A stretch of DNA of 64,000 nucleotides from a virus: positions 19,142-83,141 of IMG/VR virus record IMGVR_UViG_3300048066_000291. One strand, written 5' to 3'. Below are positions 1-64,000 of this stretch, piece after piece (the first letter of the stretch is position 1; every line of letters begins with the position of its first letter). A program made the position numbers and the translations under genes. Under the pieces are notes generated by a model, which saw only the letters and a program-made list of their open reading frames with translations, was not told the origin of the DNA and made no database searches.

Positions 1-2458
1 GTTTACAAACAATAACTTTCATACCATCTACAATTTCTTGAGAATATTTATCACCGTTCATACGCTTCAATGTATTCCAGTTGATGCTTGCTCTTACGTG
101 CCCAGGCATGTTTGCTTTGCCTTGCTTTTGCTCAAGACGCTGATAGTGTCCAATTTTGTTTGCACGTTTGGGTGAACCTTTTTCCCAACCAGGACGTTCA
201 CTAAATTCCTTGCGGAACTCTGTAATACGTTCGAGCACATCTTCCTGCGGAACATCAGTAAGCACCATTAGTAATAGCTCTTTCAAAAAGTCTTGCATAA
301 ACACAGGCGTATCTGATCTACGCAAGTCTAAGCCCATTGCTTTTACTTTACCTGCTTTGCCGTCAATGTCAGTTCTAAAACCTTCATTGTCAATTACTAG
401 TGCCGCATAACGCTTCTTAGTAATATACAAACCAGATTGTGCAATAATTTCTCTACCTGCCGCAATAACATCGCTACGTGACTTTGGACAATGAAATGCT
501 TGCATCATAAAGTCTGGAAATGTTGTATTTGCTTGCTCACATACTTGATCCATCAGTGCAATACACTTTTCTTTAGACCATTCTAGTTTGCCAGCATCTA
601 CATCATCTTTGAGCAACGGCCAAGCACTAAAGTAACAAGAATCAGTATCACCATAGATCATTGCTTTGCCTACGTGATCATATTCGCCTGTAATGCAGTT
701 GTTTACTTCAGCACTCATATGCTTAACAATACTACGACCTGTTAGTGTAGTAGACTGACCAATACGCTTATCATAAAAACGACACCCAGGATTGAGAATA
801 GCGCCGTACAAGCTATTAAGATTAATTTTTTTAACAAGTTGTCTTTTATCCCAATATTCAATTTCTGCATCAAGATTTGCATCTTTTGCTTTTTTTAGTT
901 TCTTTTGCAGTTCTTTACGTTCTGCATACCAACGTGTTAAGATACCTGGAATAACACCTTCAAACTCTGTTGTAAAGATTGTACCATTAGCACTAAGCAT
1001 CCAAGGCATTTGACTGTCAAATATAAGTTGAAATATCTCTGCACCGCTTAGTACGTCTGTTCGGCCGTCTTCCCAGTCAACTGTAAGTGCAATATCTTTG
1101 CGTTGCGCCATAACTGCTTCGTATTCTTCTGTACTAAAGCGTCCTTCCCAACTGCCTGCAAAAGACTTTTTCTTTAGTGTCATATCTTCATGCACACGGG
1201 CTTCACTAATCTCAGGACGTATTTGTCCAATAATAGTTTCTGGAGCCATATTTAATGCACGAATCACACTTGGATACAGACTGTTTAAGTCCATACTAGC
1301 AATCCACTTGTGCAAGCCTTTCTTAGGAAACGCAACATATGCACCAGCAGCCTGTGTGCTTTCACTATCGTCGCGCTTTGGTCTATTAGGAACTTGAAGT
1401 CCTCTATTGTGTGCTTCGTTAACAATACCTTGCTCTGTAACAGCAACAGCACCCATAGTAGTCTGTAGTAATACAGTGTTTTCATGTGCAATTGAATTAC
1501 TAAGATCAATAAAGCGTAGCTTCTTGTCTAGTTTGTCAAGTAGTGCAGTATCTTGAATGTTATATTCAATAAACTTACGGAAGTCGTTGTTGTATAATTG
1601 ATCAAGTGTACCTTCATATGGCACTTTGTTTTCACCAACTTCAATTTCACCAATAGCATCTAATCGATATGTGTGACGTTCTTCATATGTATACTTACGA
1701 TACAGTTCTAAACTGTCTAAATGTACACGACCTACTAAATCAAATGTAACTGCTTGCTTCCCATACTTTTCATATTCACGTTTCTTAGGCAATTGCCCCC
1801 ACAAACAAAAACGTCTTGTGTCGTCTTTGCTTAGTACACGCATAGTTCTGTTTACAGTATACGGAATATCATATCCCTCACTGTTCCAACCTGATAAAAT
1901 ATCAGCATCTTCAATTAGTGTTAAGAACGTGTCAATCATATCACCTTCACGTTCAAACAGCATTACATTGTCAATGCCTTCTAGTTCTTTTTCAGCTTGT
2001 TCCATTGTAAGTGTCTTAGGCGGAACTGCCAAACATACCATTGTTTCTAGCCACTGCAAATACACAGAGATACTTGTAATAGGCATAAACGGATCTGCAG
2101 GATCAGCAAATCCTTTCTCTGGATCAAAGTCTGTCTCAATATCAAAGAAAGCAATGTTTAGTTTAGGAGCATCTTGATTAAGATAATTCTCACTTAAACA
2201 TTGGAATATAGGATTAATGTCACTTTCAAACAAGTTCTTACCCTTGTTAATAGCAACTTCTTTGCGGAAGTCTTTTGTGTTTTTACACACAATACGACTT
2301 AGAGGATCACCGTACATACTTTTGTACTTGCCTCTTTGATCTTCATAATAAAAAGTGTATTTTGCTTGATATTCACGGAAAGTTCTCTTTCCGTCTTTAC
2401 GTTCGACTACTCGAATAATATCTTGATCGCGATCAAACATCGCATCAACGTATGGCAT
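1..2458 (-). CDS. 43: Family B DNA polymerase (T4 gp43-like), 3' end beyond window
   Basis: Replicative DNA polymerase with 3'-5' proofreading. Reading from ATG at 2458, the exonuclease motif FFDIETD is at residues ~104-110, the polymerase A motif MDLNSLYPSVIR and the C motif YGDTDS follow in the usual order, and KKINLNSLYGA (B-type motif) lies between them. The frame is still open at position 1, so about 819 codons are seen and the C-terminus is missing. An AAGGAGA ribosome site at 2464-2470 fixes the start; the ATG two bases upstream hits a stop at once. Motif spacing is that of T4 gp43. No intein or intron is seen in this portion. Confidence 0.97.
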   Translation of the reverse strand, partial: MPYVDAMFDRDQDIIRVVERKDGKRTFREYQAKYTFYYEDQRGKYKSMYGDPLSRIVCKNTKDFRKEVAINKGKNLFESDINPIFQCLSENYLNQDAPKLNIAFFDIETDFDPEKGFADPADPFMPITSISVYLQWLETMVCLAVPPKTLTMEQAEKELEGIDNVMLFEREGDMIDTFLTLIEDADILSGWNSEGYDIPYTVNRTMRVLSKDDTRRFCLWGQLPKKREYEKYGKQAVTFDLVGRVHLDSLELYRKYTYEERHTYRLDAIGEIEVGENKVPYEGTLDQLYNNDFRKFIEYNIQDTALLDKLDKKLRFIDLSNSIAHENTVLLQTTMGAVAVTEQGIVNEAHNRGLQVPNRPKRDDSESTQAAGAYVAFPKKGLHKWIASMDLNSLYPSVIRALNMAPETIIGQIRPEISEARVHEDMTLKKKSFAGSWEGRFSTEEYEAVMAQRKDIALTVDWEDGRTDVLSGAEIFQLIFDSQMPWMLSANGTIFTTEFEGVIPGILTRWYAERKELQKKLKKAKDANLDAEIEYWDKRQLVKKINLNSLYGAILNPGCRFYDKRIGQSTTLTGRSIVKHMSAEVNNCITGEYDHVGKAMIYGDTDSCYFSAWPLLKDDVDAGKLEWSKEKCIALMDQVCEQANTTFPDFMMQAFHCPKSRSDVIAAGREIIAQSGLYITKKRYAALVIDNEGFRTDIDGKAGKVKAMGLDLRRSDTPVFMQDFLKELLLMVLTDVPQEDVLERITEFRKEFSERPGWEKGSPKRANKIGHYQRLEQKQGKANMPGHVRASINWNTLKRMNGDKYSQEIVDGMKVIVCK

Positions 2459-2535
2459 TCATTTCTCCTTGTTGTTTGTGGCCAACATAACCTTTAACCT
2501 GTTCGTAAGTGAACGACTCTAACATATATATGCTA

Positions 2536-2817
2536 TCATATAAAAAATAGTTGATATAATGAATATGCATTCATTGCTGTAAACCAACTACATAATACAA
2601 TAACAAATGCTGCTTTTCTAATTACAGCACTTACAATACCTAGTATACTACCTATAAGATACATTGGAACAAATGTCTTGGTAGCAGGATCTAAGATAGT
2701 AAAGGCCAAAACAGCACTTGCACCAATAAGCAATACTGCTTCGACCATTTCAGCGTAAAACGCTACTGGACTAGTTTTATAACTTTCTTTAAAGAAATGT
2801 CCTATTGTTTTAATCAC
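2536..2817 (-). CDS. Small membrane protein, unknown function
   Basis: 93 aa with two or three hydrophobic segments (about residues 20-42, 50-68 and 70-90), so an inner-membrane protein is likely. It starts inside the last codons of the upstream DsbA-like gene (4-base ATGA overlap), so the two are translationally coupled and share the sigma70-type promoter at 3110-3138. I do not recognise a family. Confidence 0.75.
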   Translation of the reverse strand: MIKTIGHFFKESYKTSPVAFYAEMVEAVLLIGASAVLAFTILDPATKTFVPMYLIGSILGIVSAVIRKAAFVIVLCSWFTAMNAYSLYQLFFI

Positions 2818-3074
2818 TTATCGTAACCTAATGTAGTAATAATTGTTTCTAGATCGTCATATGCATCAGCATGTGAATCCCAATCACGTTTTTGTGCAAT
2901 TTTAATTGCTTTGTTAATAAGACTTGGTTTGATATCCATTTCTTCTGCAACAGCTTTTACTGTTTCTTTTAGACCTGTGTTTAGATCTTCTACTTCCTGC
3001 AATACTGTTACGCCTTCTTTGACAAGACGTTCTAGTTTTGCTTTTTCTTCTGCTCCGTAGGTGCGACTACCCAT
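2814..3074 (-). CDS. dsbA: DsbA-like dsDNA-binding late-transcription accessory protein
   Basis: 86 aa, highly charged. The C-terminal half (DIKPSLINKAIKIAQKRDWD, then an acidic tail with a DDLE motif) aligns by eye with T4 DsbA, an 89-aa dsDNA-binding protein that binds near late promoters and helps late transcription. It is preceded by a consensus sigma70 promoter and a GGAG ribosome site displayed in the loop of a 6-bp hairpin (3076-3095). Length agrees with the family; assignment rests on motif similarity only. Confidence 0.6.
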   Translation of the reverse strand: MGSRTYGAEEKAKLERLVKEGVTVLQEVEDLNTGLKETVKAVAEEMDIKPSLINKAIKIAQKRDWDSHADAYDDLETIITTLGYDK

Positions 3075-3075
3075 T

Positions 3076-3095
3076 ACTATTCTCCTATTAATAGT
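3076..3095 (-). promoter_or_regulatory. Small hairpin presenting the ribosome site of the DsbA-like gene
   Basis: ACTATT/AATAGT arms (6 bp) enclose an 8-base loop that contains GGAG. The site ends just before the ATG at 3074, so the ribosome site would be exposed rather than hidden. Confidence 0.35.
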
Positions 3096-3109
3096 TTATA
3101 TTAAGTTAT

Positions 3110-3138
3110 ATTATACGATATATTTAGAGGTTTGTCAA
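3110..3138 (-). promoter_or_regulatory. Host sigma70-type (early) promoter
   Basis: On the minus strand TTGACA (3133-3138), exactly 17 bases, then TATAAT (3110-3115): a full consensus match. It points at the DsbA-like gene starting at 3074 and lies in the gap after the 3143-3775 gene. Confidence 0.8.
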
Positions 3139-3142
3139 GTGT

Positions 3143-3775
3143 TTAAAACACTTTTTTGTTATCAAAAGCACGTTCCCAGCCAAAAAATTGTGCTTTATAA
3201 TCTGAATGATCATCGGAGCTTAGGTTCTCCCATTCATCTTTACGCTGGTATAAACGCATTGCGCCGTCATACCAGTCTGTGTTATCTATGATTGCTTCTA
3301 AGCGTTCTTTTGCATCTAATGCTTCTTCTATATTATCGAAGTCTTGTTCGATATGAATCACTTCCATTACTACATTGTGTGTAACATAGTCTAATGAAAA
3401 GTCAATACCCCATTTTGGTTTGATGTTTAGTAATTTTTGAAGTATTGGACGATTAACACAAACTTCTTCTAATTGTTGTCTAGCTGCACCTGCAAATGCA
3501 TAACGAGTTAGCAACATACAATGATCTAATACTAGCCCGTGTTCACTTTGTTCTGTATCGTGATACCATTCTTGCACAGGTGCTATATGATATTGTATTT
3601 CTCTATTAAGCTCGACACCGTTTTCTTCATAATGCAAATGTTCTAAAGGTGTTGGAACCTCATAACCATCTTTGTCAAAGTCTTTGAATGGAAGTGTTTC
3701 TACTAAATGGTTTTGTATAGGTTTGGTTAAGAAAGGTGTGTGAGTAAATGTTGGATTAAGATTTACTAATTGCAT
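3143..3775 (-). CDS. Conserved hypothetical phage protein
   Basis: 210 aa, soluble, acidic, no signal peptide or membrane segment. I recall similar proteins in marine T4-like phages but no function. Its start overlaps the end of the upstream gene by 20 bases (3756-3775), which suggests coupled expression with the virion-type gene block that follows upstream. Confidence 0.7.
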   Translation of the reverse strand: MQLVNLNPTFTHTPFLTKPIQNHLVETLPFKDFDKDGYEVPTPLEHLHYEENGVELNREIQYHIAPVQEWYHDTEQSEHGLVLDHCMLLTRYAFAGAARQQLEEVCVNRPILQKLLNIKPKWGIDFSLDYVTHNVVMEVIHIEQDFDNIEEALDAKERLEAIIDNTDWYDGAMRLYQRKDEWENLSSDDHSDYKAQFFGWERAFDNKKVF

Positions 3776-4352
3776 TTAACTTTGCCCATAACTCGTCTTT
3801 GATCGACTCAGTAGCATAGTTTGCTTTGTGTTTCATTTTGCCAGCTTTAGCATCTTTTTTCTTATCTTTGTGTGCGCCCATTGCTCCACTCTTACGCAAA
3901 TCATTCATGTACTGTGCATTAGGATCACGAGCTTTAATAACTTTATCTTTAGTTGCTTCTGCTAACATTACTTCTAACTGTGCAACACGAGCTTCTAACT
4001 GTGCAATTCGGTCATCATCTTCGCCTACAAGTTTATCTTTTAACGGATGTTTAGTACGTCCAGGCTTTGCACTAGGCATTGGATCTTTACCCTTTGCCTG
4101 CCCTGCAGAACCTTTCTTTTGTGATTCAGTAAGTGCAACACCTGCTAGAGCAGCAAAGTCACCTAAACTGTAGTCACCTTCAACTGGCATAGTACCTTCT
4201 TTTACTTCAACACTTTCTTGCACATAATTTACAGTCTCTGCTACATTTCCCTGCGCCTGACTGCTTGCCGACTCAGTTAGTTTGCGCAAGTCTTCTGCTG
4301 GATCAGTTGGATCTAGTGCAAATAGTTTATGTTGTAGTGCATTGTAGTCCAT
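3756..4352 (-). CDS. Coiled-coil virion-type protein (FALDPTDPAEDL family)
   Basis: 198 aa. The N-terminus has the motif LFALDPTDPAEDLRKL, which I recall from small structural-class proteins of marine T4-like phages. Residues ~110-135 (RIAQLEARVAQLEVMLAEA) form a clear heptad coiled coil, followed by a Lys-rich stretch and a C-terminal SIKDELWAKLNAI tail. It sits between the 3143 gene (overlap) and the Cys-rich 4355 gene. Role unknown; packaging or scaffold-associated protein is an inference from the neighbourhood. Confidence 0.7.
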   Translation of the reverse strand: MDYNALQHKLFALDPTDPAEDLRKLTESASSQAQGNVAETVNYVQESVEVKEGTMPVEGDYSLGDFAALAGVALTESQKKGSAGQAKGKDPMPSAKPGRTKHPLKDKLVGEDDDRIAQLEARVAQLEVMLAEATKDKVIKARDPNAQYMNDLRKSGAMGAHKDKKKDAKAGKMKHKANYATESIKDELWAKLNAISKS

Positions 4353-4354
4353 GA

Positions 4355-5041
4355 TTAATCACACTTGCACGAGCCAGGCTGGCCACGCGGTACTCCTGCT
4401 ACTTTACGACAGCCTTTCCAGCACTTCTTATAGATTTTGCTGTTGCCGTGACGCTTGCCTTCTTCAAGATCTGCAAGTTCTTTCTTTTCAGAAGCAGTTA
4501 GCATTGCTTTGCCGCATTCGTTACAAGTTTGTTCAGACTCAGAAAGTTTTGATGCTAATCTATCTTGGAGTGATTCTTTTCTAAGACTAGTTTTTTTCTT
4601 TTTGCCACTTGCTTTGCCGGCATGTACTGCTTTACGGTGTGCATCTGATTTAAACTTACCTTCTTCAACCTTTGGGTCATTACAATTGCAATGCTCGCAA
4701 TCTGCAGGACATTTACAGTCTTCTCTTTTAAGCTCTGCACCGCAACATTTATCTGAACAATGAGTATCTTTCTTTGATTCTCCTAATTGCCCGCCGTCGT
4801 GTGCCATATCATAATCAAGTGAGTGATATACAGAACCTAAATAGTCTGCGGCTTTTGTAATTTTAGCTTGTTGCCAACCTTCAATACCTTCAGCTTCAGA
4901 AACAGTTTTAAGCATTTCATGTAGTTTGATAGCATACTTTGCTAGTTTATAAAGATCGGCACGAGCCATTTGAACTTCATGGTCGCGTTCAGCAACGTCA
5001 GCTAGTTCGCCTAATCCTTCTTCAATTTCTTGTTTTCTCAT
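4355..5041 (-). CDS. Cys/Lys-rich virion-type protein with probable prohead-protease site
   Basis: 228 aa. The N-terminus MRKQEIEE|GLG fits the T4 prohead protease rule (I/L)-x-E|(A/G). Residues ~20-85 are a conserved helical domain (AERDHEVQMARADLYKLAKY). Then come Cys clusters: CSDKCC...CKCPADCEHCNC at ~98-125, a CNEC at ~172 and a C-terminal CWKGCRKVAGVPRGQPGSCK tag. The Cys pairs could bind zinc. The middle is very basic (GKKKKTSLRK), consistent with DNA contact inside a capsid. Internal head protein is an inference. Confidence 0.7.
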   Translation of the reverse strand: MRKQEIEEGLGELADVAERDHEVQMARADLYKLAKYAIKLHEMLKTVSEAEGIEGWQQAKITKAADYLGSVYHSLDYDMAHDGGQLGESKKDTHCSDKCCGAELKREDCKCPADCEHCNCNDPKVEEGKFKSDAHRKAVHAGKASGKKKKTSLRKESLQDRLASKLSESEQTCNECGKAMLTASEKKELADLEEGKRHGNSKIYKKCWKGCRKVAGVPRGQPGSCKCD

Positions 5042-5052
5042 TGGTTGCTCCG

Positions 5053-5343
5053 TTATCTCTTAACCGCTTTTTTCTTTTTCTTTGACCCAGGCGCACGTTT
5101 AATAGTACCAACGCCACCGCCTACAAATCCATTACCTCCACCCATACTAGATGCTACATCACCAGCAGTTGTTTCAGTTTTAACTTTAGTTTTTTTCTTT
5201 TGGTCTTTTTTATCTTTATCTTTTTCACCTGCGTCTTTCAACCCAGCCTTAAATGGAGATACTACAGCATCACGATCGTTGTATTTCTTAAAGCCATGCT
5301 TTACAGAATCTACAAACCCTTCGTCAATTTCATGCATTTTCAT
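5053..5343 (-). CDS. Small very basic virion-type protein
   Basis: 96 aa; about one third Lys/Arg, with a Gly-rich stretch (SSMGGGNGFVGGGVG) and a poly-Lys tail. The N-terminus MKMHEIDE|GF matches the IxE|G prohead cleavage pattern of T4 internal proteins. AAGGAG precedes the ATG and a late promoter lies just upstream (5362-5370), supporting a late, capsid-related role. Expected to bind DNA by charge. Confidence 0.7.
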   Translation of the reverse strand: MKMHEIDEGFVDSVKHGFKKYNDRDAVVSPFKAGLKDAGEKDKDKKDQKKKTKVKTETTAGDVASSMGGGNGFVGGGVGTIKRAPGSKKKKKAVKR

Positions 5344-5361
5344 AGTATACTCCTTATAGTA

Positions 5362-5370
5362 TATTTATCT
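5362..5370 (-). promoter_or_regulatory. Late promoter (AGATAAATA)
   Basis: Minus-strand AGATAAATA, a T4 TATAAATA-like late element, 19 bases before the ATG at 5343. It overlaps the stop codon of the small gene 5365-5541. Confidence 0.7.
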
Positions 5371-5541
5371 AGTTAAGTTAACTTTGTAATTTTTCCAGTA
5401 CTGGTTGCGTTCATTAGTACTTGTTGCATTTGCTTCGTGTTCTTTATATTTTTCAATATAATGATCTAAATTATTTCTATTTTCATACTCTAACCATTCG
5501 CTACTATATCCAATTTGCTTATGACCAGAATCCCAAACCAC
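5365..5541 (-). CDS. Small hypothetical protein, GTG start
   Basis: 58 aa (begins VWDSGHKQIGYSSEWLEY). The GTG overlaps the TAG of the upstream DUF6356-type gene by one base (TAGTG), the same coupling style as the many TAATG overlaps nearby. Polar composition with several Trp/Tyr and a clean stop. It fills an otherwise empty gap between two genes on the same strand. No recognised family and no strong ribosome site, so moderate confidence. Confidence 0.5.
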   Translation of the reverse strand: MVWDSGHKQIGYSSEWLEYENRNNLDHYIEKYKEHEANATSTNERNQYWKNYKVNLTR

Positions 5542-5732
5542 TATCTTTGATCCAATATGTTTTGCATTGTTTTAGTTGCTGTTTCAGTAAAGAAGCGTGG
5601 AGCAACACTGTGTACTACTAGTGCTGGTACAAGTAATTGCAATTTTACGGCTGTTGTTAATGCAGCCTTCATATGTTCTAATCCTGTTTCACCTTTTTCA
5701 TCTAGGTGTAATTTACATTGTTTACTAAACAT
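5541..5732 (-). CDS. DUF6356-like small protein
   Basis: 63 aa. The pattern HLDEKGETGLEHMKAALTTA, then a hydrophobic helix and VHSVAPRFF, matches as I remember it the DUF6356 family (HL-E-xE-Y-xHm..A, hydrophobic helix, liHsl-P-xF) found in alphaproteobacteria and their phages. Probably a single membrane-associated helix. ATG overlaps the TAA of the upstream gene by one base (TAATG). Function unknown. Confidence 0.65.
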   Translation of the reverse strand: MFSKQCKLHLDEKGETGLEHMKAALTTAVKLQLLVPALVVHSVAPRFFTETATKTMQNILDQR

Positions 5733-6472
5733 TATTTCTTCTTTCTACCTGACTTCATATTTGCACACCAGTGATACATTTTAGCCTTTTCACCACTTGC
5801 GTTCTTAGCACGTTTGCGTAGTGCTGTAACTGATCCATTGCAACTAGCACCAGACTTTTTTACTCTGCCTGGTCTGCTTTTGCCTTTTTTCTTACCGTCA
5901 GCAAAGTTTTCATCTACATGTGCATCATCACCTGGTTTATCAGCATCTTGTGTTTTGTATCCTGCTTTTTTAAGACCTTTCTTAAGATGGTCTTTTTCTT
6001 TCTTACCACCAAACGGAACAATCATTACATCTGGTTCGTCTCTGTTGTCACTTTTCTTAGCATTTGATAAGTTAGAAATAGTTTTTCCTACTCTTAAAAA
6101 GTCATATGCAGTATCTGACTTTGATAAAAATGTGTTTTTTGGATTGTCAATAGCTTGTCCTTCGTCTAGTGTACGTGCATTTAAATGACCTAAATGTTCG
6201 TCAATATGTAGTGCAAGTTCGAAGTCAAGTTGTGTAAGACCACCTACATCGTGTGTGTATACCATTAAGATAAGTTCGTTATAGAACACTCCAATATCAG
6301 CAAAATGATCTAGTTCAATCTGCGGGTCTTTAATCATTTGTAAAAATTCTAATGCTTGATTATAATCATCAAACGCTACTTTTTTATATAAGTATTTTCC
6401 TTTACGTATCTCCCAATCAGGAGTAAACTTTGCACGTATTGGTTCTGCTTGTTTTATATCTAACTTCTTCAT
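5732..6472 (-). CDS. Pterin-4a-carbinolamine dehydratase-like domain fused to a basic virion-type tag
   Basis: 246 aa in two parts. Residues ~10-100 (WEIRKGKYLYKKVAF, then VFYNELILMVYTHDVGGLTQ, then DFELALHID) follow the pterin-4a-carbinolamine dehydratase (PCD/DCoH) fold. The PCD signature is kept except that the second His of the H-H/N pair is Phe (DHFAD), so activity may be altered. Residues ~150-246 are Lys-rich and end in SCNGSVTALRKRAKNASGEK and YHWCANMKSG, a tag I recall as a stand-alone module in marine phages. Placed among likely internal head proteins; a role in pterin chemistry is uncertain. Confidence 0.65.
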   Translation of the reverse strand: MKKLDIKQAEPIRAKFTPDWEIRKGKYLYKKVAFDDYNQALEFLQMIKDPQIELDHFADIGVFYNELILMVYTHDVGGLTQLDFELALHIDEHLGHLNARTLDEGQAIDNPKNTFLSKSDTAYDFLRVGKTISNLSNAKKSDNRDEPDVMIVPFGGKKEKDHLKKGLKKAGYKTQDADKPGDDAHVDENFADGKKKGKSRPGRVKKSGASCNGSVTALRKRAKNASGEKAKMYHWCANMKSGRKKK

Positions 6473-6669
6473 TTTACAAGCCCTAAATTAAATAGTACAT
6501 TAGTACTTTTACCTTTAACTTTTTTACTTAGTGTAGGAGGACGTCCGTCTTTGTCTACTTTATTGCCAAACTTAGCAGCCTGTTTAGTAACTTCGTCGGG
6601 ACCTACATCAACAGTTTGATTCTGTTTAGTAATACGTCCAACAGCTTCTAATAATTCATTTACTTTCAT
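6469..6669 (-). CDS. Small conserved virion-type protein with probable prohead-protease site
   Basis: 66 aa. MKVNELLE|AVGRITKQN fits the L-x-E|A cleavage rule; the rest (TVDVGPDEVTKQAAKFGNKV, DGRPPTLSKK) is a sequence I recall widely in marine T4-like phages. I chose ATG at 6669 because it overlaps the upstream stop as TAATG with AAGG before it; an in-frame TTG two codons upstream is less likely. ATGA-type overlap with the downstream PCD-like gene. Confidence 0.7.
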   Translation of the reverse strand: MKVNELLEAVGRITKQNQTVDVGPDEVTKQAAKFGNKVDKDGRPPTLSKKVKGKSTNVLFNLGLVK

Positions 6670-6917
6670 TACCAAACCTTAATTACATGAAAATCAACAG
6701 GTTTTAAAAATTTAATTTCATTTCTACGTTGATTCAAGTCTATAAAAACAAAGTGCTTTGGGTTAGTTTTAATTAACTTCTTTGCTTTATATCTTTTTTC
6801 CTTCCAAGTTTCAGTTCTAGCACCATCTTGATGTACTGTTACTGTATCAGCTACCCAAATAATAAGTTCGTATTCTTCGAGCCAAAACTCGTTCCACCAC
6901 TTTTTTATTTTACTCAC
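6669..6917 (-). CDS. Small conserved phage protein
   Basis: 82 aa. Begins with an aromatic amphipathic stretch (KKWWNEFWLEEYELIIWV) and ends in a beta-rich part (KHFVFIDLNQRRNEIKF, then HVIKVW). I recall this family from T4-like marine phages without a function. Overlaps both neighbours by 1-4 bases, so it is part of one translational unit. Confidence 0.7.
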   Translation of the reverse strand: MSKIKKWWNEFWLEEYELIIWVADTVTVHQDGARTETWKEKRYKAKKLIKTNPKHFVFIDLNQRRNEIKFLKPVDFHVIKVW

Positions 6918-7126
6918 TTTTTATTACGTCCTCTAAAAGTATGTCCTGTCATATAAGGTTTTGAAAACCACAATTCAAACCATTCTTTGTCGCCCGGCTT
7001 AATATTATTTGCTTTTTCTTTTTTCTTTAGTTCTGTAGCAGTTTGGCTCATGTCTTCAAGAGTGTATTCTGTATACCCTTTAAATTCATTTACCCCTGCT
7101 AGTTGTTTAAGCCTTTCAATATCCAT
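6914..7126 (-). CDS. Small hypothetical virion-type protein
   Basis: 70 aa, charged, starting MDIERLKQLAGVNEF, similar in style to the capsid-targeting N-termini of its neighbours (VNE could be a weak cleavage site). C-terminus is basic (HTFRGRNKK). Overlaps the upstream gene by TAATG and the downstream gene by ATGA. Confidence 0.65.
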   Translation of the reverse strand: MDIERLKQLAGVNEFKGYTEYTLEDMSQTATELKKKEKANNIKPGDKEWFELWFSKPYMTGHTFRGRNKK

Positions 7127-7866
7127 TATTTTTTAGCCATCTTAGTTGCAGTCGCATACATTACTGCGTCAGCATCTTTACCGTAACGCTTTTTAAATCC
7201 AGCCTTTCCTTTTTTCATACCTTTTACAATACGTTCTTTTTCTTTTTCTTCACCTTTGCTAAGTTCGCGCTCTGTTGTTGCAGGTTCAGCAACGCCCATA
7301 CCTTTGCGTACTGCATCGTACATAGTTTTAGCAAGTCTCTTATCTGGAGCACCTTGTGCAAACGATTCTAAATCACCAGCGGCTGCTGCTGCTCTCATTT
7401 TACTTGCACTCATACCTTCAGCACCGTCAGCATCTGGATCACGCTCGCCTGCGCTTACTACTTTAATTGAATTAAATTTAAAAGGAACATTACCTGCTTT
7501 ATCAGGTTGTCCGTTGTAAGTGTCGAATAGTTTTTGGAAACTATCTACTCTATCACTGCCCGCAATAAACACAATATCAGTATAGCCTAGACTTTGTAGT
7601 TTCTCTAATGCTTGTATAGGTGTACGTACTGCCTGGTGTCCAATGTTAATGCCGGGGAAAAACTGCTTTGCTAACTTCATTTTAGTAGCAAAGTCTAATG
7701 GATCTGTTTTAGGTTTTTGTGTTTGTGACAAGAAAAGGTAGTGGTCACCGTCTTGTGAAGTTATAGCGTCGACTAATTTAGCATGACCAATTGTTGGAGG
7801 ATTTAAACGTCCAAATGCAAGAACTGCCTTCTTTGTCGGTGCTTCAAACAGTTCTCTCAAAAACAT
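7126..7866 (-). CDS. Nucleotidyltransferase (HxGH family) with basic virion-type C-terminus
   Basis: 246 aa. Residues ~17-180 form a cytidylyltransferase/NMN adenylyltransferase-type domain: GRLNPPTIGHAKL carries the nucleotide-binding (H/T)xGH motif, VFIAGSDRVDSF is the central strand, and MSASKMRAAAAAGD is the second signature (SxSxxR-like). The C-terminal ~50 residues are Lys-rich and end KKRYGKDADAVMYATATKMA, a tag I recall on other marine phage virion proteins. MFLRELFE|A at the N-terminus fits the L-x-E|A prohead cleavage rule and resembles T4 Alt. Substrate (NMN, CTP or other) cannot be told. Confidence 0.8.
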   Translation of the reverse strand: MFLRELFEAPTKKAVLAFGRLNPPTIGHAKLVDAITSQDGDHYLFLSQTQKPKTDPLDFATKMKLAKQFFPGINIGHQAVRTPIQALEKLQSLGYTDIVFIAGSDRVDSFQKLFDTYNGQPDKAGNVPFKFNSIKVVSAGERDPDADGAEGMSASKMRAAAAAGDLESFAQGAPDKRLAKTMYDAVRKGMGVAEPATTERELSKGEEKEKERIVKGMKKGKAGFKKRYGKDADAVMYATATKMAKK

Positions 7867-8195
7867 TAGTATGCTCCATCTTTGATTTGCTTCATTTCCT
7901 CGCCGTATAATTTGTTCATAATTAACTGCTTATCTTCTGGCTTAAAAACGTTTTCAGGAGAACCTAATTTAAATTTTTTACAATAAGAGTTCATTCCCTC
8001 TGAACAAGTGCTTTCCAAACAACTACTTTCATTAGGTGTTTCACCTCGATCATACGAGTCTTTCATTTTCATAATTGCTGGAAATAAACTTTTACGATAG
8101 AACATAGGATCGTTACGCATGTAAATGCATACATCATCAACTACATCAAATGGTAATCGGTCATCCATAGGCTTTGCAAATTCATCAATACGCAT
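7866..8195 (-). CDS. Conserved small phage protein
   Basis: 109 aa. I place the start at ATG 8195 (MRIDEFAKPMDD), with AGGAAG at good spacing, rather than the longer ORF that overlaps the upstream gene by 56 bases. Core DVCIYMRNDPMFYRKSLFPA is a segment I recall in marine T4-like phages. Three to four Cys (SSCLESTCSEGMNSYC) in the middle. Function unknown; context is the virion-type block. Confidence 0.75.
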   Translation of the reverse strand: MRIDEFAKPMDDRLPFDVVDDVCIYMRNDPMFYRKSLFPAIMKMKDSYDRGETPNESSCLESTCSEGMNSYCKKFKLGSPENVFKPEDKQLIMNKLYGEEMKQIKDGAY

Positions 8196-8196
8196 A

Positions 8197-8787
8197 TTAC
8201 CACTTCCTACATGACCAGTAACGTGCCTTTGTGCGTGGTCCTGGATTATCACAGTTGTGTCTTGCTCTAAAGCTCTTACGTCTTTTGGGATTATTTTTCT
8301 TAATGCTCATTGCTTTGCCTTTAACACTTGAGCCACCGTGTCCAAAGTTTACTTTCTTTACGTTACCTGTTTTAGGATCTTTTACATATACCTTAAACTT
8401 CTTAACGTCACCTTGCATAGGCTTGCCTAGTTTAACTTTGCGACCTTGATACTCTGCTTCGTCCATCGGATCATCATCTAAGTTGTAATGTAGCATACCA
8501 TATGCTTCAAAAAACTCATCATCGTCATCATATGTTTCTTCATCAACATAAGATCCTTCTGATCCCATCTCAATATCAAAATCTTCGTAACCATTTTCAA
8601 ACATAACATTTGCTAATCGATTAGCATATTCGTCTGCTTCTGATTCTGTTAATTCACGAGGCAATTCAAATTGAAATACAGTACAGTCTTGTGCTGTTTC
8701 ATATATTTCCTGTGAAGGAAAGATGCTTTCATCTAATTTAGATGCACCTTCTACCTTATCCATTACTACTCTTACAAAATACTCCAT
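8197..8787 (-). CDS. DUF5872-like basic tag protein with acidic N-terminal domain
   Basis: 196 aa. The N-terminal ~110 residues are acidic (DEETYDDDDEFFEAYG). The C-terminal ~80 are basic and contain FKVYVKDPKTGNVKKVNFG, RRKSFRARHNCDNPGP and TKARYWSCRKW, a module I recall from cyanophages and from algal giant viruses (DUF5872-like). Strong charge split suggests a DNA-contacting tail. Stop codon lies two bases before the next gene's ATG. Confidence 0.75.
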   Translation of the reverse strand: MEYFVRVVMDKVEGASKLDESIFPSQEIYETAQDCTVFQFELPRELTESEADEYANRLANVMFENGYEDFDIEMGSEGSYVDEETYDDDDEFFEAYGMLHYNLDDDPMDEAEYQGRKVKLGKPMQGDVKKFKVYVKDPKTGNVKKVNFGHGGSSVKGKAMSIKKNNPKRRKSFRARHNCDNPGPRTKARYWSCRKW

Positions 8788-8796
8788 TTTAAATCC

Positions 8797-9165
8797 TCAA
8801 TGATTAAGTTGTATTGAATTTACTGTACCGTCTGACCAGCTACTTATAACAACTCTTACCCATACATAGTTCCCTGTAAAGTTCTTTATGTGCGAGCCAG
8901 TTGCTATTGCACTGTCGTTTGCAAATCCAATAGTTTCATGTTCTGTTGCGTCAAGTGTAAACCAATCAGCATCTACAGGATTAGTTGCAAGAGTTGCTTG
9001 CATTTTAATCTTACCCTGAAACCCAGTTATGTTGTACTGTACGGTATGAAATCCGTCACTACGACCATAATAGCCGTCACCTTTAAACTTCTCTCCAGTT
9101 ACAGATTCAATTGTACTGTCCCCTGGATGAGTTTGTGCTGTTAATATTGTTTCACTCTGTGCCAT
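8797..9165 (-). CDS. Small beta-rich virion protein
   Basis: 122 aa, predicted all-beta (VQYNITGFQGKIKMQATL, NFTGNYVWVRVVISSW). I recall this as a conserved structural-class protein of marine T4-like phages. The ATG has no Shine-Dalgarno; a late promoter (GATAAATA) ends 5 bases before it, so the mRNA may be leaderless. Confidence 0.7.
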   Translation of the reverse strand: MAQSETILTAQTHPGDSTIESVTGEKFKGDGYYGRSDGFHTVQYNITGFQGKIKMQATLATNPVDADWFTLDATEHETIGFANDSAIATGSHIKNFTGNYVWVRVVISSWSDGTVNSIQLNH

Positions 9166-9169
9166 ATAA

Positions 9170-9880
9170 CTATTTATCTATATTGCTATTGTAAACTAAT
9201 TTGTCGATTCGACGTATAGAAGAACCAGCCAGCATATACACAAGTTGCATTACACGTTCATCTCTAATATACATATAATAGCCATTTAGATGTCCGTCAT
9301 TTACTAAATAGTCTAATGCTTTATCGCCTATACGTGCTTTGTCTTTATTAGCTTCTATCCAATCCACAAAGCCACTAGGAACTCTATTAGTATTGAACCA
9401 TACTTTTAATGGAAACTGTGGAGCAGTGTCAACAATTACAATATTTTCTTCTTTCTTTAGCAACTCAATTTCTTCTGAACGCGGCTCCCAAAATTCTTCA
9501 GCACTAACACGCATTTTGTTTATTATCTTTACTAATAAACTGCGATCGTTGGTGTAAAGAATAAGAGTCATGTAAGGAGAAACTCTTATTTTATAGTTAT
9601 TTGCAAGTTTTAAACATGAATATACATCTTTAGCATCTAGATAATCGTCAATATCTAATTGTATTTCTGTTCTAAATGCTTTACGAGTAAGAGGAATATT
9701 ATTTCTATATTTTTCTGTTAGAATATCCAGTTGTTCTCTAACATGTGATAGCTTACCATTCTTTTGTAATTCACTCCTAAACATAGTACAAAGAGGATTG
9801 TGGAGTACTAGTTTATACAAGTACTCCCCATAGTGCAGTTTGCGAGTGTCATGCAGTTTCAGTTGTTTTTGTGGATTCAT
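9170..9880 (-). CDS. Conserved hypothetical phage protein
   Basis: 236 aa, basic, soluble. The C-terminal part (GDKALDYLVNDGHLNGYYMY, VRDE-like RDERVMQLV, then RRIDKLV) is a pattern I recall in T4-like marine phages with no function assigned. Its start overlaps the ClpA-like gene by 32 bases (9849-9880), so it is probably co-translated with it. Confidence 0.7.
   Translation of the reverse strand: MNPQKQLKLHDTRKLHYGEYLYKLVLHNPLCTMFRSELQKNGKLSHVREQLDILTEKYRNNIPLTRKAFRTEIQLDIDDYLDAKDVYSCLKLANNYKIRVSPYMTLILYTNDRSLLVKIINKMRVSAEEFWEPRSEEIELLKKEENIVIVDTAPQFPLKVWFNTNRVPSGFVDWIEANKDKARIGDKALDYLVNDGHLNGYYMYIRDERVMQLVYMLAGSSIRRIDKLVYNSNIDK
9171..9179 (-). promoter_or_regulatory. Late promoter (AGATAAATA) 5 nt before ATG
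   Basis: Minus-strand AGATAAATA; the next five bases GTTAT lead straight into ATG at 9165. By T4 geometry transcription would start at about the A of ATG. Confidence 0.65.
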
Positions 9881-12098
9881 TTAACACTTCTAACTTTAAA
9901 CTATTATCAACAAAGTTAATATTTATAGTGCCACCATTCTTCAAATCACCAAATAGTATTTGTCTAGACAATGGACGTTTAATTTCTTTGTCAATCACAC
10001 GCTGTAATGGACGAGCTCCGTTTTTAGGATCAAATCCTTTCTCTACCAAGTAATCAAGTGCTTCGTCAGTAACAGTAATATCGATATTTTTATCAATAAC
10101 CATATTTTTAAGTTCAAGCAAGAACTTACCAACGATTTTCATCATTACTTCTTTACCTAATTTAGCAAACGTAATCACACCGTCAAGTCTATTTCTAAAC
10201 TCTGGCGCAAAGAAACGTTTAAATTCAGTATCTTCGTATGTAAATTCTTCTTCTTCACCAAAGCCAATAGCATTTTTCTCTGCTTGTTTAGCACCTAAGT
10301 TAGTTGTAAGAATTAGTGTACAGTTACGTGCATCAGCTTCTTTACCGTTACTACCAGTAACCATGCCATTGTCCATTAACTGTAACAAAATTTGTGAAAC
10401 ATCAGGATGTGCCTTTTCAATTTCATCTAAAAGCAATACACAATTAGGATTTTCTTGCAATCGAGTAATTAACTGTCCTGCATTATCTTCATGACCAACA
10501 TATCCTGGAGGAGAACCAATCAACTTGGCAACACTATGCTTCTCCATGTATTCACTCATATCAAAACGTACAAGTTTAACACCTAGATTAGATGCAAGTG
10601 CTTTTGCAGTTTCAGTTTTACCTGTGCCTGTTGGGCCCATAAACACAAATGCACCTACTGGTTTATCATCTGGCTTTAGTCCTGCTTGACTAACAAGAAT
10701 TTTATCTACAATACTTTCAAGTGCTTCGTCCTGACCATATACAACTTTCTTTAGATTGTCTTCAAGGTGCATAAGATTTTCACTTTCTTTCTCGGCAACT
10801 TGTTCTGCAGGCATATTAATGATATTAGCAAGCTCATATTGTATATTTGCTTCAGCAACAATTTTTTCACCTTCGTGATTATCGTTCAATTTGAATCTAG
10901 AACAAGCAATATCAATTAAGTCAATTGCCTTATCTGGCAACTTCTTATCTGATTGATACTTTACACTTAGTTTAACGGCAGCATCAATTGCTTCCTCGCT
11001 AATAGTTGTACCATGATATTCTTCATAATACTTTTTAAGACCATTCAAGATATCTTTAGTTACTTCAGGTGTTGGCTCGTCAATAGTAACACGCTGGAAT
11101 CGACGCATTAATGCACGATCCTTTTCAAAGTACTTGCGATATTCTTCCCAAGTAGTGGATGCAACAACTTTCAAGTCACCTTTAGTAAGTGCAGGCTTTA
11201 ACATATTTGCTAAGTCATTTGAATTGCCTTGTCCGCCAGCACCGGCACCATTCATCATGTGTGCTTCGTCGATGAACATAATAGTTTTTCCTTGCTTTGT
11301 AAGAGCCTGTAGAACTAATTTAAAGCGTTCTTCAAAGTCTCCACGATATTTACTACCAGCAAGCATAGCACCAATGTCTAAGTTATATACTTTATATTCT
11401 TTTAAGAAGTTAGGTACATCATCTTGTTCAATTTTAAATGCAAGTCCTTCAGCAATAGCAGTTTTACCAACACCTGGATCACCTACCATAAGTACATTGT
11501 TCTTTGCTCGACGTCCTAATGCTAATGCTAGTTTTTCTAGTTCATCTGAACGTCCAATAATAGGATCAACTTTGCCACGCTTTACTTGATCGTTTAGATT
11601 AGTAGTAAATGCACGTAATGCTCTACGTGCTTCGCTTGAAATCTCTTCACTTTCAGTTTCTAGCTCAACTTCGTTGTCAATAAACGATGCAAACTTAGCT
11701 TTCTCTACTCCGCCTTTTTCTAAGAAATAAACAGCAATACTTTTCTTTTCAGATAGTACAGCAAGTAACACGTCAGCAAGTTCAATGTGACTACGTCCGG
11801 CAAATAAAACTTGTGTAAATGCTCTGTTCAATACACGTTCTACTGTAGAAGTCTTCTTTGGCTTAAACTTATCAGCGTCAGTCTTGATATCATCACAATT
11901 AGTTTTAAGATGATGTTCAAGGTTAGCTTTTACATAATCAACATCGGCACCGTACATATTCATTACATTTGTAAAGTTTTCTTCACAGAACATTGCATAT
12001 AACAGATGTTCTAATGTTACATATTCGTGCTTTAATTTTTGTGCGTCTTTAATACTCTTATCAAATACAAGTTTTAATTCGCTACTTGGCTCGACCAT
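9849..12098 (-). CDS. clpA: ClpA-like AAA+ protein unfoldase
   Basis: 749 aa, close to E. coli ClpA (758). Order: Clp N-terminal repeats (residues ~1-150), AAA+ domain 1 with Walker A GDPGVGKT (~205) and Walker B FIDEAH (~280), AAA+ domain 2 with Walker A GPTGTGKT (~490) and Walker B LLDEIEKAH (~560), C-terminal D2-small domain. There is no ClpB-type coiled-coil insertion, so it is a protease-partner type. An IGF tripeptide (NAIGFGEEE) precedes FFAPEFRNRLD where ClpP-binding loops sit, so docking on host ClpP is plausible. No clpP is in the window. It follows dnaJ by one base, with AAAGGA before its ATG. Confidence 0.93.
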   Translation of the reverse strand: MVEPSSELKLVFDKSIKDAQKLKHEYVTLEHLLYAMFCEENFTNVMNMYGADVDYVKANLEHHLKTNCDDIKTDADKFKPKKTSTVERVLNRAFTQVLFAGRSHIELADVLLAVLSEKKSIAVYFLEKGGVEKAKFASFIDNEVELETESEEISSEARRALRAFTTNLNDQVKRGKVDPIIGRSDELEKLALALGRRAKNNVLMVGDPGVGKTAIAEGLAFKIEQDDVPNFLKEYKVYNLDIGAMLAGSKYRGDFEERFKLVLQALTKQGKTIMFIDEAHMMNGAGAGGQGNSNDLANMLKPALTKGDLKVVASTTWEEYRKYFEKDRALMRRFQRVTIDEPTPEVTKDILNGLKKYYEEYHGTTISEEAIDAAVKLSVKYQSDKKLPDKAIDLIDIACSRFKLNDNHEGEKIVAEANIQYELANIINMPAEQVAEKESENLMHLEDNLKKVVYGQDEALESIVDKILVSQAGLKPDDKPVGAFVFMGPTGTGKTETAKALASNLGVKLVRFDMSEYMEKHSVAKLIGSPPGYVGHEDNAGQLITRLQENPNCVLLLDEIEKAHPDVSQILLQLMDNGMVTGSNGKEADARNCTLILTTNLGAKQAEKNAIGFGEEEEFTYEDTEFKRFFAPEFRNRLDGVITFAKLGKEVMMKIVGKFLLELKNMVIDKNIDITVTDEALDYLVEKGFDPKNGARPLQRVIDKEIKRPLSRQILFGDLKNGGTININFVDNSLKLEVLNESTKTTETA

Positions 12099-12099
12099 A

Positions 12100-12939
12100 C
12101 TATAAATCCTTTAATTCGTTTTTCAGTTGTGTTACTTTTTGTATAAGACCTTCGTCTTTTATTATTGGAATGTGTGCATTAACTGTAATGTAAACATTTC
12201 CTCTTTTGCCTGTTTGTAGGTTCGGTACTCCGTAACCTGGTATATTAAACGTTTGACCTGGTTGTGTGCCTTTTGGTATTTTTAATTCTAACTCTTTTTT
12301 ATCTAACGTTTTAACTATTATAGCACCTCCTGTTAAAAAGTCAAATACATTTGTGTCTATTTTGGCAATTAAATTGTCACCATCTCTAGCCCACTGACGA
12401 TGTTTGTTTATATGCATACGTACATTTAAGTCACCTCTTGGAAAACGTGGATCTCCATTATCGCCTAACCCTTGATATTTTATAGTATCTCCATGTCTTG
12501 CACCAGGTGGTACGTCTACAGTAACAGTTTCTAAATTTCTATTTGACAATGTGTACTGTATAATTAAATTTTTGCCTAATAATACTTCTTCTAGATCAAT
12601 CTTTGCCTGTAATGTTATGTCTCTATTTCTTGGTGTCGGTCCTCGTCCGTGTTGCCCTGCAGGATTACGTCCAAATATGTCTTCAAATGGCGTTCCTGCA
12701 AATGGATTACGACCTTGTTGAAAATGTTGTGAATTAAATGAAAAATCTGGACCAGGATTATCGTATTGTTGACGCTTTTGATTATCACGCAACGTTTGGT
12801 ATGCTTCGTTTACCTTTTTAAATTCTTCCTCATTGCCTCCGCGGTCAGGATGATGTAGCATACTTTTCTTTTTGTATGCTTTGCGTATATCTTGTTCGGA
12901 TGCATTTTTAGGAATTCCTAAAATAGAATAATAGTCCAT
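12100..12939 (-). CDS. dnaJ: DnaJ/CbpA-type co-chaperone
   Basis: 279 aa. J-domain at residues ~1-65 with the HPD motif (MLHHPDRGG), a Gly/Phe linker (NPFAGTPFEDIFG) and the C-terminal peptide-binding domains; the zinc-finger region of classical DnaJ is absent, so it is CbpA type. I chose ATG 12939 (MDYYSILGIPK, the canonical start) over the in-frame ATG two codons upstream. No Shine-Dalgarno. A late-type promoter in the loop of an 11-bp hairpin precedes the start. With ClpA next door and GroES elsewhere, the phage carries its own chaperone set. Confidence 0.93.
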   Translation of the reverse strand: MDYYSILGIPKNASEQDIRKAYKKKSMLHHPDRGGNEEEFKKVNEAYQTLRDNQKRQQYDNPGPDFSFNSQHFQQGRNPFAGTPFEDIFGRNPAGQHGRGPTPRNRDITLQAKIDLEEVLLGKNLIIQYTLSNRNLETVTVDVPPGARHGDTIKYQGLGDNGDPRFPRGDLNVRMHINKHRQWARDGDNLIAKIDTNVFDFLTGGAIIVKTLDKKELELKIPKGTQPGQTFNIPGYGVPNLQTGKRGNVYITVNAHIPIIKDEGLIQKVTQLKNELKDL

Positions 12940-12965
12940 ACACATACTTATCGCATGGACTATTA
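12929..12965 (-). promoter_or_regulatory. 11-bp inverted repeat over dnaJ start with late promoter in its loop
   Basis: Arms TAATAGTCCAT (12955-12965 read on minus) and ATGGACTATTA (12929-12939) pair perfectly; the second arm begins with the dnaJ ATG. The 15-base loop (12940-12954) contains CGATAAGTA (12945-12953). RNA read through from upstream would bury the start codon; RNA begun at the loop promoter would lack the 5' arm. Confidence 0.7.
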
Positions 12966-12982
12966 CATACAGTTAGTACTGG

Positions 12983-13312
12983 TTATTTTTTAGATGAAAA
13001 TGCCTGTCCACCAAAGAACGCTGCTACAATTGCTGCAACGGATACAAAATATGTTGCTGCCATGTCACCTAGTATCTTTGATGCTTGTTCAAGTCCGATC
13101 ATAACTGCTAATACAACAGCAAACGGATATAGTAGCATACCAAATAGTGCAAACCAAGCCATATTACGCTGTGCATCACGCATAGCATCTGCGTCTTCTA
13201 ACTCTTTACGTTTGAACTCCATGTACATTGCATGTTCTTCATTAGATACTTTGCCATCGCCGTTTGTATCTGCTGGATGATGCCCTGATTTTTTAATCTC
13301 TTCTTCTGCCAT
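12983..13312 (-). CDS. EF-hand membrane protein in lysis cassette, holin candidate
   Basis: 109 aa. Residues ~13-26 hold a canonical EF-hand loop DTNGDGKVSNEE (Ca ligands at loop positions 1,3,5,7,9,12). Two hydrophobic helices follow (~48-70 and ~82-103), ending in a short basic tail. Start ATG at 13312 overlaps the upstream TGA as TGATG. Two-helix topology next to endolysin and spanins makes a class II-like holin or lysis regulator possible; not proven. Confidence 0.7.
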   Translation of the reverse strand: MAEEEIKKSGHHPADTNGDGKVSNEEHAMYMEFKRKELEDADAMRDAQRNMAWFALFGMLLYPFAVVLAVMIGLEQASKILGDMAATYFVSVAAIVAAFFGGQAFSSKK

Positions 13313-13590
13313 CACTTTTTCCCCTCTAGCTTTTTAATGCGAGCCTCTAGCTCATCAATCTTTTTTGTTACATATGGATACTTTTTACGCCACGCATCTA
13401 CTGGTTGTTCAAACCATGTAAGGCCCCAACGTTCTACTAGCCAGTCTAAAAACATATCGAATTTAGCATAGCACCAAAGACCTGCTCGTGTGTTTCTAAA
13501 GTACGCTAAAAAAGCCGCACCCAAAAGTGCTCCAATAATACTTGTGTAGATCCACAGTGTGTCACTTAACATACTATCTATAAGTTGCAT
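13312..13590 (-). CDS. Small membrane protein of the lysis cassette
   Basis: 92 aa. One strong membrane helix (~13-32, WIYTSIIGALLGAAFLAYF), an aromatic middle (WLVERWGLTWFEQ) and a C-terminal coiled coil (KKIDELEARIKKLEGKK). It has its own late promoter (13610-13618) and an AGGAG site. Holin or holin-associated protein is possible from position only. Confidence 0.65.
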   Translation of the reverse strand: MQLIDSMLSDTLWIYTSIIGALLGAAFLAYFRNTRAGLWCYAKFDMFLDWLVERWGLTWFEQPVDAWRKKYPYVTKKIDELEARIKKLEGKK

Positions 13591-13609
13591 GTGTATTCTC
13601 CTACAACTA

Positions 13610-13618
13610 TATTTATCG
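13610..13618 (-). promoter_or_regulatory. Late promoter (CGATAAATA)
   Basis: Minus-strand CGATAAATA, 19 bases before the ATG at 13590, with AGGAG between. Confidence 0.75.
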
Positions 13619-13622
13619 TAAT

Positions 13623-14102
13623 TTAGTCGTTAAATGGGTTCAGTCTATCTACTAATGAAGTATTGCCCTGTGCCGCTTCTGCTGCATCTTTTGCTTCTTC
13701 TTGTTGTCTTGATATTTCTGCATTATCTAATGCAGTATTTGCAGCTTTGTAATAATTTTCATATGCTAGTATAATAGCTTGCTGTTGTTGTACTAATGCA
13801 CGTACATCACTAAAGTTTAAACCTAAATTTTCATAACCTTTTGCAGTAAGAGCAAAGATTGCTAATGGCTTACCACCGGATGTCCACTTAGCAAGTTCCT
13901 CTTCCATGTTATCTTCGGTAAGGATAATCCACTCAATTTTACGCATGTTGACAGTATCAACACTTGGAAGAATTAGCTCAGGCTTAGTAACAGGTTTGCT
14001 TGATACTTCAATCCTCTGTGGCGCTGTTGAGCATGCCGCGAGACTTATAAGTATCATAAAGCCAAGGACATTCGTTATTAAAACTTTTATCCGTCTTTGC
14101 AT
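13623..14102 (-). CDS. Outer-membrane spanin lipoprotein (o-spanin), nested start
   Basis: 159 aa. Signal sequence with lipobox (MILISLAACS, Cys at ~24), so a lipoprotein cut by signal peptidase II. The mature part is Pro-rich early (SSKPVTKPELILPSVD) and has a long helical, Gln/Ala-rich C-terminus. Its first 95 bases overlap the i-spanin gene out of frame, the classical Rz/Rz1-type arrangement (T4 pseT.3/pseT.2). Longer than most o-spanins. Bridges to the i-spanin to disrupt the outer membrane in the last step of lysis. GGAG precedes the ATG. Confidence 0.8.
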   Translation of the reverse strand: MQRRIKVLITNVLGFMILISLAACSTAPQRIEVSSKPVTKPELILPSVDTVNMRKIEWIILTEDNMEEELAKWTSGGKPLAIFALTAKGYENLGLNFSDVRALVQQQQAIILAYENYYKAANTALDNAEISRQQEEAKDAAEAAQGNTSLVDRLNPFND

Positions 14103-14484
14103 TTTTCTCTTTCTCCGTTAAAGGTGATCCTGATAGTAATTCAAAACATCTACCTGCATTTTTAGAACCACCATTGATTAATCTTTGCACTGACCTTGGT
14201 CTAGCAGCAGCAGTTAATTCTAAATCGTGTTCTTGCAACTTAGATGCAAGCTGATTATTTTGTTCTCTTGTAGCAGCAAATTCTGCATTAGTTTTTTTAA
14301 GTTCTTCATTGGCGGCAGCAAAATCCGCCGCCATTGTTTTTATAGTTTCTTCATTAGTTGCAACTGCTAAGTTTAATTTTGCATTATTTGCAGTTAATAC
14401 GGCGATAGTGTTTTGGGTATCAGTATAATACCAATAACCTATTCCGCTCATCATTATAATGATTCCTATCATAATTTTTGCCAT
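14008..14484 (-). CDS. Inner-membrane spanin (i-spanin)
   Basis: 158 aa. N-terminal membrane anchor (residues ~3-20, IMIGIIIMMSGIGYWYY) followed by a long periplasmic coiled coil (~25-95, ANNAKLNLAVATNEETIKTM and on). The last third overlaps the o-spanin gene. Lies directly after the endolysin gene. GGAG site before ATG. Expected to span the periplasm with its lipoprotein partner. Confidence 0.8.
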   Translation of the reverse strand: MAKIMIGIIIMMSGIGYWYYTDTQNTIAVLTANNAKLNLAVATNEETIKTMAADFAAANEELKKTNAEFAATREQNNQLASKLQEHDLELTAAARPRSVQRLINGGSKNAGRCFELLSGSPLTEKEKNAKTDKSFNNECPWLYDTYKSRGMLNSATED

Positions 14485-14513
14485 ATATTTCTCCGAGCAA
14501 TTGCTCTGTTATT

Positions 14514-15368
14514 TTATCCCAATAATTTACCTAATGTAGCAGGACCTGCAACACCATCAGCATCCAAGCCGTTTTCAGCTTGCCATTCTTTAAGTTTTGC
14601 TTCTGTTCCTGCACCAAAAATACCATCAGCGCCAACGCCTAATGCTTCTTGCATCATTTTTACGCCGTCGCCTCTTGCACCTTTTCTTAGTACACCAATA
14701 TCGTCTAAATCAAAACTATCGTCTTCATCGTCACCGTGGTGTGTTTCTACATCTTCACCTAGTGCTTCTAAACACATTTCCCAATGATGAATACGATCCT
14801 CAAGGCCAATATAGCCGCCGTTGATACGCTTAGTAAGAGTTTTAATATCCCCACTATCTGCGTAACGATTTAATTTGTTTGAATTCCAATACCAAATAGC
14901 ACTCATTAGTGCTACTTCTTTATCTTCACTTACCATGTCTGGATTATTAACTGCGTCTACGTCCATATCATCGGAAAATTTTGCGTAGTTGTGCTTACCA
15001 GTTAGTTGGATAGGACCACGGCCGCGATAACGCCACCCATCACCAGATGCTGTATCACCATTATCCATGCGATTAGCATACACCACATTTGCAATTTTTT
15101 CTGGCTGTCTTGCATAATCTTCAGCATCACGTCCTGCTCTCTTAAAATATTTGCCAAAAACCGCATCAAGTGCCTTTGCACTATAATTTAGGTTCTCGCT
15201 AAATGTTCTCCAACCCCCAGATTCATGTCCGCATTGTGCTAAAAACGCTGCAACCCGGCGATTGGTATTAATTTCATACTTCGGAAATACTTCGTTCATT
15301 GCATCAACCCAACCATCGGGGTCGCTACACCTCGGAAATAAATCCGCAAATTGTCCTGCTGTTAACAT
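14514..15368 (-). CDS. Endolysin: GH19 chitinase-like lysozyme with peptidoglycan-binding domain
   Basis: 284 aa. Residues ~1-200 are a glycoside hydrolase 19 domain: GHESGGWRTFSENLNYS holds the catalytic Glu, and RYRGRGPIQLTGKHNY is the substrate-cleft motif. After an acidic linker (HGDDEDDSFDLDD), residues ~222-284 form a PG_binding_1 domain (LRKGARGDGVKMMQEAL, GIFGAGTEAKLKEWQ). No signal peptide, so a holin would be needed. Leads the lysis cassette. Confidence 0.93.
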   Translation of the reverse strand: MLTAGQFADLFPRCSDPDGWVDAMNEVFPKYEINTNRRVAAFLAQCGHESGGWRTFSENLNYSAKALDAVFGKYFKRAGRDAEDYARQPEKIANVVYANRMDNGDTASGDGWRYRGRGPIQLTGKHNYAKFSDDMDVDAVNNPDMVSEDKEVALMSAIWYWNSNKLNRYADSGDIKTLTKRINGGYIGLEDRIHHWEMCLEALGEDVETHHGDDEDDSFDLDDIGVLRKGARGDGVKMMQEALGVGADGIFGAGTEAKLKEWQAENGLDADGVAGPATLGKLLG

Positions 15369-15378
15369 TCTATATCCT

Positions 15379-16113
15379 TTACAACATTATTCGTTCGAGT
15401 ACTAATGTTTCACCATCGTTATCAAAAGTTAATTTAGTACCGTACTTGGTGATATTATAGTCACCTAAGTACTTAGTTAAAAATATAATTTCTGAGAAGT
15501 CATTTGGGTTGAAACTTTCTTCGATATTGTTGATCGTTTTTTCAGTTGGTCCAAAGTCTATAAATTGAAATGCTACAGGATCAGCATAAGTCTTCTTTAA
15601 TGTAATCATGTTACTCCACATGTTTACATTTTCTAACATACTTTTATTAAAAAAGTTTGTATAGTTATTTTTTGATTCAGTCATATCTGTTAATATATCT
15701 GAATCAACACCGTACAGTTCCGGATCATTTGGCACTGCTCTATTTAATTCTTCTACAGTTAACGGCATACTGCGGAATTGTTTATGGTAACGGAATCTAA
15801 AATCTTTTTCACCTGTAAGATTTACTACTCCGTTAGCAAGTTCCATAATGTTTTCACTAACTGTCGAGTCTCTTTCTAGTTCTACAAATACTTTGTATGT
15901 TCCGTCTGACTGTTCTCCAGCTGTAACATCGGCATCTAATACGTATTCATAACCTCTTTCAATAAATCCTGCTAAATCTTTTGCACTTTCTTTTGTTGTT
16001 GTGCTAAATGATAAGGTTACAATATCACGATCCTCGCCCATTTTACTTGCATACGAGTCTATTTCAATGATGTGATCAACTGTGTCAATTAAGTCTTCTT
16101 TTTGTAATCCCAT
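15379..16113 (-). CDS. Conserved hypothetical phage protein
   Basis: 244 aa, acidic. C-terminal FSEIIFLTKYLGDYNITKYG resembles a motif I recall in uncharacterised proteins of marine T4-like phages. Start overlaps the upstream stop as TAATG, so both are one unit. No membrane segment or catalytic motif seen. Confidence 0.7.
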   Translation of the reverse strand: MGLQKEDLIDTVDHIIEIDSYASKMGEDRDIVTLSFSTTTKESAKDLAGFIERGYEYVLDADVTAGEQSDGTYKVFVELERDSTVSENIMELANGVVNLTGEKDFRFRYHKQFRSMPLTVEELNRAVPNDPELYGVDSDILTDMTESKNNYTNFFNKSMLENVNMWSNMITLKKTYADPVAFQFIDFGPTEKTINNIEESFNPNDFSEIIFLTKYLGDYNITKYGTKLTFDNDGETLVLERIML

Positions 16114-16640
16114 TATGCTTGCTCCAGCTCTGTTTCTGCTGCTGAACCTGCATCTGCTGCTGCATCTACTGGAGATGCTTCTGGTGACGGCTCAGGAGTT
16201 TGTGTTGGATCAATGTATGCTGATTCAATGTATCCTGAATAAATGTCTGCTATTAGTTTTTTAGGCATTTTAATTTCAACTACCCAAATAGGACGTCTAT
16301 CCAATTTGCCCTTTTTAGTACCAGGACGAATGTCGTCTTGTTTTTCAATTTTACGTGGTTCTACAATATATGTTTTAGTATAGTTAACTTTGCAGTCATA
16401 GTCAAGTAAACGTTTGCCACCCATTGGGTCTGGCATTTTATCTTTGTCCCAGAAAAAACTACATGTTACCCAATGTCTATCTATATTAGGTCCTTCACAG
16501 ACTTCGCCATCTGCCCAATTTTTATAGACATAGATATCTAATTCGTCTAATACTCTTTCAAAGTCTTTAAGTACATTGAAGGCAGTATTTGAATCGTATA
16601 TAGATTCTATGTTTTTAATAATATCTAAGACATCTTTCAT
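16113..16640 (-). CDS. Conserved hypothetical phage protein
   Basis: 175 aa from ATG 16640 (MKDVLDIIKNIES). The longest ORF begins at a TTG upstream, but the late promoter at 16667-16675 lies inside that extension, so the shorter start is better. Core YKNWADGEVCEGPNIDRHWV and MPDPMGGKRLL are strongly conserved in memory among marine T4-like phages. The C-terminal 35 residues are a low-complexity Pro/Ala/Glu tail. Function unknown. Confidence 0.7.
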   Translation of the reverse strand: MKDVLDIIKNIESIYDSNTAFNVLKDFERVLDELDIYVYKNWADGEVCEGPNIDRHWVTCSFFWDKDKMPDPMGGKRLLDYDCKVNYTKTYIVEPRKIEKQDDIRPGTKKGKLDRRPIWVVEIKMPKKLIADIYSGYIESAYIDPTQTPEPSPEASPVDAAADAGSAAETELEQA

Positions 16641-16666
16641 ATTAGTAATCCATTCTTTGCTATACT

Positions 16667-16675
16667 TATTTATCG
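16667..16675 (-). promoter_or_regulatory. Late promoter (CGATAAATA)
   Basis: Minus-strand CGATAAATA, 27 bases before ATG 16640. Confidence 0.7.
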
Positions 16676-16716
16676 GAGTTAGATCGTTAAGTACATTTAT
16701 TTTTGGCTGCAAATTG

Positions 16717-16725
16717 CGATAAATA
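16717..16725 (+). promoter_or_regulatory. Late promoter (CGATAAATA) for phoH
   Basis: Plus-strand CGATAAATA, about 70 bases before phoH and back to back with the minus-strand late promoter at 16667-16675. Confidence 0.7.
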
Positions 16726-16727
16726 TC

Positions 16728-16769
16728 TTTGTAAGGGAGAATTTGCCTTGCAGATTACGTCCTTACAAA
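16728..16769 (+). repeat. 9-bp hairpin in phoH 5' leader
   Basis: TTTGTAAGG (16728-16736) pairs perfectly with CCTTACAAA (16761-16769) across 24 bases, with one extra G-U pair. It lies just after the late promoter and before the AAAGGAGG ribosome site at 16780-16787. Confidence 0.5.
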
Positions 16770-16794
16770 CTATCAACCCAAAGGAGGACACTTA

Positions 16795-17517
16795 ATGGGT
16801 GCTAAAAGAAAGACTGCTAACAAGCAAAATTTTAACAGCTACGACAATGTAGTGAATATTAAACCTTTCAACAAAAAACAAGAAGTAACAATACTTCCTA
16901 GAAACAAAAATCAAGAATCATATGTATTAAAACTGTTAGATGACACCAAAGATATTGTCTTTGGAATCGGTCCTGCAGGTACGGGCAAAACATTACTTGC
17001 AGTACAGGTCGCAGTTAAGCTCTTTAAAGAGGGTGCAGTTGATAAGATTATTGTTACTCGTCCAGCTGTAAGTGTGGACGAAGATTTAGGATTCTTACCA
17101 GGAACGTTAGAACAAAAAATGGCGCCTTGGACAAGACCTATATTTGATGTACTACGTGAGTACTTTGATGCAAAACAAATCGAAGGTATGATCGAAGAAG
17201 GTATAATTGAAATTGCGCCTTTAGCATATATGCGTGGACGAACATTTAAAAAATCGTTCATTTTAGCGGATGAAATGCAAAACGCTACACCTAATCAAAT
17301 GAAGATGCTTCTAACACGACTAGGTGAAGAAAGTCAAATGGCTGTAACTGGTGATTTGGCACAAGCAGACCGCATTAAGGATAACGGTTTAATAGACTTT
17401 ACAGACCGTTTAGTACAATCTAACTCAGCACATATCGACATAGTCAACTTTGGTCAAGGAGATATTGAAAGACACAATGCAGTAAAAGAAGTTCTTAAAG
17501 TTTATGGTGATGAATAA
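16795..17517 (+). CDS. phoH: PhoH-family P-loop ATPase
   Basis: 240 aa. Walker A GPAGTGKT (~61-68), Walker B FILADEMQN (~158) and the conserved PGTLEQKMAPW segment identify PhoH. PhoH is a host phosphate-stress ATPase/putative RNA helicase common in marine phages; its phage role is unsettled. AAAGGAGG sits 7 bases before the ATG. It is a lone plus-strand gene, and its end overlaps the convergent dCMP deaminase by 23 bases (17495-17517), leaving no room for a terminator. Confidence 0.95.
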   Translation: MGAKRKTANKQNFNSYDNVVNIKPFNKKQEVTILPRNKNQESYVLKLLDDTKDIVFGIGPAGTGKTLLAVQVAVKLFKEGAVDKIIVTRPAVSVDEDLGFLPGTLEQKMAPWTRPIFDVLREYFDAKQIEGMIEEGIIEIAPLAYMRGRTFKKSFILADEMQNATPNQMKMLLTRLGEESQMAVTGDLAQADRIKDNGLIDFTDRLVQSNSAHIDIVNFGQGDIERHNAVKEVLKVYGDE

Positions 17518-17935
17518 CTTCAACACCTGATTTATTAAGGAATTCTAAACCCTGTGTACTACGATATTCATTTTTGTAGTACACAGTGGTTATTCCGCTT
17601 TGATAGACTAATTTGGCACAGTCTATACAAGGTGCATGTGTAACAAACATTGTTGCACCCAGGCCACTTTCTCCGCTTTTTGCTAATTTAGCAATAGCAT
17701 TAGTTTCTGCATGTAAAACTTCTGCTTTAGATACAGTAGTAGATGTTCCTAGTTCATGATGTTGTATAGTATGTTCGCAACAATTATCCCATCCTGTAGG
17801 CATACCGTTATATCCAATGCTAATAATACGATCATCTTTTACAATTATTGAACCTACTTGTAATCGTTCGGCATGACTTAGTTGTGCAAATCGTTCTGCA
17901 ACATCCATATATGCATCTATAAATTTAGTTTTCAT
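17495..17935 (-). CDS. cd: Deoxycytidylate (dCMP) deaminase
   Basis: 146 aa. Zinc site HAETNAIAK (~75) and APCIDCAKL (~102) are the HAE...PCxxC signature; NGMPTGWDNC matches the dCMP deaminase nucleotide site. Converts dCMP to dUMP, feeding the thymidylate synthase encoded two genes downstream. First gene upstream in the thyA-DHFR cluster order on the minus strand is DHFR; this gene lies at its 3' end. Confidence 0.93.
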   Translation of the reverse strand: MKTKFIDAYMDVAERFAQLSHAERLQVGSIIVKDDRIISIGYNGMPTGWDNCCEHTIQHHELGTSTTVSKAEVLHAETNAIAKLAKSGESGLGATMFVTHAPCIDCAKLVYQSGITTVYYKNEYRSTQGLEFLNKSGVEVIHHHKL

Positions 17936-18147
17936 TTTAATTGCTCTAGAAGAAATTCATTCTTTGTATAAATGTAAATCCAACTGGGTCCTTTGATAGG
18001 CGGCTTACCGTTATCGTCATAATATGTGTGTTGGACATAATATTTGCTTAACCAGATGCGTTTGTTTGAACCACTACGAACGGGTAACCAAGCATATTTT
18101 TCCTCTATAGAACGCTGCGGATCTTGTTGCCAGTTTATTCCTATCAT
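17932..18147 (-). CDS. Small hypothetical protein
   Basis: 71 aa, rich in Trp/Tyr (INWQQDPQRSIEEKYAWLPV). Overlaps thyA by ATGA and dCMP deaminase by 4 bases, so it is embedded in the nucleotide-metabolism operon. No recognised family. Confidence 0.65.
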   Translation of the reverse strand: MIGINWQQDPQRSIEEKYAWLPVRSGSNKRIWLSKYYVQHTYYDDNGKPPIKGPSWIYIYTKNEFLLEQLK

Positions 18148-19010
18148 ACAGCCATAGGCGCCTTGATTGAATCCATTGGAGTATATCCGATAAGTTTATA
18201 ATCACTAGGAGTAGTTTTTACTAGTTCGTTTAAATCTTTAAACACAGGCATTTCTAGTGTAGGTCCTGTAACAGGCGTTCTAATAATTTGTTGTTGCACT
18301 TGTTCAAAGTGATTTTGATAGATATGGCAATCTCCGCCAGTCCATATGAAGTCACCTACTTTAAGATCAAGCAGTTGTGCAAACATATGTGTCAACAAAC
18401 TATAACTAGCAATGTTAAAAGGAACACCTAAGAACATATCAGCACTACGCTGATACAATTGGCAACTTAGCTCGCCATCTTGTATGTGAAATTGAAACAT
18501 AGTATGACATGGCGGAAGTGCCATTACGTTTACTCTGTCAGCATTCCATGCACTAACAATGTGTCTACGACTATCCGGATTATAGTACATATTTTCTAAC
18601 ACTTCTGCAATTTGATCTACAAACCCAAGTTGTGCATCCCAACTGCGCCATTGATGACCGTATACAGGACCTAAATCTTTTGTTGTATCGTCATTAACAT
18701 AACCTAGTTGCTTGCCTTGGTTGTCAGCATTAGCAGTCCAAATAGTTGTTTTGCCTACTAGTTCTTCTCTAGGCTTGCCGTAGTGTATTTCAGCAAGTCT
18801 ACGTTCGTCACTAGATCCTTCTAGCATCCATAGCAGTTCACTTACAACACTTTTCCATGCAAGTTTCTTTGTAGTTACAGCAGGAAATTCATTACGTAAA
18901 TCAAAACGCATTTGATAACCAAATACGCTACGTGTGCCTACGCCTGTTCTGTCATCGCGGTCCTTGCCGTGTAATAAAATGTGATGTAATGCGTCTAAAT
19001 ATTGCTTCAT
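18144..19010 (-). CDS. thyA: Thymidylate synthase (ThyA)
   Basis: 288 aa from ATG 19010 (MKQYLDALHHILLHG). Active-site segment ALPPCHTMFQFHIQ carries the catalytic Cys; DRTGVGTRSVFG is the N-terminal phosphate loop; QLYQRSADMFLGVPFNIASY is the folate/dUMP site. Makes dTMP from dUMP using methylene-THF. The longer reading from TTG was rejected because ATG 19010 overlaps the DHFR stop as ATGA. Forms an operon with DHFR and dCMP deaminase, as in T4 (td, frd, cd). Confidence 0.96.
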   Translation of the reverse strand: MKQYLDALHHILLHGKDRDDRTGVGTRSVFGYQMRFDLRNEFPAVTTKKLAWKSVVSELLWMLEGSSDERRLAEIHYGKPREELVGKTTIWTANADNQGKQLGYVNDDTTKDLGPVYGHQWRSWDAQLGFVDQIAEVLENMYYNPDSRRHIVSAWNADRVNVMALPPCHTMFQFHIQDGELSCQLYQRSADMFLGVPFNIASYSLLTHMFAQLLDLKVGDFIWTGGDCHIYQNHFEQVQQQIIRTPVTGPTLEMPVFKDLNELVKTTPSDYKLIGYTPMDSIKAPMAV

Positions 19011-19501
19011 ACTGTTTTCCGTTTTTTCCAAATCTCAAATGTAACTGCATCGTGGCTCTCTGTCCACGTTTTTTCAAATAACGATTCAATCTTTCTAAGT
19101 GGTAAAAATGTATCACAAGCATATGCGCCAGGAATACGACTTAAAAAGAATTCATCAATAACACCTAATGTTTGCTCTATGATCTTTGGACCACCAATCA
19201 CCCAAGTAATAACACCTTCGTTTTCATGTTCAATCTGTTTTACTTCACTGTTTAAATCACCACTAATATACATATCTGCACCCGGGTAATCATCCTTGCG
19301 TGAAGTTGCTAGTACATTAGTACGCTTAGGCAACGGACGCGGCATATGCGGATCATCCCAAGTAGTAGATCCCATTATAACAATGTGTCCTGCTGTGTTA
19401 TCTTTGAACCATCTAAGGTCTGTTGGATTGTTAGGCCAGGGTAAAGTGCCATTTTTACTTACGCCACCGTAGTCGTCACATGCTAGTATTGCCTTGATCA
19501 T
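19007..19501 (-). CDS. frd: Dihydrofolate reductase
   Basis: 164 aa. NGTLPWPNNPTDLRWFK matches the G-x-LPW substrate loop, IVIMGSTTWDD the NADPH-binding GRxTW-like segment, and WVIGGPKI the GG motif. Regenerates THF consumed by ThyA. Start overlaps the ferredoxin stop as TAATG. Confidence 0.93.
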   Translation of the reverse strand: MIKAILACDDYGGVSKNGTLPWPNNPTDLRWFKDNTAGHIVIMGSTTWDDPHMPRPLPKRTNVLATSRKDDYPGADMYISGDLNSEVKQIEHENEGVITWVIGGPKIIEQTLGVIDEFFLSRIPGAYACDTFLPLRKIESLFEKTWTESHDAVTFEIWKKRKTV

Positions 19502-19848
19502 TACATATCTCCTTCACCCGGCTGTCCTGATAGCATTGGTAGTTTATTGGGTACTCCGTCCCATTCTTCGTGATCGGGTAGAGCACCTTTTGACTCTGTA
19601 ATTACAGGCCAAACTTCACTATACTTTTGATTTATCTCTGTCCACTTAATAAGTTCTTGCTCGTCAAGTGTATGGTCTGGTACAATAGCATCAATAGGAC
19701 ACTCTGGTTCACATACTCCGCAATCAATACATTCATCGGGATTAATTACCAAGAAGTTTTCACCCTCATAAAAACAATCTACTGGACACACTTCAACGCA
19801 TGTAGTGTGCTTACATTTGATACAATTTTCTGTAACTAAGTACGTCAT
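19501..19848 (-). CDS. fdxA: Seven-iron (FdxA-type) bacterial ferredoxin
   Basis: 115 aa. Two cluster motifs: [18 protein letters not shown] (Cys 9, 12, 17, 21, 25) and [12 protein letters not shown]. This is the arrangement of FdxA-type [3Fe-4S][4Fe-4S] ferredoxins of proteobacteria, with the usual ~60-residue C-terminal extension. A soluble low-potential electron carrier. It sits directly after a 2OG-Fe(II) oxygenase gene (gap of 0 bases) and overlaps DHFR, so it may power a phage or host reductive step. Differs from the plant-type petF ferredoxin of cyanophages. Confidence 0.92.
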
Positions 19849-20514
19849 TTATAACTCTCCAAAAACATTTGTGTTTACACTAATTATAACTCTATCTTCA
19901 GCACCATTATACTTTGTGGCTTCGTGCGGTATCCAAGCAGGAAATATAAAAACAGTTCCTTCTTCAGGCTCTGCGTCTAAAAACATATGCTGTTCCCACC
20001 ATTGACTTCCTAAGTCATTTGCACCAGCAACTGTGTTCATATTATAGAACCTATTTATACCGTTAGATGTTCTTGTTGAACATTCTGATGATTGTAAATA
20101 AAAAATAGCACCCCAACTATATCCTGGATGTATATGAAATCCGTGACTACCGTTGTCGTTTGTAATATGATACCAACTTTCTTTAATCTGTACTGCCGGT
20201 TTTACATTTTGATCTAAATTGAATAAACCAGTACTGGAAAGCCCGTGAGTCATTATATTGCTAATACAGTTATTAAAGAATAATTTTAGATCTTGCACCT
20301 CAGGTGTCTGCGTTTCTAAAAAGTTAAATTTACTTTCTTTTAAATTAGACTTAAGACTAGCTGAAACACCACTATCAATATCTTCATTTTGTTTATTAGA
20401 CATATCGTAAATTAAGTCTAATAGTTTATCCTTATTTTGTTGATAGTTTTTATACTTATAACTGAAAAAAAGAGTAGGCCAAGCCGCTGTCATTGTTTGC
20501 GGTTCAAAATTCAC
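19849..20514 (-). CDS. 2OG-Fe(II) oxygenase-like protein
   Basis: 221 aa. Iron ligands are readable as HIHPG (first His pair, ~126) and WIPHEATKYN (~196), with Arg in DRVIISVN as the 2-oxoglutarate anchor. Fits the phage 2OG-FeII_Oxy_5/TIGR02466-type family (double-stranded beta helix). Substrate unknown. Overlaps gp44 by 4 bases and abuts fdxA. Confidence 0.8.
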   Translation of the reverse strand: MNFEPQTMTAAWPTLFFSYKYKNYQQNKDKLLDLIYDMSNKQNEDIDSGVSASLKSNLKESKFNFLETQTPEVQDLKLFFNNCISNIMTHGLSSTGLFNLDQNVKPAVQIKESWYHITNDNGSHGFHIHPGYSWGAIFYLQSSECSTRTSNGINRFYNMNTVAGANDLGSQWWEQHMFLDAEPEEGTVFIFPAWIPHEATKYNGAEDRVIISVNTNVFGEL

Positions 20515-21425
20515 AATCTTGCCAATCTAATAAGTGTAGCTGCCAAATTAACTTCTGGATCAACAACCAATGTATGATCTACCATTCCTTGTTTGATTGT
20601 TAGTACTGCTTGATCTTGTTGTTCTGCATCACCAAATAGTTCAATATTGTCATATAGCCAACGATACACTTCTTCCATCTCTTCTGGACGAATTGCGCCA
20701 CACAATAATTTACGTGCTTCTTGAATCTTACCTGCTTTAAACAGTTCAACCATTTCAAGTTTCCAGTCACTCTCGCCTGTGTCGCCTTCGTTGGGTTTAT
20801 TCAATACACCGTCAACACTATTCATTTGTACTGTGTTGATACATTTGCGCAAGTCTGGATATGTGCCTTTTACGTAGGTATCCAACGTATCCAAATCAGG
20901 AGTAACACCTTCAGTGATAAGGATTTCAGCGACTCTAGCCGTGAACTCAGTTTGGTCAATCTTAGCAATGTGGAAACCTTGACACCTACTATGCAAAGCG
21001 GGTATAACACGATTTGGATAGTTACAAGTAAGAATGAAACGAGCAGTAGTATGATACTCCTCCATAACCCCACGGAGAGCTGCTTGAGCGTTTGGTGATA
21101 AGTAATCTGCTTCATCTAGTAATACAACCTTAAAGTCCCCAAATGGGATCATCTGTACAAAGTTAACAATTTTATCTCGTACATCGTCAACTGAGTTTGT
21201 TCGCGATGCGTTAATTTCTAGAATGTCTAGATCATTAATATCTAGTTCGTTAAACAATAGTTTAGCAAGTGTTGTCTTACCAATGCCTGCATTACCACTA
21301 AACAACAAGTGCGGAATAGTTTTATCTTTAATCCAAGTCTGCACTTGTGCTCGTTGTGCTTCGTCTCTAAATACGTATCCATCTACTGTTTTCGGACGAT
21401 ACTTTTCTACCCATAATTCTTTCAT
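20511..21425 (-). CDS. 44: Sliding-clamp loader large subunit (T4 gp44-like)
   Basis: 304 aa. WVEKYRPKT start, Walker A GNAGIGKTT (~44), Walker B VVLLDEADYLS (~106), SRC motif (PALHSRCQGF, sensor region ~149) and a C-terminal collar domain. The AAA+ subunit loads the gp45 clamp for gp43. Overlaps the neighbours by 4 bases on both sides. Confidence 0.96.
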   Translation of the reverse strand: MKELWVEKYRPKTVDGYVFRDEAQRAQVQTWIKDKTIPHLLFSGNAGIGKTTLAKLLFNELDINDLDILEINASRTNSVDDVRDKIVNFVQMIPFGDFKVVLLDEADYLSPNAQAALRGVMEEYHTTARFILTCNYPNRVIPALHSRCQGFHIAKIDQTEFTARVAEILITEGVTPDLDTLDTYVKGTYPDLRKCINTVQMNSVDGVLNKPNEGDTGESDWKLEMVELFKAGKIQEARKLLCGAIRPEEMEEVYRWLYDNIELFGDAEQQDQAVLTIKQGMVDHTLVVDPEVNLAATLIRLARL

Positions 21426-21583
21426 CTATTTTCCTGCTCTAATCTAAAATTACAATACCAGTTCCAGCCAAACTCATATAATACATACGCTATTATAGCA
21501 CCAAATACAGGTATTGTAAAGAAAGAAGTTGCCAATACATCTGCCATTAAAAATGCTGCTGGATAATCATACCATCTTATCAT
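21422..21583 (-). CDS. Small membrane protein
   Basis: 53 aa from ATG 21583 (MIRWYDYPAAFLMADVLATS), chosen because the longer ORF runs 47 bases into the upstream gene. One or two hydrophobic helices (~8-22 and ~24-40). ATGA overlap with gp44. Ribosome site is weak. Unknown role. Confidence 0.55.
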   Translation of the reverse strand: MIRWYDYPAAFLMADVLATSFFTIPVFGAIIAYVLYEFGWNWYCNFRLEQENR

Positions 21584-21587
21584 CCTA

Positions 21588-22205
21588 TTAATCCCATAAG
21601 CTCTCAAAGTACTTTCCAAAGAGTCGGAACCCATTACTTATTCTTTCTTGTTCTGCTTTCATACCTTCCATATCCCAATCGTTATAACTGTAGTAGTATG
21701 ATTGCCAATCGTCTTTGTTCTTTTGCTCAAAGGCGTGGATCATTTCATCCATAACCCAATCCCAACGTTCAAAGTGTTTAGGATCTACATCGCCACCTTT
21801 GGCGTATTTGTTTAGTTGTGCTTTTGTAGCACGTAGTTCTTTTGGTACATCTTCCATGTCAACATTAGGAGCACCATGCTTAGTTTCTTTCAACTGTTTT
21901 AGCATAGGCAAGATGATAGGAGCAAGGGTATGATCCATACTCCAAGTGTCCCAGCGGTCTATGCGTACTTTTACTTTCTGTGTACGTCTGTCAAACCATA
22001 TCCAGTTAAACACGTTGTATACGCTTTGTATAGCGTCCTCAAGTCCTTCTAAGAACGCTTCTTTAAACGGCGGATGCTTACCCGGCCCTAATCCTTTGCT
22101 GGGCTCGTAAACAGGCCAATCAACAATGCCATACTTACGATCCATATAACGTGTATGGATACGGCACGTTAGTCTGCTTGGATACTTACCAATCTTAACC
22201 TTCAT
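21588..22205 (-). CDS. Conserved hypothetical phage protein
   Basis: 205 aa, Trp-rich. The segment IDRWDTWSMDHTLAPIILPM and KHGAPNVDMEDVP is one I recall in many marine phages of several families, always without function. Overlaps the upstream 81-aa gene by 11 bases. Confidence 0.8.
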   Translation of the reverse strand: MKVKIGKYPSRLTCRIHTRYMDRKYGIVDWPVYEPSKGLGPGKHPPFKEAFLEGLEDAIQSVYNVFNWIWFDRRTQKVKVRIDRWDTWSMDHTLAPIILPMLKQLKETKHGAPNVDMEDVPKELRATKAQLNKYAKGGDVDPKHFERWDWVMDEMIHAFEQKNKDDWQSYYYSYNDWDMEGMKAEQERISNGFRLFGKYFESLWD

Positions 22206-22413
22206 AGTTCACTACCGTTACGTTTTCTTCTTTGCCCGGAAGCGCAAATGTTCCTGCATATGCTATCGCTTCGTTGATGTCATCAAACAACACAGGTTGT
22301 AAGTTAAACATATCGCATTTGCCGTTGTCTTCTGTTACAAAGATCCAGTCATCTTCTTCTTTGTTTAGGCAAACCATTACTGCCCACTTTGAGTCTGACT
22401 TGTCTTCAACCAT
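22195..22413 (-). CDS. Small hypothetical protein
   Basis: 72 aa from ATG 22413 (MVEDKSDSKWAVMVCLN) with GAGAAG before it; the longer ORF from 22440 overlaps the upstream gene more. Acidic, beta-rich. No family recognised. Confidence 0.6.
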   Translation of the reverse strand: MVEDKSDSKWAVMVCLNKEEDDWIFVTEDNGKCDMFNLQPVLFDDINEAIAYAGTFALPGKEENVTVVNYEG

Positions 22414-22666
22414 AATCTTCTCGCCTCTGTTCATATTCATATAGTAACATAGTTAGCTCATCAATCTTGTTGCCAGTCTCGATTACTTCTGGACACTTGG
22501 TTGCCATTAAATCTAGGTGATAGTTTCCTGGATAGTGTCGCAAACAACCTCTTGCTGTATTCCTAATCTCTCGTGGTACACGAGGTGTCTTTTTAGGATC
22601 ACATAGATCCATCAAAAAACGTTCCGTATATTTAATAGCGTTGTAACGCTCACAAGGTAATGTCAT
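22406..22666 (-). CDS. Small conserved phage protein
   Basis: 86 aa. PREIRNTARGCLRHYPGNYH followed by a helical acidic C-terminus is a pattern I recall in marine T4-like phages. ATGA overlap with the upstream gene. Function unknown. Confidence 0.7.
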   Translation of the reverse strand: MTLPCERYNAIKYTERFLMDLCDPKKTPRVPREIRNTARGCLRHYPGNYHLDLMATKCPEVIETGNKIDELTMLLYEYEQRREDYG

Positions 22667-23043
22667 GCTAGGTCCGTTATTAGTTTATATTTGTCCCACG
22701 CTTTCTGTTGTGCAGGATTCATTTCTTCTGGCGGTACAAAACACTCTAGCCAGTAATAAGGCATACGGGGCGGATGTGCTTTGAACTGTCTTGGTTGATG
22801 TAGTTTTCCTGAGTCATACAACTCTACGAGCAAATCATGCATAGCTTTTTGTCTATCTTCTAATCCTGCCCATTCAGGGTTGCTTAAACCACCGTATAGA
22901 TAACCTTCCCAAAGACTAGTCCAGTGACTGTCATTATATGGGTCTACATCTGTGCGAGCAACGATTACTAGCACATCTTTGATGTCTACACGCTCTTCTA
23001 GTATATCACGCATACAGCGAGAAAGGCTTAGTCCTATTTTCAT
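22663..23043 (-). CDS. Conserved hypothetical phage protein
   Basis: 126 aa. Begins MKIGLSLSRCMRDILEERVD and ends with an aromatic YYWLECFVPPEEMNPAQQKA segment. Part of a run of five genes (21422-23564) joined by 4-11-base overlaps. No motif seen. Confidence 0.7.
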   Translation of the reverse strand: MKIGLSLSRCMRDILEERVDIKDVLVIVARTDVDPYNDSHWTSLWEGYLYGGLSNPEWAGLEDRQKAMHDLLVELYDSGKLHQPRQFKAHPPRMPYYWLECFVPPEEMNPAQQKAWDKYKLITDLA

Positions 23044-23564
23044 ATAACTCCTAGTTCTTTATAAACCATTTGCACACCCTTTGCTTGAAAGTATGCATCT
23101 GCTAGTGCATTATGCAAATCTGTTTGCATTGCTTTGCGTGGATCTACTTTTGCTAGTGCAAATAATGTTCGACTATCACGTACTTGCCAAAACTGCCACG
23201 GAATAGGTTTACTACACTGTCGCAACATGTCTTCCATAATAGTTACATCAAACCCATAACCGTGTCCCCACAGTACATCAACACCTACCATCCATTTTGG
23301 TAAACTATCTAAAAATGTTTCCATTGATACTCGGTTTGCTGAACTAAATGCTTCTTCCTGCACTTTCGGATCTTGTCGTCCCCACCAAGCAATTGTATCA
23401 TCACTAACATCTCTGTTTTGACTATCAATATCAAGTTTAAAATAAAACTCACTGTGTGGTTCTGAACTGTCAAACGGATTAAATTTTACACCACCTACTG
23501 TAAGTACAGTAGCTTGTGGAGTAGTATGAAGTGTTTCTAAGTCTATCATTGCATGAATAGCCAT
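23040..23564 (-). CDS. 3'-5' exonuclease (DexA/Rv2179c-like)
   Basis: 174 aa. MIDLETL gives the DxE metal motif, LWGHGYGFDVTIME the second acidic motif, and HNALADAYFQA the HxxxxD motif III, so a DEDDh-type exonuclease. VRDSRTLF is typical of the Rv2179c/T4 DexA group. Probably degrades 3' ends of DNA or RNA in host takeover or repair. Confidence 0.85.
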   Translation of the reverse strand: MAIHAMIDLETLHTTPQATVLTVGGVKFNPFDSSEPHSEFYFKLDIDSQNRDVSDDTIAWWGRQDPKVQEEAFSSANRVSMETFLDSLPKWMVGVDVLWGHGYGFDVTIMEDMLRQCSKPIPWQFWQVRDSRTLFALAKVDPRKAMQTDLHNALADAYFQAKGVQMVYKELGVI

Positions 23565-23566
23565 GT

Positions 23567-23728
23567 TTAGCCCTTCCTATTTTCTTGTCCAATGCCTGAG
23601 ATAATAAGGAATACATACAGCAAAGGCCAAGCCCATCCTGTTAAATATCCTGTTGTGTGTAAGATTAATAAAGCAATGCCTGTAGCACCTGTTGTGCCTA
23701 CGCCTGCTGTTTGTGGTGTAATTTTCAT
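23567..23728 (-). CDS. 53-aa membrane protein
   Basis: 53 aa (MKITPQTAGVGTTGATGIAL...). A hydrophobic helix from ~18 to 45 contains Gly/Trp positions (TTGYLTGWAWPLLYVFLII) and a short charged tail QENRKG. AAGGAG precedes the ATG. The ribosome site lies in the 3' arm of a perfect inverted repeat with a sigma70 promoter across the loop, so expression looks promoter-gated. Function unknown. Confidence 0.75.
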   Translation of the reverse strand: MKITPQTAGVGTTGATGIALLILHTTGYLTGWAWPLLYVFLIISGIGQENRKG

Positions 23729-23732
23729 GAAA

Positions 23733-23777
23733 ACTCCTTAGCTTTATACATATTATAACGCATAAATGCTAAGGAGT
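23733..23777 (-). promoter_or_regulatory. 10-bp inverted repeat hiding a ribosome site, promoter in loop
   Basis: Minus-strand ACTCCTTAGC (23768-23777) pairs with GCTAAGGAGT (23733-23742), which includes the AAGGAG site of the 53-aa gene. The 25-base loop carries the TATAAT box. Read-through RNA can form the hairpin; RNA begun at the local promoter cannot. Confidence 0.7.
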
Positions 23778-23780
23778 CAA
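23752..23780 (-). promoter_or_regulatory. Host sigma70-type promoter
   Basis: Minus-strand TTGACT (23775-23780), 17 bases, TATAAT (23752-23757). Predicted start near 23745, 17 bases before the ATG at 23728. Confidence 0.8.
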
Positions 23781-23789
23781 GTATTATTT

Positions 23790-24167
23790 TTAGTTATTTT
23801 CTACAAATTTTCTTAAATCTGGTGCAGTCCAACCATCAGGTTTTAGAACTTTTCCGTCTTCACGTTTACGCACCATGCCAGTTTCTGGATCAATCTTAGC
23901 CATGTTTGTACGCATAACTTCGTTCCATGCACCTTCTGCGTCTACGCCTAAACTATTCATAGCACCGATACTAACAACAATAATATCAAGTAATGCATCT
24001 AATTGTTCTACAAGATCGTTATCCTTGATTGCGTCAGCAAGTTCGGCACCTTCTTCTTGAATTAATTTAAGATACATTCCGTATTGTTCAAAGTTTAAGC
24101 CGTCGCCCGTAACTGTCTGGTCACAGGCTTCCATAAAGTCTTTTTGATCTTTAAATGGGTTTGTCAT
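23790..24167 (-). CDS. MazG-like nucleotide pyrophosphohydrolase
   Basis: 125 aa. Helical NTP pyrophosphatase signature: IQEEGAELADAI, then EQLDALLDIIVVSIG (ExxE...ExxD-type Mg site), then NMAKIDPETGMVRKREDGKV. Fits the all-alpha NTP-PPase superfamily (HisE/MazG-like) common in marine phages, which hydrolyse (d)NTPs or alarmone-like nucleotides. Substrate not determinable. Confidence 0.85.
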   Translation of the reverse strand: MTNPFKDQKDFMEACDQTVTGDGLNFEQYGMYLKLIQEEGAELADAIKDNDLVEQLDALLDIIVVSIGAMNSLGVDAEGAWNEVMRTNMAKIDPETGMVRKREDGKVLKPDGWTAPDLRKFVENN

Positions 24168-24176
24168 ATTTTCCTC

Positions 24177-24407
24177 TTAGAGTTTGATTGCGATTAGTAT
24201 TAATATTGCAACTAATAAGATATTAGTAAATGCTATTTCAATGGCTAGTATAGTGTGATACCAAATCCATCTAGTTTTGTAAGCGTTTTCAATTGTAACT
24301 TCTTCTGGATCAACGTCATCTTTCATCATATCAATGACGACTGTTTCCTTTTTTATTTCTACATTGTCTTCTTTCTTAACTTTGACTAGATTCTTTAGCC
24401 ATTCCAT
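24177..24407 (-). CDS. Small single-helix membrane protein
   Basis: 76 aa. Charged cytoplasmic part (~1-48) and a C-terminal membrane helix (~50-74, HTILAIEIAFTNILLVAILI). Lies between MazG-like and GroES genes on one strand. Unknown role. Confidence 0.65.
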   Translation of the reverse strand: MEWLKNLVKVKKEDNVEIKKETVVIDMMKDDVDPEEVTIENAYKTRWIWYHTILAIEIAFTNILLVAILILIAIKL

Positions 24408-24418
24408 TACTTTACCTT

Positions 24419-24820
24419 TTAATTAACGAATGATGATGGATCAATAGTTGCATGTTGACCATCTGAATATTCTGCACCAATTGACACACTTTCTGGTTTT
24501 TCATCTGAGAAAGCAAGAACGCAATCAGCGTCAACCATTCTAACTTCAATCTCACCTTCTTCAGCCTCTAATAACATCGAACGAGTCCATCGACCGTGTT
24601 CGATTAAAATCCATTGGCCAACATCATATTGATCTTTATTTAACGGACCCTTTGAGTAAACTTTAGCCCAGCGTGGGTAAATTCCTCTAGTTTTTCCGTC
24701 ATCATTACCTAAAATAATTCCGCCTTTAGTAACTTGTTCACCAAAGTGCATATCTGTTACTAATACACGATCGCTAACAGCACGAGGCGTGCCTTTAATT
24801 GGTTTTAAATTCTGAGCCAT
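24419..24820 (-). CDS. 31: GroES-like co-chaperonin (T4 gp31 analogue)
   Basis: 133 aa. GroES fold signs: RAVSDRVLVTDM strand, a mobile-loop-like FGEQVTKGGIILGND ending in a hydrophobic GIIL that would dock on host GroEL, VYSKGP and DVGQWILIEHG. T4 gp31 replaces host GroES to fold the major capsid protein; the same is expected here. A phage-specific acidic C-terminal tail follows (~110-133). Abuts the next gene by one base. Confidence 0.85.
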   Translation of the reverse strand: MAQNLKPIKGTPRAVSDRVLVTDMHFGEQVTKGGIILGNDDGKTRGIYPRWAKVYSKGPLNKDQYDVGQWILIEHGRWTRSMLLEAEEGEIEVRMVDADCVLAFSDEKPESVSIGAEYSDGQHATIDPSSFVN

Positions 24821-25234
24821 TTATTCACCTTTTGGTACGAAGTTTCCGTCTTTATCCTCAACCCAACCATCATCAAATTCTGCATCTAATGCAGCTACTT
24901 CTGGTTCAACTACAGGCTCAGGATCTTTCTTGCGTGTTACAGTTTTCTTTGCTGGTGCTTCAACAACAGTTTCAACAACATCTTCTGGTGCTTCTGTTTG
25001 AACACCTCTGCTAGATGAGTCTCTAACACTTCCTGCTACTGCATAGTGTTCAGCAATTACATCTTCACGCTTTTTAATAATTTTACCGCCAGCACCTAAC
25101 TGATCGCCCCGAGCGTTAACTCTAGCATTACCAACTGCTGGTGTAAGTTCGTTGCGCTTACGCAACATATCCATATCAACATTCTTTCCCCGCATACTGC
25201 GATACTGTTTTCTTTGTGGACTTTGCTTAGACAT
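24821..25234 (-). CDS. Conserved virion-type phage protein
   Basis: 137 aa. N-terminal SPQRKQYRSMRGKNVDMDML and NELTPAVGNARVNARGDQLG are strongly conserved in memory across marine T4-like phages. The C-terminal half is Val/Glu/Pro/Lys-rich and acidic. A late promoter (25268-25276) and AAGGAGG support late expression. Function unknown. Confidence 0.75.
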   Translation of the reverse strand: MSKQSPQRKQYRSMRGKNVDMDMLRKRNELTPAVGNARVNARGDQLGAGGKIIKKREDVIAEHYAVAGSVRDSSSRGVQTEAPEDVVETVVEAPAKKTVTRKKDPEPVVEPEVAALDAEFDDGWVEDKDGNFVPKGE

Positions 25235-25267
25235 ATTATTTTGCCTCCTTATAATGTACGTATATTT

Positions 25268-25276
25268 TATTTATCT
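25268..25276 (-). promoter_or_regulatory. Late promoter (AGATAAATA)
   Basis: Minus-strand AGATAAATA, 33 bases before ATG 25234; overlaps the last codons of the 25271-25795 gene. Confidence 0.7.
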
Positions 25277-25795
25277 TAAGAACTCTCTCCAATCCAGGCC
25301 AAACTGGATTGAATCTATTTTATGCACACCTATTAAATACAGCACATAACTTGCTACAGAGCTACCTCTGCCTACACCCCATACAATATCGTTTTCACGC
25401 ATAAAGTCTACAAGATAGATCATATAGCGTAGTAAGTTGTTCATACCTCGTACTTTAAATTGTGCAAGTTCTTCTTCAACTCTTTCTAATTCTGCTAAAT
25501 CATCACCTGCTTTGTTCATTACAAATGTATAAACATCAAGTTCTTTATATTCTTGTGGCATAAACCATTCACTTTGACATACACTGTCAAAAGTCTTTTG
25601 ATCTACATCTAATGGAATATACTTTTGTAGTTTGTCTAGACCTTGTTCTTCCATTGCTGCATTGAACTTGTCTACATCATCGCTCGGGTCACAAAGAACT
25701 ATATGGCACTTATCTATATTGCCACTGTAGATCATATTGATTAGATCCTTGTTAGAGAATCGTGGAATACCTAGTTCATCTGTTTTCATAAGCAT
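25271..25795 (-). CDS. Stand-alone fragment resembling DNA polymerase III alpha palm entry
   Basis: 174 aa. The C-terminal ~40 residues (VWGVGRGSSVASYVLYLIGV, then HKIDSIQFGLDWREFL) match the GRGSaagSLvaYlLgIT..DP..y.L.FERFL motif of bacterial C-family polymerases. The protein stops before the catalytic PDxDxDF motif, so it cannot be a polymerase. Upstream there is YIPLDVDQKTFDSVC and a helical linker. I recall similar short proteins in other T4-like phages, so it is probably functional rather than decayed. No ribosome site; sigma70-type promoter ends 6 bases before ATG. Confidence 0.7.
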   Translation of the reverse strand: MLMKTDELGIPRFSNKDLINMIYSGNIDKCHIVLCDPSDDVDKFNAAMEEQGLDKLQKYIPLDVDQKTFDSVCQSEWFMPQEYKELDVYTFVMNKAGDDLAELERVEEELAQFKVRGMNNLLRYMIYLVDFMRENDIVWGVGRGSSVASYVLYLIGVHKIDSIQFGLDWREFLR

Positions 25796-25801
25796 ACTTG
25801 T

Positions 25802-25830
25802 ATTTTATGATACTTTGATTAAATTGTCAA
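25802..25830 (-). promoter_or_regulatory. Host sigma70-type promoter, leaderless geometry
   Basis: Minus-strand TTGACA (25825-25830), 17 bases, TAAAAT (25802-25807), then six bases to ATG 25795. Confidence 0.65.
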
Positions 25831-26047
25831 GAGAATTATCGCCATCTTGTTGATTATCTCTTTGACGTTGTGCATCGATACGATGCCGGGTTTGAATTTG
25901 TTCTCTATAAATGTCTATTATAACTGATATTTGAGATTGAACACTAGGATTGTTTGTTAGAAAGTACTTACGTTGGAGTTCAATAACTTTATCTTCCAAC
26001 TCATTAATAGATAGATTATCTAAATTATCAACGTAAGGATGTAACAT
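25805..26047 (-). CDS. Small conserved phage protein
   Basis: 80 aa. HPYVDNLDNLSINELEDKVI and KYFLTNNPSVQSQISVIIDI: a helical protein of a type I recall from marine T4-like phages. TAATG overlap with the upstream fibre gene. Function unknown. Confidence 0.65.
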   Translation of the reverse strand: MLHPYVDNLDNLSINELEDKVIELQRKYFLTNNPSVQSQISVIIDIYREQIQTRHRIDAQRQRDNQQDGDNSLDNLIKVS

Positions 26048-26643
26048 TATGCAGAAAATTGTCCTTTATAATCTGCGTATACTGTTGTGCCTTGATTATA
26101 AGACCAAAACTCAATAATATAAGGATCTGTACTACTGTCTACACTAAGTGTTGCAGCGCCACTGCCGCCAGTTCTTGGATAGCCTGGTCCATACTTAATT
26201 GTTCCGCCGGCTGCTACTGAAAATGACACATTAACAGGACTATCATTGCCAAATAACTGTACAGTAATTTTTGATAGGTTATCTCTAGCTGGCCAATCTG
26301 CAAGTGCAAAATTAATAGTAGTAGTACCTTCAGGTAAGTTAAGAGAAGCAGTTTGATACCTACCATTTAGCAAGCTAATATTTTGTCCTGATATAACAGT
26401 TCCGATACCATGATATTGATCAGTTGCTAAATTAAAGTTTGCATCATTAATATTAGTGCCGTTAAAATCATTACCGGCATTAAGTTTTGCAGTACTATTT
26501 TGCAGTGTGGTTATTTCTCCGGCTGCTGTAGATAATCCTGATTTAATGATAGTAAAGTTATCACGGAAGCCTTGAGTGTCGTTATCAACTCCTGCTACCG
26601 GATATGCTCCGTCAATTGTGTCGCTTACAATGTTACTGGCCAT
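26047..26643 (-). CDS. Short tail-fibre-type structural protein
   Basis: 198 aa. IDGAYPVAGVDNDTQGFRDN, then NFTIIKSGLSTAAGEITTLQ, is an N-terminal motif I recall from fibre proteins of marine T4-like phages; the rest is Gly/Ser/Thr-rich beta sequence. Own late promoter and AGAGGAAA site. First of the 21-kb adhesin locus (3' end). Confidence 0.75.
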   Translation of the reverse strand: MASNIVSDTIDGAYPVAGVDNDTQGFRDNFTIIKSGLSTAAGEITTLQNSTAKLNAGNDFNGTNINDANFNLATDQYHGIGTVISGQNISLLNGRYQTASLNLPEGTTTINFALADWPARDNLSKITVQLFGNDSPVNVSFSVAAGGTIKYGPGYPRTGGSGAATLSVDSSTDPYIIEFWSYNQGTTVYADYKGQFSA

Positions 26644-26661
26644 GTTGTTTCCTCTTTAATA

Positions 26662-26670
26662 TATTTATCG
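26662..26670 (-). promoter_or_regulatory. Late promoter (CGATAAATA)
   Basis: Minus-strand CGATAAATA, 18 bases before ATG 26643. Confidence 0.8.
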
Positions 26671-26673
26671 TTG

Positions 26674-29600
26674 TTAAACATTGAACTGGTAATTTGCGAA
26701 CAGTATATAGCTTTCATTTGTACTATTTTCTGAACTCTTTATTATATATCTATCAATGTCATATGTTATTATTTTAGGATCAAAACCCGAATTATTAATA
26801 TTGTTAATAATATCATCACTTTGTCCTGCTTTACAGTAAGCAATTGGAATTGCTGTAATAAAGTCTAATTCTTGAAAGCCGTCTTGTGCTGTACGCATCC
26901 ATAACGGCAAATAATTTCTTTCTTCGTCACCAATTTGTTTAATGTTTAATCTCATGTGATCTACACTAGAAATATACTTTATTGAATCGGTACTTTGACT
27001 TACGTTAATTGCAGTATTATCTGTTTTAATTGTATTAGTGTCTGGCCTAAATCTAAACGGTTCACTATCGCCTTTTTGTAATACAACTTCAATGTCGCCA
27101 CTGTCTCTAACAGTCACTTCAAAATCTGCATCATCAACATTAACATCTTGATCACCTGCTCCTCTAGTTTCAACTATTATTTCATCTGTTTCACTGAATA
27201 CAAATTTAACAATTGTTCTAGTATACACAGGCAATTCAGTGTAACCTGCACCTGTGCGTGTTACATCATCTAATATTGCATATTGCATTTGATCAATAGT
27301 TAATTTTTTTGAATTCTTAGCGTTAAAACTTGCTGCTGTAACCTTTCTATCAGGAGCGTTAGCAGGATCAATAACATCTATATACACAACTTCGTATACT
27401 GTATCACCTAGTGCAGTATCCTTTGCAATAGCAGATTTAATTTCACCTAAGATATAAGTTTTTCTTTTATGATTTTTTGCTGCTGCTGCGGTAAAATGTT
27501 CAAGGTCTTTTGCTTCAGCTCCTGCAAATACAAGCATGTCTAATTTAGACTGTAACCCAAACGTAGGATCACCTGGACGGTAAATTTTGCTTGGAGTAAA
27601 TATATCAGGATTACTTATAAATTCTTGGAAGTATTTACGCTGTACTTGTGGTAACATTGGACGCATATAAACATCAGTGTATCTAGTATTATTAAAATCT
27701 TCAACTGTTAAAGTAAATTCTTGTTCAATTGCAGTGTAATTAAATCGATCTCTTGCTTGAACTGTAAATTTGTAATCTCTATCAAATGATGTAATTCCGG
27801 GGTTTGCTCCATCCCATGTAATTGTTTTGTTTTCAAATATAGTTAATCCTGGCTCATCTACAGTACCAAACTGTCTTGCAGAACCAATAATTTCACCATC
27901 ATAATTAAGTACTAGTCCAAAAGGTAGTTTGCCTGACTTTAATGAATAAATCATTTTAGTATCAGGAACTGTTGTTTGTGCTTCTACTTTTAGAGTGCTA
28001 GTAAAGTTGGCATTAATACTACCTAAATCAGCAGGAGTTAACCATTTTATTTCAGAGTCAATTTCACCTATTACATTAACTTCAAATGTTTTAGCTGTAC
28101 TTGGAATATCTTGTATATCGTTTGATGCAACAATAATATTTTTAAAGAATGCGTCATTTCTAAATAGTGCAATACCTATGTTACGTCCTTGTTCTATTTG
28201 TGAAGATAAATTTACATCAAATTTTACTTTATCTTCATTGTCTCTAAGAAGTTTAGCTTTTATTTCAGTGCTATCCGGACCTATAAAAAAGTTCTGTATG
28301 TTTGATTTTATTCTTGATGTAGCTGTACTCGGAATTAATAATTTCCATGTTGTGTCATTAACTACAGTAATATGTGCATCATCACCATATTCTGCTTTTA
28401 ATGCTTGACTTGTAGCAGTTAATCTATCAGCTAAACTTAAACCAGCAATAGTTTCTGCAACTTCTAACCAGTTTCCGCTTTCAAAGTCAATTTGTATAAT
28501 ACCGTTAACTTCAATCGAGATACCATCAATGTCAGTTTGAGGAATAGTATTGTGTGCAGTTGTACATTTGTATATTTTTCCATCGCCACCTGTTGCTGTT
28601 CCGTTAATTACATAGTCGCCTACATAATAGTTTGCACTTAATTCAATCAGTCTCGGAGCATTTGCAGGAAGTATTGGATCATTACTTGGATTTGCTTGTG
28701 ATATTTCCCATTCAATATACGGTGTAATTGTATTAATTTTGTATTGTTCGTTTTCACTAAATTTTAGTGTTCTGCCTGCATACTTTTCTTTTTCAGATTC
28801 TTTTAGTCTACTCACAAACATATAATCTGTACTTACTGTTGCAGTTCTAGATAAAATTAAACTAATACTAGGTGCAAGTGTGTCGGCCAAGTATAAAATA
28901 TCATAGTCACGATTTCTATCGTCTACGTTTGTAACTTTATATTGTCTGTTTCCTAATAATACATTTCTATTAACTAGTTCGAATAAGTCATTGACTCCGT
29001 CTAAGTTACCAGTTAAATCTATTTTATAAATTTTTACACTATTTTTACCTAACAATACATCTTCATAAAAATTACCAACAATTGATACTGTTTCTAAGTC
29101 AGTAGTTAATCGTGTTGCTCTTACTGTAAATTTATAATTTTGTGTAATTGCAGGCTGATAAGGTATACGTCCTGTTACTTCACCGTTCTGGCTATCAAGC
29201 GACATGCCTGGAGGGAGCTCACTTACGCTTCCGTCATCATTTACATCTTCAAGTGTATAAACTACAACACCTTCTAGTGTCCAGTTATCAATAATATCTA
29301 AGTATAACGTAGTATAGTTAGATGCTCGTTTATATCCTAAATCTCTAGGTGTAATCCAAGTTGGTGTTCTTACATTTGTTACATCAGCTGTAAATACACC
29401 TGTGCTTGACTGCATCAGCGTATTGTCTGCTTTTAAATAATCATCACCAACTAAATAAATTTTAAATTCTCTACGCACAAAACTATCACCATCAGTTACA
29501 GTAACAGCAAATGGATAATAACGATTTAATTTACGTGGATTAGAAGTAGGCTCATTATAACCGTAGTCAACTGTGTCATAATAAAAACTAGCATACCCGT

Positions 29601-30186
29601 TTGAACTTAGTGCAGCATAATCCATTGGCAATCCTGCAAACGGAGACGTATCATATCCTCCACCTACATAACGTTTGTCTAGACTAAGAAGGGGTTCTGT
29701 AGTTCCTGTTATCCTACCTGAATCACTCATTGTAATTCCTGGAGGTAATACTCCGTCACCGTCTGCAATAAAGTATGTTAATTCGTCTCCTGCACTTAGA
29801 TCTGTGTCAGTAGCACTTAATTGGAAATCAATTTGTTCGCTATCTAGAATAAACAGCGCATTATTAGATCCTACATTTAATAAACCTTCGGCAGTTGCCC
29901 AAAGAGGATCATCAGGCCCGGTAACAACAAACTCGATAGTACAATCTTGCCATTCATAATCAGTTGAAGCTCTAAGTACTACGGTAAAAGTAGTATCGTA
30001 TGCAACTTCAAAAACAGTACCTGTTATATAATTACCTTCTAAACGAGTGCCAGTTGGCAACCCTCCACTAATTAGTTCTAGCTCAATATTAGCTACAGAT
30101 GAAAGTGGAAGAAGTATATTTACTGTACTGCGTTCTACTAGTACACGGTACCTAGTACCTGTTGGTATATTCCATAATTTAGCCAT
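26674..30186 (-). CDS. Large virion structural protein with Ig-like/cadherin-like repeats
   Basis: 1170 aa. Several beta-sandwich repeats of the putative-Ig (He_PIG) type: LPPGITMSDSGRITGTTEP (~147), LPPGMSLDSQNGEVTGRIPY (~330), LPFGLVLNYDGEIIGSARQF (~760), each ending in a FxVxARD/TVTDGD strand. RKLNRYYPFAVTVTDGDSFV is a segment I recall from conserved tail proteins of cyanophages. No signal peptide. Likely a tail or baseplate-associated structural protein; exact position on the virion is unknown. Confidence 0.8.
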   Translation of the reverse strand: MAKLWNIPTGTRYRVLVERSTVNILLPLSSVANIELELISGGLPTGTRLEGNYITGTVFEVAYDTTFTVVLRASTDYEWQDCTIEFVVTGPDDPLWATAEGLLNVGSNNALFILDSEQIDFQLSATDTDLSAGDELTYFIADGDGVLPPGITMSDSGRITGTTEPLLSLDKRYVGGGYDTSPFAGLPMDYAALSSNGYASFYYDTVDYGYNEPTSNPRKLNRYYPFAVTVTDGDSFVRREFKIYLVGDDYLKADNTLMQSSTGVFTADVTNVRTPTWITPRDLGYKRASNYTTLYLDIIDNWTLEGVVVYTLEDVNDDGSVSELPPGMSLDSQNGEVTGRIPYQPAITQNYKFTVRATRLTTDLETVSIVGNFYEDVLLGKNSVKIYKIDLTGNLDGVNDLFELVNRNVLLGNRQYKVTNVDDRNRDYDILYLADTLAPSISLILSRTATVSTDYMFVSRLKESEKEKYAGRTLKFSENEQYKINTITPYIEWEISQANPSNDPILPANAPRLIELSANYYVGDYVINGTATGGDGKIYKCTTAHNTIPQTDIDGISIEVNGIIQIDFESGNWLEVAETIAGLSLADRLTATSQALKAEYGDDAHITVVNDTTWKLLIPSTATSRIKSNIQNFFIGPDSTEIKAKLLRDNEDKVKFDVNLSSQIEQGRNIGIALFRNDAFFKNIIVASNDIQDIPSTAKTFEVNVIGEIDSEIKWLTPADLGSINANFTSTLKVEAQTTVPDTKMIYSLKSGKLPFGLVLNYDGEIIGSARQFGTVDEPGLTIFENKTITWDGANPGITSFDRDYKFTVQARDRFNYTAIEQEFTLTVEDFNNTRYTDVYMRPMLPQVQRKYFQEFISNPDIFTPSKIYRPGDPTFGLQSKLDMLVFAGAEAKDLEHFTAAAAKNHKRKTYILGEIKSAIAKDTALGDTVYEVVYIDVIDPANAPDRKVTAASFNAKNSKKLTIDQMQYAILDDVTRTGAGYTELPVYTRTIVKFVFSETDEIIVETRGAGDQDVNVDDADFEVTVRDSGDIEVVLQKGDSEPFRFRPDTNTIKTDNTAINVSQSTDSIKYISSVDHMRLNIKQIGDEERNYLPLWMRTAQDGFQELDFITAIPIAYCKAGQSDDIINNINNSGFDPKIITYDIDRYIIKSSENSTNESYILFANYQFNV

Positions 30187-30209
30187 TAATTAACTTCCTT
30201 AATACTAAG

Positions 30210-30218
30210 TATTTATCG
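30210..30218 (-). promoter_or_regulatory. Late promoter (CGATAAATA)
   Basis: Minus-strand CGATAAATA, 23 bases before ATG 30186, with AAGGAAG between. Confidence 0.8.
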
Positions 30219-30223
30219 GAAGT

Positions 30224-31021
30224 TTACAATGCGCCACCATCCAAAGATGTCGCTGCTGGTGCAGTTATTGTACCAAAATCAACATCAGAATTAAAAATTA
30301 TAAATTCAAGTGCGTTATTTGCTATAGAGTCAAGGCCGCCGAAGTCCCCAGTTCCAGGTGCAAAGTATTGGTTATACAATGCTTCTACATCTACACCTCT
30401 AACGTTACCATACAAATTTCCTCTAACATCACCAGTATGAAATCCTACAGTAGCACCTACATGTTCGCCTTTAAACTGTAAGGCTTCAACGTCTCCTGCT
30501 ACAGTAACTTCAGATAGTCCTGATATACCAAAACCGTTTGCATCTAGATTATTACTTAATTGAGGAGTTAGGTCACTTGCTAAATCAGACGCACCAGTAT
30601 AATCAATTGTTAATGTGCCTGGAACATCTTGGCCGTTATCTACTAGTGTAGTTGTAATATCTGCACCACCGACTACATTAAGTCCGCCTTGTGCAAAAAC
30701 TGTTATTGAATTATTTCCGTCACCTAAGCTAACTGATTCAACACCAATACTAGGAACATTTACATTTATATGATTTCCTTCTGCGTCAGCAGTTATAGTA
30801 ACATTAGGACCTGGCGCTATTTTTTTAAATTGCAAATCGTAATTTAAACGTTGTACAAATAATCCTTGACCACTATCGCCTAAGTTACTAGCAGTTGTTT
30901 TTTCATCATCACGTAAATCTAATTCTTCAAAGTTAGAATTAGCTTTGATAAATGCTTCTCTTAAATCGTCGCCAGTTCCGTCATTTGCGATATTACCAAT
31001 ATTGATTAATTGTATTGCCAT
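30224..31021 (-). CDS. Tail-fibre-type protein with shared docking N-terminus
   Basis: 265 aa. The N-terminus INIGNIANDGTGDDLREAFI plus KANSNFEELD is shared with the fibre genes at 37680 and 38808, suggesting a common attachment module. The rest is Gly/Asp/Val-rich beta-helix-like sequence. It ends 202 codons after the subtilisin gene's neighbour with no promoter of its own, so it is probably read with the subtilisin gene upstream (13-base gap). Confidence 0.75.
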   Translation of the reverse strand: MAIQLINIGNIANDGTGDDLREAFIKANSNFEELDLRDDEKTTASNLGDSGQGLFVQRLNYDLQFKKIAPGPNVTITADAEGNHINVNVPSIGVESVSLGDGNNSITVFAQGGLNVVGGADITTTLVDNGQDVPGTLTIDYTGASDLASDLTPQLSNNLDANGFGISGLSEVTVAGDVEALQFKGEHVGATVGFHTGDVRGNLYGNVRGVDVEALYNQYFAPGTGDFGGLDSIANNALEFIIFNSDVDFGTITAPAATSLDGGAL

Positions 31022-31033
31022 TCTTTTTTCCTA

Positions 31034-34000
31034 TTATACTACGTTAATTGTGCCAACCATTGAACCGTGGTATTGACAGATGTAATAGAATGTGCCAGTA
31101 CCGCCAACTATCCATCTAACTGTACCGTTTTGTGTACCGCCATTAGTTACGCCAGTTGCTTGACTTCCTGTGCCTGTAACAGCAGCAGTCTTAATCCAAA
31201 ACGGGTGTCCACTAGCATTAACATTAAAGTCAACAATATCGCCATTATTGAAGTTTAATCCTGGGTCAGTTCCATTTACTACACCACTTCTATCAGTTCC
31301 ACTTAGTGTATAATCACTTGAATTACTTGCTGTAACAGTAATTGTATAATCTGCTGCAGGTGTTGTGCTAGTATCATTAATAGTAACAGTTGTTGTAGCT
31401 TCACCATTGTCTAATGCTAATTGTAATGTTTCTGAACCTTCTGTTGTTTGGTCAGCTGTAATTGGCAATACAAGTGACGCAGTGTCACTATTAACTGTAA
31501 AGTTACCTGTTAATAAATTATCATCAATATCAGCTGGAAGTACGCCAGTAATTGTATATGGTACAGTTGTTGAATCAGATACGTTTGTAGTTGTTAGTGT
31601 AATAGTTAACGTCTCTCCTTCATTAACAGTGTTTGCACTATTTGCCAATGCATATGTAGCAGCAGGCGCAATACTTGTATCGTTAACAATAATATCAATA
31701 CTATCTTGTCCGTTATCTAATGCAAGCGTCATAGTTTCTGTGCCTTCAGTTGTAACGTCTTCAGCAAATGTAAATACCAATGTATCTGTATTTGACGTAA
31801 TAGTAAAGTTGCCTGTAATACTTCCTGCTGTTAGATCGTTTGAGTCAATACCAGTAATTGTATATGGTACAGTTGTTGCATCATCTGTTGCTGTAGTAGT
31901 TAACGTAATTGAAACTGTTCCACCTTCGTTAACTGCACTAACATCACCCGACAGTGCAAAAGTTGGAGCTGCTGCTGTGCTTGTATCATTAATAGTAATG
32001 TCAATGTTATCTTGTCCATTGTTTAGTGCAATGTTTAATGTTTCTGGACCTTCTGTAGTTACATCGTTTGCTAGTGTAAGTACAAGGTTTGCAGTATTAC
32101 TATTAATTGTAAAGTTACCAGTTAAACTCTCTCCACCAATATCAGCAGATGTAACACCAGTAATAGTGTAAGCTGCTGTTGTAGCATCGTCAACGTTTGT
32201 AGTTGTTAGTGTAATAGTTACACTGTCGCCTTCGTCTACTGCTGTTGCGCTTGATGATAATGTATACGATACTGCTCCTGCTACACTTGTATCATTAATA
32301 TTTACATTAACTGAGCTTTCACCGTTGTCTAGGGCAATAGTCATTGTCTCTAACCCTTCAGTTGCAGCATCTGATGTAATTGGAAGTATTAAGGTTGCAG
32401 TATTGCTAGTAACTGTAAAGTTGCCTGTTAGTGCATTGCCGCCTATGTCAGCTGTTGTAATTCCTGTGCCACTAATTGTATAAGGTACTGTTGTATCATC
32501 AGGAACGTTTACAGTTGTTAGTGTAACAGTAAGATCTGAACCTTCGTTAATACTTGCAACACCGCCTAAGTCAAGTGTATAACTTTGTACTGGAGTTGTG
32601 CTTGTATCGCCAATTGTTACAACTACACTTTCACTAATATTAGTTAGTGACAATGTAAATGTTTCTACACCTTCTGTAGTTAAATCTTCTGTAACAGTAA
32701 ATGTTTTAGTTGCTGTGTTATTACTAATAGTTAATAGTCCTGATAACTGCTCGTCACCAATGTCAGCACTTGATACGCCGCTAATTGTATATGGTATAGC
32801 TGTACCAGTTGAAACATTTGTTGTTGTTAGAGTTACTGTGAACGATTCGCCTTCATCAACTCCATTATTGTCAACTGTTAATGCATATGTTGCTGGAACA
32901 AGTTCTGTTGTTTCAGTTGTTTGACCAATAGTCATTTGCGTTGCACTATTAAATTTATTATATGCAAATCTATTGTTACCGCCTAAAATGCTTCTTGAAT
33001 CATCATAGTCATTGTCAAGGCTTGTTGTGTAAATTTTAGAAGCGCCTGCATTTGTATTAATAAAGGACAAACCTTGTGCAGGTGTTGCGCCTGGATTAAT
33101 TTGTGTATACAGAGCTAATGCACCTGCAACATTTGGCGCTGCCATTGACGTACCACTAATATTTGTTATAAGGAAAGAACTGTTACTTGGATACGGTCCA
33201 TCACCGGCACCCCATCTATTAATATTACTTGTGGTACTCATAATGTTTGTACCAGGAGCGTATACAGTAACACCTGGACCTGTTTCAGAACTACTTGCTT
33301 TTTGCTCTAATCCGTCTGGATGAATATCAGCATCGATGTTACCAACAATATGTGCTTGTGTTGAAAACGGTGAGCCGCCTCTATTATAATAGTATTCTGT
33401 AGTACCAGTTGATGTTTTAGTAAAATAGTTATCGTAATCAAGACCTCCGTCAACATCAATTTTTTGTCTTGAATTACCAGCTGCAATAACAACGTGTACT
33501 CCGGCATCAATTAATTCTTGCACATCAACGTCAACAGAAGCAACTCTAGATACATACCTATAACCAATTCCTGTAAATGAACCTACCATTCCGTAGTCTG
33601 GACGTCTTGCTGCTCCAGCCCAAGGTGTGCCTCGATACGAGCCACCTGAGATACCAGTAAAGTAACCACCGTATCCCCAACTCATATTAACAATAGTAGG
33701 ACGCTTCTTGCCTGTTGCTGGATCAACGGGCTTATTATTGTGCCAACCCTTGATTACATCAAAGCAGTCAGTAACACTAATCCCTGTACCGGAGTCGCCT
33801 GAACCTTCTAAGCCGCTTACTTTTACCGCATAAATTTTAGCACCTTTAGCCCAGCCATATGTTAATCCTGCTGCAATACCTGCAACGTGTGTTCCGTGAC
33901 CGTCATAATCTCTATAGTGATCGATATTTTGTGATCCTGATAATCCGCTTGCTGCATACCAATCAATTTCCTGTACGCGGCTTGCACCATTATAATCATA

Positions 34001-34456
34001 AAAGTCTGGATGATCAACTTGTACACCACTATCTTGTATAACGATATCTACACCAGTTCCGTCTAACGTATAATCATATCCACCTGTAACATTAGGACCA
34101 GTATATGGATTTGATAACGTGTTCATTCGACGTAATCCCCAGTTGACAAAATCTCCTCTGTCAAGTGTAGTTTTTGTAAAGTCGCCTGTTTGTGTTGCAG
34201 TACGTACTAAATCAATATCATCACGCAAGTCAGGACGCAATTCAACTGCTAAAACTCTAGTATCACTACTTAGTTTTGCTGCTTCTTCGTCAGTTAACAT
34301 ATAGTGCGTATTACGCTGTGACAAAGGTCTTGCATTAGCAACGTCAACTGAGCGTCCAGGAATATCACCGCCTCCTGTGGAAGCAATCATTTCTTGATTG
34401 AACGCTTCGTAGTTTACACCTTTGTTTAAACTTACAATATATTCTTTTTCACTCAT
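31034..34456 (-). CDS. Subtilisin-like protease with five Calx-beta repeats and a cupredoxin-like C-terminus
   Basis: 1140 aa. Residues ~1-75 resemble an I9-type propeptide. The S8 catalytic triad is complete: Asp142 (IVIQDSG), His187 (DGHGTHVAG), Ser437 (SGTSMAAP), with oxyanion Asn328 (IAAGN). Residues ~520-1035 are five Calx-beta-type repeats of ~100 aa, each with a VxEGxxxTxTLTT start and a TEGxETxxxxLxN end. The last ~105 residues read as a cupredoxin: GHPFWIKT gives one His, and YYICQYHGSMVGTINV gives the C-x2-H-x2-M copper set. No signal peptide; a late promoter and position inside the fibre locus suggest a virion enzyme that cuts a surface or capsule protein. Family parts are certain, role inferred. 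Confidence 0.9.
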   Translation of the reverse strand: MSEKEYIVSLNKGVNYEAFNQEMIASTGGGDIPGRSVDVANARPLSQRNTHYMLTDEEAAKLSSDTRVLAVELRPDLRDDIDLVRTATQTGDFTKTTLDRGDFVNWGLRRMNTLSNPYTGPNVTGGYDYTLDGTGVDIVIQDSGVQVDHPDFYDYNGASRVQEIDWYAASGLSGSQNIDHYRDYDGHGTHVAGIAAGLTYGWAKGAKIYAVKVSGLEGSGDSGTGISVTDCFDVIKGWHNNKPVDPATGKKRPTIVNMSWGYGGYFTGISGGSYRGTPWAGAARRPDYGMVGSFTGIGYRYVSRVASVDVDVQELIDAGVHVVIAAGNSRQKIDVDGGLDYDNYFTKTSTGTTEYYYNRGGSPFSTQAHIVGNIDADIHPDGLEQKASSSETGPGVTVYAPGTNIMSTTSNINRWGAGDGPYPSNSSFLITNISGTSMAAPNVAGALALYTQINPGATPAQGLSFINTNAGASKIYTTSLDNDYDDSRSILGGNNRFAYNKFNSATQMTIGQTTETTELVPATYALTVDNNGVDEGESFTVTLTTTNVSTGTAIPYTISGVSSADIGDEQLSGLLTISNNTATKTFTVTEDLTTEGVETFTLSLTNISESVVVTIGDTSTTPVQSYTLDLGGVASINEGSDLTVTLTTVNVPDDTTVPYTISGTGITTADIGGNALTGNFTVTSNTATLILPITSDAATEGLETMTIALDNGESSVNVNINDTSVAGAVSYTLSSSATAVDEGDSVTITLTTTNVDDATTAAYTITGVTSADIGGESLTGNFTINSNTANLVLTLANDVTTEGPETLNIALNNGQDNIDITINDTSTAAAPTFALSGDVSAVNEGGTVSITLTTTATDDATTVPYTITGIDSNDLTAGSITGNFTITSNTDTLVFTFAEDVTTEGTETMTLALDNGQDSIDIIVNDTSIAPAATYALANSANTVNEGETLTITLTTTNVSDSTTVPYTITGVLPADIDDNLLTGNFTVNSDTASLVLPITADQTTEGSETLQLALDNGEATTTVTINDTSTTPAADYTITVTASNSSDYTLSGTDRSGVVNGTDPGLNFNNGDIVDFNVNASGHPFWIKTAAVTGTGSQATGVTNGGTQNGTVRWIVGGTGTFYYICQYHGSMVGTINVV
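31350..32905 (-). repeat. Five tandem ~300-bp Calx-beta coding repeats
   Basis: Protein-level tandem repeats visible also as recurring DNA words; the units share the TVPYTITG and TGNFTVxSNTA blocks. Likely hot spots for repeat-number change. Confidence 0.75.
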
Positions 34457-34479
34457 TTGTCATTTCCTAATGTTTTATA

Positions 34480-34488
34480 TATTTATCG
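34480..34488 (-). promoter_or_regulatory. Late promoter (CGATAAATA)
   Basis: Minus-strand CGATAAATA, 23 bases before ATG 34456; AGGAAA site between. Confidence 0.8.
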
Positions 34489-37400
34489 TTATGGGTTCAG
34501 GTCAAAGGATTGTCCAGCTATAATCATCCACCCATTTGTAGTATACAACAACGTTACACAATCGTTTGCTGCATTTAATGTTACTGCTGTACCGTTTGCA
34601 AAAGTATCTGGCTCAATTGTTGCATCGCCTCCGTGTGCTAACAGAACAATATGTTTCATTTGTCCTATTGTTCCGTCTGCTATTGAAAATGCATCTGCAC
34701 CAGTAGTTGTAATTTCAGTTGAAAGTGTGTCTATACTTATAGCACCAGGTCCTGTAATAGACTCCATATCACCAACAATTGTGCTTATTGGCCCTAAAAC
34801 TTTACCAGCGACACCATCAACTATTACAGTTGAGTCATCTGCTACAATACTACCTTTAACATCACCAACAATTGAACCTTCTATAGTTCCTACAAGCGTA
34901 CCATAAACTGTTGCATTATATACTTCTACAACTTGATTTCTTGTTGATGTTGGAGTACCAATTCTCACATCACCTTCATTTGTTCCTGCGTTAATTGCAA
35001 CTCTTGCATAGTCAGTTGGGTCAGCTGGGTTACCTGGTTCTGTTTTTAATTCTATATGGTTAATACCCTGTTTGTCCAGTTGAATATTTGATACGCCGGC
35101 ATCTGTGTCGCCGCCATATATATTCAAGAAGCCAGCCGCTGTTAAATCTAAAGTAGTACCAGTATTGTTAACAATAGTATCTGCTTTAAATGCTTGTCCA
35201 TGTATATTTACAGAATCAATATCTCCAACAAGTTTACTGTCTAGCCCATTAACTAGCATAGCAGAGTCGTCGCCAAACACACTACCTGTTAAATCACCTT
35301 CAAGACCACCTACTGCTTTAATGTTGTCAGTTACTGGTGTTCCAAATAAACGCAATGCGTCTGCGGTAATATTTACACTTGTGTCTGTGCCTTGCGGATT
35401 AAGTGTAATACCGTTGTTAGCACCAACTGCTGTAGTAATTTGTATACTGTCGTCAGCTGTTATGTTATTTGCAACTAGTGCAGTTGAAAAACTAACAGTG
35501 CCGTCAATAGTAGTTGTACTACCTGAATTACCAATATTAATTGCTGTTGCTGTTGTTGCACCAATATTTACTGTTGTTTGGTCTATGTTTGCTGCTAGTG
35601 TTGTTATTGCGTCTGTGTATGTAACTTCGCCTGTTGTATCATCGTATGTTAATAGTGTATTACTTTCTGCATTTCTAATTGGCTTAATTACTAAACTACT
35701 TACTGTGGTATTTTCTAATGCAACGCCAGTTGCGTTTATTACAATTGAGTTTGTGGCTTGGTTAGTTCGGCCTGCATCATATCCAATTGCTACTGCATTA
35801 GCACCTTGACCAGTGTATCCAGCATTATATCCAATTCCAACTGCACCGTCACCTCCGCCAGTAAATTGAGCTCTACGTCCTAATGCAACAGCATTATTAC
35901 CTTGTGTAGTTTGACCTGCGGAGTCACCCATCGCTACTGAACTGTATCCTTGAGTAGTTTGACCTGCACCGCTACCAATTGCTATTGAAGCAGTACCTTG
36001 ACTTGTTTGACCTGCATCTTCACCAAGTGCAATTTTTGATTCACTTGTTCTTAAACTTGCTGTTTCAATATCACCTATAATTTTAGCATTTACACCGTCT
36101 ACTAATATACCCGAATCGTCAGCATATACACTACCAGTCATGTCGCCATCAAATGTACCTGTGTGCGCACCTGCGGCATTACCTGTTACGTCACCAACAA
36201 CTGGTCCAGTATGTGTGCCTGCTGTATCACCTGTTATACTACCTGTAACGTTACCTTCAAATGTTGCTGCAACCAGTGTTTCTATACCTAATGTCCATTT
36301 GTCAGTTGCTTCGTCCCATACAAATGTTTTGTTAGCTTCTGTTCCTCGTTCGACTTCAATACCAGATGTGCCTAATGTTACACCAGCAGCAGTTTCACCT
36401 TTGTTTAATACAATAACATTATCTGTAATTGCAGTATTAGTTGTTTCAATTTCTGTAGTATCGCCAGTAATAGTTAAGTCACCTGCAATTACAACATCAT
36501 TAAAGTTTGATGTTCCTGCTGTTGCTTCTACATTACCGTTTACATCCTTCCATGCACCATTTTGGTACATAATAACTTTGTTAGTTGTTGAGTTATAAAT
36601 TAAGTCGCCGTTTTCAGCTGCAATCGCAGGTAAATTAGTGCTGCTAACTTCTGATATTCTAAAAGGAACATTGCCGTTTATTTTTACTCTATTACCTGCT
36701 GTAATTTCAAGATCAGTTGCTGCTGTCATTTCAGCAATACCTAGCCCTGTACCGTAATTAAGTGTATTAGTTACAACGGATTGAGAAGTCATTGAATTAA
36801 AATGACCTTCACCAAAAGGATTAGTTACAGTACCTACTGATCTAGTATCAGCAACATCTGGATAAATGTCGCCTGTTGCTTTTGTATTTCCTAAGTCAAC
36901 AGTTGTAGTAGCACTAATAACAATATTACTTGCCCCTGTGATACTTCCTGCGCCAGTGAATTCAGTATCGCCGCGTATTTTGCCAGCAACACCATCAACT
37001 ATTACAGTTGAGTCATCACCAAAAACACTGCCTTTAATATCTGATTCAAAAGGTACGCCTTCATCAAATAATGCAGCTAACGATGTATCTAAATCTTCTG
37101 TTCTTAAATATCCTACATCATCTGAAAATTCTGATAAGTATTGCGGAGCGCCTTGCAGTGATGCATAACTTACTTTACCTGTTGTAGCATCAAAAACAAT
37201 TTCTTCATTGTAAGATACTAAATTACCTTTTAACGTAGTACCAACGATTTCATTAAACTTGTTAGTTTCTGTACCTATATTTCCTACGCCTGCAACACTA
37301 GGAATAATTGCACTATCAACATTAATAGTGTCAATATCAATACTACCTAAGTCGCTTAGTGGTCTAAATTCTAAACCAGTTGCTGCTGAATTAACTTTAA

Positions 37401-37638
37401 CAAAATAATTGTTTGATCCTGAAAACGTACTAGGAGTGTCAGTAAGATCAGCAAACTGTTGTGCTACTAGTTTTTGCCCGTCAACTTTTATTACAGTTGC
37501 ATCGATTGTTCCTAATGACGTTATGTCTTGTACGTTAACAATTGAATTAGTACGCAAGTCGAGATTGTCGGAATCTGGTAGTTCCTTAATTTTATTGCCA
37601 TCTGTAGTATCAAGTACTAGGGGGAATCTATTTGCCAT
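34489..37638 (-). CDS. Long tail-fibre protein with YadA-like head repeats
   Basis: 1049 aa. Residues ~540-640 are trimeric-autotransporter (YadA)-like 14-17-aa repeats (SIAIGSGAGQTTQGYSSVAM, AVAIGYDAGRTNQ), a left-handed beta roll. Four copies of a GSVxxDDSxxxVDGVxxK module are spread through the protein, and a fifth is in the next gene upstream. The C-terminus has no chaperone-like domain that I can see. Expected to be a trimeric receptor-binding or linker fibre. Confidence 0.85.
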   Translation of the reverse strand: MANRFPLVLDTTDGNKIKELPDSDNLDLRTNSIVNVQDITSLGTIDATVIKVDGQKLVAQQFADLTDTPSTFSGSNNYFVKVNSAATGLEFRPLSDLGSIDIDTINVDSAIIPSVAGVGNIGTETNKFNEIVGTTLKGNLVSYNEEIVFDATTGKVSYASLQGAPQYLSEFSDDVGYLRTEDLDTSLAALFDEGVPFESDIKGSVFGDDSTVIVDGVAGKIRGDTEFTGAGSITGASNIVISATTTVDLGNTKATGDIYPDVADTRSVGTVTNPFGEGHFNSMTSQSVVTNTLNYGTGLGIAEMTAATDLEITAGNRVKINGNVPFRISEVSSTNLPAIAAENGDLIYNSTTNKVIMYQNGAWKDVNGNVEATAGTSNFNDVVIAGDLTITGDTTEIETTNTAITDNVIVLNKGETAAGVTLGTSGIEVERGTEANKTFVWDEATDKWTLGIETLVAATFEGNVTGSITGDTAGTHTGPVVGDVTGNAAGAHTGTFDGDMTGSVYADDSGILVDGVNAKIIGDIETASLRTSESKIALGEDAGQTSQGTASIAIGSGAGQTTQGYSSVAMGDSAGQTTQGNNAVALGRRAQFTGGGDGAVGIGYNAGYTGQGANAVAIGYDAGRTNQATNSIVINATGVALENTTVSSLVIKPIRNAESNTLLTYDDTTGEVTYTDAITTLAANIDQTTVNIGATTATAINIGNSGSTTTIDGTVSFSTALVANNITADDSIQITTAVGANNGITLNPQGTDTSVNITADALRLFGTPVTDNIKAVGGLEGDLTGSVFGDDSAMLVNGLDSKLVGDIDSVNIHGQAFKADTIVNNTGTTLDLTAAGFLNIYGGDTDAGVSNIQLDKQGINHIELKTEPGNPADPTDYARVAINAGTNEGDVRIGTPTSTRNQVVEVYNATVYGTLVGTIEGSIVGDVKGSIVADDSTVIVDGVAGKVLGPISTIVGDMESITGPGAISIDTLSTEITTTGADAFSIADGTIGQMKHIVLLAHGGDATIEPDTFANGTAVTLNAANDCVTLLYTTNGWMIIAGQSFDLNP

Positions 37639-37662
37639 TCTTAATAATCCTATTGTTATACA

Positions 37663-37671
37663 TATTTATCG
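37663..37671 (-). promoter_or_regulatory. Late promoter (CGATAAATA)
   Basis: Minus-strand CGATAAATA, 24 bases before ATG 37638; overlaps no coding sequence. Confidence 0.8.
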
Positions 37672-37679
37672 TAATCAAC

Positions 37680-38678
37680 TTATACGCCAGCAACTGCAAT
37701 TTGGCGCCAAGCACCATTCAGATATACCACCATAGTTTGTGCAGCATTTAACATTGGATCCCAACTTGTACCATCTGCAACTGCAACCATTCCGTTTACT
37801 GGACTACTAGGTTCTGCTGCCAGCACTGCTAAATTTAGTGTGCTAGATAAAGCTGCACTGTTAAATGTTACATCGTTAGTTGTATTCAAATCTTGATCAA
37901 ATGAGGCGCCGCCGCCGTCTGTAATTCCGTAACCTGCTAGTGTAGTCGGCTTGCCTGTTAAACTTGCAAACGCTCCATCAAATAATGCTGTATCACCTGC
38001 TAGTGCTGTTGTTGCTGTTGTACCCAATGCCAATGCATCAGTAATACCATAACCTGCTATTGTAGTCGGAGTTACTGTCAAGTCTGCAAATGCTACACTT
38101 GTTAAAAACCCACTCAGGTCAACCGTGTTACCACTTGATATTGATAAGTCTGTACCAACTAATGATAGTTCTTGGCTATCTGTTTCACTAGTAATATATC
38201 CTGCATTTTCTAATGTAGTAACACGAGTTGCAAGTGCAGTATCGTCATAGTGTGCTAAATCTGTAATTTGTGATTCTGTAATACTAAGTGCTGCTTGATG
38301 CGTTGTAACATCTGACTCTGTAACTGTATAACTTGTTAGATACCCTGCTGTGCTATGATTACCCCAGCCAAATGCTGTGTTCCAATTTGCTTCATTAGTA
38401 CCATCTGCATATCCTGCTGTGCTATGATTGCCCCAACCAAATGCTGTGTCCCAGTTTGTGCTATCTTCAATATTTGCTTTTGGAATTGAACTGTTAACGC
38501 CGTCTACAAGTAAAGTACTATCGTCTCCAAATACACTACCTCTTAGGTCTTGTGGTACTATTGGGGATCCTGTATACAACTCTGTGAAGTTGTCGTTGAT
38601 TTTTTGAAAAGCTAAACGTAATGGATCTCCGTCGCCTTTGTTTGCACTTGTACCTGTATTAATTAGTTTTTGTGTCAT
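37680..38678 (-). CDS. Tail-fibre protein with WNTAFGWGNHSTAGY repeats
   Basis: 332 aa from ATG 38678 (MTQKLINTGTSANKGDGDPL), chosen over TTG 38693 because GGAG is well placed. N-terminal docking module shared with the 30224 and 38808 genes. Two exact NW(D/N)TAFGWGNHSTAGY repeats 23 residues apart and two AGYGITD repeats, both typical of phage fibre shafts. C-terminus PVNGMVAVADGTSWDPMLNA, VYLNGAWRQIAV is a common fibre tip motif. Confidence 0.85.
   Translation of the reverse strand: MTQKLINTGTSANKGDGDPLRLAFQKINDNFTELYTGSPIVPQDLRGSVFGDDSTLLVDGVNSSIPKANIEDSTNWDTAFGWGNHSTAGYADGTNEANWNTAFGWGNHSTAGYLTSYTVTESDVTTHQAALSITESQITDLAHYDDTALATRVTTLENAGYITSETDSQELSLVGTDLSISSGNTVDLSGFLTSVAFADLTVTPTTIAGYGITDALALGTTATTALAGDTALFDGAFASLTGKPTTLAGYGITDGGGASFDQDLNTTNDVTFNSAALSSTLNLAVLAAEPSSPVNGMVAVADGTSWDPMLNAAQTMVVYLNGAWRQIAVAGV
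38344..38457 (-). repeat. Two ~45-bp direct repeats 69 bp apart
   Basis: Units at about 38344-38388 and 38413-38457, nearly identical, encode the two WGNHSTAGY shaft repeats. Confidence 0.75.
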
Positions 38679-38808
38679 TATTTCTTGCTCCAACTTCGAC
38701 TCTTAGTTTACCAGCAGTAGCGAGCACACGCCTAGGCTGCGGGGATCTAGTATCAACAGCTGCCTTTACTCCGCTTTTTACTAGTTTATTAGTTTGTGTT
38801 TTATCCAT
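38659..38808 (-). CDS. Small basic protein between two fibre genes
   Basis: 49 aa (MDKTQTNKLVKSGVKAAVDT...). ATG overlaps the stop of the 2926-aa gene by one base (TAATG), and its end overlaps the next fibre gene by 20 bases, so it is tightly coupled to both. Basic middle (RSPQPRRVLATAGKLRVEVG). Could be a fibre assembly helper by position; no family known to me. Confidence 0.65.
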   Translation of the reverse strand: MDKTQTNKLVKSGVKAAVDTRSPQPRRVLATAGKLRVEVGARNNDTKTN

Positions 38809-41800
38809 TAGTGTTTACCTACCACAACTTCAATAACGCCTTTGTCATTGTCTGTTTTATTTTCAAGTGCCTTACCAACAATTCTGCCCGGTGCTGCATT
38901 ATTGTTAACAATAGCAAACCCTGGAATTGCACTTGTTACAAGCATATCACCTTTAGCAACTTTACCAATTACTTTACAAGGAACTCTACCTTGCATTGCA
39001 ACTGGGCAAACAAATTCTGCTTCTTGGTGTGAGTTCATCAAGTATGCAGGATTAGTAGAAACAACACCTGCTACTCTATGATCGTTATGCGTGTCAGTCA
39101 TTGCAACTTCTTTGGACCCTCCAAATACAAGTACAGTACCTGGCTCATATCCTGCATCAGCTTCATAGTTTTCTGCCAAGTCAGCATAGTATGCTTCAGT
39201 AGCTGTACCACGGAAGTATGTTGCATACACATTTGAATATTTTAGTGTAGATGTACCAATATTGTAAGTATCATCTAAGTCTGGCTTTGCTCCACTTGAA
39301 TCAAAAATCATTGGAGCAACACTAGAACTTGTTCCACTGTTAGCAACAACTATACCAATCTGACCAGTTGTTGTTTTACCTGTGTTTGCACCAATTGCTA
39401 TTCCTGTACTTGCTGAACCTTTTTCACCTGGTGCTTCAATAAAGCTACTGTACATCCAATCAACACCAAGTACTTTTTCACCATTAAAGTTAGAAGTACT
39501 TTGTAAGGAACTTTCAGTAATATTAGTGCCGCCAATACCTACACTACCTTTTATTAGCATATCAGGATATGTTGCAGTTGGTGTTCCTGCGCCTGAACCG
39601 CCTACTGCTGTAAAAATTAAACCCTGTGATGGTGTTTTAACATTTAGTGTTAGTGTGTCTAAACTTAATACTTCATAACTTGCATCACCGCCTAGTATTA
39701 ACGAGTTGGCTTGCAAACTACCACTTGCATCAGTTTTAGCAATACTATTAACCTCACCAGTTGAAGTTACGTTAGAAACACTGTATGCTCCTGCACCAGT
39801 TTTAATTAGTGCTTGACCAGGATCAGCAACTGCTGTTAGTTCAGCACCAAAGTCTGCGTCTACAAGTCCAGTACCTTCAACAACTACAGTATTAAATGAA
39901 ATTGCACTAACTGCACCTGTACCAGCATCATCTCGTCCTATTACACTGTCAGTATCAATTTGTTCAATGTCAGCTAGAGCAACTGCACCACCTTTGAGTG
40001 TTACCCAACCATCTGTAACTTCAAATTTAGCATCATCAAATGCTGCACTACCTAAGTCTGCTTGGGCAATACCTGTTGCATTGACTCTTGTGCTTGCAGG
40101 ATTTAAATTTAATTTACTTTGTGCAATTTGTGCTGTGCCAGATACATCACTGTTAACAATACTTCCCGGAGTAATTTGTAAGTTGAATACTGTTTTACGA
40201 TGAGTTGCAAAACCGTCATCTGATTGTCTAGATACAGACGCAGTAATATCACTTGCTGCATTCCAAACACCGTTAGCCCATTCATCTACTGGACCATCAA
40301 TAATTTGACCTTGCTTGCCACCGAGTGCTGTAATAACATCAGCTGCAGGCCCGCTTGCAGGTTTCCCATCACTAAATACTCCACTAGTTGGTGTATATAT
40401 GATTTCAACAATGTCACCTTCAATACCTACAATACCGTCTTTGTAATCTACAATAGAACCAGTTGCTCCTGATATTGATCCTGTAATTATATCTCCAATA
40501 GCAAAGCCGCCGCCTACAATAGACCCAGCACTTATGATAATTTTCTTATATCCTGTTGTAACTAAAACTTGTGCTTCTGCAATATCGTTGTGTTCGTTAT
40601 CTCTTAAATCAGGAAGCGTGTCTGTATTACCGCCTACTGAATCAACGTATGCTTTTGTTGCTGCATCTGAAGCACTAGTTGGTAATGCTAAGTTAGTAAT
40701 TGTGTTGTTTGCTGCGTTCAAATCGTCTGTCATTGGAACAGCACCGTTAGGAGCAAGTACACCTGGCCCTAATTTATTAGCTACAGGAGCACCTGTTACA
40801 TCGTAACCTAAGCGTCTGTTTACATAACCACGTATTGCACTTTCTGTTGGTACAGTATCTGATGCATTATCAGTCATTGCTGTGTCTGTACTAAATTCAG
40901 TAATAACAACACCACGTTTAAAGCCTAGTCCATCAACATCACTAAGTGCAAGTGATGCACTAAATGTAACTGTACCAGTACCTTGGTCTACACTAAAGAA
41001 TCTACCAACTCTAAAGATACCGTTTTGGTCTGTACTTACATAGAACACACGACCTTTGCCTTTTTCAACAACTTCGTTAGCTTCTTTCTTTTCAGCTGGT
41101 TCACCAAAAATAACATTTGGATAGTTACTTGCATTAAATCCGCCTGTACCAATATCAAGGAAGTCATGTCCTGTTGCACGACAAGTTGAAATATTAACTG
41201 TAACTTGTCCAGTTGCACCATTTTTCAAACCACCTCTAAGTGTAACAAGTTCAGAGCCTAATACAACTGTACTATTAATCCCTGGTGCATTAGTTGGGTT
41301 AATTGTTTCATAATCAACTAAGTCAACAATAGCATAATCATTTGATTCATTGGGCTCAACAACTGCATTGCCTTCAACGCCTCTGTAGTTAAACACATAA
41401 TGCTTTTTACCATCCCACGTAAGGATTGGAGCTTCAGTTGTTAAACTGTCAACAGTCCAACCTGCAGGTCTATTTGCTGTAGCTGTTCTTTGGTTATTGT
41501 TAAGTCTAAAGATTTCATTTGCATCACAAGGTTTAACAGCAATTGTAGTATCGCCTGCTGTGTTACCTTTTGTAGTACCACCAGTTAGTGCTACGCCGCC
41601 GCTAGTAGTTACTCCAATAGCTTCTTGTGCTTTAGCACTATCAATTGTTAATCTTATAAAGTCAAAAGTGCTATCAAGACCTGCTTGTGAAGTGTTAGCA
41701 GGTAAATCTTCACCAATACTATCACTTGTTAAGAAACTAATACTTCTGTAAACAAAGTTTGGATTCTCATCAAATGTTAATGCTGTACTTGGACGAATTG

Positions 41801-44800
41801 TTAACACGTCTGGGCGAGCCAAGTCACTAATAATATGTGTTTGGTTTCTATAATAAATTACATTTGTGTTAAACGGTACAATTTCTAATAGTCCGTTTGC
41901 ACTAAATTGTGCATCCGATGTACTAAAGTTTAACTTGTATACTTGTCCGCTGTTTGCTGGCGTACTATCTTCAACTGCTATTGTACCAGTTACACTAAAC
42001 GTTTCAATTACGCCTGTAACTGCTGTTACTGAGTCTACTGCAACTGTTGCATCGTTTGCAGGAGTAGCACCACCTAGTTCAGTACCAGGTACTACAAAAG
42101 TATCACCTACTTCATAATTTGAAGTTGCTGCTAGTTGTGCTGCTGTTGCTGATACTTGATATCCGCCATTAACTGTTTTTGTAAGAGTAAAGTCAAATCC
42201 AGTAGCAGCAGGATCACTTACTGTTTGAATTGCATCGCCGTCAATGTCTGGATACTGTGCAACTACGTGTTGTACAACTTCAACGTTAGCAACTTCGTAA
42301 CGTGCAAACGCAGGGCGAGCAGGATGATAAATGTTAACTTCTGATCTATTTGAAGGTACATCTTTTGAATCATAAACGTATACTGCTAGTTTTTCAACTG
42401 AGTTATCGTAGCCGTTTGAGTCAACTGATAGTGGAACACTATTTGCGCCTAACGCACCACTTACGCTTCCTGTAATTTGGTTTGTTGTATCAAATGCTGC
42501 TGTAATATCTGTTATATATACAACTTTATTTTGCGTAGTTACAGCAACTTTACCAGTTGCACCGCTTGCAGCCTGCGTTAGTGTTTCACCTTCTTGTACA
42601 GATACATTTCCTGTTGTAAACAAAATTGCATCAACATCAAACGCTCGCATCGGTTGCGTCATATCTTCATACAATGAAATTGCATCTGGAATCTCGTTTG
42701 GATCAGCACCTTCAGCAACTAGACCAAACTCACCATAACAACTTGATCCTGTTAGTGATCTAATCTCAGCACCATTCTTTGAATAGTAACTAGCATGACA
42801 GTAGTATGTAAACATACTAACCATCTCTGATAGCGCACCATTACTTGCAACCAAGCCGTAACCTAAATCGTTAACTTGTGTAAAGTCGTTACCTAGTATA
42901 CTTCTATTACCAGCTGTTTGTAATGTAATAGGCAATGGCGCCGGAACACTTTGTACTGTTGCATTAACAATTAACTTTCTGTTGTTATTAATATCATCAT
43001 GTGCGTCTCTTAGTTCTGCACTTACGCCTAATGTATCTACTGCTGGGAAAATTGTATCAGGAACAGCATTAAGGTTTGCATTTTCAGCAGTTAATTTAAT
43101 AATGTTAATCAAACTATTTGTAATAGCAGTTTCAGTTGCTGTTGCTGCGCTTCCAGAAGCGTCTTGAACTTCAGTGTTGCCTGTGGTAGGGGTTACTGTT
43201 GGTGTTGCAGTTACATCTGTAAGAACTGTTGCAACCACTGATGCTAAATGCACATATGCCGCTGCTGTTGCTGCTCGTTGTGCTACTGGAAGTTGTGCTA
43301 CAGCACCATCTAAGTATGCACGAGCATTAGTTACTGTACCACTGTTACCACCATAAAGTATATCGTATGTTAGTGCATCAACAATGTATCTTACATCTCT
43401 AGCACACTTTGCACTGTCATATCCTGCCGGCGGCGTGTTAGCATTTACAAATGCAACAACTTCTGCACCTAAGAACGTTTTGTTATTTTGTAATCTTGTT
43501 GCAGCATCGTCAGCATTTGTAGTTGGAAGTACAGCCGGAGCAGGGAATGTTAATGCATCTGCAACTCCGTCACCTGGCTCACTTACACTGACTGTGCCAT
43601 TTTGTATAATATCAACAACTTCGTCAAATCCTGCTGTAACTCTAGTTTCAGCTGTAACACTATCATCAACTTGTGCTAGTGCAAGTACTTGTCCTTTTGC
43701 AAATGCAATTGCATTTGTTGTTTGGCTTTGTTGATTGCTTTGTACGTAATCACCTGTTGCTCTTTGATAAGCAAGACCGTTATATACACTATTATAGTTT
43801 GTACCTAACGCTACATCTTTTGCAATACCATCTAAAATATATCCGGTGTCTCTAGCACACTTTACAGTATCAAATTCAAACGTTCCTACTGAGTCTAAGT
43901 CAATGCCTGTTGCTAATGCACTTGTTACACCTGTGAAACCAACACCGCCGTTTGAGTTAGGATCTAATATTAGTTCTGCTGTACCATTTGCTTTATCGTA
44001 ATTAGTAACAGCGTTAACTTGGAAACGTCTACCATCTACATAAAATGCACTTGGTGTTTCAGGACGTCTTACAAATAACCCCTGTGGTTCTGCTTGTGAT
44101 CCTAAACTTTGGATTGCTAATCTAAATGCACTTCCGTCAACTTTTTCTACGACTCGTACTGCTGAGTTACCAACAAACGCATCAACAAACAATCCGCCTC
44201 TAAATGCTTGTTTGTTTGCAGATGCTGAGAAACTTGAACCTGTTTGTACATATGGAGATTTAGTAAGTACTTGTCCTTCTGGATCAAGTACAAGCATAAA
44301 GCCACCGTGTCCTTGTACTGTCATGTTACGCAAAATTGTAGCATCGTTCATTAAGAACGCATCCATCTCTGTATTTCTTAATGGCGGATTGTAATCGTTA
44401 TTGAATGCAAACTTAACTGTGTTAATTAAGTTTTGTAATACAGTATCCGGTCCATCAATTATTCTCCAGTTTGCTGAAATTTCAGCTGCGTCAAAGTTTG
44501 AGCTAGATGTATGTTCTTTAACAGGAGTGTAGTATGTTGTTACATTCAATCCAGTTGTAAATTTAATAACATTACCTAGTCGATATAGCGTTCCAGCTGA
44601 CCACTGTGCTGGTTCGCCTGAACCATTATATAAGTCTGCTGCATATTCTCTATCAGATACACCGCCTCCTGCTTCGTTGTAAAGTGTATCCGGATTTTGT
44701 CCTTGAATTAGCTTGCTTGCTATAGTATAGATATGTTGTATACCTGCAACCGTTTCATCTTCTGTTCCTACTTCAACAGCACCTGCATAGTATTCGCCTT

Positions 44801-47588
44801 GTGCTTCGAGTGAAAATTCATTACCACCATTGCGGAAATCTTTAACAAGTGCATCAACAATTAATCCTGCGTCTCTAAAACATTTTGTTCTTGAATATTG
44901 TGCTGTACCTACTAGTGCAGGATATGTAGTTTCAATATAATTTACAACTTGTTCTTGAATAAATTCTCTGTTGTCAACAAGTGTTAATGCATTAGTATTC
45001 CAGTTACCTACGTTTTCATAACCTTGTCCTGTATTTTTAAGTTTAGCTGGCTGTAGTAAATAGTGATTACCAAAGTAACCGTCTACACCGCCAGTAAGAG
45101 GATTTACGTAAGGAATGCCATTTGGCACACTTGCAACTACAAATGAAATACTGCTTGCGCCGCCTGCTCCTAGTGCATCGTCTAATACAGTAATACGTTC
45201 ATTTTTCTGAAATTGATCGCCAGCATTTGTAATAGTAATACTATCAACAGCGCCGTCACTACCAATAACAATACTAAATTCAGCATCTTTACCTAGCTTG
45301 TCACTAGTCCATGTGCTTACTGCATATGTGCCTGGTGTTCTAGATGCATCTGTCTGTGGATCAAACTCTACAGTTTCAATGCTAGTTTTACCTAGTACAA
45401 GTCCGTCAAACTCTGCATCTCTATAAAAGAATGTACTTGCCCAGCGTGACTGCGATACACGATTTTTTGGACGCACAATTACTCGTCTAAATTCGTCACC
45501 CTTAACACTTACGTTTTTAGGTACACGTATCGGATAGTCTTCTAAGTAGATACCTGATTCAACTCTAATTGAAATTTGTGTTTCTACTTGATAGTTTCCG
45601 TATTCTAATTCTTCGCCAATTTCAAATTCAATTGGTTCTAAAAGCTGTAGTTCAATTTCATCTGTTTCTACTGTACTAACTGCTCTTGGTCCAGCTTCGT
45701 ATCTATAATCAATAATTCTAGCTTTAGCACCTGAACTTTTACCACGTACAACTTTACCTGGAATAATATCTGTATTTTCAGGATTAGCTTGATCAATAAA
45801 TCCTAAGTTGCCATTACCTGCATTAATTTTATAAGTTGTTGATCCGTCAACAACTTGTGGCGCTTGGAACACTCCGTTATTAATGATGCCTGTGATAATA
45901 TCCATTTTTGCACCAATAGTTTCATCTGCTGCTGAGTCTGGAATTATAGTAGCGTCAATAAATTGTGGAACACGAGATTGATATAATGTTGGTGGCGCTG
46001 TATTTGTTAAAATATATTGCGTTACGAGAGTTTTGGCATATTCAAGTCCTGCTAATGTTTCTACACGTTGTACGCCAATTGCTTTTTGCGCACTAACATT
46101 TGAATAATAACGTATACCTGCCCAACGTGATAGATAGTTTGCGTTGTTTCCTAACAATGCATCTAAGCTAACACTATCTAAAATATATTCTACATCACGT
46201 TGACAAATTTCTAAATCATATGTTCCTGCAAAATCAGGAAACGTTGTGTCTACATATGCTGTTACTTCTTTTGCAACAAATTCTTTGTTTGCAACAATAA
46301 GTTCTCTAGCAGCTTGTCTGCCTGCAATTTGTGAATTAATACCTGCTGTTACAATTTTTGATGTGCCGGAACCACTGCCGAATGTCATTGTTTGTTGATA
46401 AGGACCTGGCTCAGGAACTGCTGCAATAATTAATTCTTCTGCTTTCTGAGCTGCTGCATTAATTGTTCTAAATGCATATCCCGGCGAACGACCTTCTTTA
46501 CCGTCTGGTGTAAATTCTTGTTGATCACTACCTGTTGTACTAACGTATAAATTAACTTCACTTACTGCGGCAACATTATCTACATAAAGTTTTGTAGCTG
46601 CCTGTAAATCATCTGGTCCGTTTGGTGTACCTTTACCTGCTACTTCACCTGGATGATCGAATAAATTAAGTGCGCCTTCCATTGTATCACCTTGTCGGCG
46701 TACAACTGACTTACGTGGTAATGATTCGTTACTTAACCAGTTACCCTCTAATGAAGGATCGTATGCTGTATCAGTAATACTAAACGTACCAGTACCGCCA
46801 CTTAATAATATTCTTCCTGTGCTGTTAATAGCATCGTCTTCAGTAGGATACAAACTAATAGTGTCTGAATTTACAACTCTAATAAAATAATCAGATCCGG
46901 TTACTACACCAAATGGATCAGTACCAGTTGAATTAAATGTAAATTTAGCACCTGTAAATGCTTCAGTTAATCCGTGACTAGCAATAGTTAAGTTACCTTG
47001 CAGAATACCTGACGATGTTAATGTGTACTGACTAACTGTTGTTGGTTCGTCACCTACACGTATACCGCCACCTGCTACGCTTTTAGCTTGATAACTTCTG
47101 TCTGCATATGCCTTATTAATTACAAGTGCGCCAATGTCAAGGTCTGTACCGTGAACGTTATTAAAAAGTTCAATTGCAGCTTGGTCTACTGGTATATTAG
47201 CAATTGGTTGTGAAGCAGCATTTAATGGAGCAAATAATGTTGGTAATGGATCATTAACTACTTTTGATACTAGTTGTTTAATAATTACTTTACCGTCAAC
47301 TGAAAAATCAAAACCAATTGTGTCAGCGGAACCGTCGAGTGCGTTATCTGAAGCAAGTTGTATAAATTCAGTGCCACTGCCGTCTGACTTAACTAACGGA
47401 ACTTTATTTTCATTACCTTCATATGTGTTAGGAGTATCATTAAGATCAGTAAATGAAATTTGACCTCCAATACCAAATACAGCATATAGTTCTTGAAAGT
47501 TTTCATTTACTTTACGGAACGACTCTCTAATACTATCGCCGGTGCCGTCATTACCTTCAATACCGATATCTACATCTTGTCTTGCCAT
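38808..47588 (-). CDS. Giant (2926-aa) tail-fibre/adhesin protein
   Basis: N-terminal docking module DIGIEGNDGTGDSIRESFRK shared with two other fibre genes. RQGDTMEGALNLF and ATKLYVDN are fibre shaft motifs. Four repeats of a (K/I)CxRDxxxIxDxxxxD unit lie at residues ~462, ~901, ~1244 and ~1394, each followed by a Tyr-rich segment. The middle has GHGGFMLVLDPEGQVLTKSP and YYCHASYYSKNGAEIRSLTG blocks I recall from cyanophage fibres. The C-terminus (EAYYADLAENYEADAGYEPG, ...RVAGVVSTNPAYLMN, GRVPCKVIGKVAKGDMLV) is a peptidase G2/tail-spike-chaperone-like domain. Probably the main long adhesin. Confidence 0.88.
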   Translation of the reverse strand: MARQDVDIGIEGNDGTGDSIRESFRKVNENFQELYAVFGIGGQISFTDLNDTPNTYEGNENKVPLVKSDGSGTEFIQLASDNALDGSADTIGFDFSVDGKVIIKQLVSKVVNDPLPTLFAPLNAASQPIANIPVDQAAIELFNNVHGTDLDIGALVINKAYADRSYQAKSVAGGGIRVGDEPTTVSQYTLTSSGILQGNLTIASHGLTEAFTGAKFTFNSTGTDPFGVVTGSDYFIRVVNSDTISLYPTEDDAINSTGRILLSGGTGTFSITDTAYDPSLEGNWLSNESLPRKSVVRRQGDTMEGALNLFDHPGEVAGKGTPNGPDDLQAATKLYVDNVAAVSEVNLYVSTTGSDQQEFTPDGKEGRSPGYAFRTINAAAQKAEELIIAAVPEPGPYQQTMTFGSGSGTSKIVTAGINSQIAGRQAARELIVANKEFVAKEVTAYVDTTFPDFAGTYDLEICQRDVEYILDSVSLDALLGNNANYLSRWAGIRYYSNVSAQKAIGVQRVETLAGLEYAKTLVTQYILTNTAPPTLYQSRVPQFIDATIIPDSAADETIGAKMDIITGIINNGVFQAPQVVDGSTTYKINAGNGNLGFIDQANPENTDIIPGKVVRGKSSGAKARIIDYRYEAGPRAVSTVETDEIELQLLEPIEFEIGEELEYGNYQVETQISIRVESGIYLEDYPIRVPKNVSVKGDEFRRVIVRPKNRVSQSRWASTFFYRDAEFDGLVLGKTSIETVEFDPQTDASRTPGTYAVSTWTSDKLGKDAEFSIVIGSDGAVDSITITNAGDQFQKNERITVLDDALGAGGASSISFVVASVPNGIPYVNPLTGGVDGYFGNHYLLQPAKLKNTGQGYENVGNWNTNALTLVDNREFIQEQVVNYIETTYPALVGTAQYSRTKCFRDAGLIVDALVKDFRNGGNEFSLEAQGEYYAGAVEVGTEDETVAGIQHIYTIASKLIQGQNPDTLYNEAGGGVSDREYAADLYNGSGEPAQWSAGTLYRLGNVIKFTTGLNVTTYYTPVKEHTSSSNFDAAEISANWRIIDGPDTVLQNLINTVKFAFNNDYNPPLRNTEMDAFLMNDATILRNMTVQGHGGFMLVLDPEGQVLTKSPYVQTGSSFSASANKQAFRGGLFVDAFVGNSAVRVVEKVDGSAFRLAIQSLGSQAEPQGLFVRRPETPSAFYVDGRRFQVNAVTNYDKANGTAELILDPNSNGGVGFTGVTSALATGIDLDSVGTFEFDTVKCARDTGYILDGIAKDVALGTNYNSVYNGLAYQRATGDYVQSNQQSQTTNAIAFAKGQVLALAQVDDSVTAETRVTAGFDEVVDIIQNGTVSVSEPGDGVADALTFPAPAVLPTTNADDAATRLQNNKTFLGAEVVAFVNANTPPAGYDSAKCARDVRYIVDALTYDILYGGNSGTVTNARAYLDGAVAQLPVAQRAATAAAYVHLASVVATVLTDVTATPTVTPTTGNTEVQDASGSAATATETAITNSLINIIKLTAENANLNAVPDTIFPAVDTLGVSAELRDAHDDINNNRKLIVNATVQSVPAPLPITLQTAGNRSILGNDFTQVNDLGYGLVASNGALSEMVSMFTYYCHASYYSKNGAEIRSLTGSSCYGEFGLVAEGADPNEIPDAISLYEDMTQPMRAFDVDAILFTTGNVSVQEGETLTQAASGATGKVAVTTQNKVVYITDITAAFDTTNQITGSVSGALGANSVPLSVDSNGYDNSVEKLAVYVYDSKDVPSNRSEVNIYHPARPAFARYEVANVEVVQHVVAQYPDIDGDAIQTVSDPAATGFDFTLTKTVNGGYQVSATAAQLAATSNYEVGDTFVVPGTELGGATPANDATVAVDSVTAVTGVIETFSVTGTIAVEDSTPANSGQVYKLNFSTSDAQFSANGLLEIVPFNTNVIYYRNQTHIISDLARPDVLTIRPSTALTFDENPNFVYRSISFLTSDSIGEDLPANTSQAGLDSTFDFIRLTIDSAKAQEAIGVTTSGGVALTGGTTKGNTAGDTTIAVKPCDANEIFRLNNNQRTATANRPAGWTVDSLTTEAPILTWDGKKHYVFNYRGVEGNAVVEPNESNDYAIVDLVDYETINPTNAPGINSTVVLGSELVTLRGGLKNGATGQVTVNISTCRATGHDFLDIGTGGFNASNYPNVIFGEPAEKKEANEVVEKGKGRVFYVSTDQNGIFRVGRFFSVDQGTGTVTFSASLALSDVDGLGFKRGVVITEFSTDTAMTDNASDTVPTESAIRGYVNRRLGYDVTGAPVANKLGPGVLAPNGAVPMTDDLNAANNTITNLALPTSASDAATKAYVDSVGGNTDTLPDLRDNEHNDIAEAQVLVTTGYKKIIISAGSIVGGGFAIGDIITGSISGATGSIVDYKDGIVGIEGDIVEIIYTPTSGVFSDGKPASGPAADVITALGGKQGQIIDGPVDEWANGVWNAASDITASVSRQSDDGFATHRKTVFNLQITPGSIVNSDVSGTAQIAQSKLNLNPASTRVNATGIAQADLGSAAFDDAKFEVTDGWVTLKGGAVALADIEQIDTDSVIGRDDAGTGAVSAISFNTVVVEGTGLVDADFGAELTAVADPGQALIKTGAGAYSVSNVTSTGEVNSIAKTDASGSLQANSLILGGDASYEVLSLDTLTLNVKTPSQGLIFTAVGGSGAGTPTATYPDMLIKGSVGIGGTNITESSLQSTSNFNGEKVLGVDWMYSSFIEAPGEKGSASTGIAIGANTGKTTTGQIGIVVANSGTSSSVAPMIFDSSGAKPDLDDTYNIGTSTLKYSNVYATYFRGTATEAYYADLAENYEADAGYEPGTVLVFGGSKEVAMTDTHNDHRVAGVVSTNPAYLMNSHQEAEFVCPVAMQGRVPCKVIGKVAKGDMLVTSAIPGFAIVNNNAAPGRIVGKALENKTDNDKGVIEVVVGKH

Positions 47589-47589
47589 T

Positions 47590-47964
47590 TTATTTTAGCT
47601 CCAATATTTGTGTTTCATCAAACATCTTGTCAAAGTTTATACTAACGCCACAACCACATGCTGATTGTGCGTTAGGGTTATTAACTTCAAACATAGATCC
47701 AATTATGTCTTTTTTATAATTAATTTCTGTACCAACTAAAAACATAGTGCTATGCACACCGATTACAAAGGTACAGTTGTTGTCTGTTTTTAGGACTTCG
47801 TCGCCCTCATTAAGTTCATCTGGGCTGTTCAGTGTACCCCATTCATACTCAAAGCCTGCACAACCGCCGCCTTTTACATTTAAAGTGATTGCATAGCACC
47901 CGTGTTCGTTACATAAAGTGTCTATTTGTTGTTTTGCTGAGTCTGTTAGTGTACATATTGCCAT
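47590..47964 (-). CDS. iscA: A-type Fe-S carrier (IscA/HesB family)
   Basis: 124 aa from ATG 47964 with AAAGGGA before it. Three conserved Cys of the family are present: GGGCAGFEYEW (~39) and SACGCGVSINF (~108-110). A-type carriers hand Fe-S clusters to target proteins. It is the first gene after a late promoter and lies one base before the 2926-aa adhesin gene, so it is made late with tail proteins. HesB-like genes are known in cyanophages; a virion Fe-S target is an inference. Confidence 0.9.
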   Translation of the reverse strand: MAICTLTDSAKQQIDTLCNEHGCYAITLNVKGGGCAGFEYEWGTLNSPDELNEGDEVLKTDNNCTFVIGVHSTMFLVGTEINYKKDIIGSMFEVNNPNAQSACGCGVSINFDKMFDETQILELK

Positions 47965-47984
47965 AGATTTCCCTTTCACATCAA

Positions 47985-47993
47985 TATTTATCG
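47985..47993 (-). promoter_or_regulatory. Late promoter (CGATAAATA)
   Basis: Minus-strand CGATAAATA, 20 bases before iscA; drives iscA and the giant fibre gene. Confidence 0.8.
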
Positions 47994-48012
47994 TATTGTT
48001 TTATAATCTTAA

Positions 48013-48020
48013 TGTAAATA
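48013..48020 (+). promoter_or_regulatory. Late-type promoter (TGTAAATA), leaderless geometry
   Basis: Plus-strand TGTAAATA followed by TAGTT and ATG 48026. Divergent from the iscA promoter 20 bases away. Confidence 0.55.
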
Positions 48021-48025
48021 TAGTT

Positions 48026-48313
48026 ATGTTCATAAGAGAATTTAAAAAGCAAAGCCGGCACGTTCGCAAAAGTAAAACAGGCAAGGAACACACCTATACA
48101 CGCGAATATACTGTATGTGTGTTTAGATGTGACAACTGTGATGCAGAGTTTGAACGTGTAAGGGGCAGCATGGATCCTAAGCGTCTAAGCAACAACTATT
48201 TTCATGTGTGTAGCAACTGTGATGCTAAAGTATTTGCTCAAAAGAAAGGCGTAGAAAAGAAACAAGTTTGGAATATGAGTGCTTCTAGTTCTACGCCTAT
48301 TGGTAAACTATAA
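48026..48313 (+). CDS. Zinc-ribbon protein
   Basis: 95 aa from ATG 48026 (MFIREFKKQSRHVRKSKTGK). CDNCDAEFERVRGSM and HVCSNCDAK give two CxxC knuckles, a zinc ribbon, after a basic N-terminus. I recall this small family from cyanophages. The longer ORF starting at 47918 overlaps iscA and was rejected. No Shine-Dalgarno. Its stop abuts the convergent monooxygenase stop with no gap. Confidence 0.8.
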   Translation: MFIREFKKQSRHVRKSKTGKEHTYTREYTVCVFRCDNCDAEFERVRGSMDPKRLSNNYFHVCSNCDAKVFAQKKGVEKKQVWNMSASSSTPIGKL

Positions 48314-49555
48314 CTAGTCTACATTCTTCCAAGTAAATGCTCCAAAGAACATTTCATCTTCTGACATCTGTCCCCAAGGCACACTTCTACTAGGATCAGG
48401 ATTCATAGGATTGTCTGCTGAATTATCAAATGCTCCTTCCACATGAAGTATAGTTCCTTTAGGTATATACTTAGGTTCACGCCAAGTATAACTTAATTGC
48501 CAAGCATAATCATACTTGGGTATGTCAATTAGTTCTTCCCAGGTACCATCCTCGTAGTACGCTGTTGCTTTCATGCTCTTGCCACGGAAGTGCATGTGTG
48601 GTAAGAACGTGTGTAACATGATATCTTGTTTGACAACAATTTCTGCTTCTTGTACAAAGTTAGGATCGTATGGCGGAATATTCGTCCAAGTATTTGGGAA
48701 TATACAAGCACAATCGCCTGCCATTCTTTCTTCTGGTACTACACCTTCGTCATGGAAGTATAAACCAATACGAGCTTTGTCCGTTCTAGCAGTTCCATCT
48801 GGTGTATAGTGCAACTGTAAATTTACAATTGAACCTGCACGTAACAGTCCACCAGTGTTAGCATCGTAGTAGTCTGGTGTGCCGCCTGGAACATAAGCAC
48901 TGATTTGTGCATAGTCCATATTGCCTTGTCCTTCTCCACTTGTACCTAGCAAGTTCATATTGCGTTCACCGGGTATACTAACTGTGTTTAGCATATGATG
49001 CATAACAGTAGGTTCACTGGGTAAAAATTCTGAACCACGTAACCAACGGTCCTCTGTAAGTCCTAGGTCAACACTAGTATAACGATACGGAATAGCATTT
49101 GGACCAAGTGTGCCCACAGCAGGTATTTCCTGTGCTGGTACTTCTATTATCATATCAGGTTTGCCATTCACCCATTCACTTGTAGAATATTCTGTAAGAG
49201 TGAGCGGATCAACATCGCCGTCAACAGGTGCGCCTGCATCAATCCACGCTACAATAGTCTCCATTTCTATGTGACTCAGCGTTCTATGATTGATTATGTC
49301 CTCAGCATACTTAGGATTAATTTGTCCTGGAGGCATACGTTTTGTTTCAATAGCTTCTTTAATTGCAGGCGCAAATGCTTGTAACATTCTATAGTCAGTC
49401 ATTGCCCACGGTGCTATACCGTTTTCTCTGTGGCAAGCCTGACATTGCTCTACAAAGATAGGTGCTACATTTTCTGCATAGTCTATAGCAACATCGTCGT
49501 GTGCATACGCAACAGATGTTAATAAACTACTTACTAGCAATATTAATTTTTTCAT
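48314..49555 (-). CDS. Exported cytochrome c-copper type II monooxygenase (second of a tandem pair)
   Basis: 413 aa. Sec signal peptide (~1-18, cut after SVAYA). c-type heme site C38-Q-A-C41-H42 with likely axial Met74 (RMPP). Then a PHM/DBH-like copper monooxygenase fold with all six expected ligands: H186-H187 and H249 (CuH site), H320-M-H322 and M402 in DEM (CuM site). Spacings are close to rat PHM. The heme could feed electrons to copper in the periplasm, replacing ascorbate. Start overlaps the paralogue upstream by 29 bases. Substrate unknown. Needs host cytochrome c maturation. Confidence 0.88.
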   Translation of the reverse strand: MKKLILLVSSLLTSVAYAHDDVAIDYAENVAPIFVEQCQACHRENGIAPWAMTDYRMLQAFAPAIKEAIETKRMPPGQINPKYAEDIINHRTLSHIEMETIVAWIDAGAPVDGDVDPLTLTEYSTSEWVNGKPDMIIEVPAQEIPAVGTLGPNAIPYRYTSVDLGLTEDRWLRGSEFLPSEPTVMHHMLNTVSIPGERNMNLLGTSGEGQGNMDYAQISAYVPGGTPDYYDANTGGLLRAGSIVNLQLHYTPDGTARTDKARIGLYFHDEGVVPEERMAGDCACIFPNTWTNIPPYDPNFVQEAEIVVKQDIMLHTFLPHMHFRGKSMKATAYYEDGTWEELIDIPKYDYAWQLSYTWREPKYIPKGTILHVEGAFDNSADNPMNPDPSRSVPWGQMSEDEMFFGAFTWKNVD

Positions 49556-50810
49556 TCCTTTCTTCCTTTAGTTTGTTGTATCCTTCATCGTCTAAGTGTG
49601 TGATAGCAAGCCACGCATGAGTCATTTCATCTCCTGTACGTGAACCTCCCATTACCCACATATCAGGGTCTGGATTGTTTGGGTTATTTTCTGTATTGTC
49701 ATACCATTGCTTTAGAACAATAACTGCTCCAGCTGGTAAGAGTGGTGCAACGTCCGGGTCATACAAATGACTGTGATGCCATGTTGCACTCCAATTACTT
49801 ACTTGGCTAATCTGTTCTGTGCGTCCTGTCTCTGGATAGAATATTTCTAAACTTGCTGCGTTCATACGCAAGTGTCCATGTGGTTGAAAACTATCTAGTC
49901 TAACTGGGTGATCAAAACTGTGGAAGCCTTGTGTCATGTAATAACCATGTGGTGGGATAACTATATCGTCCTGATCCCCTAAGCGATATAAACTTAAATC
50001 TTGTTTGTATTTCAGTTGTTCGCTTTCCTCTTCGGTGTATAACCAAAGACCAATCTCTACCACGTTGTCTTTTATAACTGATCCTGGTGCCATTGCTCCA
50101 AGTCCACCTGGAAACATGTGTATGTCCCAACGTACTTGCGAGTTTGCTGGTAGTGTACGACATACTCCTTCTGGAACAATCTCTCCCCACTTTCCCATAG
50201 CATACTCCGTGAGCATTGCTTGACGTCCTCCGTCTATAACAATATTTGAGTTTGCATGGTGGACTACTGCTTTTGCTTCGCCACGCGGCTTAACTTGTAC
50301 CGCTTTAATACAACGGTCTTCAGTTAGACCTGTAGGAACCAAATGTTTGTGCCACAAGTCATTACCATTTGCAGGGATATCTATTGCTACACTTGGAATG
50401 ATTAAATTAGGTTGTCCAAAGTCGCCTTCAAAGTTCCATGCTTCTGGATCAGGAAGGTTAGCTGGTTGTACTACTATATCTTGACTACCATATTGTGCTC
50501 CTGCGTTTACCCACTCAACAACTGTGTCTATTTCATCTTGCGATAACCGCCAGTCACCTTGTAGGTCTTGAATGCCAATACCGTGATCGTATGCATACGG
50601 AGGCATTTCTCTGTTTGCTACACGCATCTGTATTAATGGAGCCCAAGGTCTTACTTGCTCGTATGTTTCAAAGCTCATTGGCCCAATACCACCCGCACGA
50701 TGACATACTACACAGTTATCGTTAATGATAGCTGCTACTTCGTTGGTATATGTTTGTGCTGATAGTACAAGCGGGAATAAAGCCGCTAATGCTGCTGTAA
50801 TGTATTTCAT
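49527..50810 (-). CDS. Exported cytochrome c-copper type II monooxygenase (first of a tandem pair)
   Basis: 427 aa. Signal peptide (~1-18, LFPLVLSAQ). Heme site C33-V-V-C36-H37 with likely axial Met69 (EMPP). Copper ligands H184-H185, H231, H311-G-H313 and M396 (GDEMT) complete both sites. Only moderately similar to its neighbour, so the pair is an old duplication or a heteromer rather than a fresh copy. Last ~20 residues are a charged helix. Late-type promoter and AGGAG upstream. Such domain fusions are known to me from bacterial genomes, not from T4-like phages. Confidence 0.88.
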   Translation of the reverse strand: MKYITAALAALFPLVLSAQTYTNEVAAIINDNCVVCHRAGGIGPMSFETYEQVRPWAPLIQMRVANREMPPYAYDHGIGIQDLQGDWRLSQDEIDTVVEWVNAGAQYGSQDIVVQPANLPDPEAWNFEGDFGQPNLIIPSVAIDIPANGNDLWHKHLVPTGLTEDRCIKAVQVKPRGEAKAVVHHANSNIVIDGGRQAMLTEYAMGKWGEIVPEGVCRTLPANSQVRWDIHMFPGGLGAMAPGSVIKDNVVEIGLWLYTEEESEQLKYKQDLSLYRLGDQDDIVIPPHGYYMTQGFHSFDHPVRLDSFQPHGHLRMNAASLEIFYPETGRTEQISQVSNWSATWHHSHLYDPDVAPLLPAGAVIVLKQWYDNTENNPNNPDPDMWVMGGSRTGDEMTHAWLAITHLDDEGYNKLKEERNEKINIASK

Positions 50811-50834
50811 ATATAATTCTCCTGGAATTATTAA

Positions 50835-50843
50835 TATTTAAAC
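50835..50843 (-). promoter_or_regulatory. Late-type promoter variant (GTTTAAATA)
   Basis: Minus-strand GTTTAAATA, 24 bases before ATG 50810, with AGGAG between. One or two mismatches to the local late consensus. Confidence 0.5.
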
Positions 50844-50901
50844 ACATTACAGCAGTAACGCAACCTATTTTACGTGATTGTTACAATTTGTTGCATCTTG
50901 A

Positions 50902-51066
50902 TTATTCTGCTTTCCAAATTGTCCATGCTCCGTAAGCAATAGCACCGTATGCAACAATGCTTGCTAGTGGTTTAAAGATAAGAAACACAATTCCAGCACC
51001 AATTAATACTGCACCGTCCATTGTTGTTCTTTCTTCTAGTCTTTTCTTTATCCAAGATTTAACCAT
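50902..51066 (-). CDS. Small conserved membrane protein
   Basis: 54 aa. Basic N-terminus (MVKSWIKKRLEERTTMDG), one or two hydrophobic helices (GAVLIGAGIVFLIFKPLASI, VAYGAIAYGAWTIW) and a short acidic end. I recall this exact architecture (ERT-x-DGA...AIAYGAWTI-KSE) from cyanophages. AGGAGG ribosome site and late promoter upstream. Confidence 0.8.
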   Translation of the reverse strand: MVKSWIKKRLEERTTMDGAVLIGAGIVFLIFKPLASIVAYGAIAYGAWTIWKAE

Positions 51067-51086
51067 TTTTGTATCCTCCTGACTAA

Positions 51087-51095
51087 TATTTATGT
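51087..51095 (-). promoter_or_regulatory. Late promoter (ACATAAATA)
   Basis: Minus-strand ACATAAATA, 20 bases before ATG 51066; overlaps the plus-strand promoter at 51093-51100. Confidence 0.6.
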
Positions 51096-51100
51096 AAATA
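51093..51100 (+). promoter_or_regulatory. Late-type promoter (TGTAAATA)
   Basis: Plus-strand TGTAAATA, 24 bases before ATG 51125, with AAGGAGG between. Confidence 0.6.
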
Positions 51101-51124
51101 TATGTTCCTTAAGGAGGAAAAAAT

Positions 51125-51421
51125 ATGTTTAAATGGTTAACAAACTTATTTGCTGGAAACACTCGAGCTACAGGTACTGAAAAAATTACAAAAGTAATTG
51201 AACAGAATGTTGCTCAACCGGCAAAGAAAGTTGAAAAGACAGTTGAAAAGATCATCGACGTCGAAGTAAAAACTGTAAAAGCAACAAAGGCAAGTTTATC
51301 AAAACTTACCAAACAAGGCTTAGAAGATTTTGCTAAAGAAAATTACGGTGTTGATATTGACAAGCGTAAGAAAAAAGCTGACCTAGTAGCAGAAGTTATT
51401 AAACTATCTAAGAAGGCTTAA
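51125..51421 (+). CDS. Small basic protein with HeH/SAP-like C-terminus
   Basis: 98 aa. N-terminal MFKWLTNLFAGN amphipathic helix, a Lys/Val-rich histone-H1-like middle (KKVEKTVEKIIDVEVKTVKA) and a C-terminal helix-extended loop-helix (LSKLTKQGLEDFAKENYGVD, RRKKKADLVAEV-like). HeH/SAP modules bind DNA or RNA. Strong AAGGAGG site. Its end overlaps the convergent 51408 gene by 14 bases. Confidence 0.75.
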   Translation: MFKWLTNLFAGNTRATGTEKITKVIEQNVAQPAKKVEKTVEKIIDVEVKTVKATKASLSKLTKQGLEDFAKENYGVDIDKRKKKADLVAEVIKLSKKA

Positions 51422-51695
51422 TCATACTCTTTAATTGATCAATTGCAGTCTCACAGCGAGTCAGCTTACGCTCTAAAACAGTGATAGCTGCTCGCTGTTT
51501 TCTTGACTGTTCTTCCAAACTATTCACATATGTAAGTGTTGGTACTTCTTGTTGACTGCCATCTTCGCTCATCATGACAAACTTATCAACACCTTGTGCT
51601 TTTAGTCCGCCAGTTACTCTGTTGGGATTTTTATTAGATGATGATTGGGTCTGGGCTGGTTGCTTCCTGCCGTACATGTGATTCAAATAGCTCAT
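51408..51695 (-). CDS. Small coiled-coil phage protein overlapping uvsE
   Basis: 95 aa from ATG 51695 (MSYLNHMYGRKQPAQTQSSS) with GGAG seven bases before it. The C-terminal half is a coiled coil (LEEQSRKQRAAITVLERKLT). The first 62 bases overlap the 3' end of uvsE in another frame. The longer ORF start at 51773 was rejected. Function unknown. Confidence 0.65.
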   Translation of the reverse strand: MSYLNHMYGRKQPAQTQSSSNKNPNRVTGGLKAQGVDKFVMMSEDGSQQEVPTLTYVNSLEEQSRKQRAAITVLERKLTRCETAIDQLKSMIKPS

Positions 51696-52728
51696 TATTG
51701 TTCTCCATATAGTATTTATATAGTGCAATACTTGCAAGATTCTTGCACTTGCTCTCGCACATAATATCTGCATAGTCTAAGAAGCTCAATGCCCAATCGT
51801 TAACAAGTTGGTTAGGATAGTAGTCACTGTGCGCACGAAGTTTTGCTTTCTTGTAGCCTGCTTCAAGTAGTGCTGGCATATCAGGCATAGTATCGTGTGT
51901 AAAGTCTTGTGGTAACCATTCGTCTCTGCTGTAACTGTAATGTATCACAGGACGCACACCACGCCAGCTGTCAATTACGCGAGCAAATCTATCGTCGGTT
52001 GGTAATATATATTCAGCTTCGCGACACCAGTGGTGGTGTATGTCCAGTACGAGGGCGAGTTCGTCGGCAAGTTCAAGACTTGCGTCGAGTCCCCACTTGT
52101 TCTCGTCGTTCTCGATTGTGATGGTGTTTCTCGCTTCTGGCGATAACCGCTTGAGGGCGGCTTTGATACCGGCTGGACCTTTGCGGCCTGAGATGTGTAC
52201 GTTACACTTGAAGTCTTGGAATTGTACGCCGTAGCCCATCCACCTGATGCAATCCACATGATATTCAAACTCCTCTATACTACGTTCTACTATTTCTTCA
52301 CTATCTGAAGCAAGGACTGTAAATTGGCCCGGGTGCATCGAGAGTCGAACATTGAGGGCTCTTGCCGTTTGTCCAACTTCTGCAAACGCTCTTTCCGCAT
52401 ATGCCACCACGTCAGGCTTACGCCAAAAATAACTCCAATCAGGCTGGGTATAAACAGGAAGTACATCAGAACCCAATCGTACCATCCGAAGTTCAGGTGG
52501 AAGTGATCCCACATACTCAATCAACCTTTTGTATGACGCAATGTTATGGACCATGATGTCCCACAAGCGTTCTTCAGCAACATCACGTGTCTGCCTGTTA
52601 AGCCACTGTACTGTTGTGCTACGAGTATTTAGCGGGCGTTGTATTTCTTCTAAGATCTTTTTCTTCTGCGTTTGATCTGGATGCATGTATTTGCAAGCAA
52701 AACCAATACGCTTTTGTGTACTGTTCAT
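51634..52728 (-). CDS. uvsE: UV damage endonuclease (UvsE/UvdE)
   Basis: 364 aa from ATG 52728 (MNSTQKRIGFACKY) with GGTGA before it; an ATG 11 codons upstream sits right at the predicted transcription start and could be a leaderless alternative. TIM-barrel metal ligands: RLSMHPGQF, IENDE, LVLDIHHHW and KLRAHSDYY. Nicks 5' of UV photoproducts, starting repair; common in marine phages exposed to sunlight. Confidence 0.93.
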   Translation of the reverse strand: MNSTQKRIGFACKYMHPDQTQKKKILEEIQRPLNTRSTTVQWLNRQTRDVAEERLWDIMVHNIASYKRLIEYVGSLPPELRMVRLGSDVLPVYTQPDWSYFWRKPDVVAYAERAFAEVGQTARALNVRLSMHPGQFTVLASDSEEIVERSIEEFEYHVDCIRWMGYGVQFQDFKCNVHISGRKGPAGIKAALKRLSPEARNTITIENDENKWGLDASLELADELALVLDIHHHWCREAEYILPTDDRFARVIDSWRGVRPVIHYSYSRDEWLPQDFTHDTMPDMPALLEAGYKKAKLRAHSDYYPNQLVNDWALSFLDYADIMCESKCKNLASIALYKYYMENNNELFESHVRQEATSPDPIII

Positions 52729-52766
52729 ATAGTCACCACATGTTGTAAATTTTAAGTCCATAGTTT

Positions 52767-52795
52767 ATTATAACACCTTTATTTCCAATTGTCAA
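52767..52795 (-). promoter_or_regulatory. Host sigma70-type promoter for uvsE
   Basis: Minus-strand TTGACA (52790-52795), 17 bases, TATAAT (52767-52772): full consensus. It overlaps the end of the glycosyltransferase gene. Confidence 0.85.
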
Positions 52796-53486
52796 TCACC
52801 CATTGGTCCTTACATCTGTGAGGATTAGGATCTCCATGAAATACTGCAATAGCTGTATTATCTTTAATAATAGGATCTCCGTTTACTGCAAAGTCTCTCT
52901 GACCTCTTGGATTTGAATCAAAGTCAGGTTTGCCGCGCATTTCCCATTTATAACTTTGTATCCATTCGTCCGGCCAATATTCGAAGTCGTTTGTATCTTT
53001 TAAGTTTGCATAAATCCAATCTTGATCACCCGGATATCTGTGTGTTATTATATTATGTGATTTTATAAAATCATTGTATATACGAGGCATTGATCCCGAT
53101 TCTAGTCTAAATATACTAGAATTCATTTTCTTAAAGTTTCTTACAACAAATCTATTAAAGTCACGTATAATACAAAAACGTCCTGGCTTATATGAAAAAA
53201 GTCTATCTATATTTCTAAATATAATCATATCTAGATCTAAAAACAATATAGTTCCTTTAAGATCTATGTTAGGATCAAATACAAAAGGTTTATACCACCA
53301 ACCCGTAACACCATTTGTTATAGGTAGATCCTTAATTACTACTTCAGGATTGATGCCTGTAGAATCTTCAGTCATGCAAACAAATTCAAACGGAACAGTT
53401 AAGTTATGCTTTACACCATTGTAAAGTTTATTAACATATTCCGCCGAGTATTTGTTGCCGTACTTTAGACAGACAACGTAATTCAT
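52779..53486 (-). CDS. Glycosyltransferase (DxD, GT-A type)
   Basis: 235 aa from ATG 53486 (MNYVVCLKYGNKYSAEYVNK), which overlaps the QueD-like stop as TAATG; the longer ORF start was rejected. TILFLDLDMIIFRNID carries the DxD metal/nucleotide-sugar motif, and the fold order resembles GT8-like transferases. GDQDWIYANLKD and FHGDPNPH match later family motifs. Could modify phage DNA, fibres or host glycans. Confidence 0.8.
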   Translation of the reverse strand: MNYVVCLKYGNKYSAEYVNKLYNGVKHNLTVPFEFVCMTEDSTGINPEVVIKDLPITNGVTGWWYKPFVFDPNIDLKGTILFLDLDMIIFRNIDRLFSYKPGRFCIIRDFNRFVVRNFKKMNSSIFRLESGSMPRIYNDFIKSHNIITHRYPGDQDWIYANLKDTNDFEYWPDEWIQSYKWEMRGKPDFDSNPRGQRDFAVNGDPIIKDNTAIAVFHGDPNPHRCKDQWVIDNWK

Positions 53487-53932
53487 TATGCTTCGTAAAT
53501 CGCCGAGTTTGCTCCGTGTTCTGCACACTCTACTCGTACGCAATAACAACGATTATCTGTTTTTTCTCTAATGAGCTCGTCTGCAAAGTTAAATGCGTGT
53601 TCTGCAAACTTCTCTGCACCAACACCATCAAACACACGAATGTGTGCAAGATCCATTGCTTCAAGTTCACGCATCTTATCTAGATGTGGATCGTTTTTAT
53701 CAACTGCTACTTTATGATCAAAGTGATCTTCTAGCCAAGCCTTGAGTGGCTTTAGTCCGCCAAAGTCAACAGCCCAGTTTTTATTATCTAGTTCGTCACA
53801 TCCAAATGTAAATGTAAATGCTAAACTGTAACCGTGTAACAAATGACAGTGTGAATGATCTGCGTTAGGTTGACGGAACACTGCTGATAATCCAATGTTG
53901 TGTCCGTAATGTTTTGTACTGTAATAAGCCAT
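53486..53932 (-). CDS. queD: 6-pyruvoyl-tetrahydropterin synthase/QueD-like protein
   Basis: 148 aa. T-fold signs: HSHCHLLHGYSLAF (zinc/catalytic region; the usual LHGH is LHGY), AVDFGGLKPLKAWLED, FDH, and ECAEHGANSAIYE. QueD makes 6-carboxytetrahydropterin in queuosine/7-deazaguanine synthesis. No queC, queE, dpd or TGT-like gene is in the window, so the pathway may be completed by the host or elsewhere on the phage. The His-to-Tyr change is one I recall in related marine sequences. Confidence 0.85.
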   Translation of the reverse strand: MAYYSTKHYGHNIGLSAVFRQPNADHSHCHLLHGYSLAFTFTFGCDELDNKNWAVDFGGLKPLKAWLEDHFDHKVAVDKNDPHLDKMRELEAMDLAHIRVFDGVGAEKFAEHAFNFADELIREKTDNRCYCVRVECAEHGANSAIYEA

Positions 53933-54535
53933 CTATATCTCCTGTTGTTGATTATTTAATATAACTTGTGTAGGCAGTGTGTTAAAACTAATAACTATTC
54001 TGTTATCACTGCTGTTGTTTTCTCTAGTGTGATGCATTAAGTAACTGGGGAATAATATTAATCTACCAGTCACAGTATCTATTACTGCTTCTTTTGCAGT
54101 AAATGGTGTGTCTAAAGCAGGTATATCTAATATTTTAAAATCGTTTAAAGGATTCTTCAAAACTAAAGGACATGTTTCTGCTTCTGCCGACACATATAAT
54201 GCTCCGCTAATAGTACTAACTTTGTGTTGATGTTCTAATACTTTGCCATTAGGCGCCATAATATTAAACCAACTGCTGGTAATACTTAAATCTTGTAATC
54301 CGGTATTTTTTGCATATTCATTTACTGCTAGTGATAGCTGTTGTTTTATACTCAATAGTGCTTCTTGATCTAATAGATAAAGCTCGCCTTTAACAGTATC
54401 ATGACTACTTACGCCAGCAGATACTAATCCATGCTGTCCTGAAATATCTAAGGATTTAAAATATTCTTCATTGATATTTTTAGGTATATTAATACCATAA
54501 ATGCCAACTGGAGTAGGAAATAAGTTATGTATCAT
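53933..54535 (-). CDS. 2OG-Fe(II) oxygenase (TIGR02466-like)
   Basis: 200 aa. NLFPTPVGIYGINIP start, WFNIMAPNGKVLEHQHKVST (first iron His pair), FPSYLMHHTRENN (distal His) and RIVISFN (2OG Arg). This is the typical phage family with start FPTPV/ and end RiviSFN. No Shine-Dalgarno; a sigma70 promoter ends six bases before the ATG. Confidence 0.85.
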   Translation of the reverse strand: MIHNLFPTPVGIYGINIPKNINEEYFKSLDISGQHGLVSAGVSSHDTVKGELYLLDQEALLSIKQQLSLAVNEYAKNTGLQDLSITSSWFNIMAPNGKVLEHQHKVSTISGALYVSAEAETCPLVLKNPLNDFKILDIPALDTPFTAKEAVIDTVTGRLILFPSYLMHHTRENNSSDNRIVISFNTLPTQVILNNQQQEI

Positions 54536-54541
54536 ACAGTA

Positions 54542-54570
54542 AGTATACTATAAACTATCTAGTTTGTCAA
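54542..54570 (-). promoter_or_regulatory. Host sigma70-type promoter, leaderless geometry
   Basis: Minus-strand TTGACA (54565-54570), 17 bases, TATACT (54542-54547), then TACTGT and ATG 54535. Confidence 0.75.
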
Positions 54571-55126
54571 GAAAAACATTAGGCTTTTTCCACGACTTAG
54601 GTCGATTCCAGCCTTCTGGTTGATAGATAGTAAATTTTACTTTAGGATAGTATTCAAATACTTTAGCAATTTGGTATATCCAGTATCGAGGATCGATTGC
54701 AGTCTTTTCCGCCGCAATGTAGTTTTTAGTGCCTTTATAGATATTGTTTACTGTATGTGTTTGACTATACAAGTCAAAGCCTATTAGATTTACTTCGTCT
54801 TCTAGTGTTGCACCGAGCAATACTGCATACGGACCGCTTCCCCAGTTTTTTGGTTGATCAGTGCGTTCCATACCAACATAAGGAAGATTTGGCAAAGTTC
54901 TTATATTTTTAGTGTTAGTGTATGAATCGTGTATTTCTGATCGTGTGTGTATTCTACTTTGCTGATTATAGTCTGCTTCTAATGCTTCTATAAGCATTCG
55001 CTTGTCTACACATACTAAATGATCTAAGTTGTAATCTCTATAAATTGCATTACAACCAATTTTTTTACCGGAGAGAGAATCGATATTAATCTTTGTTCTG
55101 CTCTCTCCGTTCCCGATTATGTTCAT
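54548..55126 (-). CDS. Possible glycosyltransferase/DUF115-like protein
   Basis: 192 aa. Starts MNIIGNGESRTKINIDSL and has KKIGCNAIYRDY, VCVDKRM, then GSGPYAVLLGATLEDEVNLIGFDL, the order seen in sialyltransferase-like/DUF115 proteins that bind CMP-sugars. Assignment is weak. Starts inside the upstream membrane-protein gene (41-base overlap). Confidence 0.5.
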   Translation of the reverse strand: MNIIGNGESRTKINIDSLSGKKIGCNAIYRDYNLDHLVCVDKRMLIEALEADYNQQSRIHTRSEIHDSYTNTKNIRTLPNLPYVGMERTDQPKNWGSGPYAVLLGATLEDEVNLIGFDLYSQTHTVNNIYKGTKNYIAAEKTAIDPRYWIYQIAKVFEYYPKVKFTIYQPEGWNRPKSWKKPNVFLDKLDSL

Positions 55127-55418
55127 CTTCTAAATCTAATCTAATTGTCGATAAGTCTTTTTGTACAGTGTCAAGGCTAGTAGATGTGTTGCTCAACATA
55201 GTTGTTACTTGTGCTATAGTCCACATAACCCACCACCACCAAACTACTGAAATAGCAAAGATAATTGTTCCACCGCTAATTACTATAACAGAGTATATAT
55301 CATCTGTGCCAAATATTTTTATTAAAATGAGTGCTACGATACCTACAACGGGTAGTACAGAAGCTGCCCATGCCCATAGTTTAATTTGTTTTAATGATTT
55401 TTGATGAAAGTCTCTCAT
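55086..55418 (-). CDS. Small two-helix membrane protein
   Basis: 110 aa from ATG 55418 with AGGAG upstream. Two membrane helices (~14-36 and ~42-72, the second very Trp-rich, SVVWWWWVMWT) and a C-terminal coiled-coil tail (SLDTVQKDLSTIRLDLEDEH). Unknown function. Confidence 0.7.
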   Translation of the reverse strand: MRDFHQKSLKQIKLWAWAASVLPVVGIVALILIKIFGTDDIYSVIVISGGTIIFAISVVWWWWVMWTIAQVTTMLSNTSTSLDTVQKDLSTIRLDLEDEHNRERREQNKD

Positions 55419-55451
55419 CAAGCAGTAACTCCTATGAAAGACGTAGTTGTA

Positions 55452-56321
55452 TTAGGCGATTTTACCAAATGGGCTCCATAAGCCTGGTGTTCCACTTTCT
55501 GTACAAATCCACCCAACATATCCTCCACTGTTAGGTTTACTATTCCAAACCATATCGCCTTGTCGACAAGCGCCGTCTTTTGGAGCGTGTTCTGCATTAG
55601 CCATCTTCTTCCCGTCAAATTTAACGCCGCCGTTTACTGACAGTGCGATATCGTTTTCAATGTTACTTACATTAATACCTAACTTACCATTAACTACAGT
55701 TAATGATTTTTCATTACCTATTATTACATTACCGTTGTCTTTTACAACTATTCTACTACGGTTATCTGTTGTAATATGTAAATCTGTAGAAGTCCATGCA
55801 CCTACTGAAATTTTTCCAGGTGCTGTATCGACGACAAATTCTCCGTCTAATGTAGCAACGCCTAATTTGCCGTTCGGAGCTTCTGTGCCAATACCAAGTG
55901 ACTCGCTTGAAGATGTATAGTAGATATAGTCGTCAATGACTAAATCACCTTGTGTACGCAGATTGCCAAGTGTACCAACTCTTGTTAGGTTACTGTTTCT
56001 AACACTACTACCAAGTTCTGTTTTGCTTAGTAGTACGTTATTACCGATCATGAAAGATTTGCCTTCGTTAAGGTCAATACTTTCTGTACTCCAGAATCGA
56101 TCTGGACTTGCCCTAAACATAAACTGTTTATTAGGACCTGCTCCAGTCCACGACAACCCTAACCCAGTAAGTGTACCATCTTCTTTTGCTACAAACTTTA
56201 GGTTGGCTAACGATTTAACAGTTGTATCTTCCGGGTTTAAAGCACCATGGACAGTATTATTAATAGCTGATCCTAGTGCTGAAATAGCTGAATCTAATTC
56301 AGAATTATTGTTATTAGGCAT
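55452..56321 (-). CDS. Short tail-fibre-type protein
   Basis: 289 aa. Beta-rich fibre sequence: LGIGTEAPNGKLGVATLDGE, SLTVVNGKLGINVSNI and a tip motif CRQGDMVWNSKPNSGGYVGW ending in GLWSPFGKI, a common C-terminus of phage fibres. Late promoter and GGAG upstream. Separate from the main fibre locus. Confidence 0.8.
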   Translation of the reverse strand: MPNNNNSELDSAISALGSAINNTVHGALNPEDTTVKSLANLKFVAKEDGTLTGLGLSWTGAGPNKQFMFRASPDRFWSTESIDLNEGKSFMIGNNVLLSKTELGSSVRNSNLTRVGTLGNLRTQGDLVIDDYIYYTSSSESLGIGTEAPNGKLGVATLDGEFVVDTAPGKISVGAWTSTDLHITTDNRSRIVVKDNGNVIIGNEKSLTVVNGKLGINVSNIENDIALSVNGGVKFDGKKMANAEHAPKDGACRQGDMVWNSKPNSGGYVGWICTESGTPGLWSPFGKIA

Positions 56322-56342
56322 ATCTTTTCATCTCCGTTACAG

Positions 56343-56351
56343 TATTTATCA
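56343..56351 (-). promoter_or_regulatory. Late promoter (TGATAAATA)
   Basis: Minus-strand TGATAAATA, 21 bases before ATG 56321; lies over the last codon of the 56349 gene. Confidence 0.7.
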
Positions 56352-57638
56352 AGAAACCTTTAGAAGTACTGTATCTAGATTACATCTGCCATTAAGTTTT
56401 GTGTCTGTAGTGTTGATGTCTTCTAAAAACTTACGTAATGCAACTTTGCCTGCACCTTTAAATTCTTTTAATTGTTCATCTGGTTTACGCAGAGTTTTTT
56501 GTACACTAAGTTTTTCATCAAAGCCAATGATAGTTGTGCCTTTAACGCTTAGACCTGTTCCTTCTCGTCCTAGTCCTTTAGGATCAATACTGCTCGCAAT
56601 GTACCTGCCTAGCTTACGTGTTTTAACATTGAACACCCAAAGTTCGTTTGCACCTACAACGTCAATTGGATTGATACTTGCAAGTTTATATTTTTCATCT
56701 ATCTTAAGGAACTTCAACTTACTAATAACTTTGTCAGCACTACGCGGCTTAGCTTTGCGTGGCTTACGTGTTGCTTTAGCTTGATCAATTATAAAGTCTA
56801 GGGCAACCATTAGTTCGCTAATAGCTGTGCGTAGTTTTTTAATATCAGCTTTCTTAACATGTGCATAACCTTCTTTTAGTTGTTCCCACATGTCAGCGTC
56901 ATGCTCAGACATCTTGGCCAACTGTCCTTTAGTAGGCATACGATCAAGGTCATCATAATCTGCTAGTGTATCTTCATAGAACGACTTTAGTTTACGTGCA
57001 TGTGCTTGTGTAACACCTTTTGAACCAAAGTGTCTCTTAAAGTCAAAACCTTTAGGATCAAAACTATTAGGATCTTCTATCCATCCTTCTAACCATATGT
57101 CAATATCTTCAGACTGTTCAACAGCTTGATCACGTATGCGTTCTTGTATACTTGGTACGTATACATTTACCTTTTCTTTTTCTTCTTCCTCTTTTTCTGC
57201 AACTTTATCTTTGCCAGCTTCAATATACTTTTCAATTGATTCTTTAAGGAAGTCTATGCTACACTTCAATTCACCCATTGTACCCGGAAGGGATAACCAA
57301 TGATCTGCTTCTGGTTTTGTTAGTCTAGGAGCACCCATCATATCCATACGTGCTACAATAGCGGCTGTAATACTTAATGCAGAATTAGGTGCTGCCTTAA
57401 CAGCCTTAACATCTTCTTTAGAGTATTCTTCTTTGGTCATCCATTCAGCTACAAAAGCGTACAATTCTGCTGGCTTAAAATTTTCATAATACCAACTGTG
57501 TACAAATCTGCGATATGCATGTATTTTAGCACCAGTCATCTTTTCTAGATCATCCCACTTAGGTTCGGCAAGTTTGCCGCCGCGCTTTAGTCTAGGTGCT
57601 GCTCTTGGTGCTTTCTTTTTAGTTTTTGGCATTGCCAT
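56349..57638 (-). CDS. Conserved basic phage protein, unknown function
   Basis: 429 aa. Lys/Arg-rich N-terminus (MAMPKTKKKAPRAAPRLKRG), helical middle with a charged linker (KVAEKEEEEKEKVNVYVPSI), and a beta-rich C-terminus (LWVFNVKTRKLGRYIASSID, TIIGFDEKLSVQKTLRKPDE). I recall the C-terminal motif in marine T4-like phages and possibly in host alphaproteobacterial islands. A nucleic-acid-binding role is suggested by charge. AGGAG and sigma70 promoter upstream. Confidence 0.7.
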   Translation of the reverse strand: MAMPKTKKKAPRAAPRLKRGGKLAEPKWDDLEKMTGAKIHAYRRFVHSWYYENFKPAELYAFVAEWMTKEEYSKEDVKAVKAAPNSALSITAAIVARMDMMGAPRLTKPEADHWLSLPGTMGELKCSIDFLKESIEKYIEAGKDKVAEKEEEEKEKVNVYVPSIQERIRDQAVEQSEDIDIWLEGWIEDPNSFDPKGFDFKRHFGSKGVTQAHARKLKSFYEDTLADYDDLDRMPTKGQLAKMSEHDADMWEQLKEGYAHVKKADIKKLRTAISELMVALDFIIDQAKATRKPRKAKPRSADKVISKLKFLKIDEKYKLASINPIDVVGANELWVFNVKTRKLGRYIASSIDPKGLGREGTGLSVKGTTIIGFDEKLSVQKTLRKPDEQLKEFKGAGKVALRKFLEDINTTDTKLNGRCNLDTVLLKVS

Positions 57639-57663
57639 TTGGATTCTCCTAACAATTTATGCT

Positions 57664-57692
57664 AGTATATAGTCATCTTAAATAAAAGTCAA
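57664..57692 (-). promoter_or_regulatory. Host sigma70-type promoter
   Basis: Minus-strand TTGACT (57687-57692), 17 bases, TATACT (57664-57669); 26 bases to ATG 57638. Confidence 0.75.
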
Positions 57693-57698
57693 CTATTT

Positions 57699-58034
57699 TT
57701 AGCCTTCTTTCTCTAAGTCCCAAACACACTTGTTGTTTTTACGGTTAGGAGCATTTTGTCTTTTAACCCACAAGTGTCCATTCTTTTCTGCATCTTCAAA
57801 TGTAAGTGCAGTAATAAAAAATGCACCAATTACAAGCAAATGCCCACCTACACTACCTATACCAAAGTAAATTGTATAGCCAGCCCAAATTGTAAATACA
57901 ACTGTCCACATCACACTTAGATAAAACATTAAAATAAACTGTGTGAATGCATTAGGTATATGACGTAATGGATTTAATTTAAGATTAAAAAAGAAATTGT
58001 ACAAATCATAAATCCAAAAACCTATCTTCTTCAT
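57699..58034 (-). CDS. Small membrane protein
   Basis: 111 aa with about two membrane helices (~33-60 and ~60-80) flanked by an aromatic N-terminus (IGFWIYDLYNFFFNLKLNPL) and a basic C-terminus. Overlaps DNA ligase by 4 bases. Unknown role. Confidence 0.65.
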   Translation of the reverse strand: MKKIGFWIYDLYNFFFNLKLNPLRHIPNAFTQFILMFYLSVMWTVVFTIWAGYTIYFGIGSVGGHLLVIGAFFITALTFEDAEKNGHLWVKRQNAPNRKNNKCVWDLEKEG

Positions 58035-59341
58035 AATTTTTCTCCGGGCACAAAGCCTCTAAAAGTTTTAAAACGTGGAAAACGTAAACTGTATGTTCCG
58101 TCTTGATTTTGTGTAATAGCATCAGCTCTTACTTCTACAAGATTTCCCCTAACACTGTCGCGGTGATCCCAAAAATCATCACGATTAGCATCAGTGAAAC
58201 CGCTACCGACATTAACAGCAATATGTCTGTCATCGTCGACTCCTTCGCAGACAAACGCTCCAAGGCGCCCTTCGTTGCGACCAGTACCTTCTTCAATGTC
58301 AGTTACCTCCAATGTTACTTCAATAAATGGTTTTGCTTTGAGCCAAGCATGTGTACGCTTACACTCATATGGCGCATCAATGTCCTTGATCATTACACCT
58401 TCGTAACCACCGTCTACAGCCGCTTTATTCAACGCTACAAAGCGTTCTTGGCCTTCTTGGGTGTCTAAGTCTACATCTTCCCAATCCAACGCTTGTACGT
58501 GCTGTAAGACGCTTGTGTGCTGTTCTACCCATGCCTTTGTAATTGCACTTCTAAAGCTCTGCGGCTTGTCCCACTCTCCTTTTTGGAAGCAACCTAGTGG
58601 AATAGTATCAAACAAATGCAGTACAGCATCAGTTGTTTGCTTACCGTCTTTGCGATGTACTTGCTTCATAAGGTCTTGGAAGTTAGCACTCATTACTTCA
58701 CCGTCTAATACGAGCGGATAAGGTACAGGATGATCTTTAATTACTGTTTCAATCTCTTCAATAATGTGTCCAAAGTTATGAAACTGTTTGCCGTTGCGAC
58801 TAAACATTTCTACCTTGTCGCCACGTATGATTGTAATTACTCGCACACCGTCAAGTTTGATTTCAATCTGCTTCTTACCAACCATTTTCTTTTCATGTTT
58901 AGCACTGTCATGTGCAAGTGAACAAGTAAATACAGGTACAGTGCCAGGTGCTACTTTGTTAACAGTCTTTTCACTTACGCCACAACGCAAGTCTTTAATA
59001 AGAATGCGTCGGTAAAAACCATTCCACTGTTCAGTAGTGGCAACACTCATAGCTAACTCAATTGCATCACGAGCCGCATGTCCAGTAAGTTCACGATTTT
59101 GTAATTTAGTAGCAAGCTCAACAAAGTTGTCCCATGACAATCCTTGCCCTGTAAGTACATCTGAACGTTCTGGCACTTGCTTTACACCAAATGTAACAAG
59201 CGGATCTAATGCCATACGCATACCTTCAAAGAACTCTGGAAGTCCTTCGTCGTATGCTTGTTGTAACACTGCTTCTTTAGCTAGACGGCTGTTATCCGCT
59301 TCTAGTTGCTCAATTATATCTTGTGGTTGTGTTCTTACCAT
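58031..59341 (-). CDS. 30: ATP-dependent DNA ligase (T4 gp30-like)
   Basis: 436 aa. Adenylation motif I at IEIKLDGVR (Lys162), motif III LVLDGEVMS, motif IV YEGVMIKD, motif V HAWLKAKPF. A C-terminal OB domain follows (RLGAFVCEGVDDD). Seals nicks in replication and repair. In a unit with a SWIM-finger protein and a phosphoesterase through 4-7-base overlaps. Confidence 0.95.
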   Translation of the reverse strand: MVRTQPQDIIEQLEADNSRLAKEAVLQQAYDEGLPEFFEGMRMALDPLVTFGVKQVPERSDVLTGQGLSWDNFVELATKLQNRELTGHAARDAIELAMSVATTEQWNGFYRRILIKDLRCGVSEKTVNKVAPGTVPVFTCSLAHDSAKHEKKMVGKKQIEIKLDGVRVITIIRGDKVEMFSRNGKQFHNFGHIIEEIETVIKDHPVPYPLVLDGEVMSANFQDLMKQVHRKDGKQTTDAVLHLFDTIPLGCFQKGEWDKPQSFRSAITKAWVEQHTSVLQHVQALDWEDVDLDTQEGQERFVALNKAAVDGGYEGVMIKDIDAPYECKRTHAWLKAKPFIEVTLEVTDIEEGTGRNEGRLGAFVCEGVDDDRHIAVNVGSGFTDANRDDFWDHRDSVRGNLVEVRADAITQNQDGTYSLRFPRFKTFRGFVPGEKL

Positions 59342-59559
59342 TCCATCGCCCCTTCTACTTTATTTAAAATTGCTTTTGAGTGCTTACAGGATCCTCTAAA
59401 TGTAAATCCTGGACAATCACAATCAAACCCTTTGTCGTGTAATTCTACACTGTACTCGTTGCCCTTGCTACCTTCTACAGGCCAAACGAAGCCCACCATC
59501 CAATGGTCCTTAGACTTAAAGGAGGTGGGCTTCAAGTACTTTGCTGTGTACTTGCTCAT
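59335..59559 (-). CDS. SWIM-type zinc-finger protein
   Basis: 74 aa. CDCPGFTFRGSCKH is the CxC...CxH SWIM zinc finger, usually a DNA- or protein-binding module. Overlaps ligase and phosphoesterase genes by a few bases, suggesting a linked role in DNA end handling; that is inference. Confidence 0.8.
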   Translation of the reverse strand: MSKYTAKYLKPTSFKSKDHWMVGFVWPVEGSKGNEYSVELHDKGFDCDCPGFTFRGSCKHSKAILNKVEGAMEW

Positions 59560-60068
59560 ACTAATTCCTCAACGCTGATTGGCGTAAAGTTAATTTGTTC
59601 AACACAAACACACTTGTAAGGACCTTCTGGTGAAGGATTACTGTGGATGTGTCCGTGTGCGTTCAACATTTGTCCATTCCATCTATGCTTTTCAGCAAGT
59701 GTACTTGTATGCAACGGAGTATGTGTAAAGATTATACCAGGAACACTATCGATCCAAAGTTGTATATCTTTAAAGAACGGTGCAAGGTGCTTTACATTGT
59801 CGTGGTTTCCAAGAACAAGTCTTTTCTTACCAGGCAACTTAGCAAAGTTTGCTTCTAACCACTCAACCTTGTCCATACCAAAAAGAACATCACCGCAGTG
59901 GATAACAGTATCGTTTGGACCAACTGTATCGTTCCAGTTGTCTAACATGCACTCGTTCATTTGCTCTACAGAGTCAAACGTTCTAGGCGGCTTGCCAGCG
60001 TAATCCTTAAAGGTAAGGATTGCTTCGTGGTTAAAGTGTGTATCACTAATAACGAATATATCTGCCAT
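59556..60068 (-). CDS. Calcineurin-like metallophosphoesterase
   Basis: 170 aa. ISDTHFNH (DxH), HCGDVLFG (GD), LVLGNHDN (GNHD), FTHTPLH and NAHGHIHS (GHxH) complete the dinuclear metal site. Substrate unknown (nucleotide or nucleic-acid phosphodiester). First gene of the ligase operon, behind a sigma70-type promoter. Confidence 0.92.
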   Translation of the reverse strand: MADIFVISDTHFNHEAILTFKDYAGKPPRTFDSVEQMNECMLDNWNDTVGPNDTVIHCGDVLFGMDKVEWLEANFAKLPGKKRLVLGNHDNVKHLAPFFKDIQLWIDSVPGIIFTHTPLHTSTLAEKHRWNGQMLNAHGHIHSNPSPEGPYKCVCVEQINFTPISVEELV

Positions 60069-60104
60069 TGTGTGCCTCTGTGTATTTGCCTAATTAATAT
60101 AACT

Positions 60105-60132
60105 ATTATAGCATATACGCACAGAATGTCAA
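60105..60132 (-). promoter_or_regulatory. Host sigma70-type promoter with extended -10
   Basis: Minus-strand TTGACA (60127-60132), 16 bases, TATAAT (60105-60110), preceded by TGC (extended -10). Drives the phosphoesterase-SWIM-ligase unit. Confidence 0.85.
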
Positions 60133-60172
60133 CCATTATGTGTGATGCTAAGTTATTGATTTGATTACAGAT

Positions 60173-61699
60173 TTAAAATTTGTTGATTTTTTTATCAATA
60201 TATTCATGAAGGAATGGGCCTGCAACTAGATTAACTTTGCCTCCCGACTGTGCTTTTGACTGCATCTTTTGTTCTTCTAGCTCTTGATTAGAAAGTTTTG
60301 AATGTGCTATCATTTCTGCATTTCCCATCTGCCAGTTGTCTAGTGCTGTTTTGTGATATAATTCTGCAATAATTTTATCAGATATCTTTTGTGCTTCAAA
60401 CCAGTTCATCGAATCGTGTTCCCAAATAAACTGCTTTTTACTATAGTTGCCTGCTGAAAATGACATCTCGTGATTTATCATTCCATCTACCCAATATGGT
60501 CTTTTTTCTTCAGGCATTTCTCTAAGTCCGTACTTAGTTAAATTTTTACTAAATGCACTTACGTTTGTATATTCTTCTTCGCCGTTACTTAGGTCTTGTA
60601 CATCTAACGGAAACACAACCAAGCCTTCTTCATTCCAATTCTCTAATAACCAATTTCTAGTTCGCTTCCAATTCTTTTTGTTATCATGCGGAAGACCTAC
60701 AATTAAACTTATTGTACCTCTATATAGTCCAGATTGGCTTGTAATACGTTTAGCATCTAATATTGTTTGTTGTACCCTAGCAGGATCCATACCTTTGCCG
60801 ATTGTTCTACCACTGGCTTGATTAAATGTTTCAATGCCGTAATACTGACCACCAAACTTCATACGTGCAAGCTCAGTTATCATTTCTGGTTTTGTTGCCA
60901 TTAGATCAGCTCTAATAAATCCACTGTAAAATGTTTCAAAAGGAAGTTTTTCAACTACGTCTGCAAATTTTGATATTTTACCTAATCGGTCATTGAATGT
61001 TTCATCTGCAACATAGTATCTAGTAACTCCGAACTTGTCAAAGTTATGTTTCATTTCATTATCAAAACTTTCAGCAGTTCTTGATGTATCCTCTTTAACT
61101 CCAAGTATAGGAAAATTACAAAAGTCACATTTAAATTTACAACCTCTAGAGAATTCAATAGTTAACCATTCGTAGTCTTTTACATAATCTCTATCTTCCA
61201 TTATAATACTATAATCTTTGAGATTGTATGCAGGGTATCTATTAAGTGCTTTAATTACTTGCTTCTTGCCAAAGTGTGCTACGTCATATCCAATAGGAGA
61301 ACTAGAAAATCCAGCAAGATTTCTAACTACGTCTAGCATTGCTACTTCGCCATAACTGTCTACAAATATATCAATATTTGGATCATCAATGTGTACACTA
61401 TTCTGTCCACCTAGCACTGTTGTAATATGAGGCCAACGTTTCTTTAACCAAGCAGTTAGGCGTTTCATCTCTTCTGGCCAATAACTAAAGAAAGGACTAA
61501 ACCCAAAAAATAATGTGTCCTTGGTTATACTTTGTCTTATAAATTGATGTAGTTTATCTAAGGGCAAGTGTGGTGTAAAATCTACAACCTCAATATCACA
61601 ATCGTGTTGTCTAAGATAAGTTGCAATACGATGGGCGCCACTACTACGTTGAATAGGGTTTACCCTAGATGAAAAAATTAAACCATGTGTTTTAGACAT
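60173..61699 (-). CDS. Radical SAM protein with B12-binding-like N-terminal domain
   Basis: 508 aa from ATG 61699 (MSKTHGLIFSSRVNP). Residues ~1-160 resemble a cobalamin-binding Rossmann domain (IEVVDFTPHLP, ITTVLGGQNS, GEVAMLDVVRNL) but no DxHxxG motif is visible, so cobalamin may be base-off or absent. CKFKCDFC (~200) is the CxxxCxxC cluster site; GGQYYGIETFN and ISLIVGLPHD are SAM-binding beta strands. Methylases and oxidoreductases of this class act on sugars, lipids or peptides. Stop lies ~2 bases from the next gene. Confidence 0.88.
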   Translation of the reverse strand: MSKTHGLIFSSRVNPIQRSSGAHRIATYLRQHDCDIEVVDFTPHLPLDKLHQFIRQSITKDTLFFGFSPFFSYWPEEMKRLTAWLKKRWPHITTVLGGQNSVHIDDPNIDIFVDSYGEVAMLDVVRNLAGFSSSPIGYDVAHFGKKQVIKALNRYPAYNLKDYSIIMEDRDYVKDYEWLTIEFSRGCKFKCDFCNFPILGVKEDTSRTAESFDNEMKHNFDKFGVTRYYVADETFNDRLGKISKFADVVEKLPFETFYSGFIRADLMATKPEMITELARMKFGGQYYGIETFNQASGRTIGKGMDPARVQQTILDAKRITSQSGLYRGTISLIVGLPHDNKKNWKRTRNWLLENWNEEGLVVFPLDVQDLSNGEEEYTNVSAFSKNLTKYGLREMPEEKRPYWVDGMINHEMSFSAGNYSKKQFIWEHDSMNWFEAQKISDKIIAELYHKTALDNWQMGNAEMIAHSKLSNQELEEQKMQSKAQSGGKVNLVAGPFLHEYIDKKINKF

Positions 61700-61700
61700 A

Positions 61701-62291
61701 CTAATAAGCCCAAAGAGCAAACCTAACATCAGGCTGATTTGTTACCCCATGTATTTCACTAAAATTAAAATAATGCCAGCAGTCTTCTTCTAATATATGA
61801 GACTCTGCTTCTTCAATCATTTGCATTGGGATACCTACACTATCGTTTACACCTATTTCTTGGTGTTGTTCTTTAAGTTTATACCATGTTGTTTTTACAG
61901 CTGGACCGCCAGTTTTTAGTATGTATAATAATCCTTCTTTACGGAACGCTGGTGGATCAATATGAGGAGCGGTATGTTTCCCACCTGATACTACCTGCAT
62001 TGCAAACTGTCGGTGAGAAAGAGTTGGAACTGACTTATAGTATTCTTTTAACTTGTCTTCGTATCTTTTAGACATTTCATAAAATCCAACGCTGCCAGTT
62101 GTATCATGATATGCCTTTTCATCCGGTTTTAGTGTTACACCGTATTTTTCAAGTTTATCTTGTATTTGTCCGTAATCGCCGAACTGGTGGGTCATGCTTT
62201 CTTTGTTAAACTTTTTAACAGCATGTTTAACAATTTTAAATTTTAAAGCTAATGGGATTCTAGGGAGTTCGCCTAGTTTTTGATAGTACAT
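61701..62291 (-). CDS. Possible Fe(II)/2OG-type oxygenase
   Basis: 196 aa. GKHTAPHIDPPAFRKEGLLY offers an HxD iron motif and EIHGVTNQPDVRFAL the distal His and Arg, the order of a 2OG-Fe(II) dioxygenase. N-terminal half is helical. Weaker match than the other oxygenases here. One base from the radical SAM gene. Confidence 0.55.
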   Translation of the reverse strand: MYYQKLGELPRIPLALKFKIVKHAVKKFNKESMTHQFGDYGQIQDKLEKYGVTLKPDEKAYHDTTGSVGFYEMSKRYEDKLKEYYKSVPTLSHRQFAMQVVSGGKHTAPHIDPPAFRKEGLLYILKTGGPAVKTTWYKLKEQHQEIGVNDSVGIPMQMIEEAESHILEEDCWHYFNFSEIHGVTNQPDVRFALWAY

Positions 62292-62294
62292 ATG

Positions 62295-62972
62295 TTACCA
62301 CCCTTCAAATGATATTCTTTTCCAAATTTTATCTTCACCGTTATAGTTAGCAACGCAATGATAAAAGTAGTTGTCGTCTATACAGACATCTCCTTTTAAA
62401 TCTTGTTTGTAACCAATTGGATCGTTTATCGTCCTGTGTTCTATATTTAGCGTAGTTGGAAGATAGGTCTTTTTACTATCGAAGCCTAACATCATTTCAT
62501 TGTTGGCAGTAAAGCACAATACTTCTTCAGGAAAATCTTCGTTAGTGCCTACATGAATATTAAAACGATAATCATCATTACTGTCTGTAAATGACAACCA
62601 TTTGTTTACTGCCACTTTGTTGCTGCTTAAATAATCACTATTTTTTAGTATGTCTGATTCAATAATTGATGTAGTTATCATTTCTTCAACATGCAGATGT
62701 AGCGATTCAACATTGCCTGTTGTTACACTGCCTGAAAACAACCCGTCTATTGCTTCTATTTTATTATTAACTTTTATATTTTCTGTTGTTAATTTTAAGG
62801 CTGCTTCGTCCCATGTAAGTTCTACACCAGTATGTGTAATTGCTTGACTGTCATCTTTATAAACTGCAAGAGATCCTTTGACTCCTTGATCAATTTGGTT
62901 AGTGCAATTAATATAAGTGTCGCCTTCTAACCGTGTTATTGTTATTGGAGGTACTCCAATCAGCTTATCCAT
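62295..62972 (-). CDS. Short tail-fibre-type protein
   Basis: 225 aa. Beta-rich; C-terminal DLKGDVCIDDNYFYHCVANY plus KIWKRISFEGW is the classical GD-x-yvd-yly-C-ana--WkRi tip of phage fibres. Overlaps the upstream oxygenase by 8 bases, so it is expressed together with it; the oxygenase could modify it. Confidence 0.75.
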   Translation of the reverse strand: MDKLIGVPPITITRLEGDTYINCTNQIDQGVKGSLAVYKDDSQAITHTGVELTWDEAALKLTTENIKVNNKIEAIDGLFSGSVTTGNVESLHLHVEEMITTSIIESDILKNSDYLSSNKVAVNKWLSFTDSNDDYRFNIHVGTNEDFPEEVLCFTANNEMMLGFDSKKTYLPTTLNIEHRTINDPIGYKQDLKGDVCIDDNYFYHCVANYNGEDKIWKRISFEGW

Positions 62973-63588
62973 AGTTTACATCCAAATTGTATACGTTACC
63001 TGCTACTGATATTCTACAACCATCTTCAGTAAAAGGATACACTGTATGAAATACATCAGAAGGAAAAATAAACATATCGCCTGTTTTAGGAACCATTTTA
63101 ATTTGTGAGTTATTATTCATAAACTCAATTACGCCACGTACTTGACTATGTTCTGTTTCATACTCGTTTCTAATATTGTCTGGAATATCTACATAAATTA
63201 TATAACTTAATTCAGCAGTGTGTATGTGCATAGGATTAAAATCGTTTGCATACGTGTAGTTTACCCACAGCGGACCTAGCTGTGCTGAAAGTAGTTTTGC
63301 AGATTCATTAATTGAAGTTTTTCTATAATACTCTTTCATTTTACTTACAAGATAGTCCATTATATATTGACCATCCCACTCATCAAAACTTAATTCGTAT
63401 TCATGCTCCATTGTTGCTACTAGTCTTTTGTGTACATTCTTTTCTTCGCCTAGCAACCTAGATGCCTCTGCTGATTGCTTTAACAATTTTAAAACTTTGT
63501 CGTTAACTGACGTTACTAGTATGCTTGGACCAAATGGATGTATAACTTGATCTTGTACTTGTTCTGTTTTAAGAGGACGCTTCTGCAA
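62965..63588 (-). CDS. 2OG-Fe(II) oxygenase-like protein
   Basis: 207 aa. FNPMHIHTAELSYIIYVDI (iron His pair), PKTGDMFIFPSDVFHTVYPF (distal His) and CRISVAGNV (2OG Arg). Same broad fold as the 19849 and 53933 proteins but distinct in sequence. Overlaps neighbours on both sides. Confidence 0.82.
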   Translation of the reverse strand: MQKRPLKTEQVQDQVIHPFGPSILVTSVNDKVLKLLKQSAEASRLLGEEKNVHKRLVATMEHEYELSFDEWDGQYIMDYLVSKMKEYYRKTSINESAKLLSAQLGPLWVNYTYANDFNPMHIHTAELSYIIYVDIPDNIRNEYETEHSQVRGVIEFMNNNSQIKMVPKTGDMFIFPSDVFHTVYPFTEDGCRISVAGNVYNLDVNYG

Positions 63589-64000
63589 TTACTTGCTCCT
63601 TTTTTCTTGCCATTATAATTTCATGTATCTTTCTTGCAATCTTTCCTCTTGAAAATGCATCAATATGGAATTGGCTTAGTCCCCACTTATGACTAGCATC
63701 AAGAAAAACTCTATCATTTAATTCTACAATTGGCACTGGTGCTTTATAATGATGTCTAAACTTATTCATAATAATTTTGCACAGTCTTGAGGCATAATTA
63801 TGATCTGTAGGATCATGTGCTATTTTAGTTTGTTTGTAAAATAACAAGTCATCAGGTCCTACATTCATCTTTACTACCCTACAACCATCTGATATTGCAA
63901 GGTCACTAAAATGTGTTTTAACCATAATAACTCTGTCGCCAAATATTTCATAAATGTCTCTTGTAAAATCTTCCATAATATCAAATGAAAGTTCTAAAGA
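63569..64000 (-). CDS. Hypothetical protein, 5' end beyond window
   Basis: The frame is open from 64000 to a stop at 63569 (144 codons). The internal ATG at 63976 has no ribosome site, so the gene probably starts outside the window. VIMVKTHFSDLAISDGCRVV and a C-terminal Lys-rich helix are visible; the KTH segment recalls sulfotransferases, but this is weak. Confidence 0.55.
   Translation of the reverse strand, partial: SLELSFDIMEDFTRDIYEIFGDRVIMVKTHFSDLAISDGCRVVKMNVGPDDLLFYKQTKIAHDPTDHNYASRLCKIIMNKFRHHYKAPVPIVELNDRVFLDASHKWGLSQFHIDAFSRGKIARKIHEIIMARKKEQVIAEASS

Follow-up and report, generated by a model that had tools for sequence, protein, structure and literature searches.

Paired cytochrome c-copper monooxygenase-like genes form a conserved and probably mobile cassette in uncultured T4-like phages

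What would a T4-like phage do with two exported enzymes that each join a heme domain to a pair of copper sites? The question is raised by genes A and B in a 64,000-nt window (the whole stretch of DNA analyzed here, positions 19,142-83,141 of IMG/VR record IMGVR_UViG_3300048066_000291, an 83-kb contig). An earlier note on this DNA had described them as adjacent, overlapping genes, each encoding a signal peptide, CxxCH/MPP motifs, and both copper sites. Both open reading frames (ORFs) are intact on the reverse strand, and the described layout was confirmed as follows, where L171 denotes a bacterial protein used for alignment:

49527..50810, (-) strand: gene B, predicted exported cytochrome c-PHM/DBH-like copper monooxygenase, 427 aa, first gene of the cassette (ORF)
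50757..50810, (-) strand: predicted signal peptide of B, residues 1-18, ...VLSA followed by QT (sequence)
50700..50714, (-) strand: heme c attachment motif CVVCH of B, residues 33-37 (sequence motif)
50604-50606, (-) strand: distal Met69 (MPP) of B (sequence motif)
50256..50261, (-) strand: CuH-site His184-His185 of B (motif; HH aligned with L171)
50118-50120, (-) strand: third CuH ligand His231 of B (motif)
49872..49880, (-) strand: CuM-site His311-x-His313 of B (motif and L171 alignment)
49767..49778, (-) strand: B-specific HHSH, residues 345-348, not present in A (conservation)
49623-49625, (-) strand: CuM Met396 (DEM) of B (motif and L171 alignment)
49527..49555, (-) strand: 29-base overlap of the end of B and the start of A (coordinates)
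48314..49555, (-) strand: gene A, predicted exported cytochrome c-PHM/DBH-like copper monooxygenase, 413 aa (ORF)
49502..49555, (-) strand: predicted signal peptide of A, residues 1-18, ...VAYA followed by HD (sequence)
49430..49444, (-) strand: heme c attachment motif CQACH of A, residues 38-42 (sequence motif)
49334-49336, (-) strand: distal Met74 (MPP) of A (sequence motif)
48995..49000, (-) strand: CuH-site His186-His187 of A (motif and L171 alignment)
48809-48811, (-) strand: third CuH ligand His249 of A (motif and L171 alignment)
48590..48598, (-) strand: CuM-site His320-x-His322 of A (motif and L171 alignment)
48350-48352, (-) strand: CuM Met402 (DEM) of A (motif and L171 alignment)

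The two proteins are 26% identical and share one order of motifs: a signal-peptide-like N-terminus, CxxCH, MPP, HH, H, HxH, and DEM. The gene order is B-A in every locus holding both genes, and no internal stops were found among the ORFs examined. The 29-base overlap, which probably provides translational coupling, is present in 33 of the 87 loci with both genes, and other lineages are spaced differently. A heuristic for N-terminal charge and a hydrophobic run was passed by 56 of 68 distinct B proteins and 48 of 54 distinct A proteins. The B exceptions shown resemble wrong start-codon picks (e.g., the true start in contig L072 is MKKILSMITFF), and the remaining A proteins still have a hydrophobic N-terminus with a small-residue cleavage-like site at its end. 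Judged by this N-terminus, the invariant CxxCH motif, and the distal methionine, the N-terminal domain of both proteins is assigned to the class-I c-type cytochromes; Cytochrome_CBB3 was matched by 40 of 42 B proteins at E < 0.01.

Assignment of the C-terminal part was less direct. Since PDB sequence searches with single proteins and with profiles of A and B gave no PHM relative, a bacterial intermediate was needed. The L171 protein was found by the profile of B, scores above the Pfam cut-off with each of the two copper domains, and aligns with rat PHM (1opm) at E 2.8e-7 in the PDB sequence alignment. Via this protein, the rat copper ligands H107, H108, H172, H242, H244, and M314 were matched to A and B; the alignment with A spans every ligand, and that with B spans most of them and drifts near H231. 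The L171 protein is like A and B in its 414-aa length and its CVACH, HH, PHAH, and DEM motifs, but it is only 23-24% identical to them, has a possible lipobox at its start, and adjoins a TonB-receptor-like gene. Rat PHM and human DBH (PF01082/PF03712) have the same six copper ligands in the same order as A and B, whereas A and B have an N-terminal heme c domain and a bacterial signal peptide and score below the Pfam cut-offs: A reaches 18.3 bits against a curated cut-off of 23 for PF03712, and B gave no such score. Neither protein has a PHROG match.

Both AlphaFold models are poor (pLDDT 58 and 65), and therefore the copper geometry is unreadable from them. The best PDB matches in Foldseek searches with these low-confidence models were nevertheless all of PHM/DBH type: PHM for A (1.8e-7), and human DBH (4.5e-11) followed by PHM for B. 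The pattern expected of the superfamily, HH and H followed by HxH and M, is found in order in 54 of 54 A and 68 of 68 B proteins. On these alignments and models, we classify A and B as members of the PHM/DBH two-copper superfamily. The rat PHM residues Arg240, Asn316, and Tyr318, which we take to bind the peptide carboxylate, correspond to Leu318, Phe404, and Ala406 in A and to Gln309, His398, and Trp400 in B. Since the peptide-binding residues are not kept, a role of A and B in peptide amidation appears unlikely.

Across the distinct IMG/VR proteins (54 for A, 68 for B), all heme and copper ligands are invariant, and the median dN/dS values are 0.11 for A and 0.09 for B. Both genes are thus under strong purifying selection, as had been argued earlier from ligand conservation. 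The HHSH motif of B is equally constant, with His345, His346, and His348 in 68 of 68 proteins and Ser347 in 42 of 42, and may form an extra metal or substrate site.

Are A and B true phage genes? Besides a T4-type (gp43-type) DNA polymerase and tail-fibre-related genes, the record encodes a clamp loader, for which the nearest counterpart (55%) is found in Pseudomonas phage PA5oct-like phages. In relatives, gp21-gp22-gp23 adjoin B, and six related records contain a gp23 that scores above its Pfam cut-off. Pattern-based IMG/VR scans located A in at least 113 and B in at least 244 places in viral contigs, these counts being lower bounds for relatives with redundant assemblies included. Such a spread over hundreds of places, many with phage neighbors, argues against the explanation that the pair is host DNA in a chimeric contig, which would draw on L153, a Pseudomonadales MAG contig that holds A and a truncated B at ~4800-6996. 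This contig, the single match of a genome-contig scan, was itself judged a chimera: its G+C content drops from ~62% to 41% where the phage piece starts and B is cut, so that the simplest account is a phage fragment wrongly joined in assembly or binning. We regard host origin as extremely improbable, and the misassembly that the earlier note had named as a possible refutation is countered by the occurrence of the pair in many viral contigs, including ones with T4-type capsid genes. The pair is carried by genuine T4-like phages. A cyanophage origin was considered and rejected, a psbA/psbD-type gene being found in none of 26 related records, most of them fragments. Neither the window nor the rest of the record contains tRNA genes; tRNAs are present in a 340-kb contig that also has the cassette.

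The cassette occupies several unrelated sites in T4-like genomes: (i) in the window it is flanked by UvdE and a giant tail-fibre-like gene, (ii) in 13 loci B directly follows gp23, and (iii) other sites are near nrdA in one relative and in the 340-kb contig. Clustering of loci by shared neighbors merged most of them into one group and gives no insertion-site count. Homologs in other phage contigs with the same neighbors had been proposed as a check; many viral contigs do carry homologs, but the neighbors differ between lineages, with no defense, lysis, or receptor gene constantly adjoining. Compared with the 340-kb phage contig, B is 88% and A 83% identical, whereas other shared proteins are mostly 30-60% identical, which would be expected if the cassette moves between phages, or if it is under unusually strong constraint.

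The position immediately downstream of gp23 in 13 loci would also suit virion structural or decoration proteins, the more so as PHM has a double jelly-roll fold like that of some capsid proteins (PMC8812541) and the model of B weakly matches the PBCV-1 capsid in Foldseek. Such a role is at odds with the signal peptides, the invariant heme and copper ligands, and the other placements in other lineages; moreover, the cassette has its own promoter after the gp23 terminator, and the gp23 flank is a known hotspot of auxiliary genes (PMC8115048). We consider a virion role highly improbable.

The region upstream of B contains two elements of possible regulatory meaning:

50835..50842, (-) strand: TTTAAATA upstream of B, differing at one base from TATAAATA, the T4 late promoter (motif scan)
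50879..50895, (-) strand: cassette element TGCAACAAATTGTAAC(A), a direct repeat with a 10-base period, sole copy in the record

The late promoter claimed earlier is present in the window only as the degenerate TTTAAATA, the exact TATAAATA being absent upstream of B. In relatives, however, the exact sequence is enriched at this position, with 12 of 39 non-redundant relatives having it against 0.9 expected, and in L072 it comes after a terminator-like hairpin that follows gp23. The cassette element corresponds to a 16-bp element, TGYAAYNNATTGTAAC, of which the 27 contigs searched (2.48 Mb) contain 13 copies, 12 of them just upstream of B, whereas its reversed control has no match in the same contigs. 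The CpxR box consensus is a direct repeat, GTAAA-(N)4-8-GTAAA (PMC5063474); GYAAY-N5-GTAAC has the same layout and spacing as such a CpxR/OmpR-type box and differs from it in the last base of each half. We put forward a CpxR-type regulator site as a lead only.

The two genes are partly, not strictly, co-inherited, as the distance correlation between A and B is modest (Mantel r 0.31, with no permutation as high). Among 26 long contigs, B is found in all 26 and A in 18; contigs of 230 kb and 119 kb, possibly incomplete, carry B alone. The existence of several phage contigs with B and without A suggests that B does not strictly depend on A.

In about 11 distinct loci, a gene for a predicted exported c-type cytochrome of 101-128 aa lies between B and A, and three of three tested proteins are above the Pfam cytochrome c cut-off; two further contigs have a small c-type cytochrome unlinked to the pair. 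Its presence in the cassette supports electron delivery by cytochrome c. The same feature, together with the fusion of a heme domain to an O2-reducing copper center, could mean that A and B mainly drain the host cytochrome c pool to O2 and thereby sustain late respiration, much as is proposed for the plastid-type terminal oxidase of cyanophages. PHM/DBH enzymes, however, couple O2 reduction with substrate hydroxylation, and the very high conservation around the ligands suggests a dedicated substrate pocket; a mere electron sink therefore seems unlikely.

We prefer, with a probability of about 0.7, the reading in which the phage genes A and B specify exported PHM/DBH-superfamily enzymes, each with an N-terminal class-I cytochrome c domain, and form a paired mobile auxiliary cassette. 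Under this reading, the genes would be expressed mainly late in infection, and the proteins would be exported by Sec, receive heme from the host cytochrome c maturation system, and acquire copper in the periplasm. The heme domain would take the place of ascorbate as electron donor, accepting electrons from c-type cytochromes of the host periplasm or, where present, from the small phage cytochrome and passing them on to CuH/CuM, where O2 would be activated and a C-H bond of a non-peptide envelope substrate hydroxylated. A and B would most likely work as a pair, either as a heteromer or by catalyzing consecutive steps, although B can also occur alone. As an auxiliary metabolic module with its own promoter region, the cassette would pass from one T4-like phage lineage to another.

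A more specific purpose for such chemistry would be late oxidation of a surface lipid, glycan, or secreted signal that blocks superinfection or defense signaling. The predicted export, the late promoters in several lineages, and the spread among different phages are in line with this purpose, but with flanks varying by lineage and no constant defense, lysis, or receptor neighbor we think it improbable. Rather doubtful, too, is the reading as a horizontally mobile phage oxygenase system, in which two exported heme-copper hydroxylases would draw electrons from a cytochrome c of the system itself, a host regulator of the envelope-stress type would act on the operator, and the chemistry carried out on the host envelope or on a periplasmic small molecule would be one that no known phage performs.

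The origin of the pair was addressed by comparison with cellular proteins. In the tree, whose deep order is rough because of long branches, the A proteins form one group and the B proteins another, and A joins cellular redoxin-cytochrome-monooxygenases, not B (97/95 support). The A and B proteins, earlier called two diverged paralogs, are indeed diverged, but with A closer to cellular enzymes than to B, a simple tandem duplication is too simple an explanation. The cellular search covered Pseudomonadota and thus sampled cellular diversity thinly; strong matches occurred in <1% of ~400 sampled genomes, the nearest cellular protein found is 37% identical to A, and B has no close cellular relative in this sample. 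Redoxin-cytochrome c-Cu2 monooxygenase fusions of Pseudomonadota (L156 and L157, with relatives L158 and L331) have a cytochrome and copper layout like that of A, to which they are 34-37% identical over ~390 residues; they differ from A in their size (~600-770 aa), in the N-terminal redoxin domain added in L156 and L157, and in that no phage context was seen.

Exported redox enzymes had been thought to belong to no known phage programme. This does not hold for copper and redox genes as a kind, since auxiliary genes of T4-like phages and marine viruses include nirK/norB and a gp23-adjacent amoC (PMC8115048). A and B are like these in being copper/redox enzymes of marine viral contigs with a gp23-flank hotspot, and unlike them in belonging to another superfamily, in pairing heme-copper enzymes, in having their own cytochrome in some lineages, in the dedicated upstream element, and in their several genome sites. 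No earlier report of the PHM/DBH-type enzyme class was found in the literature on phages, and nothing in INPHARED was matched by tblastn with A, B, or either of the two cytochromes tried. Within the literature and collections searched, what appears to be new is the enzyme class, along with its occurrence as a pair, its cytochrome partner, and an upstream element of its own.

With no PHROG or INPHARED match and scores below Pfam cut-offs, A and B would tend to be missed by profile-based annotation, yet they are a paired, strongly conserved enzyme class common to many uncultured T4-like aquatic viruses of bacteria. If active, they would place an O2-using hydroxylase in the periplasm during infection and link the virus to copper, heme, and respiratory electron flow. 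The phage proteins also make it easier to test what their cellular cytochrome c-PHM relatives do.

Several further genes were observed along the way. The same window encodes an iron-sulphur biosynthesis protein, the UvdE endonuclease, a 6-pyruvoyl tetrahydropterin synthase, two 2OG-Fe(II) oxygenases, and a B12-binding radical SAM enzyme (six genes, at 47590-47979, 51634-52761, 53486-53932, 53933-54535, 60173-61729, and 62965-63588). Four viral contigs without A or B contain a distinct, membrane-anchored cytochrome c553-like protein of ~147 aa (L222 4821-5264, L243 4806-5249, L235 4815-5261, and L239 4809-5252); the L222 protein has no INPHARED match, and in L222 and L243 the gene is preceded by apparent ribonucleotide reductase genes and followed by a glutaredoxin-like gene. 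Finally, in contig L214 a more divergent A (702-1913, 52% identity) adjoins a small cytochrome with 90% identity, which hints at a wider family.
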